A stretch of DNA of 39,466 nt from Sphingobacteriia bacterium. GTDB taxonomy: Bacteria; Bacteroidota; Bacteroidia; Bacteroidales; UBA7960. How positions within the stretch are numbered: position 1 is the first letter of the stretch; each line of letters starts with the position of its first letter. The notes beneath the pieces were generated by a model. It ran no database searches and was not told the origin of the DNA. It was given only the letters and a program-made list of their open reading frames with translations. This document shows positions 1 to 39,466 of this stretch, one piece after another. Where the stretch lies: positions 1 through 39,466 of the forward strand of contig JAABRR010000038.1 in the NCBI GenBank assembly GCA_011390785.1, in the 5' to 3' direction. Position numbers and translations under genes: made by a program.

Positions 1-1121
1 TTGTTTATAGAGATACCTGCACCAGTGTGATAGAAGTTTCCATTTGGAAGTGGTGCAACTTGGTTAGCGCTACCTTTTTGAGCCACATCAATCACTACGG
101 GATCTCCGAAAGATATGGGATCCCCTGGAGCGCTATTGATAAGCCATTTTACAATACGTGCAGGAGAAGGGCCATTTGATTCAGCAGCGTAAATTGCAAG
201 TGATCCATTATCCTTACTACCAACAACGGTAAATTTATCTCCTATCCTTGTTGATGTGAAGATTGTTGAAAAATCAAAATCGAGAACATTAACGGGTTCA
301 ACGAGTGGATCAGTTGAAACGTGATAAACTTTAAAATTATCACCAACCCCCAGGATGCCGTTGGCTGCAAAAATATCTCCATCTGCGCTAACTTCCACGT
401 CGTTTATATTTCTCCATCCCCCTGTTATTCCAGTAGTATTCAGGTTTCCGGTTTTTACTCCGGTAAATCGATCAACTACTTCTATTACATTGGGTTTTCC
501 AAAATACAAATTATTAGCATCAGCAGCAAAGCTTCTGAAGTCAGAAAACCATGCTGCATCTCCCAGGTTGGCGTTAGCATTCGAGAATTCGAATAAGGTT
601 GCGTAATCAGGTAATTCACCTTCCAGTAGGATATTTCTGAATCTTACACCCCTACCATCAGCGGAAACCCGAGAAAAACGAAATTTCACATTGGATGCAT
701 CCGCAGTAATACTAAAAGGCCCACCTGTAATATATGTACTGCTTGATGGGGTGGCACTGGTAAAGGTTTCATGGTTCCAAGAAATGCCTCCATCATTTGA
801 TACTTCAATAAACAAAGGGTGAGCATCGCCGGAGCCATAAGTTGCAACATCAACGTTAAGAGTTATGTTGTTGTACAAGGAAAGATCATATTCCATCGTC
901 TCAACATAATCACCTGCATCATCTACCAATAAATACCCTCCGGTAGAAGTTTGGACTATGCCGTCCAGTCCGCCTGAATTAACTCCCGTCCATCCATCCG
1001 GTAATTCAGTGAAAGTAGGAACAGCCTCTTCAAAAATTGTTGTTTGTGCCCATCCAATAGATACATAAAAGACCAGCACAAAAAATAAAGCTACTGCTTT
1101 ACTAAAAGTATTGTTTTTCAT
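1..1121 (-). CDS. Secreted beta-rich protein, N-terminal part (runs off left edge)
   Basis: An open frame runs without a stop from an ATG at 1119-1121 (minus strand) to the window edge, giving at least 373 residues. It begins with a clear signal peptide: Lys-containing N-terminus, hydrophobic core (VALFFVLVFYVSIGWA) and likely cleavage before QTT. Residues about 35-165 look like a jelly-roll 'choice-of-anchor' domain, with phrases such as TELPDGWTG, YVETMEYDLSLYNN and VSNDGGISWN. After about residue 170 short repeating beta-type segments (AADANNLYFG, VEVSADGDIFAANG) suggest a propeller-like domain, possibly of the DUF4623 kind; that name is from memory. The protein is probably exported to the surface and may end in a type IX secretion signal outside the window. 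Substrate and function are unknown. No partner gene lies to its right. Confidence 0.8.
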   Translation of the reverse strand, partial: MKNNTFSKAVALFFVLVFYVSIGWAQTTIFEEAVPTFTELPDGWTGVNSGGLDGIVQTSTGGYLLVDDAGDYVETMEYDLSLYNNITLNVDVATYGSGDAHPLFIEVSNDGGISWNHETFTSATPSSSTYITGGPFSITADASNVKFRFSRVSADGRGVRFRNILLEGELPDYATLFEFSNANANLGDAAWFSDFRSFAADANNLYFGKPNVIEVVDRFTGVKTGNLNTTGITGGWRNINDVEVSADGDIFAANGILGVGDNFKVYHVSTDPLVEPVNVLDFDFSTIFTSTRIGDKFTVVGSKDNGSLAIYAAESNGPSPARIVKWLINSAPGDPISFGDPVVIDVAQKGSANQVAPLPNGNFYHTGAGISIN

Positions 1122-1609
1122 AAAAATTTAATTTGGTTTGTAAATGCAATTCTCTTCAAAAAAATTGTGATTAGGATTTGTGTTTGAAAGGTAATTTTTA
1201 GGGTGGGTGTTGTACTCTTCTCATGTGTCCTCCTTGTTTTGAAAATGGGTTAAACAATCTGAAGTTTGGTTATGCCTTAAAGTTGGGGAACTCTAAAGGC
1301 ATTGGTTTAGTTTTTTGGGTAATTAATATGAATAGACCTATGATTGGTCGGCATTGACTACGAATATAAGAAAAAATTTTAAAAAGTCCGTGCCCTTATT
1401 TTTTTTCTAAGGTAAAGAATTTATGAATAGGTCTTCATAAATTAATCATGTGTAAATAAATATAGCTTTAGGCTAAAAAATATATTTATCCAAAGCAATA
1501 AAAGTTAAAATAAATAATTCACCTAATTTTCGTTAATTTCTTTTATAATTTAAATTAGATGACCGAATAGGGGGTTTGGTAAAAATAAATTATTGATTAG
1601 AAGAATTAT
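1122..1609. other. Intergenic region with leader hairpin
   Basis: This 488-bp AT-rich gap lies between the stop of the oxidoreductase gene and the start of the secreted protein, both on the minus strand. It must hold the promoter and leader of the secreted-protein gene. I found no clean TAnnTTTG box on the minus strand and no open frame with coding character. The only clear structure is an imperfect inverted repeat at 1272-1284 and 1289-1302 around a GGGG loop. Confidence 0.6.
1272..1302 (-). promoter_or_regulatory. Hairpin in leader of the secreted-protein gene
   Basis: The arms ATGCCTTAAAGTT (1272-1284) and AACTCTAAAGGCAT (1289-1302) pair over about 12 bp with one bulge and a four-base loop. 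On the minus strand there is no T-run after it, so it is not an obvious terminator there. On the plus strand a T-rich stretch follows (about 1303-1316) but no plus-strand gene precedes it. It may be a leader RNA structure or an operator. Confidence 0.4.
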
Positions 1610-3490
1610 TCAGTGAGAAAATTCTCTAAGCGACTCATGAATTCCTTTATGAATGTCGTACCAGAAATTTAATGCGGCTTCATCCTGATCTTTATCGAAC
1701 ATAGCTACCCATTTCTTAAGTTCAGGGTTTACATCCCCTGCATTTAACTGCTTTTTTAAAAAGGTATGAACATATTCAATATTTCTTTTGCTTTCCCAAA
1801 AAACCGATGCATTGCGACTGTTTATTCTGCTCGCAGTAATAGATATTGTGCGTAAAAATTTTTCCTTATGCCCGAATAATTTATCAATAATTTCTGGCAT
1901 TATATCTTCGGCCCATGTCCGGTGAAACCTACAGATTCCTGTATTATCAAGCATGAGTTCTTTGATCATTCTTTGGGCATTTTTGCGACCTAATTCACGG
2001 GGTGGGATGAAATCTTTTCCATAGTCGTTATAATACTTTCCCATTATACCCATCGGACTCAAAACTCCGGGTGTCCAGTATTGGTTGGGTACCATCCAGC
2101 CATGGCGGGCAAAAGCTGTATAAACAAATTTATCAAGCACTTCAATGCCCTTTTCCCGTGTTATTTTGCGTGCAAATTTTCTCGCCCCTTCCATCAAATT
2201 TACTTTGCTATTTTCACGTGCTATTTCATCAAGAAGTGTCATTGCAATATTCGCATTATGCATTGAATCTTCTATAAGATTAAAGGTTTCAAAGTCAAAA
2301 CGTGGTTTGTCAGTTAAACCCAGTTCTTTGGGTTTAATAAGGTTTTCGGCAACACATTCCATCAGCCATGCTAGCAGACCACCTACAGAAATGGCATCAA
2401 AACCAAGGGAATCTGCTTTCTGGTTGGTAAGCTCGGCAGCTCTCTGATCGAAAATACCACAAAGAGGTCCCATGGTTTGGTAGGGTTCGTAATCTTTTTT
2501 AAAATGGTTATTGAGTTTTTTACAAACTGCAGCACAGGGTTCTCCACAGGTCTTTTGTTGTTTGGGAATGATTGTTTCTTCGTTGAATTGCTTTAGATAA
2601 TGATTGATAATGAAGTCTTTATGGAGTTTTAGTCGTTGTTCATCTGTCCAATGGATGGTTTTGTAATTAAAGGCAATAATGTAATCCTGAATAGTGGTGA
2701 AGTTTACGCCAAATGTGCCTCCTGTGTTGAATGCCGGGTCGTAACGGTATTTTGTGGTTGTCTCCAGGTCTTTGGCTGAGAGTTTTTTCTGGTATCGGTC
2801 TTCGAACCAGGAGTCGGCTACCTTTCTATCGCGAAAATCTTCATCTACATAGGTTCCACCATAAATTACAGCCACTATTCCATGTTGTTGAAGAAGCTTC
2901 GTGCCAAATCCACCACGTCCTGCCCAGCAATCTACATAAGTAATCTCTCCCTTTCTAATAGGTGCTGATGCGATGGCGCCAAAATCGGTAAAAAGTGATG
3001 CAGGGCCAGTGGCCAGTATTCTGGGTTCATTTTTATATCTATGATTAAAAGTGTTATAGGTATGTTGCATCATTGAATAAACTCCTTTTCTATCTTTTTG
3101 CCAAATATCTGTACTATGAACCGGGAGTATTTCTACTTCAATTTCTTCGCCATGATTACGGTTTAAATAAATGATAGAATGATTTTGGGCTTTCCCGGTT
3201 ATAGAAACCATGTTAAGTCCCAGATTATCGAAAACCAGGCCTGCACCACCCATTGACGAAACAAAAAAGCCATGCCAGCAAGGACTAAAACCATTAAAAA
3301 TTAATCTGTTTGACCCAGGAAAGATACTACCGGCCAGTAAACCTGTTCCAATATTAAGGCTATTATGTTTTTTTGCCAGGTGAATACCCAGATCTATCGG
3401 CCCCCAGAAATTTCCAATTTCGTCTCTTCTTATTTTATAGAATCCATTGGACGCATCTATCATGAGGGTTTTTAGGTGAGATTTTGCCAT
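1610..3490 (-). CDS. GAPOR-like tungsten aldehyde:ferredoxin oxidoreductase
   Basis: This 626-residue protein belongs to the aldehyde:ferredoxin oxidoreductase (AOR) family of tungstopterin, [4Fe-4S] enzymes, which oxidise an aldehyde to an acid and reduce ferredoxin in the cytoplasm. Likely cluster ligands are Cys315, Cys319 and Cys323 (TCGEPCAAVC) plus Cys520 (DNTGICRFHR). The Cx3Cx3C spacing, the phrases PGSNRLIF and SSMGGAG (about 58-84), KYRYDPAFNTGGTFG (247-261), YEPYQTMGPLCG and CRFHR resemble, from memory, the glyceraldehyde-3-phosphate oxidoreductase (GAPOR) branch more than classical AOR. That branch turns glyceraldehyde-3-phosphate directly into 3-phosphoglycerate. The length fits the family. 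The gene stands alone, with no tungstate transporter or cofactor gene nearby. A -7-like box (TATCTTTG, minus strand, 3568-3575) lies upstream, just past the terminator of the foldase gene. Family is certain; the GAPOR substrate is inferred. Confidence 0.88.
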   Translation of the reverse strand: MAKSHLKTLMIDASNGFYKIRRDEIGNFWGPIDLGIHLAKKHNSLNIGTGLLAGSIFPGSNRLIFNGFSPCWHGFFVSSMGGAGLVFDNLGLNMVSITGKAQNHSIIYLNRNHGEEIEVEILPVHSTDIWQKDRKGVYSMMQHTYNTFNHRYKNEPRILATGPASLFTDFGAIASAPIRKGEITYVDCWAGRGGFGTKLLQQHGIVAVIYGGTYVDEDFRDRKVADSWFEDRYQKKLSAKDLETTTKYRYDPAFNTGGTFGVNFTTIQDYIIAFNYKTIHWTDEQRLKLHKDFIINHYLKQFNEETIIPKQQKTCGEPCAAVCKKLNNHFKKDYEPYQTMGPLCGIFDQRAAELTNQKADSLGFDAISVGGLLAWLMECVAENLIKPKELGLTDKPRFDFETFNLIEDSMHNANIAMTLLDEIARENSKVNLMEGARKFARKITREKGIEVLDKFVYTAFARHGWMVPNQYWTPGVLSPMGIMGKYYNDYGKDFIPPRELGRKNAQRMIKELMLDNTGICRFHRTWAEDIMPEIIDKLFGHKEKFLRTISITASRINSRNASVFWESKRNIEYVHTFLKKQLNAGDVNPELKKWVAMFDKDQDEAALNFWYDIHKGIHESLREFSH

Positions 3491-3572
3491 CGCCGTAAGT
3501 TTTTATTGCTGATTCATTGAATATTTCAGGAAATCAATGAATTAACTTTCATTTAACATGTTTGGATCAAAG

Positions 3573-3605
3573 ATAAAAAAAACCCATCTCGTTAAGAAAT
3601 GGGTT
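3573..3605 (-). terminator. Rho-independent terminator after the foldase gene
   Basis: On the minus strand AACCCAT (complement of 3599-3605) pairs with ATGGGTT (complement of 3581-3587) around an 11-base loop and is followed by a run of T (3575-3580). It ends the ppiD transcript about 55 bp after its stop. Confidence 0.85.
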
Positions 3606-3658
3606 TGAAAAACTTTCTATAGAAATCTTACAAATATTCTTTGCTATGTTCGTGCTGG

Positions 3659-5782
3659 TTAGTAAAACCTATGTCTGTTATCTTCAATTTCAGCACTTTC
3701 TCTCAGCGCTCTGAAAGCTTCATTGGGCACGCGGTTGCGAAATGTACTGATGAGTTGGTTCTGCTGTGCAGTAAGATTTTCGGGCATTACCGGAGGTTCC
3801 ATTGAATTAACTTCAACCAGAAAAACTCCTGAATTGCCTTTGATTGGATTTGAAAGGCTACCAGGTTCAAGAGCGAATACTGATCCTACTACGGCGGGTT
3901 CAGAACCAAAACCTTGCAAATTACTGGAGTTAAATCTGATGTTTTCAATAGTCTGCGAATTAAGGTTAAGCGCCTCTGCTTTTTCCTGAAGATTATTACC
4001 CTGAGCCTGATTAAATTCGTCGGTAATCATTTGTGCTTTTTTGTTATTAATAGCAATGGTCATTATGTCTTGGCGAATGTCATCAAGTGATGGTATACCT
4101 TCTTCTTTGACTTCGGCCACTCTGGCAACAACAAAACGTCCTTCCAGGTCAAAAATCTGGGAAATACTTCCTTTTTCTGTTCTTTCTGCAAAAGCCCATT
4201 GAATGATGCTACGTGGATTTTCAATACCTGCAATTGTATTATCCATGGGTTTTACGTTATCAATAATCCTCTTACTTAGGCCTTGTTCTTCAACCACAGC
4301 ATCAAAATCATCATTATCTCTCAAGGCAGATGAGAAAGCACTTGCTTCGCCAAAGACGCGTTGAAAAGTTCTGTTGCTATATTCGATATTTCTGGTCAGT
4401 TTGGCGATCTGTACTTTTTTGGTTGGTCTTGATTTTCCTGTAATGCGAATAACATGATAGCCAAATTCTGATTCAGCAATAGTAAAACTATTTACCGGAT
4501 TATCAATTACAGCTTCATTAAATGCGGGAACCATAGCCCCATCAGGGAACCATCCCAGATCGCCCTGGTTGGCAGCAGCAGATGGATCATCTGAGAACTG
4601 TTCTGCAAGTGAAGCAAACTGGCCTGGAGACCTTCGTACGACTGAAAGTATACTATCCGCTTTTTGCTTTGCCTGATCGCGTGTAAGAGTAGTTTGCGGT
4701 TGAGCTGAGCGTGAACCCGCGAAGGCAATTAATATATGTGATGCTTTCATGGAATCGGGTCTAAATTGAACATCTGCAAGTTTAGCCACCACAAAAGCTT
4801 CATTTTCAACATAAGGTCCAAAAGTGGTTCCTATTTCCGAATTAAACATCAGGCTATCAATAACAGGTGAAAGTTCGCCTGAACCAAAAAAAGCGGGGTT
4901 AAAACGCTCATCAGAATTGGCATTGATAAAAGTTTCAATATTTTGTGTTCGCTCGAGCTCAGTTTTTAGGTTTTCGGTTTCTTTTCTGATGGCTTCACGA
5001 TCATCTTCAGAAGGGAAAATAGGAAAAACAACATATTCAAGATCTCTTGCAGATTCTCTTTCGAATTTATGTTTTTGTTCGTTGTAGGTATTCCTGAGAT
5101 CTGTTTGGCTAACAACAACGAGACTATCAGCAATTTCTGAAAATCGTTTAACGATTAATGATGCGCTGGCAGTAGTATTTTTATCTTTATAATCTGCTTT
5201 TACCATTGCGTCAGGAATATAAAATCCTTTTCTGATCAGTGTATTGTATTTTGTTTCCCTTCTTTGATCTCTTATGTAATCTTCAAGCATGAACCACTGG
5301 CTTTGCATGGATGGGTCCATCGTATTAAGATTTTGCAAGAAATTGATAACTGTTTGAGGATCATAGGATCCGTCTTCGGGGTTGGTAAAAGATTGTAAAA
5401 CTGCAGGATGAGGATCGTTTCCAATAATAAGATCGGTGAGCTCATCGGGAGAAATTTTAATTCCCAGTTGTTCAAACTCTTTAGAGAGCAGGTTTTCACG
5501 AAGTAATTGATCCCAAACTTGTTGCCGAATCTGAAATGTTTCTCTAACGCCGGGATTCTGATTGCCGGTTTGATTGCGCCAGTTGTCAAGAGCCTGAGCT
5601 ACCCTTTCTTCAAATTCCTGATACATTATTTTTGTTTTGCCCACTTGCCCAACTTCGAGTGTTTGGGGGCCACCAGCAGGGCCATAGCCCAGAAAGTCTC
5701 CCAGAACAAATGCCGCAAGAGCAATACCAATAACGGCAATAAGCAATCCTGAATAACTTCTTATTTTTCCAATAACAGCCAT
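3659..5782 (-). CDS. PpiD/SurA-like membrane-anchored peptidylprolyl isomerase
   Basis: This 707-residue foldase has one N-terminal membrane anchor (about 12-32) and then a periplasmic body. Residues about 40-240 resemble the SurA/PpiD N-terminal chaperone domain. Residues 345-450 form a parvulin (PPIC-type) rotamase domain, with the landmarks KASHILI, FASLAEQFSDDPSA, GDLGWF and FGYHVIRITGK. A second divergent parvulin-like or chaperone segment follows to the C-terminus. The role is folding of exported and outer-membrane proteins. It is the last gene of an envelope block starting at coaX, 184 bp from the CNNM gene, with its own candidate -7 box (5831-5838) and a strong terminator after it. 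Length and layout match long Bacteroidota PpiD-like proteins, which usually carry no firm gene symbol. Confidence 0.9.
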   Translation of the reverse strand: MAVIGKIRSYSGLLIAVIGIALAAFVLGDFLGYGPAGGPQTLEVGQVGKTKIMYQEFEERVAQALDNWRNQTGNQNPGVRETFQIRQQVWDQLLRENLLSKEFEQLGIKISPDELTDLIIGNDPHPAVLQSFTNPEDGSYDPQTVINFLQNLNTMDPSMQSQWFMLEDYIRDQRRETKYNTLIRKGFYIPDAMVKADYKDKNTTASASLIVKRFSEIADSLVVVSQTDLRNTYNEQKHKFERESARDLEYVVFPIFPSEDDREAIRKETENLKTELERTQNIETFINANSDERFNPAFFGSGELSPVIDSLMFNSEIGTTFGPYVENEAFVVAKLADVQFRPDSMKASHILIAFAGSRSAQPQTTLTRDQAKQKADSILSVVRRSPGQFASLAEQFSDDPSAAANQGDLGWFPDGAMVPAFNEAVIDNPVNSFTIAESEFGYHVIRITGKSRPTKKVQIAKLTRNIEYSNRTFQRVFGEASAFSSALRDNDDFDAVVEEQGLSKRIIDNVKPMDNTIAGIENPRSIIQWAFAERTEKGSISQIFDLEGRFVVARVAEVKEEGIPSLDDIRQDIMTIAINNKKAQMITDEFNQAQGNNLQEKAEALNLNSQTIENIRFNSSNLQGFGSEPAVVGSVFALEPGSLSNPIKGNSGVFLVEVNSMEPPVMPENLTAQQNQLISTFRNRVPNEAFRALRESAEIEDNRHRFY

Positions 5783-5830
5783 AATATTATACTAATCTTA
5801 AATCTGATTTACTTGTTTTAAATTGAATTG

Positions 5831-5838
5831 CAAATGTA
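5831..5838 (-). promoter_or_regulatory. Candidate -7 box of the foldase gene
   Basis: The minus strand reads TACATTTG, a match to the Bacteroidota TAnnTTTG -7 element, 49 bp before the start codon. A TTTG that could serve as -33 lies only 16 bp further up (5855-5858), so the match is partial. Confidence 0.4.
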
Positions 5839-5966
5839 TAACAATTTTTAAAACCAAACTTTGTGGTTTTAAATTATTAAAAATAAAGTTCTGTGTGGTT
5901 TAATGATAAGATATACGGAGATTTTTTTTAAGATATTTTTCCTTTCTCCCTAATGATATTTGATGG

Positions 5967-7235
5967 TTAATCTTCTTTCAGAAATAAAAATACCTGTTCA
6001 ATTCTTTTTTCACTAACCTGGATTATTTTAAATGAGTAATTTTTTATGAATATTTCCTCATCTTTTAATGGTATGCTTTCGTGCTGATTGATGATTAATC
6101 CTCCCAGAGTTTCATATTCTTCAGATTCTGGCAAATTAAGATTATATTTTTCATTTAGATAATCGATTTCGAGTCTGGCGGAAAAAATGTATTCTTTTTC
6201 GCTTATTTGTTTTTCAATGAAGTTGTCGGTATCGTATTCGTCATCAATCTCGCCAAAAATCTCTTCCATAATATCTTCAATAGTAATTAATCCGGCGGTA
6301 CCTCCAAATTCATCAACTACGGCGGCAATGCTTTTTCTTTGTTGAATAAAGCTTTTCATGAGTTTGTTAACATGCATTGTTTCCGGAACCAACATAATAG
6401 GCCTGATTATACTTTTTATGCTTTTTGGTTTTTTAAAAAAGTCGAAGGCATGCACATATCCAACAATATTGTCAATGTCTTTTCTGAAAATCAAAATTTT
6501 AGATAATCCTTTTTCCGAAAATGTTTTTCTGTAACTTTCAAGGGATTCTTTTTCTTCAAGGGCTACAATTTCGGTTCGGGGTATCATACTTTCCCTCAGT
6601 TTTATTTCGGGAAACTCTATAGCATTTCGTAATATCTGCATTTCAATGCTTTCCTTTTGGTCAGTTGAACCGGTATCTGAAAACTCTTTCAGATAATTGT
6701 TGATGTCTACACTATCGAATGTTTTAGGTAAATGTGTCATTTTTACTTTAAGGATTTTTTGCAGAATGAAATCTGATATACCCAAAGTAATGAATACAAT
6801 AGGATAAAGGATAATGTATATAACATACGCGGGTATAGCCAAGACACCCAGTATTTTATTGGCATTGATGCGAAAAAGTGCTTTGGGCAGAAATTCTGCA
6901 AAAAGCAGGATAATGATGGAAGATACAATAGTTTGGGATATGAGGAAAATAAAATCGCTTTGAAGAGATTGGGGGAGAATGTTTTCAAGAAATATGCGTA
7001 ATTGAACAGCAATAAAGATACCGTAAATAACTAGAGCTATGTTATTTCCAACCAGCATGGCTGAAATAAAACCTGAATCAGACTTTGCAAATTTTGAGAT
7101 GATCTTTGCTGATAAGCCACCGCCTTTTTTATCGACTTCGACCTTTAGCTTGTTGGCAGAGATGTAGGCAATTTCCAATCCTGAAAAAAAAGCAGAGAAC
7201 GATAGGCTTATAATTATAATTGTCCAGATATCCAC
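5967..7235 (-). CDS. CNNM/CorC (HlyC/CorC) family membrane protein
   Basis: The 422-residue protein has the full CNNM/CorC layout. A DUF21 membrane domain spans about residues 1-165, with hydrophobic segments near 3-25, 58-80, 95-118 and 128-155. A CBS pair lies at about 205-325. It carries the hallmark VDEFGGTAGLITIEDIMEEI (308-327) followed by FGEIDDEYD, and a C-terminal CorC_HlyC transporter-associated domain at about 340-420. Family members are linked to Mg/Co transport and, as GldE in Flavobacterium, to gliding; neither role can be read from this sequence. It lies 82 bp after lptC in the same direction. A TATCTTTG box on the minus strand (7259-7266) may give it a separate start. Confidence 0.9.
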   Translation of the reverse strand: MDIWTIIIISLSFSAFFSGLEIAYISANKLKVEVDKKGGGLSAKIISKFAKSDSGFISAMLVGNNIALVIYGIFIAVQLRIFLENILPQSLQSDFIFLISQTIVSSIIILLFAEFLPKALFRINANKILGVLAIPAYVIYIILYPIVFITLGISDFILQKILKVKMTHLPKTFDSVDINNYLKEFSDTGSTDQKESIEMQILRNAIEFPEIKLRESMIPRTEIVALEEKESLESYRKTFSEKGLSKILIFRKDIDNIVGYVHAFDFFKKPKSIKSIIRPIMLVPETMHVNKLMKSFIQQRKSIAAVVDEFGGTAGLITIEDIMEEIFGEIDDEYDTDNFIEKQISEKEYIFSARLEIDYLNEKYNLNLPESEEYETLGGLIINQHESIPLKDEEIFIKNYSFKIIQVSEKRIEQVFLFLKED

Positions 7236-7317
7236 AATAAGTTTCTATTGATTTTATGCAAAGATAAACTAAAATACCCAAAAAAATATTTGTTACCTGA
7301 GCTGTTGTAGCATGAGT

Positions 7318-7920
7318 TTATTCAGCAATGCTATCGATTTGAATTTCCTGGCTTTCTTTATTTGTGTCGATATAAAAGGTCCCTGTAGGATTTTTTATCA
7401 CCCATGAAGTAAACCTATCATCTGATTCAAAGCCGTCTCCATAGAGTACTTCTTCCTGTGTCGTGATTTTTACAAATTTTTCAGTATATATCAAGGCGTT
7501 TTTCCTATCCCAGATCAATTGCTCGGTATTGAGTTTTTCTCCACTTTCAAGATTTTCAACAATAACATCGTTTCGGGCATCAATAAGTTCATCTTCTGAG
7601 TATTGGATAGCATAATTTGCTGAAATAAGAGAAGTTTCATTACGCAAGGAGTCATAAAAAATCATTTTAAAACCCCTGGGTAATTCCATGTAGGGTTTCT
7701 CTCCTTCAAATTTGAGCATTTCTTGTGCATCCATAATCATTTGCACTCTACCGTTGGTGCTGTATACGATCTGAAAATTTTCTGCTGTCTCAACGGGTTG
7801 ATTGGTGTCAATGGTAATGCTTTCAATTTTTTTTATATCGGGTTTACAAGAAAAAAGCATTGCCATCCCAAACAGGATAGCAATGCCTTTTTTTACATCA
7901 TATAAGGGATTAGATTTCAT
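7318..7920 (-). CDS. lptC: LptC, LPS-export periplasmic protein
   Basis: LptC is part of the Lpt bridge that carries lipopolysaccharide from the inner-membrane ABC transporter to LptA and the outer membrane. The 200-residue product starts with a hydrophobic segment ending in the lipobox-like LFSC (Cys25), which suggests a lipoprotein, as is usual for Bacteroidota LptC. The rest is beta-rich with the OstA-like pattern (FKMIFYDSLRNETSLISANY, GEKLNTEQLIWDR, VLYGDGFESDD). Its start codon follows the TPR gene's stop after one base, so the two are almost certainly co-translated. No lptA or lptB lies in the window. Confidence 0.88.
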   Translation of the reverse strand: MKSNPLYDVKKGIAILFGMAMLFSCKPDIKKIESITIDTNQPVETAENFQIVYSTNGRVQMIMDAQEMLKFEGEKPYMELPRGFKMIFYDSLRNETSLISANYAIQYSEDELIDARNDVIVENLESGEKLNTEQLIWDRKNALIYTEKFVKITTQEEVLYGDGFESDDRFTSWVIKNPTGTFYIDTNKESQEIQIDSIAE

Positions 7921-7921
7921 T

Positions 7922-9349
7922 TTATCTGGCCCTTACACGTGTAGTTTCGTTGATCCAGCAATCAACCCTGTAAGAGTTTCCTTCAGTTAACCCATGAAAG
8001 AAAATGAGTTCATTGTTTGGAAAATATTGCCTGTATGTATCTATCAATTGATTTGCCTTGTCGATAACGTCGTCATCAGAGTCAATATTTCTGGCTGTAA
8101 TGAACTTGTCAACGGCAGCCCAATAAGCAACAGATTTAGTTAAGTCATTATCGCCACACTGGCTGGCGGTAGATGCATACATCTCTCCAATTAGAAGAAA
8201 TGGACGTCCGTTATCTGGATCCAGTTCAGATGCCTGAAGAGCATAGGTTCTTGCCTGGTTGTATTGTCTTAGTTGCCTGAAACTAATTTCCGACATGAGC
8301 AACAGAGCAGTAAATTTATCATCATCGTCTTCGTATAGGTTAACTGCTTGCTGGAAATATTCGATGGCTTCGGTAAAATTTTGTGCCGTACTTTCCATTC
8401 TTCCCATAAGGTAAGCTGACTGCGCTGTTGGTTTTAACTGGTGAAGGCTTAGCGTGGTTTTATAATACAGATCAGAATCAGTACATCCGGCTTTGTTTAG
8501 CATAGAAGTAACTTTTTCAAGCAATTCTATGTCGCCGGGGTTTTGTTCGTATCGGGGAGTAAATAGCGTGATAATATTTTCACAGGTTGCATAAGGCTCA
8601 AACATAATATCTATATTAACCTTTGCAGGTTCAAAAAATCTTTTATCTCCCGGGTTGTTTTCCAGATTATGATCTATTATCGCCATTACCTTATCATAGG
8701 TATTGAGAATTTCACCCTGATCAGTAATGCCTGCTTCAACTAATCTAATGAGCGATTGCATATGGATTAGCAGTACATCGGCCTGCGATTCATCGCCTTC
8801 AAGTTCAATAGATTTTTTGGTTAAATCGTAAATTTCCACTGTGTTATTGGGCCTTAGCTGGAAAAGATCTACAGCTTTTCTTCCAAGAACCAAACCTTCC
8901 CTGGATTGAGATACTGTACCAAAATATTCAATACGTTTGTCATAAACCATCATAAGGGTATCAACCCAAGCATCTCTTTTTATAGGGTCGGTCTCTTGGG
9001 CGTATTGCATTTTTACCAATGTTGCCCCACGAATAAAGGTATTTTGGCTAGCCTGGGGACAATGCATAAAAACTTCTCTCCAGGGTTCATAGGCCATTTG
9101 TCTGTTTCCCTGATTGTAAAACTCCTGGTAAAGGGAAAGGTTTCTTATACATTTAATGCTATCTTCGGGAGTTTCTCCGAACCTGGGAATCATACTTTCA
9201 AGATTATCAGTGCTTTCGTCTGAATATTCTATATAGGTTTCAGCTTCAAGATCGTAAGTTGTCGCAGCTGTATTTTTGCTGGCCGTACAATTATATGCAA
9301 ATAACAAACTCAGAACAATTACTACTGGAAATAGTCTTAGTGTTTTCAT
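7922..9349 (-). CDS. Exported TPR protein of the coaX-lptC block
   Basis: This 475-residue protein has an N-terminal signal sequence (MKTLRLFPVVIVLSLLFAYN). A Cys follows at 21, but the -3 to -1 residues AYN are a poor lipobox, so lipidation is uncertain. The body is alpha-helical. Tetratricopeptide-like pairs are clearest around residues 290-420 (SAYLMGRMESTAQNFTEAIE, ALQASELDPDNGRPFLLIGE). It is likely periplasmic and works as a scaffold. It sits directly upstream of lptC with a one-base gap and downstream of the barrel gene, so a role linked to envelope or LPS assembly is a reasonable guess. The exact function is not known to me. Confidence 0.8.
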   Translation of the reverse strand: MKTLRLFPVVIVLSLLFAYNCTASKNTAATTYDLEAETYIEYSDESTDNLESMIPRFGETPEDSIKCIRNLSLYQEFYNQGNRQMAYEPWREVFMHCPQASQNTFIRGATLVKMQYAQETDPIKRDAWVDTLMMVYDKRIEYFGTVSQSREGLVLGRKAVDLFQLRPNNTVEIYDLTKKSIELEGDESQADVLLIHMQSLIRLVEAGITDQGEILNTYDKVMAIIDHNLENNPGDKRFFEPAKVNIDIMFEPYATCENIITLFTPRYEQNPGDIELLEKVTSMLNKAGCTDSDLYYKTTLSLHQLKPTAQSAYLMGRMESTAQNFTEAIEYFQQAVNLYEDDDDKFTALLLMSEISFRQLRQYNQARTYALQASELDPDNGRPFLLIGEMYASTASQCGDNDLTKSVAYWAAVDKFITARNIDSDDDVIDKANQLIDTYRQYFPNNELIFFHGLTEGNSYRVDCWINETTRVRAR

Positions 9350-9448
9350 TTTCTGTCTTTTTTAGTCTTAAAAGTAATACAATTTTAAAGAAAAAATACG
9401 GTGAAAGGTAGAATCAGTATTTGGTTTTGAATGTTTTTAAAAAAAGTC

Positions 9449-10756
9449 TTAAAAAAACTTCCTTCTGATAAACCATCTTTCGTGTACATTTATCCCAATG
9501 TTAAACTTAAAATAATTTTCTTTGATCAGGTCATCACTATTAGGGTTTCTTTGCGCAAATTCAAATCCAATATTCAATCCGGAAAGTGATCTTCTTACAG
9601 GTAATCCTATACCAAAACTTATGCCAAGCTCTGAAAAGTCCTGTAAATTGCCACTATTATCAGGCAGTTTAAGGTATGAATGGCCATATCTGAATCCTGC
9701 CTTGTACTCAAATCGGCTAAATAAACCGGAATAAGTTTCTATTCTCGGGTTGTAAACCGTTCCAAACCTTATCTGCCATGAATCATTAAGGTCAAAATTT
9801 TTCCCCAAAGATTCGTAATTACTCCATGCTTGTGTTTGGTAATCAAGACCCAAACCCCAATGGTTATTTAATGAGAGAAATGCTCCTGCAGCCATGTTTG
9901 CGGGAATTTTCATGGTGCCACTGTTATCAGGTTGTGCACTGAGGGTGTCAATGCCGGGAACTCCGGCCAGAGTTCTTAAAATAATCTTATTTTGGTTAAC
10001 ATCGAGGTTCGTAACCCCTGTGTAAGATGCACCAAGGACTAAATTGCTGTTTTCATTATTTAGTGGTATCTGCCATTGTAAACCATATGTCAACATGAAG
10101 CCTCCAATGTTGTCAGAATAACTCCATGTGGTTCTATAAAACCCAATACTATCAGAATTGGCTATACTTTGATCTTCAGAACGGCCAAACATATAAGATG
10201 CATTTACCCCTAAAGAAAGGCCATCGAACAACCTAAAAGCATTTCCTAAATAAACCTGGTTAATGCCGCCTGAACCTTCATAAAAATAATTTACATTTCC
10301 TACTATATCGTCCTGCTGAGAATCTGAAATACTGTAACCCATCTGAGACCAGGGCAGAACGCCTGCTGCTACACTCCACCTTTTATGAATGGGAAATGCG
10401 AAGTTGAGACTCCCCAGATTAGCATAAAGTGAAGTCTGCTCAAGGTCAGCAATTTTTTGCTGATACAAATGTGAAAAAACGGTGCCATCAAAAAGGAAGG
10501 AGAGTGAATCGGTAGCTGTGTAGGACGCCGGATTCAGGTAATTAACACTGGTATTTGATCTGAATCCCTGGGAGATACCTCCCATACCCAGATTTCTAAA
10601 ATATTCATTGCCAGAAAGTTGACCGGGGCCAAACATAGAGTAAGGCGAATTAATATCAGACTGGCTGAAAAGTGTACTTGAGCCGTTTAAAAATATAGCT
10701 AAGACAGTGGAAAGTATCCATGCCAGGTTTTTCGTAATTCTTGTTTTATTCAACAT
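9449..10756 (-). CDS. Outer-membrane beta-barrel protein
   Basis: The 435-residue product begins with a signal peptide (to about residue 32, ending TLFSQ) and continues with NSPYSMFGPGQLSG, where a Bacteroidota outer-membrane barrel of the OmpP1/FadL-like fold usually begins. Alternating amphipathic strands rich in Gly, Tyr, Phe and Asn run to the end, which closes in WFIRRKFF with a terminal Phe as in many barrels. Ligand or pore function is unknown. Its ATG directly abuts the coaX stop (no gap), and the TPR gene starts 99 bp downstream. It may feed into envelope assembly together with lptC, but that rests on position alone. Confidence 0.8.
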   Translation of the reverse strand: MLNKTRITKNLAWILSTVLAIFLNGSSTLFSQSDINSPYSMFGPGQLSGNEYFRNLGMGGISQGFRSNTSVNYLNPASYTATDSLSFLFDGTVFSHLYQQKIADLEQTSLYANLGSLNFAFPIHKRWSVAAGVLPWSQMGYSISDSQQDDIVGNVNYFYEGSGGINQVYLGNAFRLFDGLSLGVNASYMFGRSEDQSIANSDSIGFYRTTWSYSDNIGGFMLTYGLQWQIPLNNENSNLVLGASYTGVTNLDVNQNKIILRTLAGVPGIDTLSAQPDNSGTMKIPANMAAGAFLSLNNHWGLGLDYQTQAWSNYESLGKNFDLNDSWQIRFGTVYNPRIETYSGLFSRFEYKAGFRYGHSYLKLPDNSGNLQDFSELGISFGIGLPVRRSLSGLNIGFEFAQRNPNSDDLIKENYFKFNIGINVHERWFIRRKFF

Positions 10757-11476
10757 TTATTTGTTATGTTCTAATATTATATTTAAACCATTCAGAACTA
10801 AATTAGCGGTTGCAAATATCCTATTTTTTAGTCGTTTATCAAAAAAAAATATATCTCCTCCACACAAAACTACCTTTAATTCAGGAAAAATCTCTTTATA
10901 ACGGTCGATTATCCCATCTGCTTCTGCAATGCAACCATTGAATACACCCGATAAAATAGAGTTTTTTGTGCTGTTACCTGTAAGAAAATCTATTTTTTCT
11001 TTTTTAACTAACGGGAGATGTGCTGTAAAAGTATTCAGGGCTCTTAAACGCATATCAAGTCCTGGTGAAATTGCCCCTCCAAAGTATTCACCTTTATCAT
11101 TTATCATTTCGTAGGTAATACAGGTACCTGCCTGGATGACTAGCGTGTTGTTTTCGGGGAATAATGTATTTCCGCCCACAGCAGCAGCAATCCTGTCTGA
11201 ACCCAAAGTTTCTCTGCTGGCGTATTTGATCTTTATGGGTGTGGCTACTGAGGAACTCATTTTTATAAACTGTCTGTCTTTTTTAAGAAAAGATAACAAA
11301 GAATCAGTCGCACCAGAAACATCTGAAACAATAACAGCATCAACAGTATATTTGGCAAAAATATCATCAAGAGTATTTTGTACCAAGTGTTTTGTTTGAC
11401 GCCATTCAATGATTACTGTTTTGTCAAAAACAGCCCATTTGGAAAGTGTGTTTCCAGAATCAATTACTAAATTCAT
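10757..11476 (-). CDS. coaX: Type III pantothenate kinase with altered catalytic motif
   Basis: CoaX phosphorylates pantothenate, the first committed step of coenzyme A synthesis. The 239-residue length fits. The N-terminal phosphate motif DSGNT (6-10), TLGSDRIAAAVGG (90-102) and GGAISPGLDMRLRAL (133-147) are clear. The second phosphate motif, normally DAGT, reads QAGT (residues 116-119; codon CAG at 11132-11134). The replaced Asp is regarded as the catalytic base in characterised type III kinases, and the Bacteroides and Flavobacterium proteins as I remember them keep it. The gene leads the envelope block and has a good promoter at 11545-11576. Identity is certain; full activity is open. Confidence 0.93.
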   Translation of the reverse strand: MNLVIDSGNTLSKWAVFDKTVIIEWRQTKHLVQNTLDDIFAKYTVDAVIVSDVSGATDSLLSFLKKDRQFIKMSSSVATPIKIKYASRETLGSDRIAAAVGGNTLFPENNTLVIQAGTCITYEMINDKGEYFGGAISPGLDMRLRALNTFTAHLPLVKKEKIDFLTGNSTKNSILSGVFNGCIAEADGIIDRYKEIFPELKVVLCGGDIFFFDKRLKNRIFATANLVLNGLNIILEHNK

Positions 11477-11544
11477 GTAAACTTTGGGTTATTTTATTAT
11501 ATTGATAATTAGAGAATATCTATTTTTTGACTGATTAATTTCAG

Positions 11545-11576
11545 CAAAAGTAAAAAAACATATTGCGGGAATCAAA
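11545..11576 (-). promoter_or_regulatory. Promoter of coaX
   Basis: On the minus strand TTTG (complement of 11573-11576) is followed after 20 bp by TACTTTTG (complement of 11545-11552), matching the Bacteroidota -33/-7 consensus. Transcription would start near 11538, about 60 bp before the coaX ATG. It overlaps the divergent tRNA-Phe promoter. Confidence 0.65.
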
Positions 11577-11592
11577 TGTTTGTATACCTTTG
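11563..11592 (+). promoter_or_regulatory. Promoter of tRNA-Phe
   Basis: TTG at 11563-11565, a 19-bp spacer and TACCTTTG at 11585-11592 match the Bacteroidota promoter consensus. The predicted start near 11598 is about 12 bp before the mature tRNA 5' end. Confidence 0.75.
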
Positions 11593-11609
11593 CACTGTTT
11601 TTATAACAG

Positions 11610-11682
<73 letters not shown>

Positions 11683-11684
11683 CC

Positions 11685-11738
11685 GAAAGCGTTGAAAGAT
11701 TGCAATTATGCATGATTTCAGCGCTTTCTCTTTTTTTT
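11685..11738 (+). terminator. Terminator of tRNA-Phe
   Basis: GAAAGCGTTGAAA (11685-11697) pairs with TTTCAGCGCTTTC (11716-11728) over 13 bp with one G-T wobble, followed by a T-rich run to 11738. It starts three bases after the tRNA. Confidence 0.9.
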
Positions 11739-11823
11739 GGCACGAAGTTTTGTGTTAGAAAATTGGGTATAATTTACAGGTAACTGAGTTAATAGAATTT
11801 CAACAATAAGGTTTTATTTAAGC

Positions 11824-11855
11824 AAAAAAAACCTACAATCATATTGAATGTAAGT
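11824..11855 (-). terminator. Terminator after the GIY-YIG gene and tRNA remnant
   Basis: On the minus strand ACTTACATTC (complement of 11846-11855) pairs with GATTGTAGGT (complement of 11831-11840), with one mismatch and one wobble, and is followed by a T-run (11824-11830). It is a diverged copy of the terminator after the intact tRNA-Val (12203-12240). Confidence 0.75.
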
Positions 11856-11866
11856 CTCTGAAAATC

Positions 11867-11899
11867 AAGTGGGCGATGACGGATTCGAACCGCCGACCC
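11867..11899 (-). repeat. 33-bp direct repeat, copy 2 (tRNA 3' end)
   Basis: These 33 bp, covering the T arm, 3' acceptor strand and first flanking bases of a tRNA-Val gene, are identical to 12247-12279, exactly 380 bp away. Recombination between the two copies would delete the GIY-YIG gene and leave one intact tRNA-Val followed by the terminator at 11824-11855. They look like the ends of an inserted unit. Confidence 0.85.
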
Positions 11900-11943
11900 T
11901 CCCGATTATAGATCGGGATGCTCTGAACCAGCAGAGCTAATCA
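11870..11943 (-). pseudogene. Defective tRNA-Val copy overlapping the GIY-YIG gene end
   Basis: The minus strand repeats the tRNA-Val gene from the inner part of the 5' acceptor strand (GATTAGCTC) to the discriminator, but it cannot make a normal tRNA. The first acceptor bases are replaced, leaving three or four of seven pairs. The invariant A14 is changed to T. The anticodon arm is replaced by a 7-bp stem (TCCCGAT/ATCGGGA) with the loop CTATA. The D stem, T arm and 3' acceptor strand are unchanged. The 5' part is read as codons by the GIY-YIG gene, whose TAA (11906-11908) lies in the altered anticodon arm. Confidence 0.8.
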
Positions 11944-12172
11944 AATTTTCAATGTAAATTCTACTCTTTTTCTTTTTGATTTCCTGCTCCCTTGAAAATG
12001 CTTCCGCACGTGTATTATAATCTTCGTAATACTTTAGTTGCCAATCTTTAGCCTGCCGGGAGAATTTATCTTTCCCGCGGGTGTGATCTTCCAATCGCCT
12101 TTTTAAATTATTGGTGCTCCCAACATAGTATTTGTTTAAATCTACGCTAAATAAGATGTAAGTGTAGTACAT
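11906..12172 (-). CDS. Small GIY-YIG endonuclease with tRNA-encoded tail
   Basis: This 88-residue protein is a single GIY-YIG nuclease domain of the UPF0213/YhbQ-like single-domain type. The GIY strand is YTYIL (3-7) and the YIG strand is YYVGST (15-20). The conserved Arg is in LKRRLEDH (Arg25/26) and the metal-binding Glu is probably Glu62 in REQEIKKKK. The domain is complete by about residue 75. Residues 77-87 (LISSAGSEHPD) are encoded by the D arm and altered anticodon stem of the tRNA-Val copy. I recall similar tails on small GIY-YIG proteins in Bacteroidota databases, but cannot check. It lies between the intact tRNA-Val and the defective copy, inside a 380-bp repeat-bounded unit. It may be a homing-type nuclease acting on tRNA genes; that is inference. 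It is not UvrC, which is far larger. Confidence 0.85.
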   Translation of the reverse strand: MYYTYILFSVDLNKYYVGSTNNLKRRLEDHTRGKDKFSRQAKDWQLKYYEDYNTRAEAFSREQEIKKKKSRIYIENLISSAGSEHPDL

Positions 12173-12202
12173 TTGTTATAAGTTTAGACGTAAATAGCCA
12201 AT

Positions 12203-12240
12203 AAAAAAAGACTTACAATTATACTTATTGTAAGTCTTTT
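12203..12240 (-). terminator. Terminator of tRNA-Val
   Basis: AAAAGACTTACAAT (12206-12219) and ATTGTAAGTCTTTT (12227-12240) form a perfect 14-bp stem with a 7-base loop. On the minus strand a T-run follows (12203-12209). It separates tRNA-Val from the GIY-YIG gene, so the latter probably needs its own start or read-through. Confidence 0.9.
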
Positions 12241-12246
12241 AAAATT

Positions 12247-12279
12247 AAGTGGGCGATGACGGATTCGAACCGCCGACCC
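12247..12279 (-). repeat. 33-bp direct repeat, copy 1 (in intact tRNA-Val)
   Basis: Identical to 11867-11899. The homology continues less strictly through the following terminator, while the anticodon arms on the other side differ completely. The perfect block is thus limited to the T arm and acceptor 3' strand. Confidence 0.85.
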
Positions 12280-12324
12280 CCTGCTTGTAAGGCAGGTGCT
12301 CTGAACCAGCTGAGCTAATCGCCC
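12250..12324 (-). tRNA. tRNA-Val (TAC)
   Basis: A full cloverleaf of 75 nt is seen on the minus strand. Acceptor GGGCGAT pairs with ATCGCCC, the D stem is GCTC/GAGC, and anticodon stem CCTGC/GCAGG holds loop CTTACAA with anticodon TAC. The T arm is GGCGG-TTCGAAT-CCGTC and the discriminator is A. CCA is not encoded. Its 3' end would have been supplied by the inserted unit if the insertion model is right. Confidence 0.96.
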
Positions 12325-12367
12325 TTTTGAAATAATTTTATTTAATGAGCTTTTGTTTTTGCGTGTG

Positions 12368-12397
12368 CAAAGATATATCATTTTTTTTGTTACACAA
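12368..12397 (-). promoter_or_regulatory. Promoter of tRNA-Val
   Basis: On the minus strand TTG (complement of 12395-12397), a 19-bp spacer and TATCTTTG (complement of 12368-12375) match the Bacteroidota consensus exactly. The start would lie near 12362, about 38 bp before the mature tRNA. Confidence 0.75.
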
Positions 12398-12407
12398 TAA
12401 TATTTAC

Positions 12408-12446
12408 AAAAAAAAGCCCTGCACCATTTTTTTATAGTGCAGGGCT
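12408..12446 (-). terminator. Terminator of the aromatic/Arg-rich protein gene
   Basis: AGCCCTGCAC (12415-12424) pairs perfectly with GTGCAGGGCT (12437-12446). On the minus strand a T-run follows at about 12408-12415. It lies 34 bp after the stop at 12480. Confidence 0.92.
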
Positions 12447-12479
12447 GTAAATCATTGTTTTAGATAATCAAATTCCTAT

Positions 12480-14105
12480 TTAACGGTTTCTTGATAGACT
12501 TCTTTCTGGTGTGCTTTCGCTACGCACTGGCTGTTTCCTTTCACTATTTTGATTAGATGGAACTACCCGGGTTGGTCGGGATTCTTTCCTTTCATTATTC
12601 CTTACAGCTGGTTCTCTGCGGTTGGGAGTACTGCTACGTTGTGGCCTTTCAACCGCTGGGCTTCTTGATTCATTTCCTGGAGAAACCCTGGCCGGACTAG
12701 TTGTTGTGGATCGGTTGCTTCTTTCTGATGAGGGCCTGTTAATACTTCTTGCCGGTGCAGGCTGTGTATTGGTCCTTCGTTCTGTTGATGGCCGTTCTAC
12801 TGTTCTGGCAGGTGATTGAGGTGTTTCGCGCGCGGGAGTAGCCTCTTGTCTGTTACTTTCCGGTCTTTGGGCGGGACGGTTTATCTGCGGCGAAGTGTTA
12901 CGTTGTGGTACAGTGGGCTGTTGAACTGCCTGATTTCTTTCGGGGCGATTCTCTCTAACAGCTCTTTCACTGCGGTTATTTCTCTGTTCTACAGAACGTT
13001 CCGATCTGTTTGGAGAAGATATCTCGTTTCTACTTTTACTTGGGCTTGCAACTCTTTCAGTTCTTCCCTGTACTTCTCTTTCTCTTTGTGAAACAGATGG
13101 AGAAACTGCCTGGCTGGGATTCCGATTACCCGATGATCTTGCAGAATTCTCCTGCCGCGATGTTCCTGATTGTAAACCTGCACCGGAAGATGATGTGCCA
13201 TAACGACCTTCTCCTCGGTTGCCATTAGAATTACTAACCTGGTTAAGACTGCGACCGGGATGCCTTTCTGCAAAAAGAATTTCTCCGTCCCGGCGTTTTT
13301 CAGGTTTGCTGTATGTTTCCTTATATCTGCCCTGGTTTACATTTACGATAACTGTTGGCGAATAATTTCGTACACGATTACGATAAACAGTAGTATAATG
13401 TGTGCAACGAACATGGTTCCAGGGACGGTAGTGAGCATAATAATGATTATGCCAGTTGTAATGGTAGCCATAATAAAAGTGCCAGTAATGAGGTGTCCAT
13501 GGATTCCACCAAACTGGTCTGTAACCCCAAACCCACGCTGAGCGCCATGGCATGTATGCAGGTCTTCTTATATAAATAATGACTGGCCAGTTCGCAACTT
13601 CATGGTAAGTAGTGGAAACTACTGTAACATTATTACTTTGTCTGGCAACATTTCCCCTGTAGCCCGGATTGGGTCTCTCAGCATAGTTGGGTTCAACAAT
13701 GTAATTATGGCCATACAAGGCTTCATCACCTATAAGTTGTATACGAACAGTTTCATTGGAGAATTTTTCTATTGTAAATACACCAACATCCTGATATTCA
13801 TCTGGCCCCAATGCTACTCGCATTACTATACTATGAATATTCCCATCAACGAAATCAAAAACCATGATATAATCAACATAATTGTCGTTGTTCAGGTCAA
13901 GGTTATTTGTCATGGTATTAGGGTCATTTAGAGATCTCTCAAAAGATTCGAGAGTTTCAGATTCCTGAAAGAGATCCATTACGGCAAAAAGATTCAGATT
14001 GTCTCCTGGCAAACCTAAATAATCATTGGTTCCATTTTGTGCCGCAGCCCAATTGCTTGCTGCAAGCAGCAGGGCTAAAACTGATGTTAAAAATAGCTTT
14101 TTCAT
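12480..14105 (-). CDS. Secreted aromatic- and arginine-rich protein, unknown function
   Basis: The 541-residue protein has a signal peptide ending near AAAQ (residue 23). The globular N-terminal part (about 24-180) contains an EF-hand/dockerin-like loop, DLNNDNYVD (70-78), whose spaced Asp and Asn could bind Ca2+. Residues about 182-250 are extraordinarily rich in Trp, Tyr and His (runs such as WGYRPVWWNPW and HYWHFYYGYHYNWHNHYY). The remaining 290 residues are a low-complexity, disordered, strongly basic tail of Arg, Ser, Asn, Pro and Glu (for example NRSERAVRENRPERN). The protein is probably periplasmic or surface exposed. The His/Trp cluster may bind metal and the tail may bind polyanions such as DNA or LPS; both are guesses. 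It is monocistronic with a strong terminator. Confidence 0.82.
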   Translation of the reverse strand: MKKLFLTSVLALLLAASNWAAAQNGTNDYLGLPGDNLNLFAVMDLFQESETLESFERSLNDPNTMTNNLDLNNDNYVDYIMVFDFVDGNIHSIVMRVALGPDEYQDVGVFTIEKFSNETVRIQLIGDEALYGHNYIVEPNYAERPNPGYRGNVARQSNNVTVVSTTYHEVANWPVIIYIRRPAYMPWRSAWVWGYRPVWWNPWTPHYWHFYYGYHYNWHNHYYAHYRPWNHVRCTHYTTVYRNRVRNYSPTVIVNVNQGRYKETYSKPEKRRDGEILFAERHPGRSLNQVSNSNGNRGEGRYGTSSSGAGLQSGTSRQENSARSSGNRNPSQAVSPSVSQREREVQGRTERVASPSKSRNEISSPNRSERSVEQRNNRSERAVRENRPERNQAVQQPTVPQRNTSPQINRPAQRPESNRQEATPARETPQSPARTVERPSTERRTNTQPAPARSINRPSSERSNRSTTTSPARVSPGNESRSPAVERPQRSSTPNRREPAVRNNERKESRPTRVVPSNQNSERKQPVRSESTPERSLSRNR

Positions 14106-14427
14106 ATGGTTGCGTTTTAAGTTGAATAGTATGTTGCTATAGTTTATTCATAAATTGTGCCATAAACTATTTTTCTTTTAAGATATGTATTTTTAAGTAT
14201 TTGGATTAGGTCTGTGATCAATGACGAAAATTTAATCTTCCATCAGGGCGACTTTTGAATTAAAGTAAGTTTTATTGCAATAAACCAATAGGTTGATTTC
14301 TTTTTTGCATTCATCTCCTATGCGAATCGCCAAAAATATTCCTTTACTCATTTGCGCATATTTTATACCTTTGGGCCCTCTTTTTAGCAGGTAAATTATT
14401 TCTAACCCAATTCAAAAGTTGATATTT
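14106..14427. other. Divergent intergenic region
   Basis: This 322-bp region holds the promoters of the aromatic/Arg-rich gene (minus) and the cyclophilin gene (plus). For the plus gene a TACCTTTG box lies at 14366-14373, 54 bp before the ATG, with no clear -33 TTG at the right spacing. I see no consensus box for the minus gene, no RNA gene and no further ORF. Confidence 0.5.
14366..14373 (+). promoter_or_regulatory. Candidate -7 box of the cyclophilin-pheS-pfkA run
   Basis: TACCTTTG, identical to the -7 box of the tRNA-Phe promoter, lies upstream of the cyclophilin gene. The -33 region is weak. Confidence 0.45.
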
Positions 14428-15135
14428 ATGAAGAAAAGTGTTTTGATAAATTTTGCCTTTTTATTTATAATTCTCGGTTGTGGATCAAATCCTTCCAATA
14501 CTAATTCTGGTGATCAGCAATCAGCAGAAGTGTCTGACAAAGATGTTAGGGCCAAAGTACTGATCAACACAGACCTTGGTGATATTACCATTGAATTGTA
14601 CAACGAAACCCCATTACACAGAGATAATTTTTTAAAACTTGCCAGTAAAGGATTCTATGATCAGACAATATTCCACCGGGTAATCCAGGATTTCATGATT
14701 CAGGGTGGCGATCCTGATTCGCGTAATGCTGAACCAGGAGTTCCATTAGGCATGGGTGGCCCGGGATATACCATTCCGGCCGAATTTGTTCAGGGTCTAT
14801 ATCATGAAAAAGGTGCGCTCTCCGCAGCCCGGATGGGAGATCAGGTTAACCCCAATAAGGAATCATCGGGATCTCAGTTTTATATCGTTCAGGGTAAAGT
14901 TTATACACCCCAGGAATTGGATTTGATAGAACAACGTACTGGAAAACTTCTGTCTAACGAGCAGAGAAATATATATACTACTGTTGGCGGAACTCCTCAT
15001 CTCGATGAAGGATATACTGTTTTTGGCAGGGTAGTTAATGGAATCAGTGTAATAGATCGCATTGCTGCCGTTGAAAAAGATCAGCGAGACAGACCCCTTA
15101 CAGATATTACAATGACTATGAAAGTGGTAGAGTAA
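14428..15135 (+). CDS. Cyclophilin-type peptidylprolyl isomerase lipoprotein
   Basis: This protein of about 235 residues is a cyclophilin that isomerises X-Pro bonds, probably at the inner face of the outer membrane. The ATG at 14428 is chosen over an in-frame TTG at 14419 because MKKSVLINFAFLFIILGC gives a proper lipoprotein signal with Cys18. The catalytic core is present: GDITIELYNETPLHRDNF, then IFHRVIQDFMIQGGDP, then SSGSQFYIVQG. An insertion of about 30 residues (TPQELDLIEQRTGKLLSNEQ) before the last strands is typical of Bacteroidota members. pheS starts 61 bp downstream in the same direction. Confidence 0.93.
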   Translation: MKKSVLINFAFLFIILGCGSNPSNTNSGDQQSAEVSDKDVRAKVLINTDLGDITIELYNETPLHRDNFLKLASKGFYDQTIFHRVIQDFMIQGGDPDSRNAEPGVPLGMGGPGYTIPAEFVQGLYHEKGALSAARMGDQVNPNKESSGSQFYIVQGKVYTPQELDLIEQRTGKLLSNEQRNIYTTVGGTPHLDEGYTVFGRVVNGISVIDRIAAVEKDQRDRPLTDITMTMKVVE

Positions 15136-15196
15136 AGTGAATTTTTTTAAAAATCATTCCGGAAAGAATTAGTACGGAACAATCTGAATAATAAAC

Positions 15197-16228
15197 ATGG
15201 AAGATAAGATTAATCAGCTTTTGCACGAAGTTGAAAATTTCAGGGCCGATGCTCTTGAGAATGTTGAAGAATTCCGTATAAAGATGTTGTCGAAAAAAGG
15301 GCATATCAGCGAATTATTCAATGATTTTAAGTCGTTGCCTGTAGAACAAAAAAAACTGGTAGGGCAAAAACTCAATCAATTAAAAAATTTCACCCAGGAA
15401 AAAATAAATCATTTAAAACAAACTATCGAAGAAAAGTCGAGTCAGCAAAAAACATCTGAGAATTATTCTGATCTGAGTTTGCCTGTAGATTTTAATCATA
15501 TCGGCAGCAGACATCCCATCTCTATTGTTCGAAATCAAATTAACAGTATATTTGAGAAGATCGGATTCGTAATTTCCGAAGGTCCTGAAATAGAAGATGA
15601 CTGGCATAACTTCTCAGCCCTTAATTTTGCACAAGACCATCCTGCCCGCGATATGCAGGATACATTTTTTGTTGAAAAAGATCCGGATATTGCTCTGCGC
15701 ACACATACATCCTCGGTGCAAGTTAGGGTAATGAATAATCAAAAACCACCCATCAGAACGATTTCCCCTGGTCGCGTATTTCGTAATGAAGCCATATCTG
15801 CAAGGGCGCATTGTATTTTCCACCAGGTAGAAGGTCTTTATATTGACAAAGATGTTTCCTTTGCCGATCTGAAGCACGTCCTTAATCATTTTGCACACGA
15901 GTTTTTTGGGCCCGATGCCCGCATACGTCTCCGTCCCTCTTATTTTCCATTTACTGAGCCCAGCGCCGAAGTAGATGTTTCCTGCCCATTTTGTAAGGGC
16001 GATGGATGTAATATCTGCAAATATTCTGGCTGGGTAGAAATTATGGGTTGTGGAATGGTTGATCCTAATGTTTTGGAAAATTGTAATATCGACAGCCAGA
16101 TTTATTCAGGTTATGCTTTTGGAATGGGAATAGAACGTATTACCATGCTTAAATACCTGGTTAATGATCTGCGTCTTTACTTTGAAAATGATGTCAGGTT
16201 CCTAAAACAATTCGCCAATGCTTTTTGA
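15197..16228 (+). CDS. pheS: Phenylalanyl-tRNA synthetase alpha subunit
   Basis: PheS forms the alpha2beta2 enzyme with PheT that charges tRNA-Phe. The 343-residue length is standard. Residues 1-90 form the N-terminal coiled coil. The class II catalytic core follows, with SRHPISIVRNQI, SEGPEIEDDWHNF, GRVFRNEAISARAHCIFHQV (motif 2, 192-211), FPFTEPSAEVDV and GYAFGMGIERITML (motif 3, 305-318). Cys263, Cys266, Cys271 and Cys274 form a CPFC...CNIC pair that may bind zinc; I cannot say how common this is in the phylum. pheT is not next to it. The gene lies between a cyclophilin and pfkA, and its cognate tRNA-Phe is about 3.6 kb upstream. Confidence 0.97.
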   Translation: MEDKINQLLHEVENFRADALENVEEFRIKMLSKKGHISELFNDFKSLPVEQKKLVGQKLNQLKNFTQEKINHLKQTIEEKSSQQKTSENYSDLSLPVDFNHIGSRHPISIVRNQINSIFEKIGFVISEGPEIEDDWHNFSALNFAQDHPARDMQDTFFVEKDPDIALRTHTSSVQVRVMNNQKPPIRTISPGRVFRNEAISARAHCIFHQVEGLYIDKDVSFADLKHVLNHFAHEFFGPDARIRLRPSYFPFTEPSAEVDVSCPFCKGDGCNICKYSGWVEIMGCGMVDPNVLENCNIDSQIYSGYAFGMGIERITMLKYLVNDLRLYFENDVRFLKQFANAF

Positions 16229-16285
16229 TGGAAGTATTTTAAATATCTGGCCTAAAGGTTTTGAATTTATATAAGAAATAGCAAT

Positions 16286-17269
16286 ATGGAACTTATGGAT
16301 GAAATAAAAAGAATTGCTGTAATAACTTCCGGAGGAGATGCCCCCGGAATGAATGCCGCTATACGATCTGTTGTAAGATCAGGTATTAACAACGGATTAG
16401 AAGTTTTTGGTTTTATGCGCGGATACGACGGCCTTATAAACAATGATTTCAAGAAACTGGAATCGCACGATGTAAGCCATATCATTCAAACCGGAGGTAC
16501 TATCCTGAAAACAGCGCGTAGTAAAGAATTCAGAACCAAAGAAGGCCGTAAAAAGGCTTATGCCAACCTGAAAGCCAGCAAAATAGAAGGCCTTATCGTA
16601 ATAGGAGGTGATGGCTCTTTTGCAGGTGCTACACTATTATCAAAAGAGCATAATTTTCCGGTAATTGGTATCCCGGGTACCATTGATAATGATCTTTACG
16701 GAACTGATTATACAATAGGGTATGATACTGCTCTTAATACTGTAGTACAAGCTGTTGATAAGATCCGCGATACTTCCAGCTCTCATAATCGTATCTTTTT
16801 TGTTGAAGTAATGGGCCGTGAAGCAGGGTTTATAGCACTAAGAAGTGGTATTGCCACAGGTGCCGAAGCTATTCTTTTACCTGAAGTAAGCGGACAGCTG
16901 GAAAAACTCAAAAATCTGGTATCACAACGAGGCAACCAAAAAAAATCGAGCCTTATTATCGTTGCAGAAGGTGAACGCGAAGGAAATATTTTTGATATAG
17001 TTAAAGGTTTACATGCCGACTTTCCCAAACTGGATATGCGTGTATCTATTCTTGGCCATATTCAAAGAGGAGGTAGTCCGTCAGCTTATGACAGGGTTAC
17101 AGCCAGCAGGCTGGGAGTAGCAGCCGTTGATGCATTGCTCAACGATCAACGAAGCATTATGGTGGGTATCAGAAACAATGACATTGTTCATGTTCCGCTT
17201 AAAAAAACAGTTAAACTTAATAAAAGTATCAACAGAGACCTCCTAGAAATAGTTGATGTTTTGGTATAA
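16286..17269 (+). CDS. pfkA: ATP-dependent 6-phosphofructokinase
   Basis: PfkA phosphorylates fructose-6-phosphate, the committing step of glycolysis, in the cytosol. The 327-residue protein has the nucleotide motif SGGDAPGMNAAIR (15-27), GGDGS (107-111), PGTIDND (130-136) and MGREAG (176-181). Gly at position 110 rather than Asp points to ATP rather than pyrophosphate as donor. Two in-frame ATGs (16286 and 16295) are possible; the second would shorten the protein by three residues. The gene follows pheS by 57 bp and is followed by a 325-bp gap. Presence of this enzyme next to a GAPOR-like oxidoreductase in the same window suggests a ferredoxin-linked lower glycolysis, which is inference. Confidence 0.96.
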   Translation: MELMDEIKRIAVITSGGDAPGMNAAIRSVVRSGINNGLEVFGFMRGYDGLINNDFKKLESHDVSHIIQTGGTILKTARSKEFRTKEGRKKAYANLKASKIEGLIVIGGDGSFAGATLLSKEHNFPVIGIPGTIDNDLYGTDYTIGYDTALNTVVQAVDKIRDTSSSHNRIFFVEVMGREAGFIALRSGIATGAEAILLPEVSGQLEKLKNLVSQRGNQKKSSLIIVAEGEREGNIFDIVKGLHADFPKLDMRVSILGHIQRGGSPSAYDRVTASRLGVAAVDALLNDQRSIMVGIRNNDIVHVPLKKTVKLNKSINRDLLEIVDVLV

Positions 17270-17325
17270 ATAGTACTATCAAGAAAACGCCAATTGCTGC
17301 GTTATGCTTTTCTTCAAAACAGTCA

Positions 17326-17343
17326 TCCCGATTTTAATCGGGA
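17326..17343. repeat. Palindrome TCCCGATT-TT-AATCGGGA
   Basis: A perfect 8-bp inverted repeat with a two-base centre lies 57 bp after pfkA. With its flanking CA it closely matches the replacement anticodon arm of the defective tRNA-Val copy (CATCCCGAT...TAATCGGGA, complement of 11902-11921). No T-run follows, so it is not an obvious terminator. It may be a dispersed REP-like element. Confidence 0.5.
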
Positions 17344-17499
17344 CTCTTGGGTTTTCAGCCACCGCAGGCCTTGCACTTGTCGATTACTTATCAAGCACAC
17401 AGAAAAAATTTAAGTTTTCTCGCTGATACTAAATAGGGGGTAAATTTCTTCTTAGGTTTCCATCATGTTAAAACTTTGTTGACAATTTCTGTAAATTAA

Positions 17500-17532
17500 T
17501 TGTTAAACTAAAGTTTCAATGCTTTACTTTTG
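17500..17532 (+). promoter_or_regulatory. Promoter of carAB
   Basis: TTG at 17500-17502 and TACTTTTG at 17525-17532 are 22 bp apart, slightly wider than the usual 19-21. The start would fall near 17538, leaving a leader of about 55 bp before carA. Confidence 0.5.
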
Positions 17533-17594
17533 TACTCCGGTTAGAAAAAAGGAATACTCACAGAAAAGCCGATGCTTTTCACAATTTAATAATA

Positions 17595-18725
17595 ATGACC
17601 GGAACTCCATTTGCTTCGCCTGCAGCACATTCCCCCGAAGATTTTGACGCGCGTATTACCCTGAAAGATGGTACATCCCATTATGGTTATTCTTTCGGAT
17701 TCCGAAAAGCCATAGCAGGAGAGGTCGTCTTCAATACAGCCATGTCAGGATACCCTGAAAGTCTTACTGATCCTTCTTACCAGGGGCAGATACTTGTGTT
17801 AACCTATCCACTTATTGGTAACTATGGTGTGCCACCCATGGTAAGAGAAAACGGACTGCTTAAATACTACGAAGCAGAGAAAATCCATATTTCAGGCCTG
17901 ATCATTTCCGAATATTCTTTTGAATCAAGTCATTGGAATGCCTGGAATAAATTGTCGAACTGGCTGATAGAAAATCAAATACCTGCCATTGGAGGTGTTG
18001 ATTCCCGGGCCATAACCAAGATGCTTCGCGAAAAAGGCAGCATGCAGGGGGTTATAGAATTTCCCGGGCAGAAAATTGATTTTGCCGACCCTAATACCCA
18101 GAATCTTGTTGCCCAGGTAAGTACCCGCGAAGTGATCACCTACGGAAACGGAAAGCATAAAATCATACTGGTTGATTGTGGTGTAAAGTATAATATCATT
18201 CGCAAATTGCTCGAAAGAGATACGACTGTTATCAGGGTACCCTGGGATTATGATTACAGCAAGATAGAGTATGATGGTCTGTTTATTTCCAACGGACCGG
18301 GCGACCCTAAGCAGTGCACCACAACCATTGAAAACATTTCGAAATCGATGCAAGATGAACGGCCCATTTTTGGAATTTGTTTAGGCAATCAGCTAATGGG
18401 TCTCGCAGCAGGAGGCGATACTTATAAACTAAAATATGGACACAGAAGTCACAATCAACCTGTGCTGCTGAAGGGAACCAACAGGTGCTTTATCACTTCA
18501 CAGAATCATGGTTATGCAACGCTTTCCGAATCATTAAACGACCAGTGGGAAGAGCTGTTTGTCAACATCAACGACAATACAAACGAAGGCATTAAACACA
18601 AATCAAAGCCATTCTTCTCAACCCAGTTCCACCCCGAAGCTTCAAGCGGGCCTACCGATACAGATTTCCTTTTTGATGAGTTTATCGATATGATTGAAGG
18701 TAAAAAGCAAAGCTTCAAATCTTAA
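17595..18725 (+). CDS. carA: Carbamoyl-phosphate synthase small subunit
   Basis: CarA hydrolyses glutamine and channels ammonia to CarB for carbamoyl phosphate, the precursor of pyrimidines and arginine. The 376-residue protein has the N-terminal CPSase domain (about 15-150, with GEVVFNTAMSGYPESLTDPS) and a class I glutamine amidotransferase domain. The catalytic Cys262 is in FGICLGNQ, and His346 and Glu348 are in QFHPEAS; ISNGPGDP marks the fold at 231-238. The N-terminus is about 15 residues longer than the conserved region needs, but the ATG at 17595 is the first in frame after the promoter. carB begins 55 bp downstream. Confidence 0.97.
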   Translation: MTGTPFASPAAHSPEDFDARITLKDGTSHYGYSFGFRKAIAGEVVFNTAMSGYPESLTDPSYQGQILVLTYPLIGNYGVPPMVRENGLLKYYEAEKIHISGLIISEYSFESSHWNAWNKLSNWLIENQIPAIGGVDSRAITKMLREKGSMQGVIEFPGQKIDFADPNTQNLVAQVSTREVITYGNGKHKIILVDCGVKYNIIRKLLERDTTVIRVPWDYDYSKIEYDGLFISNGPGDPKQCTTTIENISKSMQDERPIFGICLGNQLMGLAAGGDTYKLKYGHRSHNQPVLLKGTNRCFITSQNHGYATLSESLNDQWEELFVNINDNTNEGIKHKSKPFFSTQFHPEASSGPTDTDFLFDEFIDMIEGKKQSFKS

Positions 18726-18780
18726 ATCAGTTGCCAAAAATCATTGTCGTTGAATCTTTAATCTTTCAATCAAAAAAAAT

Positions 18781-21700
18781 ATGACATCCCAAATAAAAAA
18801 AGTTGTAGTAATTGGTTCCGGAGCATTAAAAATTGGCGAAGCCGGAGAATTTGACTATTCCGGCTCACAGGCCCTTAAAGCTCTGCGAGAAGAAGGCATC
18901 AAAACCATATTAATAAACCCCAATATTGCCACTGTACAAACATCAGAAGGCATTGCCGATAAGATTTATTATTTGCCGGTAACTGCTTTTTTTGTTGAAA
19001 AGGTAATCAAAAAGGAAAAACCCCAGGGCATTTTACTGGCTTTTGGCGGTCAAACAGCTCTCAACTGCGGGGTGGAATTGCACAAAAACGGTACCCTGAA
19101 AAAATACAATGTACAGGTATTAGGTACGCCCGTAGAAGCCATAATGAATACCGAAGACCGCGAATTATTCGTGCAGAAGCTTGATGAAATTGATGTGTTA
19201 ACCATTAAAAGTGAAGCAGTTACAACCGTTGCAGATGCTCAAAAGGCTGCCAACCGACTCGGATACCCGGTTATTGTTCGCGCAGGATACACGCTTGGCG
19301 GCCAGGGTAGTGGATTTTGCAATAACGACGAAGAACTAGACCAACTGGCGCATAAAGCGCTCAACCATGCTCCACAAATTTTGGTTGAGAAGTCGCTTAA
19401 AGGATGGAAAGAAGTGGAATATGAAGTAGTTCGCGACCGATATAACAACTGTATTACAGTGTGTAATATGGAAAACTTTGATCCGCTGGGTATCCATACC
19501 GGCGAAAGCATTGTGATTGCCCCATCACAAACACTCACCAATACCGAATACCATAAACTGCGTGAAATTGCGATAAAAATTGTTCGCCACATCGGCATTG
19601 TGGGCGAGTGCAATGTGCAGTATGCTCTCGATCCCTACTCAGAAGATTACAGGGTAATTGAAGTTAATGCCCGCCTTTCGCGTTCAAGTGCTTTGGCTTC
19701 CAAAGCCACAGGATATCCACTGGCATTTGTCGCTGCCAAGCTCGGTTTGGGTTATGGATTACATGAACTAAAAAATGCTGTTACCAAAACGACCCCAGCA
19801 TTTTTTGAACCTGCGCTGGATTATGTGGTTTGTAAAATCCCACGTTGGGATCTGGGTAAATTCAAAGGTGTTTCAAAAGAGATTGGCAGTAGCATGAAAA
19901 GCGTAGGTGAAGTAATGGCCATCGGTAGAAATTTTGAAGAAGCCATTCAAAAAGGGCTACGAATGATTGGGCAGGGCATGCACGGATTCGTTGAAAACAA
20001 AGATCTTGAAATCAGCGACAGGGCTGAAATCATGAAAGAGCTCAATACACCCACCGATACCCGTATTTTCGTTATAGCCATGGCGCTCGAACATAACTTT
20101 ACCGTTGATGAGATACATGAGCTAACTAAAATCGACCGTTGGTTTCTTTACAAATTGAAGAATATTCACGATCTGAAACTGCAAATGGCACCCTATGCCC
20201 GCGTAGAAGATTTACCGGTTTCATTGTTCTATAAAGCAAAGCAATTTGGTTTCTCGGATTTCCAGATTGCCAAAAACCTTATGAAAAACGATTTGGAAGA
20301 GGTGCCTGCCTATAGTCTTACGGTGCGTGAACACCGAAAGAAGTTGGGAATTCTTCCCGTGGTGAAACAAATTGATACACTGGCTGCAGAATACCCGGCC
20401 CAAACCAACTATCTCTACCTAACCTACAATGGTACAGAGAACGATCTTATACCTGAAAAAGACGGTAAATCTACCATTGTTCTTGGTTCCGGAGCTTACC
20501 GGATAGGTAGCAGTGTGGAGTTCGACTGGTGTAGTGTTAATGCGTTGCAAACGCTTACGAAATGCGGTTTGCGTTCTATCATGATCAATTATAACCCGGA
20601 AACGGTAAGTACCGACTATGATATTTGTGACCGTCTCTATTTCGATGAACTCTCGTTTGAAAGAGTCATGGATATCATTGATTTTGAAGAACCTCGTGGT
20701 GTTATGGTTTCCATGGGCGGACAAATACCCAACAACCTGGCTATGCGACTTGATGAAGCCGGTGTTAAAATTCTCGGCACAACAGCTCAATCTATTGATA
20801 ATGCAGAAGACCGACATAAATTTTCATCCATGCTTGATGGGCTTGGTGTTGATCAACCAGCATGGAAAGAACTCACCACTGTTGAAGATATTTACCAGTT
20901 TGTAGATAAGGTGGGTTACCCTGTGTTGATACGTCCATCGTACGTTTTGTCGGGGGCAGCTATGAATGTGGTTTCCAATGCCCGTGAGCTTGAATACTTT
21001 CTGCAATTGGCTGCCAATGTATCGAAGCAATATCCGGTGGTGGTATCAGAATTTATTGAAAATGCCAAAGAGATAGAATACGATGCAGTGGCAAGCAATG
21101 GTGAAATTATAGTATTTGCCATTTCTGAGCACGTAGAGTTTGCAGGGGTGCATTCTGGGGATGCCACTATCGTATTTCCGCCACAAAAGACCTATGTGGA
21201 AACAATCAGAAGGGTAAAACGGGTAGCTACAAAAATTGCCCATAAACTGGAAATTACGGGTCCATTCAATATCCAGTTTCTGGCAAAGGACAACGATATT
21301 AAGGTGATAGAGTGTAATTTGCGGGCTTCCAGAAGTTTCCCCTTTGTTTCTAAAATACTAAAAACCAACTTTATCGATTATGCCACACGTGTAATGCTGG
21401 GCGAAAAGGTCGAAAAGCCTGGAAAATCATTGTTTGAACTCGATTATGTAGGTGTAAAGGCTTCCCAGTTTTCTTTCTCAAGACTTCAAAAAGCCGATCC
21501 TGTATTGGGTGTTGAAATGGCATCAACTGGCGAAGTGGGCTGTATTGGTGAAGACTACTACGAAGCCGTTCTTAAAGCAATGTTATCTGTAGGCTACCGT
21601 ATTCCGGAAAAAAATATTCTTCTCTCTACCGGGCCGGCTCGTTCAAAAACTGAGCTGCTAATCAGTGCCCGCATGTTGCACGAAAGAGGTTATAACCTTT

Positions 21701-22011
21701 TTGGTACCCGCGGAACGCAGGCTTTTTTGGAAAACAACAACATCCCCTGCACCATGCTCCACTGGCCCGATGAAAATGCACAACCCAACACCCTGGAGTA
21801 CATTAAATCGCGAAAAATCGACCTGGTGGTTAATATCCCCAAAAACTTATCGCAGGATGAGCTCTACAACGATTATGAGATAAGACGCAATGCCATCGAT
21901 TTCAACATACCCCTTATTACCAATGCCCGTTTGGCCAGTGCATTCATCTATGCTTTCTGTAAATTTGATGCAGATGACCTGGTCATAAAAAGCTGGGATG
22001 AATACCGGTAG
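18781..22011 (+). CDS. carB: Carbamoyl-phosphate synthase large subunit
   Basis: CarB makes carbamoyl phosphate from bicarbonate, ammonia and two ATP. The 1076-residue protein has the standard duplicated layout. The first half opens with VVVIGSGALKIGEAGEFDYS and the second with TIVLGSGAYRIGSSVEFDWC (about 560-580). Each half contains an ATP-grasp domain (VIVRAGYTLGGQGSGF in the first, VLIRPSYVLSGAAMNVV in the second). The MGS-like allosteric domain occupies about the last 130 residues (LLSTGPARSKTELLISARML onwards). The full length suggests a working enzyme. It is co-directional with carA, and no other pyrimidine or arginine genes follow. Confidence 0.98.
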   Translation: MTSQIKKVVVIGSGALKIGEAGEFDYSGSQALKALREEGIKTILINPNIATVQTSEGIADKIYYLPVTAFFVEKVIKKEKPQGILLAFGGQTALNCGVELHKNGTLKKYNVQVLGTPVEAIMNTEDRELFVQKLDEIDVLTIKSEAVTTVADAQKAANRLGYPVIVRAGYTLGGQGSGFCNNDEELDQLAHKALNHAPQILVEKSLKGWKEVEYEVVRDRYNNCITVCNMENFDPLGIHTGESIVIAPSQTLTNTEYHKLREIAIKIVRHIGIVGECNVQYALDPYSEDYRVIEVNARLSRSSALASKATGYPLAFVAAKLGLGYGLHELKNAVTKTTPAFFEPALDYVVCKIPRWDLGKFKGVSKEIGSSMKSVGEVMAIGRNFEEAIQKGLRMIGQGMHGFVENKDLEISDRAEIMKELNTPTDTRIFVIAMALEHNFTVDEIHELTKIDRWFLYKLKNIHDLKLQMAPYARVEDLPVSLFYKAKQFGFSDFQIAKNLMKNDLEEVPAYSLTVREHRKKLGILPVVKQIDTLAAEYPAQTNYLYLTYNGTENDLIPEKDGKSTIVLGSGAYRIGSSVEFDWCSVNALQTLTKCGLRSIMINYNPETVSTDYDICDRLYFDELSFERVMDIIDFEEPRGVMVSMGGQIPNNLAMRLDEAGVKILGTTAQSIDNAEDRHKFSSMLDGLGVDQPAWKELTTVEDIYQFVDKVGYPVLIRPSYVLSGAAMNVVSNARELEYFLQLAANVSKQYPVVVSEFIENAKEIEYDAVASNGEIIVFAISEHVEFAGVHSGDATIVFPPQKTYVETIRRVKRVATKIAHKLEITGPFNIQFLAKDNDIKVIECNLRASRSFPFVSKILKTNFIDYATRVMLGEKVEKPGKSLFELDYVGVKASQFSFSRLQKADPVLGVEMASTGEVGCIGEDYYEAVLKAMLSVGYRIPEKNILLSTGPARSKTELLISARMLHERGYNLFGTRGTQAFLENNNIPCTMLHWPDENAQPNTLEYIKSRKIDLVVNIPKNLSQDELYNDYEIRRNAIDFNIPLITNARLASAFIYAFCKFDADDLVIKSWDEYR

Positions 22012-22056
22012 TAAAATTGAAACCTTTGTCTCACTCTCATTTAAATAAACTCAACC

Positions 22057-22087
22057 TTGTATTGACAATAAGGGATTTGTAGTTTTG
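22057..22087 (+). promoter_or_regulatory. Promoter of the Rpn-like remnant
   Basis: TTG at 22057-22059, a 20-bp spacer and TAGTTTTG at 22080-22087 fit the Bacteroidota consensus. The start near 22094 leaves a leader of about 70 bp. Directly before the ATG, GGCAGA (22146-22151) can pair with TCTGCC (22159-22164), which would hide the ribosome-binding region. Confidence 0.6.
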
Positions 22088-22164
22088 TCATGAATGTGTG
22101 TTTTGATGAGAATACTCTTTCTTGAAAATTAATTTGTAATTTTCAGGCAGATAATTCCTCTGCC

Positions 22165-22407
22165 ATGGAGATAATCAACCCTTTATACGATATTGCCTTT
22201 AAATATCTTATGCAGGAAGAGCCCTATGCCAAAAAGGTATTGAGTGTAATTCTTGATACAGAAGTAGTAAGTGTATCCCTTAATCAGCAAGAATCTGTCC
22301 TCCAAAAGCTTCGTGATTATGCCAGACTACTCAAAGAATCAGGGGGGGCCGTTCACGATATACTGGAAAAAACGGGATTGTCTGAAAATGAGATTGGGAA
22401 AGTTTAA
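22165..22407 (+). pseudogene. Internally deleted Rpn/PDDEXK-family transposase-like gene
   Basis: The 80-residue frame starts MEIINPLYDIAFKYLMQEEP, which I recognise as the N-terminus of the Rpn/PD-(D/E)XK family 'transposase' proteins common in Bacteroidota, normally about 300 residues. After about residue 45 it jumps straight to a C-terminal type segment (LRDYARLLKESGGAVHDILE, then KTGLSENEIGKV), which looks like the helix-turn-helix-like tail of the same family. The nuclease core between them (Asp, ExK) is missing. The frame is intact over the junction, so this is either a deletion relic or a short expressed remnant; its good promoter leaves the second possible. There are no transposon ends around it. 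Confidence 0.6.
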
Positions 22408-22557
22408 GAAGGGTAATAACATTTTTTCCTGCAAAAAATATTTTTTTTCTTCATATGATCAGGGGATTTTATAATTTCGCCAGAATTATTGCCTGAATAT
22501 TTTTAGTAAGGGGCCAACCTTGCAATAAAGACCAATTTTCTGAGTTATTTTTTTGAT

Positions 22558-24045
22558 ATGAAGATTTCCTGTTTATTTGTCGTTTTATTCATTTTTATTT
22601 TTGGTTCAGCAGCATATCCACAGGATGTTGCAGCACGTTATATGAGCCTTGAAGATGTAATTTCTATTGCCCGTGAGCAATCGCCTGATGCTTTGGCTGC
22701 CCGCCATCGTTACCGTGGCAGTTACTGGCAGCACCGTTCTTACAAGGCGGGTTATTTGCCCGGGCTTAGGCTTGACGCCACTTTACCTAATTTATTCCGA
22801 AATATTTCTGCCGTTACCCTGCCCGATGGTACTGATGTTTTTGTTAGAAGAAGCCAGGCATCATCATCAGCCACACTTTCTTTAAATCAACGAATCGGGG
22901 TTACAGGTGGGCAGATTTTTATGAACACGGGTTTGGAAAGAATCGACCTGATCAGAGAAGATGGTAACAGAACATCTTACCTCTCTAATCCCCTAAATAT
23001 TGGGATTACCCAGCCTATTTTTGGCTATAATCCCTATAAATGGGAAAGAATGATTGAGCCTATCCGATTTCAGGAAGCCCGCAAAAGATATGTAGAAGAT
23101 TTGGAAACCATTTCTTTGAGAGCCAATAACTTGTTTTTTGATCTGCTTTTGGCACAGATAAACATTGAGATCAATACCTTAAATTTGAATAATAACGATA
23201 CGCTTTATCAGATTTCTCTCGGGCGTTTTTCTCTGGGCCGTATTGCGGAGAATGAATTATTACAAATGGAGTTGAATGTGCTCAATTCAGAGGCCAGATT
23301 GGAACAATCGCGTATAGATTATGAAGCTGCTTTATTTCGCTTTCGCTCCTACATGGGCATAGAGAATGTTGATGCCATTACCCTTGTTCTGCCCAATGAG
23401 AAACATCAGATGATCATTCCCTTTGAAGAAGCACTGGCACAAGCCATGAAAAACCGGTCTGATATTCTGGCTTTAGAAAGACAGCAGGTTCAGGCTGACA
23501 GTGAAGTTAGCAGGGCCCGCTCAGAGAGTAGGTTTAATGCCAATTTATTTGCTGTATATGGTTTAACCCAAACCGCTGAAAAATTTTCAGATGTTTATAT
23601 CGATCCACTCGATCAGCAACAGCTCCGCGTTGGTGTGCAGGTGCCTATTCTTGACTGGGGTGTGGCACGAGGCAAGGTAAAACTCGCCGAATCGAACCGG
23701 GAATTGATCAATACCAATGTGCAACAGTCTTTAATTGATTTTGAGCAGGAGATATTTTTACGCGTTATGGAGTTTAACATGCTCGAAAGACAACTCCTTA
23801 TTGCGTCAAAGGCTGACACTATAGCAGAAAAGCGATATGAAGTATCCAGACAGCGTTATCTAATTGGTCGAATTGATATTCTGGAATTGAATATTGCCCT
23901 GGAGGAAAAAGACCGGGCAAAACAGAGTTACCTGGCTGCATTGCGCAATTACTGGAGAGGGTATTATGAAATGCGACGTTTAACGCTTTATGATTTTAGA
24001 TCCAATCAACCTATTATTCTCAATTTTGAAGAGATTAATATGTAG
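22558..24045 (+). CDS. TolC family outer-membrane efflux protein
   Basis: The 495-residue protein has a signal peptide ending near AAYPQ (residue 22) and the duplicated outer-membrane efflux protein pattern: MSLEDVISIAREQSPDALAA at the start of repeat one, and PFEEALAQAMKNRSDILALE at the start of repeat two (about 288). Long helices rich in Gln, Arg and Glu alternate with barrel strands (NPLNIGITQPIFGYNPYKW, RVGVQVPILDWGVARGKV). It forms the trimeric outer-membrane duct for efflux or type I secretion. Unusually for the family, no periplasmic adaptor, RND pump or ABC transporter gene is next to it. The gene is single and converges with cysN after 11 bp, so partner and substrate are unknown. 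Confidence 0.9.
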   Translation: MKISCLFVVLFIFIFGSAAYPQDVAARYMSLEDVISIAREQSPDALAARHRYRGSYWQHRSYKAGYLPGLRLDATLPNLFRNISAVTLPDGTDVFVRRSQASSSATLSLNQRIGVTGGQIFMNTGLERIDLIREDGNRTSYLSNPLNIGITQPIFGYNPYKWERMIEPIRFQEARKRYVEDLETISLRANNLFFDLLLAQINIEINTLNLNNNDTLYQISLGRFSLGRIAENELLQMELNVLNSEARLEQSRIDYEAALFRFRSYMGIENVDAITLVLPNEKHQMIIPFEEALAQAMKNRSDILALERQQVQADSEVSRARSESRFNANLFAVYGLTQTAEKFSDVYIDPLDQQQLRVGVQVPILDWGVARGKVKLAESNRELINTNVQQSLIDFEQEIFLRVMEFNMLERQLLIASKADTIAEKRYEVSRQRYLIGRIDILELNIALEEKDRAKQSYLAALRNYWRGYYEMRRLTLYDFRSNQPIILNFEEINM

Positions 24046-24056
24046 GTCTCAAATAT

Positions 24057-25340
24057 TTACTCAATCATTCCCACACCTACTGTTTCATTAGTGCCTTCAT
24101 CAACAAGAACGAAACTACCTGTATTGCGATTTTTTCTGTACGCGTCGCTGAAAATGGGTTTTGTAGTTTGCAGGGTAACATGGGCAATATCATTCATTCC
24201 CACATTCTTATCCTCATAATTTTTTTCCAGGGTATTGATATCCATTTTAAAATCAATTGCCTGTATCATGCACCGTAAGGTATTGGTGGTATGCATTAGC
24301 GTGTATTTGCCCCTTTGCTGAAGCGGCATTGGGTTAAACCAGCAAACCATAGCTTTAACAATTTGCTGCTGTTCCGGCATATTGTCGCTTTTCACAATCA
24401 TATCTCCACGACTAACGTCAATGTCATCATTCAGAGAAATGGTAACAGATTGTGGTTCAAAGGCCAAATCGAGTTCTCCGTCCAGGGTGGATATACTTTT
24501 TATGGTACTTTGTAACCCTGATGGCAGCACAGTAACAAGATCTCCCTTTTTAAAAATACCGCCTTCAACCCGTCCGGCATAGCCTCTGAAATCGTGAAAT
24601 TCTTCCGATTGTGGCCTTATAACATATTGCACTGGGAAACGTGCATCAGTCATATTGTTATGATAGGTTATCGGGATGTTTTCCAGAAGATGTAATAGTG
24701 TTTCACCATTATACCATATAGTATTACCTGATTTTTTTACAACATTATCTCCATGCAAGGCACTAATTGGAACAAAATAAATATCCTGAATGTCGAATTT
24801 GGGGACAAATTCCATAAAGTGGTTTTTGATCTCATTGTAAACATCCTGACTAAAATCTACCAGGTCCATTTTGTTTATGCAAACCACAATGTGTCTTATA
24901 CGAAGTAAAGAAGCAATAAAAGAATGTCGCAGGGTTTGTTCAATAACACCGTTACGGGCGTCAACCAGAATAATTGCCAGATCGGCTGTTGAAGCACCGG
25001 TAACCATGTTTCGGGTATATTGTATATGGCCGGGAGTGTCGGCAATAATAAATTTACGTTGTGGAGTGGCAAAATACCTGTAAGCTACATCTATAGTTAT
25101 TCCCTGTTCTCTTTCTGCTCTCAGGCCATCAGTTACCAGAGCCAGATCGAGGTGTCCATCTCCTTTTCTTCTGCTGGTTTCTTCAATGGCATCTAACTGG
25201 TCCTGAAAAATGGATTTACTGTCGTAAAGTAATCTTCCAATCAGCGTGCTTTTTCCATCATCAACACTTCCAGCCGTGGTGAAGCGTAAAAGCTGCATGT
25301 TCAGGTATCCGTTTGATGATGAGCTGTTATGATTTGTCAT
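24057..25340 (-). CDS. cysN: Sulfate adenylyltransferase subunit 1 (GTPase)
   Basis: CysN is the GTPase partner of CysD; together they make adenosine 5'-phosphosulfate (APS) from sulfate and ATP. I place the start at the ATG 25338-25340 (MTNHNSSSSNG), giving 427 residues. A further-upstream ATG at 25478 would add 46 residues read within cysD and is unlikely. GTP motifs are GSVDDGKS (24-31), DTPGH (101-105) and NKMD (156-159), followed by elongation-factor-type beta domains. The protein ends without the APS kinase (CysC) domain found in longer CysNC fusions, which agrees with the APS-reductase type of CysH in the same operon. Confidence 0.95.
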   Translation of the reverse strand: MTNHNSSSSNGYLNMQLLRFTTAGSVDDGKSTLIGRLLYDSKSIFQDQLDAIEETSRRKGDGHLDLALVTDGLRAEREQGITIDVAYRYFATPQRKFIIADTPGHIQYTRNMVTGASTADLAIILVDARNGVIEQTLRHSFIASLLRIRHIVVCINKMDLVDFSQDVYNEIKNHFMEFVPKFDIQDIYFVPISALHGDNVVKKSGNTIWYNGETLLHLLENIPITYHNNMTDARFPVQYVIRPQSEEFHDFRGYAGRVEGGIFKKGDLVTVLPSGLQSTIKSISTLDGELDLAFEPQSVTISLNDDIDVSRGDMIVKSDNMPEQQQIVKAMVCWFNPMPLQQRGKYTLMHTTNTLRCMIQAIDFKMDINTLEKNYEDKNVGMNDIAHVTLQTTKPIFSDAYRKNRNTGSFVLVDEGTNETVGVGMIE

Positions 25341-25383
25341 GTTTTCGAGATATTCAGTTGTACTGGTTTGATGAGTGGATAAA

Positions 25384-26289
25384 CTAAAAATACCCGTTTT
25401 TCTTTCTGTCTTCCATGGCAGATTCAGAGCGTTTGTCGTCAGCTCTTCCACCGCGTTCTGTAACCCTTGTGGCTGCAATTTCTTCGATAATATCTTGAAG
25501 GGATGCCGCTTTGGATAAGGTTACACCTGTGCATGTAATATCGCCAATAGTGCGGCAACGTGCTTCTTTTATCTCTGTTTTTTCATTTTCTCTCATTTCC
25601 ATAAAGGGAGCCTTGGCCAGCCAAACGCCGTCGCGCTGAAACACTTCAAGCTTCTGGGTAAAATACAAACTTGGAATTTCAATACTCTCCATCAGAATAT
25701 ACTGCCATACGTCCATTTCTGTCCAGTTACTGATGGGAAAAACCCTGAAATGCTCTCCGTGTTTCTTTTTTCCGTTGTAGATATGCCATAATTCGGGGCG
25801 TTGGTTTTTGGGATCCCACTGGCCGAAAGCATCACGATGTGAAAAAAAGCGTTCTTTGGCACGTGCTTTTTCTTCGTCGCGACGTCCACCACCCATGGCA
25901 GCATCAATTTTATGTTTTTCGATGGCATCGAGCAGTGTAACGGTTTGTAGTCCGTTTCGGCTGGCGCCAATACCCTTTTCTTCTGTCACTTTTTGTTGGT
26001 CAATGGTATCCTGAACATATTCAACCAGCATGGTTACCTTATACTTTTCGGCCAAATTATCCCTAAACCGGATAGTTTCACTAAAATTATGACCTGTATC
26101 AATATGCAACAACGGAAAAGGTACTTTTGCCGGGTAAAAGGCCTTTCGAGCCAGGTGAAACATTACAATAGAATCTTTCCCTCCTGAAAAAAGCATTGCC
26201 GGCCGTTCAAACTGTGCAGCTACTTCCCGAATTGCATAAATTGATTCGGATTCCAGTTCTTTTAAGTGGTTAATTTTCTGTATACTCAT
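25384..26289 (-). CDS. cysD: Sulfate adenylyltransferase subunit 2
   Basis: CysD carries the ATP-sulfurylase active site of the CysDN complex. The 301-residue length is normal. The PP-loop is SGGKDS (35-40), and LLHIDTGHNFSETIRFRD, MGGGRRDEEKARAKER and HFRVFPISNWTEMDVWQYI are strongly conserved family segments. The C-terminus ends MEDRKKNGYF, as in other CysD proteins. It lies between cysH (35 bp upstream) and cysN (43 bp downstream), all on the minus strand, so the three form one operon. Confidence 0.97.
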   Translation of the reverse strand: MSIQKINHLKELESESIYAIREVAAQFERPAMLFSGGKDSIVMFHLARKAFYPAKVPFPLLHIDTGHNFSETIRFRDNLAEKYKVTMLVEYVQDTIDQQKVTEEKGIGASRNGLQTVTLLDAIEKHKIDAAMGGGRRDEEKARAKERFFSHRDAFGQWDPKNQRPELWHIYNGKKKHGEHFRVFPISNWTEMDVWQYILMESIEIPSLYFTQKLEVFQRDGVWLAKAPFMEMRENEKTEIKEARCRTIGDITCTGVTLSKAASLQDIIEEIAATRVTERGGRADDKRSESAMEDRKKNGYF

Positions 26290-26324
26290 ACTTTCTTATA
26301 TCAGCACATCTAATAATGCCGTTT

Positions 26325-27047
26325 TCAGATTTTTTTCACCTTGATAATGGGCTCGTCAGTTCTCGTGGCATGTAGCCCACATTCTTTGGCCGATGTTTCC
26401 CACCACCAGCGACCTGCTCTGAAGTCTTCTCCTTCTTTTATGGCCCTGGTGCAGGGTTGACAACCAATACTTACAAATCCCTTGTCGTGAAGCTTGTTAT
26501 AGGGAACATTATGTTTTTCAACATAAATCTTCAGATCATTAAATGACCAATCCTTTAAGGGGTTAAATTTTACAAGTCCAAAAGCGTCATCTAGTTCAAA
26601 AAACGCCAGATTACTTCTTGCTGATGATTGCTCGGCACGAAGGCCGGTTACCCAAACATCCACATCTTGAAGAGCTCGCTTTAGAGGGATTACTTTTCGT
26701 ATGTTACAGCATTCTTTTCTGTTTTCTACTGATTCGTAAAAACTAAATGGCCCTTTTTGGGTCACCATTTTTTCAACCTCGGTTGTATCTGGGTAAAATG
26801 CCTCTATTGTTTGTCCATATTTCTCAACGGTTTCCTTCCAAACAGTATACGTTTCGGTAAATAACCGGCCGGTATCCAGTGTGAAAACTCTTATCGGAAT
26901 GGCATTTGATAAAATCATATGGCCAATTACCTGATCTTCCAGCCCAAAACTGGTAGAGAAAGCCACCCGTCCGGGATGTATCTCTGCCAATTCTTTTAGT
27001 TGTGAAACTGTATTTTTATTATGGACTATTTTTTGGTATTTTTCCAT
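26325..27047 (-). CDS. cysH: APS-reductase-type CysH with Fe-S cluster motif
   Basis: CysH reduces adenylylated sulfate to sulfite with thioredoxin. The 240-residue protein has the PP-loop-like STSFGLEDQ (31-39), FTLDTGRLF (55-63) and the catalytic Cys223 in KECGLH. Paired Cys113-Cys114 (KECCNIRK) and Cys196-x2-Cys199 (GCQPCTR) are the [4Fe-4S] ligands found in the group that uses APS; PAPS-specific enzymes lack them. With no CysC kinase in the operon, the pathway is read as sulfate to APS to sulfite. It is the first gene of the operon. Upstream lie repeated AGTTGCAAA motifs, one of which overlaps a TAGATTTG -7-like box only about 11 bp before the ATG. Confidence 0.95.
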   Translation of the reverse strand: MEKYQKIVHNKNTVSQLKELAEIHPGRVAFSTSFGLEDQVIGHMILSNAIPIRVFTLDTGRLFTETYTVWKETVEKYGQTIEAFYPDTTEVEKMVTQKGPFSFYESVENRKECCNIRKVIPLKRALQDVDVWVTGLRAEQSSARSNLAFFELDDAFGLVKFNPLKDWSFNDLKIYVEKHNVPYNKLHDKGFVSIGCQPCTRAIKEGEDFRAGRWWWETSAKECGLHATRTDEPIIKVKKI

Positions 27048-27521
27048 GTTTTAGTTGCAAATCTAACTTGTAATTTTAGCTTGTAAATGAATGTTTTATG
27101 TCATTTACAATTTGAATAACACAAAGCTTATAAAAGTTGCAAAATTAAAAAAAAATGTGCTGCAAAATACTTTAATCTGATTTGCAACTGTCAAATTACC
27201 TTTCTATTGGATATAGGTATGCTATAGTCAATATAATGATTCCTGTAACATAACAAAATTGAATTTAAGTTATTTGTAAACAGCAAGTTATATGCTATTT
27301 GAAAACGTGTCTACAGGTTATTACATTATATAATGAATTTGATAATAGTGGAAAACGGAATGATATTTTATTTTTTTAACGATCACTGAAGATGGGTATT
27401 TGATAAATGATAGAAATTGAAAGGACAAAGACGTCTATCTGGTTAATATTCTTAAACAAAATTACTTATAAATTTCTCGCAAGAGAGTTTCTTTTCTCTA
27501 ACAATCAAAAGATAGTTTTTA
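27048..27521. other. Divergent intergenic region cysH / nucleoid-associated protein
   Basis: This AT-rich gap of 474 bp carries the cysH promoter region with two kinds of repeat (27053-27189), annotated separately. The right part (27190-27521) holds the leader of the nucleoid-associated protein gene. I see no consensus promoter, RNA gene or coding frame in that part. Confidence 0.5.
27053..27189 (-). promoter_or_regulatory. Operator-like repeats upstream of cysH
   Basis: AGTTGCAAAT occurs at 27053-27062, AGTTGCAAAA at 27135-27144, and AGTTGCAAAT in reverse at 27180-27189. The first copy overlaps the candidate -7 box TAGATTTG (complement of 27058-27065). Between them TTGTAAATGA (27081-27090) and TCATTTACAA (27101-27110) form a perfect 10-bp inverted repeat with a 10-bp spacer, a spacing suited to a dimeric regulator. 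No regulator gene is in the window. Confidence 0.45.
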
Positions 27522-28655
27522 ATGGATTACATTAACTTTGACCAGCTTAATTTTGATATGGAATTTGGCTGGTATTACTCTGTAAATAATTCAAAACCAT
27601 CGTTTATGCTTGATTTTACTGATTCAACCATCAAAAAAATTATTGTTCATCAGGTGGGTAACCCATCGCACGATGAGCAATTGAATTGCTCTAAAACTTC
27701 TTTTCAACTTACTGATTCAAACCTGGAAGAATTACTCGCCAAATATTTTCTCTCTTCATTTCATAAGAAAGACCCCGGCTTTTATAACTTCAGACATGAT
27801 TCTGATCTTGATCTTAACGAAATGTATCATTACGCTACAAAACTCTTTTCTCCAGGCGAGAGTTTTGAGCTTCAGTCTGTGAATATCGCAAAGCATTTGT
27901 ATGAAAAATCGCATCATCCTAAAATTAAATCAGGCGAATTGTATGTGGTTTTGTTTAATGATTGCCTGGTAGATGATGAATTGGCGGGTGCTGTGGGGAT
28001 TTTCAAATCAGAAACCAAAGAAACTTTTTTAAAGGTTTATGCCGGTGGCGATCAATGCAATATAGAATATCAGGATGGAATCAACATTAACAAACTGGAT
28101 AAAGGGTGTATCATTTTTAATACAGAAAAAGAGCAGGGATACAAAATCTGTTTAATTGATAAAACAAACCATGATGAAAGCCAGTTTTGGAAAGACCAGT
28201 TTTTGAAAGTATCACCACGGGATGATGATTTTTATCAGACCAAAACAACCATGAACCTTTGCCGTAGTTTCTGCAATACAGTCCTTACCGAAGAAAATGA
28301 TATATCGCGAAACAAGCAACTCGATGTAAGGGATAAGATTGTTCAGTATTTCTCAGAAAATGAAGGATATGAAGCACTATCTTTTGAGCAGGAAGTTTTA
28401 CAGGAACCCCAGGTAATTGATGCTTATCGCGATTACAGACAAAAATTCGCCGAACAAAATAATCTTTTAACCAAAGATAGTTTTGATATTGCAGAACCCG
28501 CTGTAAAAAAGGAAAAGAAGTTTTTTAAGAGTGTGATAAAGCTTGATAAAAATTTTCATGTATATGTGCATGGCAATCCTAATATGATAGAAAAAGGCTT
28601 TGACGATCAACGCGGTAAATTTTTTTATAAACTCTATTTCGATGAAGAAGAATAA
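27522..28655 (+). CDS. Nucleoid-associated protein (NdpA/YejK family)
   Basis: The 377-residue protein matches the 37-kDa nucleoid-associated protein family (NdpA/YejK), abundant but poorly understood proteins found on the nucleoid. Family features are the N-terminal TIKKIIVHQVGN, the central GELYVVLFNDCLVDDELAGAVG stretch with GIFKSE, the DKGCIIFN segment, and the C-terminal FKSVIKLDKNFHVYVHGNP, a strand set usual for the family. No catalytic motif is seen. The ATG at 27522 is chosen as the first in frame; the next Met is 13 residues later. It is a single gene, divergent from the cys operon and 152 bp from lemA. Confidence 0.85.
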   Translation: MDYINFDQLNFDMEFGWYYSVNNSKPSFMLDFTDSTIKKIIVHQVGNPSHDEQLNCSKTSFQLTDSNLEELLAKYFLSSFHKKDPGFYNFRHDSDLDLNEMYHYATKLFSPGESFELQSVNIAKHLYEKSHHPKIKSGELYVVLFNDCLVDDELAGAVGIFKSETKETFLKVYAGGDQCNIEYQDGININKLDKGCIIFNTEKEQGYKICLIDKTNHDESQFWKDQFLKVSPRDDDFYQTKTTMNLCRSFCNTVLTEENDISRNKQLDVRDKIVQYFSENEGYEALSFEQEVLQEPQVIDAYRDYRQKFAEQNNLLTKDSFDIAEPAVKKEKKFFKSVIKLDKNFHVYVHGNPNMIEKGFDDQRGKFFYKLYFDEEE

Positions 28656-28807
28656 AGAATTATACTAATACATATCCTCCTAATGTTTTGTAATGTTGGG
28701 AATTTATGAAACCTTAAAAACTGTTGATTAATTTTCAAAATAATCCAATTGAATTGCTTATTTTTACTTTTTATTTAACAAAAATTGTTTAATCAAATCT
28801 TGAAAAA

Positions 28808-29371
28808 ATGGAAGGAAATTATTTGGTTCTGATTTTAGTGGGAGTAATAGCCCTTTTTGGAATAATTGGTTATAACCGTTTGGTTGGACTACGAAATGCC
28901 GCTGATAAGTCGTTTGCGAGTATTGATGCAATGGCGAAAAAGCGGTACGATTTGATTCCTAATTTGGTCGCCACTGTTTCAAAATACATGGAACATGAAC
29001 GCGGCACCCTTACAGAAATTACTGAAATGCGTGCCAGGGCTATGTCGGGGAATATTTCGGACAATGAAAAGGTTGATCTGGAGAACAAGATAAACAAAGC
29101 TATGGGTGGAATAATGGTTGCTGTGGAGAATTATCCCGATCTTAAAGCCAATCAAAATTTTCTGCAATTGCAAGGCAGCCTGAACGAAATAGAAGAACAG
29201 CTAAGTGCTGCCAGACGGGCGTATAATGCTGCTGTTACAGATTATAACAATGCCTGCCAAATGTTTCCATCCAATGTTTTTGCTATGGTTTTTAATTTTA
29301 AAACCAAACCTTTGTTCGAAATTAGCGAAGTAGAAAGGCAAAATGTTGATGTTAAAAAACTTTTTGGTTAA
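28808..29371 (+). CDS. LemA family membrane protein
   Basis: The 187-residue LemA-type protein has one N-terminal membrane helix (about 5-22) followed by a long four-helix bundle. The family signature is in GYNRLVGLRNAADKSFASID (21-40) and KKRYDLIPNLVATVSKYMEHE (44-64). The bundle continues through SLNEIEEQLSAARRAYNAAV and ends FKTKPLFEISEVERQNVDVK. The role is unclear; the family is linked to envelope stress and membrane proteases in some bacteria. It precedes a DUF3137 gene by 31 bp, a common pairing that suggests joint action at the membrane. Confidence 0.93.
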   Translation: MEGNYLVLILVGVIALFGIIGYNRLVGLRNAADKSFASIDAMAKKRYDLIPNLVATVSKYMEHERGTLTEITEMRARAMSGNISDNEKVDLENKINKAMGGIMVAVENYPDLKANQNFLQLQGSLNEIEEQLSAARRAYNAAVTDYNNACQMFPSNVFAMVFNFKTKPLFEISEVERQNVDVKKLFG

Positions 29372-29402
29372 ATAGAGTTGAGAAATCTAAAATTGCCGGC
29401 TT

Positions 29403-30395
29403 ATGAAAACTATTGATGAGTTTAAAACATATTTTGATGCTCAGATGTATCCGGATCTTTTGGTATTAGATGCCCGGAGAAAGAAAGTTCTGACACGAAG
29501 CACCTGGGTGGTGCTGATAACACTGGGATTACTGGCTTTGCTCATAGCCATATATCATACCATAGGCATGTCTGCTGCAGCGGAAACCAGTATAACCATT
29601 TATGTAATAGTTGCAGTTTTAATACTTATTGTTGCCGGTGTATCGTTGGGTAGTTGGGCAAGAGATAAAACTTTTTATTCTGATTTTAAAGCACAGGTAA
29701 TTGAACGGATCGTAAATTTTATCAGCCCCGATCTGGTTTATGAACCTAAAAATTTTGTGGGTTCTGATAGCTTTGAACGTTCCAGGATATTCCTTAAAAG
29801 CGTTGACCGATACAAGGGTGACGATATGGTGCGCGGCAAGATTGATAAAACACAAATCTGGTTTTCCGAAGTAAAGGCCGAATACAAAACTACTACCACC
29901 GACAGCAAAGGAAATCGGAAAACTTCCTGGCATACCATTTTTAAAGGGATGTTTTTTATTGCTGATTTTAATAAGCATTTTCAAACTTCAACTGTGGTAC
30001 TGCCCAATCGTTTGGGGAAAGGATTTCTGGCAGATTTTTTCAACAAAATGAATCTTGCCCGAAAGGAAAAACATGTGAGACTGGAAGATCCTGATTTCAA
30101 TAAACATTTTGTTGTTTATGGTGAAGATCAGGTAGAAGCACGCTATGTGCTAAGCACTTCTCTAATGAAGCGTATTACCGATTTCAGAGAACGTCACGGA
30201 AATCCGCTCTATGTATCTTTTGTTAACTCATTTCTCTATGTAGCCATAAACTATAAGAGAGATCTTTTTGAACCCAGCTATTTTAAGAAACTAACAAATT
30301 TTTTGCTGGTTAAAGGTTTCTACGAAGATATCTATCTTGCCATTAGCATCGTGGAAGAGCTAAACCTTAATAACAGGATTTGGACAAAGCAATAG
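29403..30395 (+). CDS. DUF3137 membrane protein, LemA partner
   Basis: The 330-residue protein has two membrane helices (about 34-53 and 63-83) and a large soluble domain of the DUF3137 type. Marked segments are IWFSEVKAEYKTTTTDSKGN, then WHTIFKGMFFIADFNKHF, KHVRLEDPDFNKHFVVYGED and VSFVNSFLYVAI. No enzymatic motif is visible. It follows lemA closely and is probably co-transcribed; such pairs are frequent in Bacteroidota and Gram-positive bacteria. The soluble part probably lies in the cytoplasm, but topology is inferred only. An inverted repeat (30410-30547) follows. Confidence 0.85.
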   Translation: MKTIDEFKTYFDAQMYPDLLVLDARRKKVLTRSTWVVLITLGLLALLIAIYHTIGMSAAAETSITIYVIVAVLILIVAGVSLGSWARDKTFYSDFKAQVIERIVNFISPDLVYEPKNFVGSDSFERSRIFLKSVDRYKGDDMVRGKIDKTQIWFSEVKAEYKTTTTDSKGNRKTSWHTIFKGMFFIADFNKHFQTSTVVLPNRLGKGFLADFFNKMNLARKEKHVRLEDPDFNKHFVVYGEDQVEARYVLSTSLMKRITDFRERHGNPLYVSFVNSFLYVAINYKRDLFEPSYFKKLTNFLLVKGFYEDIYLAISIVEELNLNNRIWTKQ

Positions 30396-30409
30396 GTTGA
30401 AGTGAAGTG

Positions 30410-30547
30410 ATTGGTAACTGGTGCTTGGTAATTGGTTTCATAGATTTTACAATTAATACAGAAAGTTAAGAATTTGAGTGACAATATTGAACGGCTTTAA
30501 AACACATCACCGACCAACCCTAACATCACCAATCACCAGTTACCAAT
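30410..30547. repeat. Inverted repeat ATTGGTAACTGGTG between convergent genes
   Basis: ATTGGTAACTGGTG (30410-30423) is repeated in perfect inversion at 30534-30547, right up to the stop codon of the muramidase gene. A partial direct copy (TTGGTAATTGG) follows the left arm and a second CACC..CACC block precedes the right arm. I recall TTGGTAATTGGT-type repeats in intergenic DNA of other Bacteroidota. It may act as a bidirectional terminator, though no T-run is present. Confidence 0.55.
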
Positions 30548-31789
30548 TTACTCATAAATAAAATAGGGCCGGGCTTTCTCAAGAAACCCATCTATGTCTT
30601 TTGTCCAGAGTTCAAGGATGTCTTCAACAAGGAATCTTTGTTCGAAACTTTTTCTCACTTTATCGGTCCCGCATACTTTATCAAACATGTTTAGTCGATC
30701 TTGTGCCAGTTCAAAAACATTGTACTCAGGGTGTAATTTGTAGATTTCCTGAATTACATAGAACTGTATTAACGATAAGGGTGTAATTTGTAAATCGGTT
30801 ATATGAACCTGCACACCTTTCATGTTTTTGTCTTTCATGTTGGTGTAATAAGGCTTAAAATAAATGGGCCGAAACAGAATTCCCGGAATTTCTAATTCAT
30901 TCAGTTTTGCCGTAAGTATTTCTGCACTATCGAGCCATTCGGCACCAAATAGCTGAAACGGTAAAGTATACCCCACACCAATGTTTATGGTGTATAATTC
31001 ACCCAAAATTCCTGATACCGGGTAATAATATGCCGAGTGCACATGTGGAATATGGGGCGATGACATTACCCATGGTAAACCAGTATCTTCAAAGCTCATT
31101 TCCCTTTTCCATCCTTCCATTTCAATAACAGTAAGATCGGCAACTACATTGTTGGAAAGCAATCCTTCGCCATTAAGAAATTGTGCAAGTTCGCCCACAG
31201 TAAAACCATGAACATAAGGTATGGGATACTGACTTACAAAGGAAATGAATCCATTGTCAACCAGTGGCCCTTCAAATTTATGGCCTCCCAGTGGGTTGGG
31301 CCGGTCGAGTACCACAAAATCCACATTGTTCTCGGCTGCGGCCTCCATGGCCAGCCCCATTGTGCTGATGTAGGTGTAGGAGCGTGATCCGATATCCTGG
31401 ATGTCATATATCAGCACATCAATACCTTGCAGCATTTCAGGGGTGGGTTTACGTGTTTTGCCATACAGGCTGAACATAGGCACCCCGGTTATGGGGTCAA
31501 TCTGGTTTTCAACGTATTCTCCTGCTGGGTAATCACCTCTTACGCCATGCTCCGGGCCAAAAAGAGCCACCAGTTCAACACCTTCGGCCTGGGCAAGTAT
31601 GTCTATGGTAGATCGTAAGTGGCTGTCAACCCCTGTTGGGTTGGTTATGAGACCTACTCTTTTTCCATCCAGTAAAGAGAATTCTGTGGATCGTAATACT
31701 TCAATCCCTGTTTTCACCTGTGTCATTGTCGTGTTGAGCGAAAATATAGCAAGGATGACTCCTGCTAATATTGGTTTGTAAGTTCTCAT
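30548..31789 (-). CDS. NamZ-like exo-beta-N-acetylmuramidase (DUF1343)
   Basis: The 413-residue protein belongs to the DUF1343 family, whose characterised member NamZ (GH171) removes terminal MurNAc from peptidoglycan fragments. A signal peptide is present (MRTYKPILAGVILAIFSLNT). Conserved segments are VGLITNPTGVD (45-55), LFGPEHGVRGDYPAGE (76-91), YDIQDIGSRSYTYISTMGLA (128-147), DRPNPLGG and GVGYTLPFQLFGAEW. Only 19 bp separate it from the NAGPA-like gene upstream, so the two form an operon. The likely job is salvage of cell-wall amino sugars outside or in the periplasm. Substrate specificity is inferred from the family. Confidence 0.9.
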   Translation of the reverse strand: MRTYKPILAGVILAIFSLNTTMTQVKTGIEVLRSTEFSLLDGKRVGLITNPTGVDSHLRSTIDILAQAEGVELVALFGPEHGVRGDYPAGEYVENQIDPITGVPMFSLYGKTRKPTPEMLQGIDVLIYDIQDIGSRSYTYISTMGLAMEAAAENNVDFVVLDRPNPLGGHKFEGPLVDNGFISFVSQYPIPYVHGFTVGELAQFLNGEGLLSNNVVADLTVIEMEGWKREMSFEDTGLPWVMSSPHIPHVHSAYYYPVSGILGELYTINIGVGYTLPFQLFGAEWLDSAEILTAKLNELEIPGILFRPIYFKPYYTNMKDKNMKGVQVHITDLQITPLSLIQFYVIQEIYKLHPEYNVFELAQDRLNMFDKVCGTDKVRKSFEQRFLVEDILELWTKDIDGFLEKARPYFIYE

Positions 31790-31808
31790 CTGTTTTTTTG
31801 GAATAAGA

Positions 31809-33677
31809 TTACTGAATAATAAGCTTTTCGGTGGTATTGCTTATGGGACCTGTAAGGCGAAGAAAGTAAAGTCCATTTTCAACGTACGACAGGTCAATCT
31901 CTTTCTTGATATTTCCACTTAAATAAGCTCTGAAGAAGACTTTCCCATCAGATGATAATATTTCAAGTTGATGTATACCAGGAATTTTGGCTTCCAACAT
32001 AAATACCCCATCTGAAGGATTGGGATACAATTGTATCTTCATTTTTTCAGAATTATAAACCGATGTATCATCAATCTCTTCCACCGTAATCAAAGCCGAA
32101 ACCTGTAGCAGGGTAGGCGGAGTAGTTTGCTCAACCCCTTCAGGTAGTTCGAAGGTGCCTGTAGCAAGATAATCCCCGGCCGTTTCGGCATCATATGTAT
32201 CAGCTTGCCAGATTAGCGTTACAGAATGTGTGTTGCCATCTGAATCGGTAATGGTCGTTTCCTGGGGTAACAATCCGAGTGCATCGTTTAGTGATGTTGC
32301 ATAAGGTACAGTAATATCATCAACCGGGGTAATGGAAATAATGGTTATAACAACCTGGATGTCATCGTATGATACTACCCTAATGGCATCGGCCACCACA
32401 TAACTGTTGGTGGTTGCAGCTGCGGTAATTTTTACTTCTTCATTGGGTGTGCCGTTGAACTGCCATGTACCGATCAGATTCCAGAACGAACCTCCGGTGC
32501 TTTGATCAATGCGGACTTCATCTTCACCGCCAGCATGAGTTATGTAAAACGGGGTGTCTGCCGCGCGATTGCCATGCGAAGTCCACCATCCGTAAATTTC
32601 ATATTCTCCCGGTGCAGGCAGGTTTAGCGCGAAATTGTAGAACTCGTTGTCGCTACCCAAGGCATGAAGCATCGATGGATCACCGAAAAAACCTTCGTTG
32701 GCTGTAGCAAACCAACTTCCGGCAAAAGTTACTCCATCATCAGAAGTGTCAATGAACTTTTCGTAGGTGGGTGTTTGCGGTAAACCAAGCGAATCGGTAT
32801 GCACAATGGCCAGGATGGTTGGTACTGCACGGTTCTGGCTGTAAATGCTTGTGCCACCGGCAGCCATAGCAGTAGAACCTCCACCATCCAGATTTATTGC
32901 TCCATGGCAACCCAAATTGAGCATAAGCTGCGGCAGATCTTCTATTTTCATGCTGTTGGTAATGAGCATGATTACCTTGTTATCCACGGTGTAGCCCACA
33001 GCTGTGCGTGGCCTGTTTACGCCAAGATCAACTCCTGAACCCCAGAATATTTCCTCATTCCATGTAAAAACTATTTCTCCATCTTTTAAAAGCATTGGGC
33101 CTCCACCCAACCCATAAGCAATTTCTTCATACTGAGATCCATTTGCCTTTACAGGTGTGGGAAGGGGTGTAGGATCATTTTCTATGTAAGGCAAAGGTTC
33201 GTCGTAGATATAAATATCATCGAACAGCATACTGTGATGATAAACCCACTCAGTAGACAGTGTGCGGTCATTATTTATGCTAAATATTGATCTTATTACA
33301 GGGTAGGTTGTTGAAAAGCGTGTTAAAGCAGTAATGTTTCTTGCCAATACCTCATTGGGATAAATCACCGATGAAACCGACGATGTGCCGGCAAAGAAAC
33401 CACCATTCACCGCACCGTAGGCTCCTACAGATTCAGAGAAATCTGCCACATGCTGGGGGCTGGCAACCAAATAAGGACGAATGGCTATTTGCGGTTCATT
33501 CAAATCTACCTCGTAGTAGTAAGCGAAAAATGAATTGTTGCCACTTATGGTGCCATGATAAAGTGCCAAACCATCCGGAAATTCATAGTTTGAAGATACA
33601 TTTTCCCAGGTTATTTCCTGGCTGTGTAAACCCATTGGAAATAGGATCAAAACCAATATTAAAAGTTTGTTTCTCAT
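31809..33677 (-). CDS. Type IX-secreted phosphodiester glycosidase (NAGPA-like)
   Basis: I choose the ATG at 33675-33677 (MRNKLLILVLILFPMGLHSQ), which gives a proper signal peptide and 622 residues; an upstream in-frame ATG adds 31 non-signal residues. Residues about 60-295 form a NAGPA domain (GlcNAc-1-phosphodiester alpha-N-acetylglucosaminidase) with the landmarks NGGFF (91-95), NRPRTAVGY (221-229) and NLDGGGSTA (262-270). A golvesin-like beta domain follows (about 305-435), then an Ig-like domain (about 440-540), and last a type A type IX sorting domain (YPNPSDGVFML to the C-terminus). The protein would be shown on or released from the cell surface. Together with NamZ it suggests attack on glycan phosphodiesters or cell-wall material. 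Confidence 0.88.
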   Translation of the reverse strand: MRNKLLILVLILFPMGLHSQEITWENVSSNYEFPDGLALYHGTISGNNSFFAYYYEVDLNEPQIAIRPYLVASPQHVADFSESVGAYGAVNGGFFAGTSSVSSVIYPNEVLARNITALTRFSTTYPVIRSIFSINNDRTLSTEWVYHHSMLFDDIYIYDEPLPYIENDPTPLPTPVKANGSQYEEIAYGLGGGPMLLKDGEIVFTWNEEIFWGSGVDLGVNRPRTAVGYTVDNKVIMLITNSMKIEDLPQLMLNLGCHGAINLDGGGSTAMAAGGTSIYSQNRAVPTILAIVHTDSLGLPQTPTYEKFIDTSDDGVTFAGSWFATANEGFFGDPSMLHALGSDNEFYNFALNLPAPGEYEIYGWWTSHGNRAADTPFYITHAGGEDEVRIDQSTGGSFWNLIGTWQFNGTPNEEVKITAAATTNSYVVADAIRVVSYDDIQVVITIISITPVDDITVPYATSLNDALGLLPQETTITDSDGNTHSVTLIWQADTYDAETAGDYLATGTFELPEGVEQTTPPTLLQVSALITVEEIDDTSVYNSEKMKIQLYPNPSDGVFMLEAKIPGIHQLEILSSDGKVFFRAYLSGNIKKEIDLSYVENGLYFLRLTGPISNTTEKLIIQ

Positions 33678-33768
33678 GATTTTGCATTTGAGTGGATAAT
33701 TGGTTGTGCCAGCAAAATTCACTGGTTTTGATTTTTGATTAACAAAATTAAAATTATTTAAAAACCCC

Positions 33769-33800
33769 ACAAAGATAATTTTATAATAATGTATCTTTGT
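33769..33800. promoter_or_regulatory. Divergent -7 boxes forming an inverted repeat
   Basis: ACAAAGATA (33769-33777) and TATCTTTGT (33792-33800) are perfect inverted copies 14 bp apart. Each contains a TATCTTTG -7 box, one facing the NAGPA-like gene (minus) and one the NagB-type gene (plus). No good -33 TTG is seen at the expected distance on either side, so an activator or an operator role is possible. Confidence 0.5.
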
Positions 33801-33895
33801 ATGAGTTTTTGATTTTTGTTTCTTACAACATGGCGTAACAAAATCTTCCTATAACCCAATCAAATCACAATTTCGTTTAAATTAATCCAACTGTT

Positions 33896-36256
33896 ATGAT
33901 AAGAAAAATTTCCAGAATTGACCGGGCTGATGTTGATTATTCAAACGTCGAAAAATCTTTCATTGAAAAATCTGGGGTGAAAGAGATAAGTACTACAATA
34001 CCTTATGTTGTGGTGGACAACTTTCCAAAACTGGGACTGATCACATCTTTGCGATTTTTGGAGTGGGTTTCGGAAAATCCGCAGGGCGTTATCAGCCTTC
34101 CCACAGGCAAAACACCTGAGTTTTTTATCAAGTGGACGGATTACATGCTCAATAACTGGGATAACAAAAAGGGAATTGAGATGCGCGAGAAATTCGGCCT
34201 TACCATTCAAAAAAAGCCTGATCTCAGAGGATTACAATTTGTACAGATTGATGAATTTTATCCTATCAGCAGCAAGCAACACAATAGTTTTTATGATTAT
34301 GTAAATAATTTCTATATCCGCGATTTCGGTCTTAATAAATCCAAAGCATTATTAATCAACAGCGATGAAATTCCCCTGGCAAATAATCTTCATTTTTCTG
34401 ATGTTTTTACTGATGGAAAGATAGACCTTTCGCTTCGCTATCGTGAATCACGGTCAACCCTGGAAGAAATTCAACAAAAGTCAATTTTTTTGATTGATGA
34501 TTGGTGCAGCGATTATGAGCAGCAAATTCGCGATAAGGGCGGAATTGGGTTTTTCCTTGGTGGGATTGGTCCTGATGGCCATATAGCATTTAACGTGCGT
34601 GGGTCAGATGAATTCAGCACTACCCGGCTTACGGCAACCAACTTTGAAACACAGGCTGTTGCAGCATCTGATCTGGGAGGAATTGAAATAAGCAAGAACA
34701 AGCTGGTTATAACCATTGGTCTGGAAACCATTACGTATAATCAGGATGCCGTTGCCATTATCATTGCCGCCGGCGAAGCCAAAGCAGGTATGGTAAAAGC
34801 TTCACTCGAAAATGAGATTTCTAATCTTTATCCGGCCTCGGTATTGGCTAAATTATCCAATGGCCGTTTTTACCTTACTCAGGGTGCTGCCAGCCAGCTT
34901 ACCGATATGGTAAACCGGTATTTTCAAATGGGCGAATGGACACACGAAAAAAGTGAAAAGGCGGTGGTTGACCTCTGCAAGAAAATCGAAAAGTTTGGTC
35001 ACAGACTGCTTATTGATGATCTGAAAAATGATCCCATCTGCCGCCTGATACCTGATCTGGATGAAAATACTGTTCCCAAAGTAATGGAAAGCATTGAGGC
35101 AAAAATTCATCGGGGCCTTCAAGATGAAGATAACCAGGTGTTTCTTCATACCGGCCCACACCATGATGATATTTCACTGGGTATTCTTCCTTTTATTACC
35201 AAACATATCAGCAATCCAACCAATAAATTTAAGTTTGCTGTTCTCACCAGTGGGTTCACTGCTGTAACCAATCGGTTTGTGATTGATCTGCTCAACGATA
35301 CCAAACGCCTTCTTGATAAAGGACTTATTCAGATGGTCAAATATCCTGATTTTTTTGAAGTAGGATTTAAATTGAAGAGTGATAAAGATGTATATCATTA
35401 CCTGAATAATGTTGCATCCGGAAACGACGATGAGTGTCGCAGAGGTGTTTGTCACCGTATTGTGCGCGCAATGGTAGAAACATATAAGGTTAAAGACATC
35501 GACCATTTGCGTGATATCCTCAACGAAGTGATTGTAATTTTGAAGAAAAGTTATGATGGAGAGAAAAATCCACCGCAAATTCAGCAACTTAAAGGCATGA
35601 TACGCGAGTTTGAAGAAGAATTGGTTTGGGCTCATTTTGGTGTGCAGGTAAAAAATGTAGAGCACCTTCGTTTAGGATTTTACAAGGGTGAGATATTTAC
35701 CGAGCAGCCAAAACTCAACCGCGATGTGGAACCGGTGCTGGCTTTGCTTCGTAAAGTCCGACCTACAGTGCTCAGCCTTACCTTCGACCCTGAAGGCAGC
35801 GGACCTGATACCCACTACAAGGTTTTACAGGCTACTGCAGAAGCTCTCCGCTTGTGGAAGCAGGAAGAAGACCTATCGCAACTTCGCGTATGGGGCTATC
35901 GTAATGTATGGTATCGTTTTAACCCGGCAGAAGCCAATATTATTTATCCTGTTTCACTCAACGCCATGGCCGAGATGAAGGATTCCTTTGCCAATTGTTA
36001 CGTAAGCCAGGTTGAAGCTTCTTTTCCCAGCTATGAACTCAACGGAAAATTCAGCTCCCTGGCACAGAAGATATGGGTAGAACAGTTGAAAGATGTTCAG
36101 CTGCTACTGGGTAAAAATTATTTCTACCTGAATGATGATCCTCGCATTCGGGCATCGCACGGTTTGTTGCATGTAAAAGAAATGACCGTTGATGAGTTCC
36201 TGTCGTATGCAAGAGAGCTCAAAGAATCTATGGAAGGGATGGTTGTTGGCTCATAG
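33896..36256 (+). CDS. nagB: NagB-type glucosamine-6-phosphate deaminase fused to PIG-L-like domain
   Basis: The 786-residue protein combines a NagB isomerase-deaminase domain (about 30-345) with a C-terminal PIG-L/LmbE-like deacetylase domain (from about 410). NagB turns glucosamine-6-phosphate into fructose-6-phosphate and ammonia. Visible are SLPTGKTPEFF (68-78), QIDEFYP (117-123) and GGIGPDGHIAFN (222-233), with Asp119, Asp227 and His229. The Glu that follows AFN in classical NagB (E. coli Glu148) is Val234 here. The PIG-L-like part has HTGPHHDDISLG (418-429), close to the metal motif PHPDD. I recall long fusions like this as typical of Bacteroidota. It is divergent from the NamZ/NAGPA-like operon, so it may process the amino sugars released by it. 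Confidence 0.85.
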   Translation: MIRKISRIDRADVDYSNVEKSFIEKSGVKEISTTIPYVVVDNFPKLGLITSLRFLEWVSENPQGVISLPTGKTPEFFIKWTDYMLNNWDNKKGIEMREKFGLTIQKKPDLRGLQFVQIDEFYPISSKQHNSFYDYVNNFYIRDFGLNKSKALLINSDEIPLANNLHFSDVFTDGKIDLSLRYRESRSTLEEIQQKSIFLIDDWCSDYEQQIRDKGGIGFFLGGIGPDGHIAFNVRGSDEFSTTRLTATNFETQAVAASDLGGIEISKNKLVITIGLETITYNQDAVAIIIAAGEAKAGMVKASLENEISNLYPASVLAKLSNGRFYLTQGAASQLTDMVNRYFQMGEWTHEKSEKAVVDLCKKIEKFGHRLLIDDLKNDPICRLIPDLDENTVPKVMESIEAKIHRGLQDEDNQVFLHTGPHHDDISLGILPFITKHISNPTNKFKFAVLTSGFTAVTNRFVIDLLNDTKRLLDKGLIQMVKYPDFFEVGFKLKSDKDVYHYLNNVASGNDDECRRGVCHRIVRAMVETYKVKDIDHLRDILNEVIVILKKSYDGEKNPPQIQQLKGMIREFEEELVWAHFGVQVKNVEHLRLGFYKGEIFTEQPKLNRDVEPVLALLRKVRPTVLSLTFDPEGSGPDTHYKVLQATAEALRLWKQEEDLSQLRVWGYRNVWYRFNPAEANIIYPVSLNAMAEMKDSFANCYVSQVEASFPSYELNGKFSSLAQKIWVEQLKDVQLLLGKNYFYLNDDPRIRASHGLLHVKEMTVDEFLSYARELKESMEGMVVGS

Positions 36257-37222
36257 ATCTGATTGATCAGCAACCGGGTTTTCTTCTGCTGTTACCGCAG
36301 CTGGCATTGATGTGGAAGATGTCTTTCTGATCCACCACATCAGTGCCACTGTCATTATAATGGCAATGATAGCGTAAATCAGTCCATCGGTTCCTTTACC
36401 AAGGTTTTCGTAGGTACCATCAGTAACTTTATGATGAAACAGGTAGAAAAAGGTTACCGCCGCTGCATTGTTAACGAAGTGAGCAATTATCGCTGGCCAG
36501 AGACTTCCGGTCCATAATACCAGGTAACCGAACAAAACACCAAGAAACATTCGGGGGAAGAATCCAAAAAACTGCATATGTATAGCGCTGAAGATTATGG
36601 CAGTAATCCAAACAGCCCAATGTCCGTTGCGGGTCCATCTCTGAAAAATACGCATCAAAACACCCCTGAACATCAACTCTTCGCCAATGGCAGGTATTAT
36701 GGCCACCATAAAAATGTTGAAAATTAAGCCATTAATGGTTTCTACACTCAGAAAAGCTTCGGTGAGTTCTCCTGCTGCCTCTTCCGAGCGGCGCATCCAT
36801 TCCTCCAAACCTTTCAGGCTTTTCGGAAGATGCATTTGCATATTTAATTCCAGAATATAATTGATAAAAGGTACCGCAATAAAAATCAGGATAGACGATA
36901 AAAATAAAGTTTGGATACCTGGCACATTTCTCAAAAACAGATATTTTATCTTATTCCCACCAAACAGCCATGCCAGAATGAAAGCCGGAATAATAAACAA
37001 ACCCAGGTGACTTACAACCTGTAAGTACTTAACCATGTTTAAGTTTTCGGGATCGTTCATATTTATACCCTCCATTAACTCAAACAAGGTATTGTTGGTA
37101 AAGGGAACTGCTGCCAGAAAGCCCGCTATCAATGTAACAAGGGTTACAAAAAGAATTACAGCTGCTGTTACCACCAGTTGTCCGGAAGGATGAATATTTC
37201 CCAATAATGCGTTATTTCTCAT
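36251..37222 (-). CDS. CPBP family intramembrane metalloprotease
   Basis: The 323-residue integral membrane protein has about eight hydrophobic segments and the CPBP (CAAX protease/Abi) motifs: EExxxR as GEELMFRG (Glu181, Glu182, Arg186), FSAIHMQFFGFFPR with His215, and HFVNN with His248 and Asn251. Members cleave prenylated proteins or peptides in the membrane, or act in bacteriocin immunity; the target here is unknown. A soluble stretch at 130-160 with many Glu and Arg precedes the catalytic part. Its 3' end overlaps the nagB stop by 6 bp in convergent orientation. A hairpin CTACTA-TTTTT-TAGTAG (37242-37258) lies just upstream of its start. Confidence 0.92.
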   Translation of the reverse strand: MRNNALLGNIHPSGQLVVTAAVILFVTLVTLIAGFLAAVPFTNNTLFELMEGINMNDPENLNMVKYLQVVSHLGLFIIPAFILAWLFGGNKIKYLFLRNVPGIQTLFLSSILIFIAVPFINYILELNMQMHLPKSLKGLEEWMRRSEEAAGELTEAFLSVETINGLIFNIFMVAIIPAIGEELMFRGVLMRIFQRWTRNGHWAVWITAIIFSAIHMQFFGFFPRMFLGVLFGYLVLWTGSLWPAIIAHFVNNAAAVTFFYLFHHKVTDGTYENLGKGTDGLIYAIIAIIMTVALMWWIRKTSSTSMPAAVTAEENPVADQSDL

Positions 37223-37377
37223 GATGATTCGTAATTTTGCGCTACTATTTTTTAGTAGGTTTCAGTCAATTCTTAACCCAAAATACTGTTAGAAAATAGT
37301 TTAAAATGTATGTTTTTGAATGATTTGCAAACCTACTGTATTTTTTGTTGTTGAAAATCTAAAATCTGTATAAAAAA

Positions 37378-38382
37378 ATGCCTTTTAAAAGGGAAGTCAA
37401 AATTGGTAATATTCTTTTCGATAGTGTTCCTCTCATCCTGGCTCCCATGGAGGATGTTACCGATCCGCCTTTCCGGGTGCTATGTCGTGAGAAAGGTGCC
37501 GATTGGGTTTTCTCTGAGTTTATTTCTGCCGACGGACTTATTCGCGATGCAGCCAAAAGCCTGTTAAAGCTTGATATATACCCTGGTGAACGGCCTGTTT
37601 CTATTCAGATTTTTGGAGCTCATATCGGTGCCATGGTGGAAGCTGCAAAAATGGTGGAACAGGCGCAGCCCGATTATATTGATATAAATTTTGGTTGTCC
37701 GGTGCGCAAGGTTGCTGCCAAAGGTGCCGGCGCGGGTATGCTGCAGGATATTCCTAAAATGGTTGAGATGACACGCCAGGTAGTAAAGGCTGTAAAGGTG
37801 CCCGTAACAGTAAAAACCCGTTTGGGATGGGATGAAAACAGCAAAGATATAGTCCAGACTGCTGAACGCCTGCAGGATGCTGGAATTGCAGCCCTAACCA
37901 TTCACGGACGAACCCGAAACCAGTTCTATACTGGTGTGGCCGACTGGACCCTGATTGGCGAAGTGAAAAACAATCCACGAATGGCAATTCCCATAATTGG
38001 TAACGGCGACATCAAAGACCCGGTTTCAGCTTTCAATGCTCTGTCTAATTATGGTGTAGATGGTCTTATGATTGGACGAGCCACTATTGGTAATCCCTGG
38101 ATCTTTCAACAAATTCGTAAATACCTTGAAACCGGAGAAGTATTGATGCAACCCACAACTGCTGAAAGGGCTCACCTATGCAAAAGGCACCTGGAAATGT
38201 CTGTTAAATGGAAAGGAGAACGTACCGCTGTTTTGGAAATGCGTAAACATTATTGTACCTATTTTAAGGGACTTCCAAATTTTAAGCCCTTCCGTATGCA
38301 ATTGGTATCAGTTTATAAAGCGGAAGAAGTATATGAAATCATAGAAAAGATTCTGCAGACTGATTTTGAAGTTTCAGCATAA
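37378..38382 (+). CDS. dusB: tRNA-dihydrouridine synthase
   Basis: Dus enzymes reduce uridines in the D loop of tRNA with FMN and NADPH. The 334-residue protein is of the DusB type. The FMN barrel starts with LILAPMEDVTDPPFRVLCRE (19-38). The catalytic Cys107 lies in DINFGCPVRKV, followed by KGAGAGML. VTVKTRLGWD, IHGRTRNQFYTG and IPIIGNGDI complete the family pattern, and GLMIGRATIGNPWIF binds phosphate. The C-terminal helical domain recognises tRNA. The gene starts at the first ATG after a 155-bp gap and overlaps the convergent HAD gene by 44 bp at its end. Confidence 0.95.
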   Translation: MPFKREVKIGNILFDSVPLILAPMEDVTDPPFRVLCREKGADWVFSEFISADGLIRDAAKSLLKLDIYPGERPVSIQIFGAHIGAMVEAAKMVEQAQPDYIDINFGCPVRKVAAKGAGAGMLQDIPKMVEMTRQVVKAVKVPVTVKTRLGWDENSKDIVQTAERLQDAGIAALTIHGRTRNQFYTGVADWTLIGEVKNNPRMAIPIIGNGDIKDPVSAFNALSNYGVDGLMIGRATIGNPWIFQQIRKYLETGEVLMQPTTAERAHLCKRHLEMSVKWKGERTAVLEMRKHYCTYFKGLPNFKPFRMQLVSVYKAEEVYEIIEKILQTDFEVSA

Positions 38383-39016
38383 ATTGCTCTGTTAGCTCAC
38401 CAGCGTTAAAAAATTCCGTAACATCTTCCCGGGAAACGTCTATCCAGTAAGCAAGCAGTCCTGCTCTTCTTGCCCCCTGAACATGCATTAGGGTATCGTC
38501 GAAAAACAATGTTTCTGCCGGGTTCAGCCCTTTATCATTGATTACGTGATCAAATATCTCCACATCAGGTTTACGCATCCCCACTTCATGCGAGTAGTAA
38601 AGTTTTTCGAAGAAGGTTTCAAGGCCTTCAATCACGTGGGTTTTCATCATCCTGTCCTTAAAGTACGGTATATGTATCGCATTGGTATTGCTGAGCAAAA
38701 AAGTACGATAGTTTTTGGCAACCTGGTCGAGCATGGGAATTTTTGTAGCCGGAAATCCTCCCAGCATGGCATTCCATGCATTATCAATAGATTCATCTGT
38801 CATAGGAATGCCGCTGATCTTACGAAGATCATCCCTGAATTGTTTGGGTGTTATTTTGCCGATATCCCATTTGTCGAATAAGTGGTTTTGCTTGAGTTGT
38901 GAGAAAAATTCATCAAAATTTGTGATACCCAACTTTTGAAAAGCTTTAATCGTGGCATCATAATCAATTTCTACCAAGACACCACCTAAATCGAATATAA
39001 TGTTCTTTATCTGCAT
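38339..39016 (-). CDS. HAD family phosphatase (YihX-like)
   Basis: The 225-residue protein is a HAD-superfamily subclass IA hydrolase. Motif I is FDLGGVLVE (8-16, Asp9 as nucleophile), motif II is LLSNTN (107-112), Lys149 lies in MRKPD and motif IV is FFDDTLMHV (171-179). A helical cap lies between motifs I and II. It resembles YihX-like sugar-phosphate phosphatases, but no substrate can be read from the sequence. Its last 14 codons overlap the 3' end of dusB (44 bp, convergent). A TACTTTTG -7 box on the minus strand (39037-39044) lies 21 bp before the start codon. Confidence 0.92.
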   Translation of the reverse strand: MQIKNIIFDLGGVLVEIDYDATIKAFQKLGITNFDEFFSQLKQNHLFDKWDIGKITPKQFRDDLRKISGIPMTDESIDNAWNAMLGGFPATKIPMLDQVAKNYRTFLLSNTNAIHIPYFKDRMMKTHVIEGLETFFEKLYYSHEVGMRKPDVEIFDHVINDKGLNPAETLFFDDTLMHVQGARRAGLLAYWIDVSREDVTEFFNAGELTEQFMLKLQNQSAESFL

Positions 39017-39116
39017 AAAAATATGTTTTTAAGTGGCAAAAGTAATGGTTTTGATTGAAAGGGTTTTTAAAAAGAAATTAACTTTACCCTTTCAAATCAA
39101 CCAAAAGAAGCACAAA

Positions 39117-39434
39117 ATGAACCTTCAACCCACTGAATATACTGCCCTGGTACTCATTCGAACTGAAGAATTCAACCAATGGATAAGCCAGGCCAATAAA
39201 AAGGCCGGGGTTGATGAAGGGACGCATTACCCGGGAGATTACGGAACCTACCTGGTGAAAAATATAATAACCCAAAAGGATGTTGAAAACTTTGTGGCAG
39301 AGAACTTTCGCGCCCTTTTCGAAAATGAATTGGGGCAGTGGCATGATGCGGCATTCTGGCCTGATGAGCTTACGTTAGACTTGTTCTACCAATGGTTTAC
39401 AGTAAAAGTAAACCGGGAAGTTTTTCTTGCGTAG
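39117..39434 (+). CDS. Small conserved-looking protein of unknown function
   Basis: I take the ATG at 39117 (MNLQPTEYTALVLIRTEEFN), giving 105 residues. The frame is open to 39033, but the extra N-terminal part (basic, low complexity) overlaps the promoter region of the HAD gene. The product is soluble, acidic and rich in aromatic residues (WHDAAFWPDELTLDLFYQWF), without signal peptide or recognised motif. A near-consensus -33/-7 pair (TTG at 39055-39057, TAACTTTA at 39079-39086) precedes it. The pattern of conserved-type residues suggests a real protein, but I do not recognise a family. Confidence 0.7.
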   Translation: MNLQPTEYTALVLIRTEEFNQWISQANKKAGVDEGTHYPGDYGTYLVKNIITQKDVENFVAENFRALFENELGQWHDAAFWPDELTLDLFYQWFTVKVNREVFLA

Positions 39435-39466
39435 TGGTCAGCTCAATTTTTTTTACAAATTTTGCC

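Follow-up and report, generated by a model that had tools for sequence, protein, structure and literature searches.

A working tRNA-Val gene, a small GIY-YIG nuclease gene and a defective tRNA-Val copy follow one another on one strand in a 39,466-nucleotide stretch of DNA from a Sphingobacteriia bacterium (contig JAABRR010000038.1; the whole stretch is referred to here as the window), and this arrangement raises the question of whether the locus arose by local duplication of a tRNA gene with its neighbor or by the arrival of a mobile unit that has the tRNA gene as its target. A sequence-only reading of the window had described the tRNA-Val, its terminator, the GIY-YIG gene, the defective tRNA-Val and a related terminator as a 380-bp unit and had proposed a homing-like element of one gene. 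All of these parts were recovered in their places, as listed below in window coordinates.

12249–12324, minus strand: intact tRNA-Val(tac), the working target gene (ARAGORN; Rfam tRNA 71.8 bits)
12206–12240, minus strand: terminator 1, directly 3′ of the intact tRNA-Val (14-bp perfect inverted repeat and T run)
11906–12172, minus strand: GIY-YIG nuclease ORF, 88 aa (PF01541, E 1.9e-16)
11869–11942, minus strand: displaced, defective tRNA-Val copy, tRNA positions 5–76, with the anticodon arm replaced (alignment; Rfam)
11900–11918, no strand: palindrome TCCCGA-n-TCGGGA replacing the anticodon stem-loop and containing the ORF stop codon (sequence)
11824–11857, minus strand: terminator 2, 3′ of the displaced copy and related to terminator 1 (within the 76-nt repeat at 88%)
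11824–12279, minus strand: span of the repeat copies (12204–12279 and 11824–11899) that bound the 380-bp unit (repeat search)

The direct repeat is 76 nt in length, its two copies are 88% alike at a spacing of 380, and it includes the block of 33 identical bases at the tRNA 3′ end that had been noticed from the sequence alone, an identity far beyond chance. The displaced copy is identical to the intact tRNA-Val in 64 of 74 aligned columns, lacks the first four 5′ bases and scores 32 bits against the Rfam tRNA family, for which the gathering threshold is 29. Its changed anticodon stem is the palindrome TCCCGATCTATAATCGGGA (11900–11918); the pattern AGAGCNTCCCGA..TCGGGANGG, which represents the palindrome in its tRNA context, has one match in the 4.8-Mb genome, and the reversed control pattern has 0. 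The sequence-only reading had recorded this stem as changed and had overlooked that it is a palindrome common to many other copies. The nuclease ORF enters the displaced copy from approximately codon 77, so that the last 11 codons or so lie within it, and ends with TAA in the replaced anticodon loop.

A group I intron in the tRNA gene is excluded, since the tRNA-Val adjoining the nuclease is uninterrupted in both ARAGORN and Rfam, and the locus is not an integrase-type tRNA element, as the space between the repeats fits the nuclease ORF only. One unit is present at the window, with tRNA-Val as the target, and the genome contains a single further nuclease match, which is weak, lies beside tRNA-Asp and has one internal stop. 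Among 12 genomes of the genus, full units are found at tRNA-Val in two (G000 and G007) and relics in two others, i.e., a 30-aa match with the tRNA-Val in opposite orientation (G003) and a 19-aa match (G008). No nuclease match was found at the tRNA-Val stretches of seven further genomes (G001, G002, G004, G005, G006, G009, and G010), and the stretch examined in G011 contained no tRNA-Val. Because of the divergence of the flanks and the inversion, the tRNA-Val site is unsuited to a test of half replacement.

The Nuclease and Its Association With tRNA Genes

The window protein matches PF01541 (GIY-YIG) with 60.5 bits against a cutoff of 22.6, which places it in the GIY-YIG superfamily. Tyr, Arg, and Glu are the active-site residues of GIY-YIG enzymes, and Y5, Y16, G18, R26, H30, and E62 are invariant across 20 aligned rows. 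In profile comparison, the solved proteins nearest to the window protein are UPF0213 (E 3e-11) and SLX1 (7e-6), with I-TevI weaker (0.014); in fold comparison, UPF0213 1zg2 alone passes E 0.001 (E 8e-4), followed by SLX1 (0.017) and I-TevI (0.33), the predicted structure of the window protein having a mean pLDDT of 86. UPF0213/YhbQ-type GIY-YIG proteins, which provide the nearest solved structures (1zg2 and 1ywl), are likewise small single-domain proteins, and the phage homing endonuclease SegB is a larger protein than the window nuclease. No additional DNA-binding module is visible in Pfam, the model or the fold comparison; a catalytic domain of approximately 80 aa standing alone offers no evident basis for site specificity, which counts against a homing reading. 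Compared with its relative in the congener G007, the nuclease gives pN 0.16 and pS 0.91, and pN is well under pS in all 12 pairs tested, this pair included, with pS near saturation in several. The nuclease is under selection and probably active.

A profile of 20 relatives was searched against 392 Bacteroidota genomes (E ≤ 1e-15), and the family was present in 177 of them (approximately 45%), with matches reaching at least 14 per genome in some. The 90 loci considered hereafter are the best-scoring part of this family (the 30 top loci and 60 in descending order of score, with tandem copies merged). A same-strand tRNA directly adjoins the nuclease in 83 of the 90 and an opposite-strand tRNA in 1, compared with a chance expectation of approximately 0.004 adjacent tRNA per locus if 45 tRNA genes per 4 Mb are assumed; the suggestion from the sequence-only reading that small GIY-YIG genes would be met beside tRNA genes elsewhere is thus borne out. 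Among the seven loci without an adjacent tRNA, the stretch ends within approximately 150 bp in four, a tRNA-Ser lies 533 bp upstream of the nuclease with a partial nuclease copy in between in one (L168), and no nearby tRNA is reported by ARAGORN in two, for which Rfam gives one sub-threshold tRNA match approximately 1 kb off (L148) and none (L212). By a slightly different rule, the tRNA is upstream in 71 loci, downstream in 10, and absent in 9. Ten target isotypes are represented in the 90 loci: Asp (16), Gly (15), Val (15), Ala (11), and Asn (6), and also Ser, Arg, Met, Pro, and Lys.

Among the loci from named genomes, of which 44 of 45 were compared (L075, a 22-residue match, was excluded), an adjacent same-strand tRNA is found in 22 of 30 of the window type and, by contrast, in 0 of 14 of the ILxC type, which we take to be YhbQ/UPF0213; the tRNA link is therefore specific to this clade rather than common to all GIY-YIG genes. 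Weaker relatives without a nearby tRNA also exist (e.g., L013, L016–L018, L024, L026, and L028), so that the claim of tRNA linkage is limited to this clade. The tRNA-linked family spans Bacteroidota, Cloacimonadota, Neomarinimicrobiota, groups of Patescibacteria, and Desulfobacterales (taxa as in the database records), and presence of the nuclease varies among congeners. For close relatives of the window protein, no match was found in plasmids and none in IMG/VR; tblastn of the window protein against 50,697 phage records, with a reach of close relatives only, gave one weak match in an unannotated record.

The target follows the protein. In a tree of 82 proteins (8 of the 90 loci were left out, 6 without an assigned tRNA and 2 too short), the tRNA isotype changes 24 times compared with a shuffled mean of 55, and 0 of 200 shuffles are as low; target preference is thus inherited with the protein, as in homing elements. 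In three loci (L158, L168, and L195), tRNA-Ser was set by hand as downstream type; the tRNA of L168 is actually upstream, and the isotype labels are unaffected. The window Val protein is sister to the tRNA-Ala clade (support 97/93), which implies a target switch between the two, and the deep branches of the tree are unsure given 78 columns and many open forks.

Repeated tRNA Halves and the Palindrome

Flanking repeats of the tRNA 3′ end, which had been predicted from the window, are present in the family at large: an exact copy of the locus's own tRNA 3′ end (at least 12 nt, median 18) lies beyond the nuclease in 48 of the 71 upstream-type loci, compared with 0 of 304 control trials in which the tRNA was of a different isotype, and 23 of the 71 are without an exact 3′ suffix of at least 12 nt. 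The length of the repeat is often constant for an isotype, i.e., approximately 17 nt in many Asp loci and 31 in several Ala loci. On these alignments, the units sit inside tRNA genes, often at one same point for a given isotype. The 10 downstream-type loci repeat the tRNA 5′ end instead (14–30 nt in 9 of 10; L204 is weak), so that entry at the tRNA 3′ half, as originally proposed, describes the upstream type (71 of 90) and not the loci with a downstream tRNA (10 of 90). The tRNA-Ser site in family f42, of the downstream-tRNA class, varies in that the nuclease is upstream, downstream, on both sides, or absent; the flanks there are 65–77% identical in the matches and are therefore too diverged for the terminator-type comparison described below.

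The tRNA-coded tail of the window protein has counterparts in the family, as the sequence-only reading had expected: the ORF stops in or at the displaced tRNA copy in 43 of the 71 upstream-type loci, under a lenient criterion that also accepts a palindrome no more than 12 nt from the stop codon. The location of the stop codon explains the tRNA-coded tails of the proteins, and such a tail seems to be a by-product of the junction.

The palindrome TCCCGA-n-TCGGGA or a near variant occurs in displaced halves at the anticodon arm (Val, Ala, Arg, and Pro), at the T arm (Asp, Gly, and Asn), and elsewhere, sometimes twice. Its canonical form lies near the nuclease in 57 of the 90 loci, and its density within 150 bp of a tRNA or nuclease is 1.23 per kb compared with 0.037 elsewhere in the same loci (33-fold; 99 versus 8 matches). 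Of five other palindromes used as a control, four had no match and the fifth had 6 matches nearby and 2 farther away. The palindrome is also dispersed genome-wide, with 8 to 92 copies in ten genomes compared with 0 to 4 of a reversed control. Across the 392 genomes, with short loops, the median number of palindromes is 13 with the nuclease (n = 177) and 2 without it (n = 215), and it is 7 versus 2 (p 2e-8) after subtraction of two palindromes per nuclease match, both comparisons being unadjusted for base composition. The permutation test within families gives 27 of 2000; two of seven families tested are without a clear effect (f29, p 0.39; f28, p 0.25; unadjusted counts), and the reversed control pattern is frequent in three genomes of the 392-genome set (29–40). 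Furthermore, 18 dispersed palindromes form the tips of longer inverted repeats, exceeding permuted flanks (0 of 200 as high), in a small sample of 20 hand-picked from the listed places in three genomes, of which 2 too near the end of a stretch were dropped. A mechanism common to the palindromes and the nuclease is suggested by these associations. REP sequences with RAYT transposases are likewise dispersed short palindromes tied to one enzyme family, a Y1 transposase; here, the enzyme family statistically linked to the palindrome is GIY-YIG, and the link is a correlation only.

In genomes that consist of one contig, stacked units recur at intervals of 315, 316, and 323 bp. The arrays examined over all or some of their length (L140, L141, and L181) have one working tRNA at one end and broken copies beside it. 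Fifteen partial nuclease copies, each at an upstream-type locus, are distal to the working tRNA, and two, both in L220, are proximal. The distal position of these partial copies agrees with successive insertions at the working tRNA that move older units away from it, although unequal crossing-over can likewise build arrays.

Empty and Filled Alleles at a tRNA-Ala Site

In genome G392, 701 bp flanking the tRNA-Ala locus served as the query against 101 genomes of its genus, presumably Flavobacterium, with G392 included; matches were obtained in 81, and the 30 best were examined. At this orthologous site, nine of the 30 have the nuclease, five have short 5′ copies only, and 16 are empty; among the empty ones are G079 and G510, whose flanks are the closest to that of G392 (88% and 87% identity, respectively). 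The empty alleles among relatives for which the sequence-only reading had called are thus found here, and empty and filled alleles occur at one site, as is typical of free-standing homing elements. Among the nine nuclease-bearing sites, one (L251) is without a recognizable displaced half and in another (L253) the nuclease gene is broken.

Terminators were compared between 13 filled loci and 15 scorable empty sites of this genus; 10 of the filled loci were testable, the other 3 having one recognizable tRNA 3′ end only, and 1 of the 16 empty sites (L266), having none, was left unscored. A clean exchange is seen in 7 of the 10 testable copies (L139, L140, L156, L254, L256, L257, and L259): the terminator of the working tRNA scores 31.5–52 against other filled loci and 11.5–17 against empty sites, whereas that of the displaced half scores 28–36 against empty sites and 11–15.5 against other elements. 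L164 is ambiguous, its first terminator also resembling the empty site, and the two terminators do not separate in L244 and L263. Furthermore, the T-arm allele differs between the working and the displaced half in at least 5 of the 10 (L139, L164, L257, L259, and L263). A foreign unit bringing a tRNA 3′ half predicts this pattern of terminators and T arms, and local tandem duplication does not. By this evidence, units have invaded tRNA genes and replaced one half, as shown at one tRNA-Ala site of another genus, with the replacement end upstream and the native end displaced downstream. The replacement 3′ half that had been proposed is substantiated in the clean tRNA-Ala copies; at the window, the two repeat copies belong to a single type and do not show it.

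A recoded, uncuttable rescue tRNA was considered as a general rule and rejected, because the working tRNA-Ala of filled genomes is without a consistent anticodon-arm allele (CTACG in L253 and L259 versus CTTGC in L244 and L254).

Explanations and Known Systems

Two known systems come nearest to these units. One is the mORF hybrids of fungal mitochondria, reported for atp6, atp9, cox2, and nad3 in fungi including Glomus and Allomyces, in which an endonuclease ORF is accompanied by a foreign replacement 3′ end and the native 3′ end, closer to that of near relatives, is displaced downstream; in one of four Glomus cases, atp9, the mORF is of the GIY-YIG type (PMC3630166). The tRNA-linked units share with these hybrids an endonuclease ORF that arrives with a new 3′ end for its target and displaces the native one. 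They differ in target, since the mORFs reside in mitochondrial protein genes and the present units in bacterial chromosomal tRNA genes, and also in the 88-codon ORF (at the window), in the copies that repeat the 5′ end, and in the palindrome that often marks the displaced half. The other is SegB of phages T4/T6, a free-standing GIY-YIG homing endonuclease whose gene forms tandem units with a tRNA gene, the 5′ end of the tRNA sharing microhomology with the 3′ end of segB (PMC13096335). It resembles the present family in that a GIY-YIG gene adjoins tRNA genes of many isotypes and forms a tandem unit with the tRNA; by contrast, it belongs to a phage genome in which the tRNA gene is amplified, and neither a pair of displaced and replacement tRNA halves nor a palindrome is described in the corresponding part of the source (PMC13096335). 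In the open-licence literature, covered by titles and beginnings of abstracts among the matches listed, no such element is described on bacterial chromosomes; subscription papers and preprints lie outside this search, and an earlier report may therefore exist.

We consider it likely that the locus is a minimal homing-like mobile element with a tRNA gene as its target, the half replacement being best explained by homing through its own nuclease. Such elements would be of the homing-type, gene-end-replacing kind known elsewhere, here aimed at bacterial tRNA genes. The autonomous unit, of approximately 300–400 bp, would comprise half a tRNA gene as replacement (in most cases the 3′ half with its terminator), one GIY-YIG gene, and often the palindrome. 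The nuclease would cut or nick the tRNA gene near a tRNA arm, and a copy with the unit would then serve as repair template through homology in the tRNA halves, so that the unit is inserted; the accompanying half would keep the host gene functional, making insertion cheap. The old tRNA half with its own terminator, as seen at one site, would be displaced to the far side of the nuclease gene, leaving one working tRNA, and a palindrome in place of a tRNA arm could block the displaced half from acting as a tRNA or being recut. It counts against the homing reading that the intact working tRNA should stay cuttable. If the homing reading is true, a selfish element of a few hundred bases, whose family is present in approximately 45% of the Bacteroidota genomes sampled, exchanges tRNA gene halves time and again; it would account for many unusual pseudo-tRNAs and for small GIY-YIG genes whose tails are tRNA-coded, represent a very small autonomous mobile element and a source of mosaic evolution of tRNA genes, and tie a large orphan family of palindromes to an enzyme.

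Simple tandem duplication, in which a tRNA and its neighboring nuclease were duplicated locally and the spare tRNA decayed, would agree with the 88% likeness of the window repeat copies and the 33 identical bases of their 3′ halves, with the arrays of near-identical units, and with the alike terminators of L244. It is disfavored and improbable in view of one protein clade at ten isotypes, of near relatives that are empty at orthologous sites, of the same palindrome at many junctions (57 of 90), and of the tRNA-Ala copies, 7 of 10 of which have an ancestral-type terminator on the displaced half and an element-type terminator on the working half, with differing T-arm alleles in at least 5 of 10. 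Movement of the unit as a cassette by a tyrosine integrase acting in trans, with the tRNA 3′-end direct repeats as att sites, we regard as very improbable. Integrative elements at tRNA 3′ ends do share with the present units a direct repeat of the tRNA 3′ end and a restored tRNA, and the repeats, mostly 12–42 nt and ending at the tRNA 3′ end, resemble att sites; however, the unit is without an integrase and has space for the nuclease gene alone, 5′ versions exist (10 of 90 loci, with a downstream tRNA), the palindrome takes the place of tRNA bases at many junctions, and a single nuclease clade keeps its association with tRNA genes in several phyla.

An SLX1-like, structure-specific nuclease that acts on hairpins or cruciforms and spreads TCCCGA palindromes, with tRNA genes hit through stem-loop folding, overlaps the homing reading and differs from it in how the target is found. 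The lead of UPF0213 and SLX1 over I-TevI among profile neighbors and fold matches speaks for this alternative, as do the 33-fold palindrome density near tRNA and nuclease, the higher genome-wide counts with the nuclease (median 13 versus 2), and the 18 dispersed palindromes that tip longer inverted repeats. We nevertheless think it unlikely, since the association of palindrome and nuclease is a correlation unadjusted for base composition, two of seven families (f29 and f28) are without a clear effect, the reversed control reaches 40 in a few genomes, the canonical palindrome is found at 57 of the 90 loci and not at all of them, and the target isotype is inherited along the protein tree, a point in favor of sequence preference. 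A host-kept gene that amplifies tRNA units for tRNA dosage or defense would have a parallel in phage SegB for tRNA-Tyr, as phage T6 forms 718-bp tRNA-Tyr/segB tandem units under Septu attack (PMC13096335), and tandem arrays occur in the present family, too. Nuclease presence varies between congeners, however, and the arrays L140, L141, and L181 keep one working tRNA, so that tRNA dosage is not raised; a role in dosage or defense is hence highly improbable.

Beyond the homing reading of the locus, it is possible, as a tentative extension, that the units constitute a hitherto undescribed class of elements that spread themselves, replace gene halves, and parasitize tRNA genes across Bacteroidota and other phyla, and in which one small structure-sensitive GIY-YIG nuclease would move the nuclease unit (renewing the tRNA 3′ or 5′ half), nuclease-free 5′ units of approximately 70–98 bp and, in trans, the genome-wide TCCCGA-n-TCGGGA palindromes that land on stem-loops. 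Were this extension true, nature would have produced an analog of cut-and-rescue gene drives, in which an essential RNA gene is broken and its repaired half supplied. The short nuclease-free units of approximately 70–98 bp consist of tRNA positions 1–26, the palindrome, a few bases, and a linker, and lie upstream of the working tRNA in several genomes; at L263, three short 5′ units stand in a row with a period of 85.

The tRNA-Val locus in the window and its congeners

The arrangement of the tRNA-Val locus differs among the genomes of the same genus as the window. In one of them (G007, locus L122, positions 1900-3600), the working tRNA-Val has on its upstream side a tandem pair of partial tRNA-Val 5′ copies carrying the palindrome TCCCGA-n-TCGGGA, and the displaced tRNA half is followed by a truncated second copy of the GIY-YIG nuclease gene. 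In two further congeners, G003 and G006 (L119, positions 2498-2599, and L118), the orientation of tRNA-Val relative to CoaX and tRNA-Phe is opposite to that in the window and in G007. A nuclease relic is retained in G003, and no nuclease match was found in the G006 stretch bearing the inverted tRNA-Val. In the window, tRNA-Val is adjoined by the following gene, the C-terminal half of whose product is long and rich in arginine, serine, and proline:

12480-14105, minus strand: protein of 541 amino acids

Other tRNA loci

A diverged second relative of the nuclease, with one internal stop, is located immediately after tRNA-Asp(gtc) in the window's own genome (G000:C74:65621-65821, L002). In G589 (L298), the nuclease is absent at a tRNA-Ser(gct) that seems, on visual inspection of the sequence only, to be flanked by a tyrosine-recombinase-like reading frame. 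In G317 (L155, positions 1800-1920), a displaced copy of tRNA-Val has its T arm split by a long insert comprising several small hairpins.

tRNA-Ala(ggc) alleles and dispersed palindromes

Within one genus (L245-L273), the tRNA-Ala(ggc) alleles resemble mosaics of two anticodon-arm types and two T-arm types (e.g., L252, L257, and L261), and such alleles are also present in element-free genomes. The palindrome forms large genome-dispersed families in G228, G503, G069, G252, and others, the short-loop form reaching a maximum of 111 per genome (G069).
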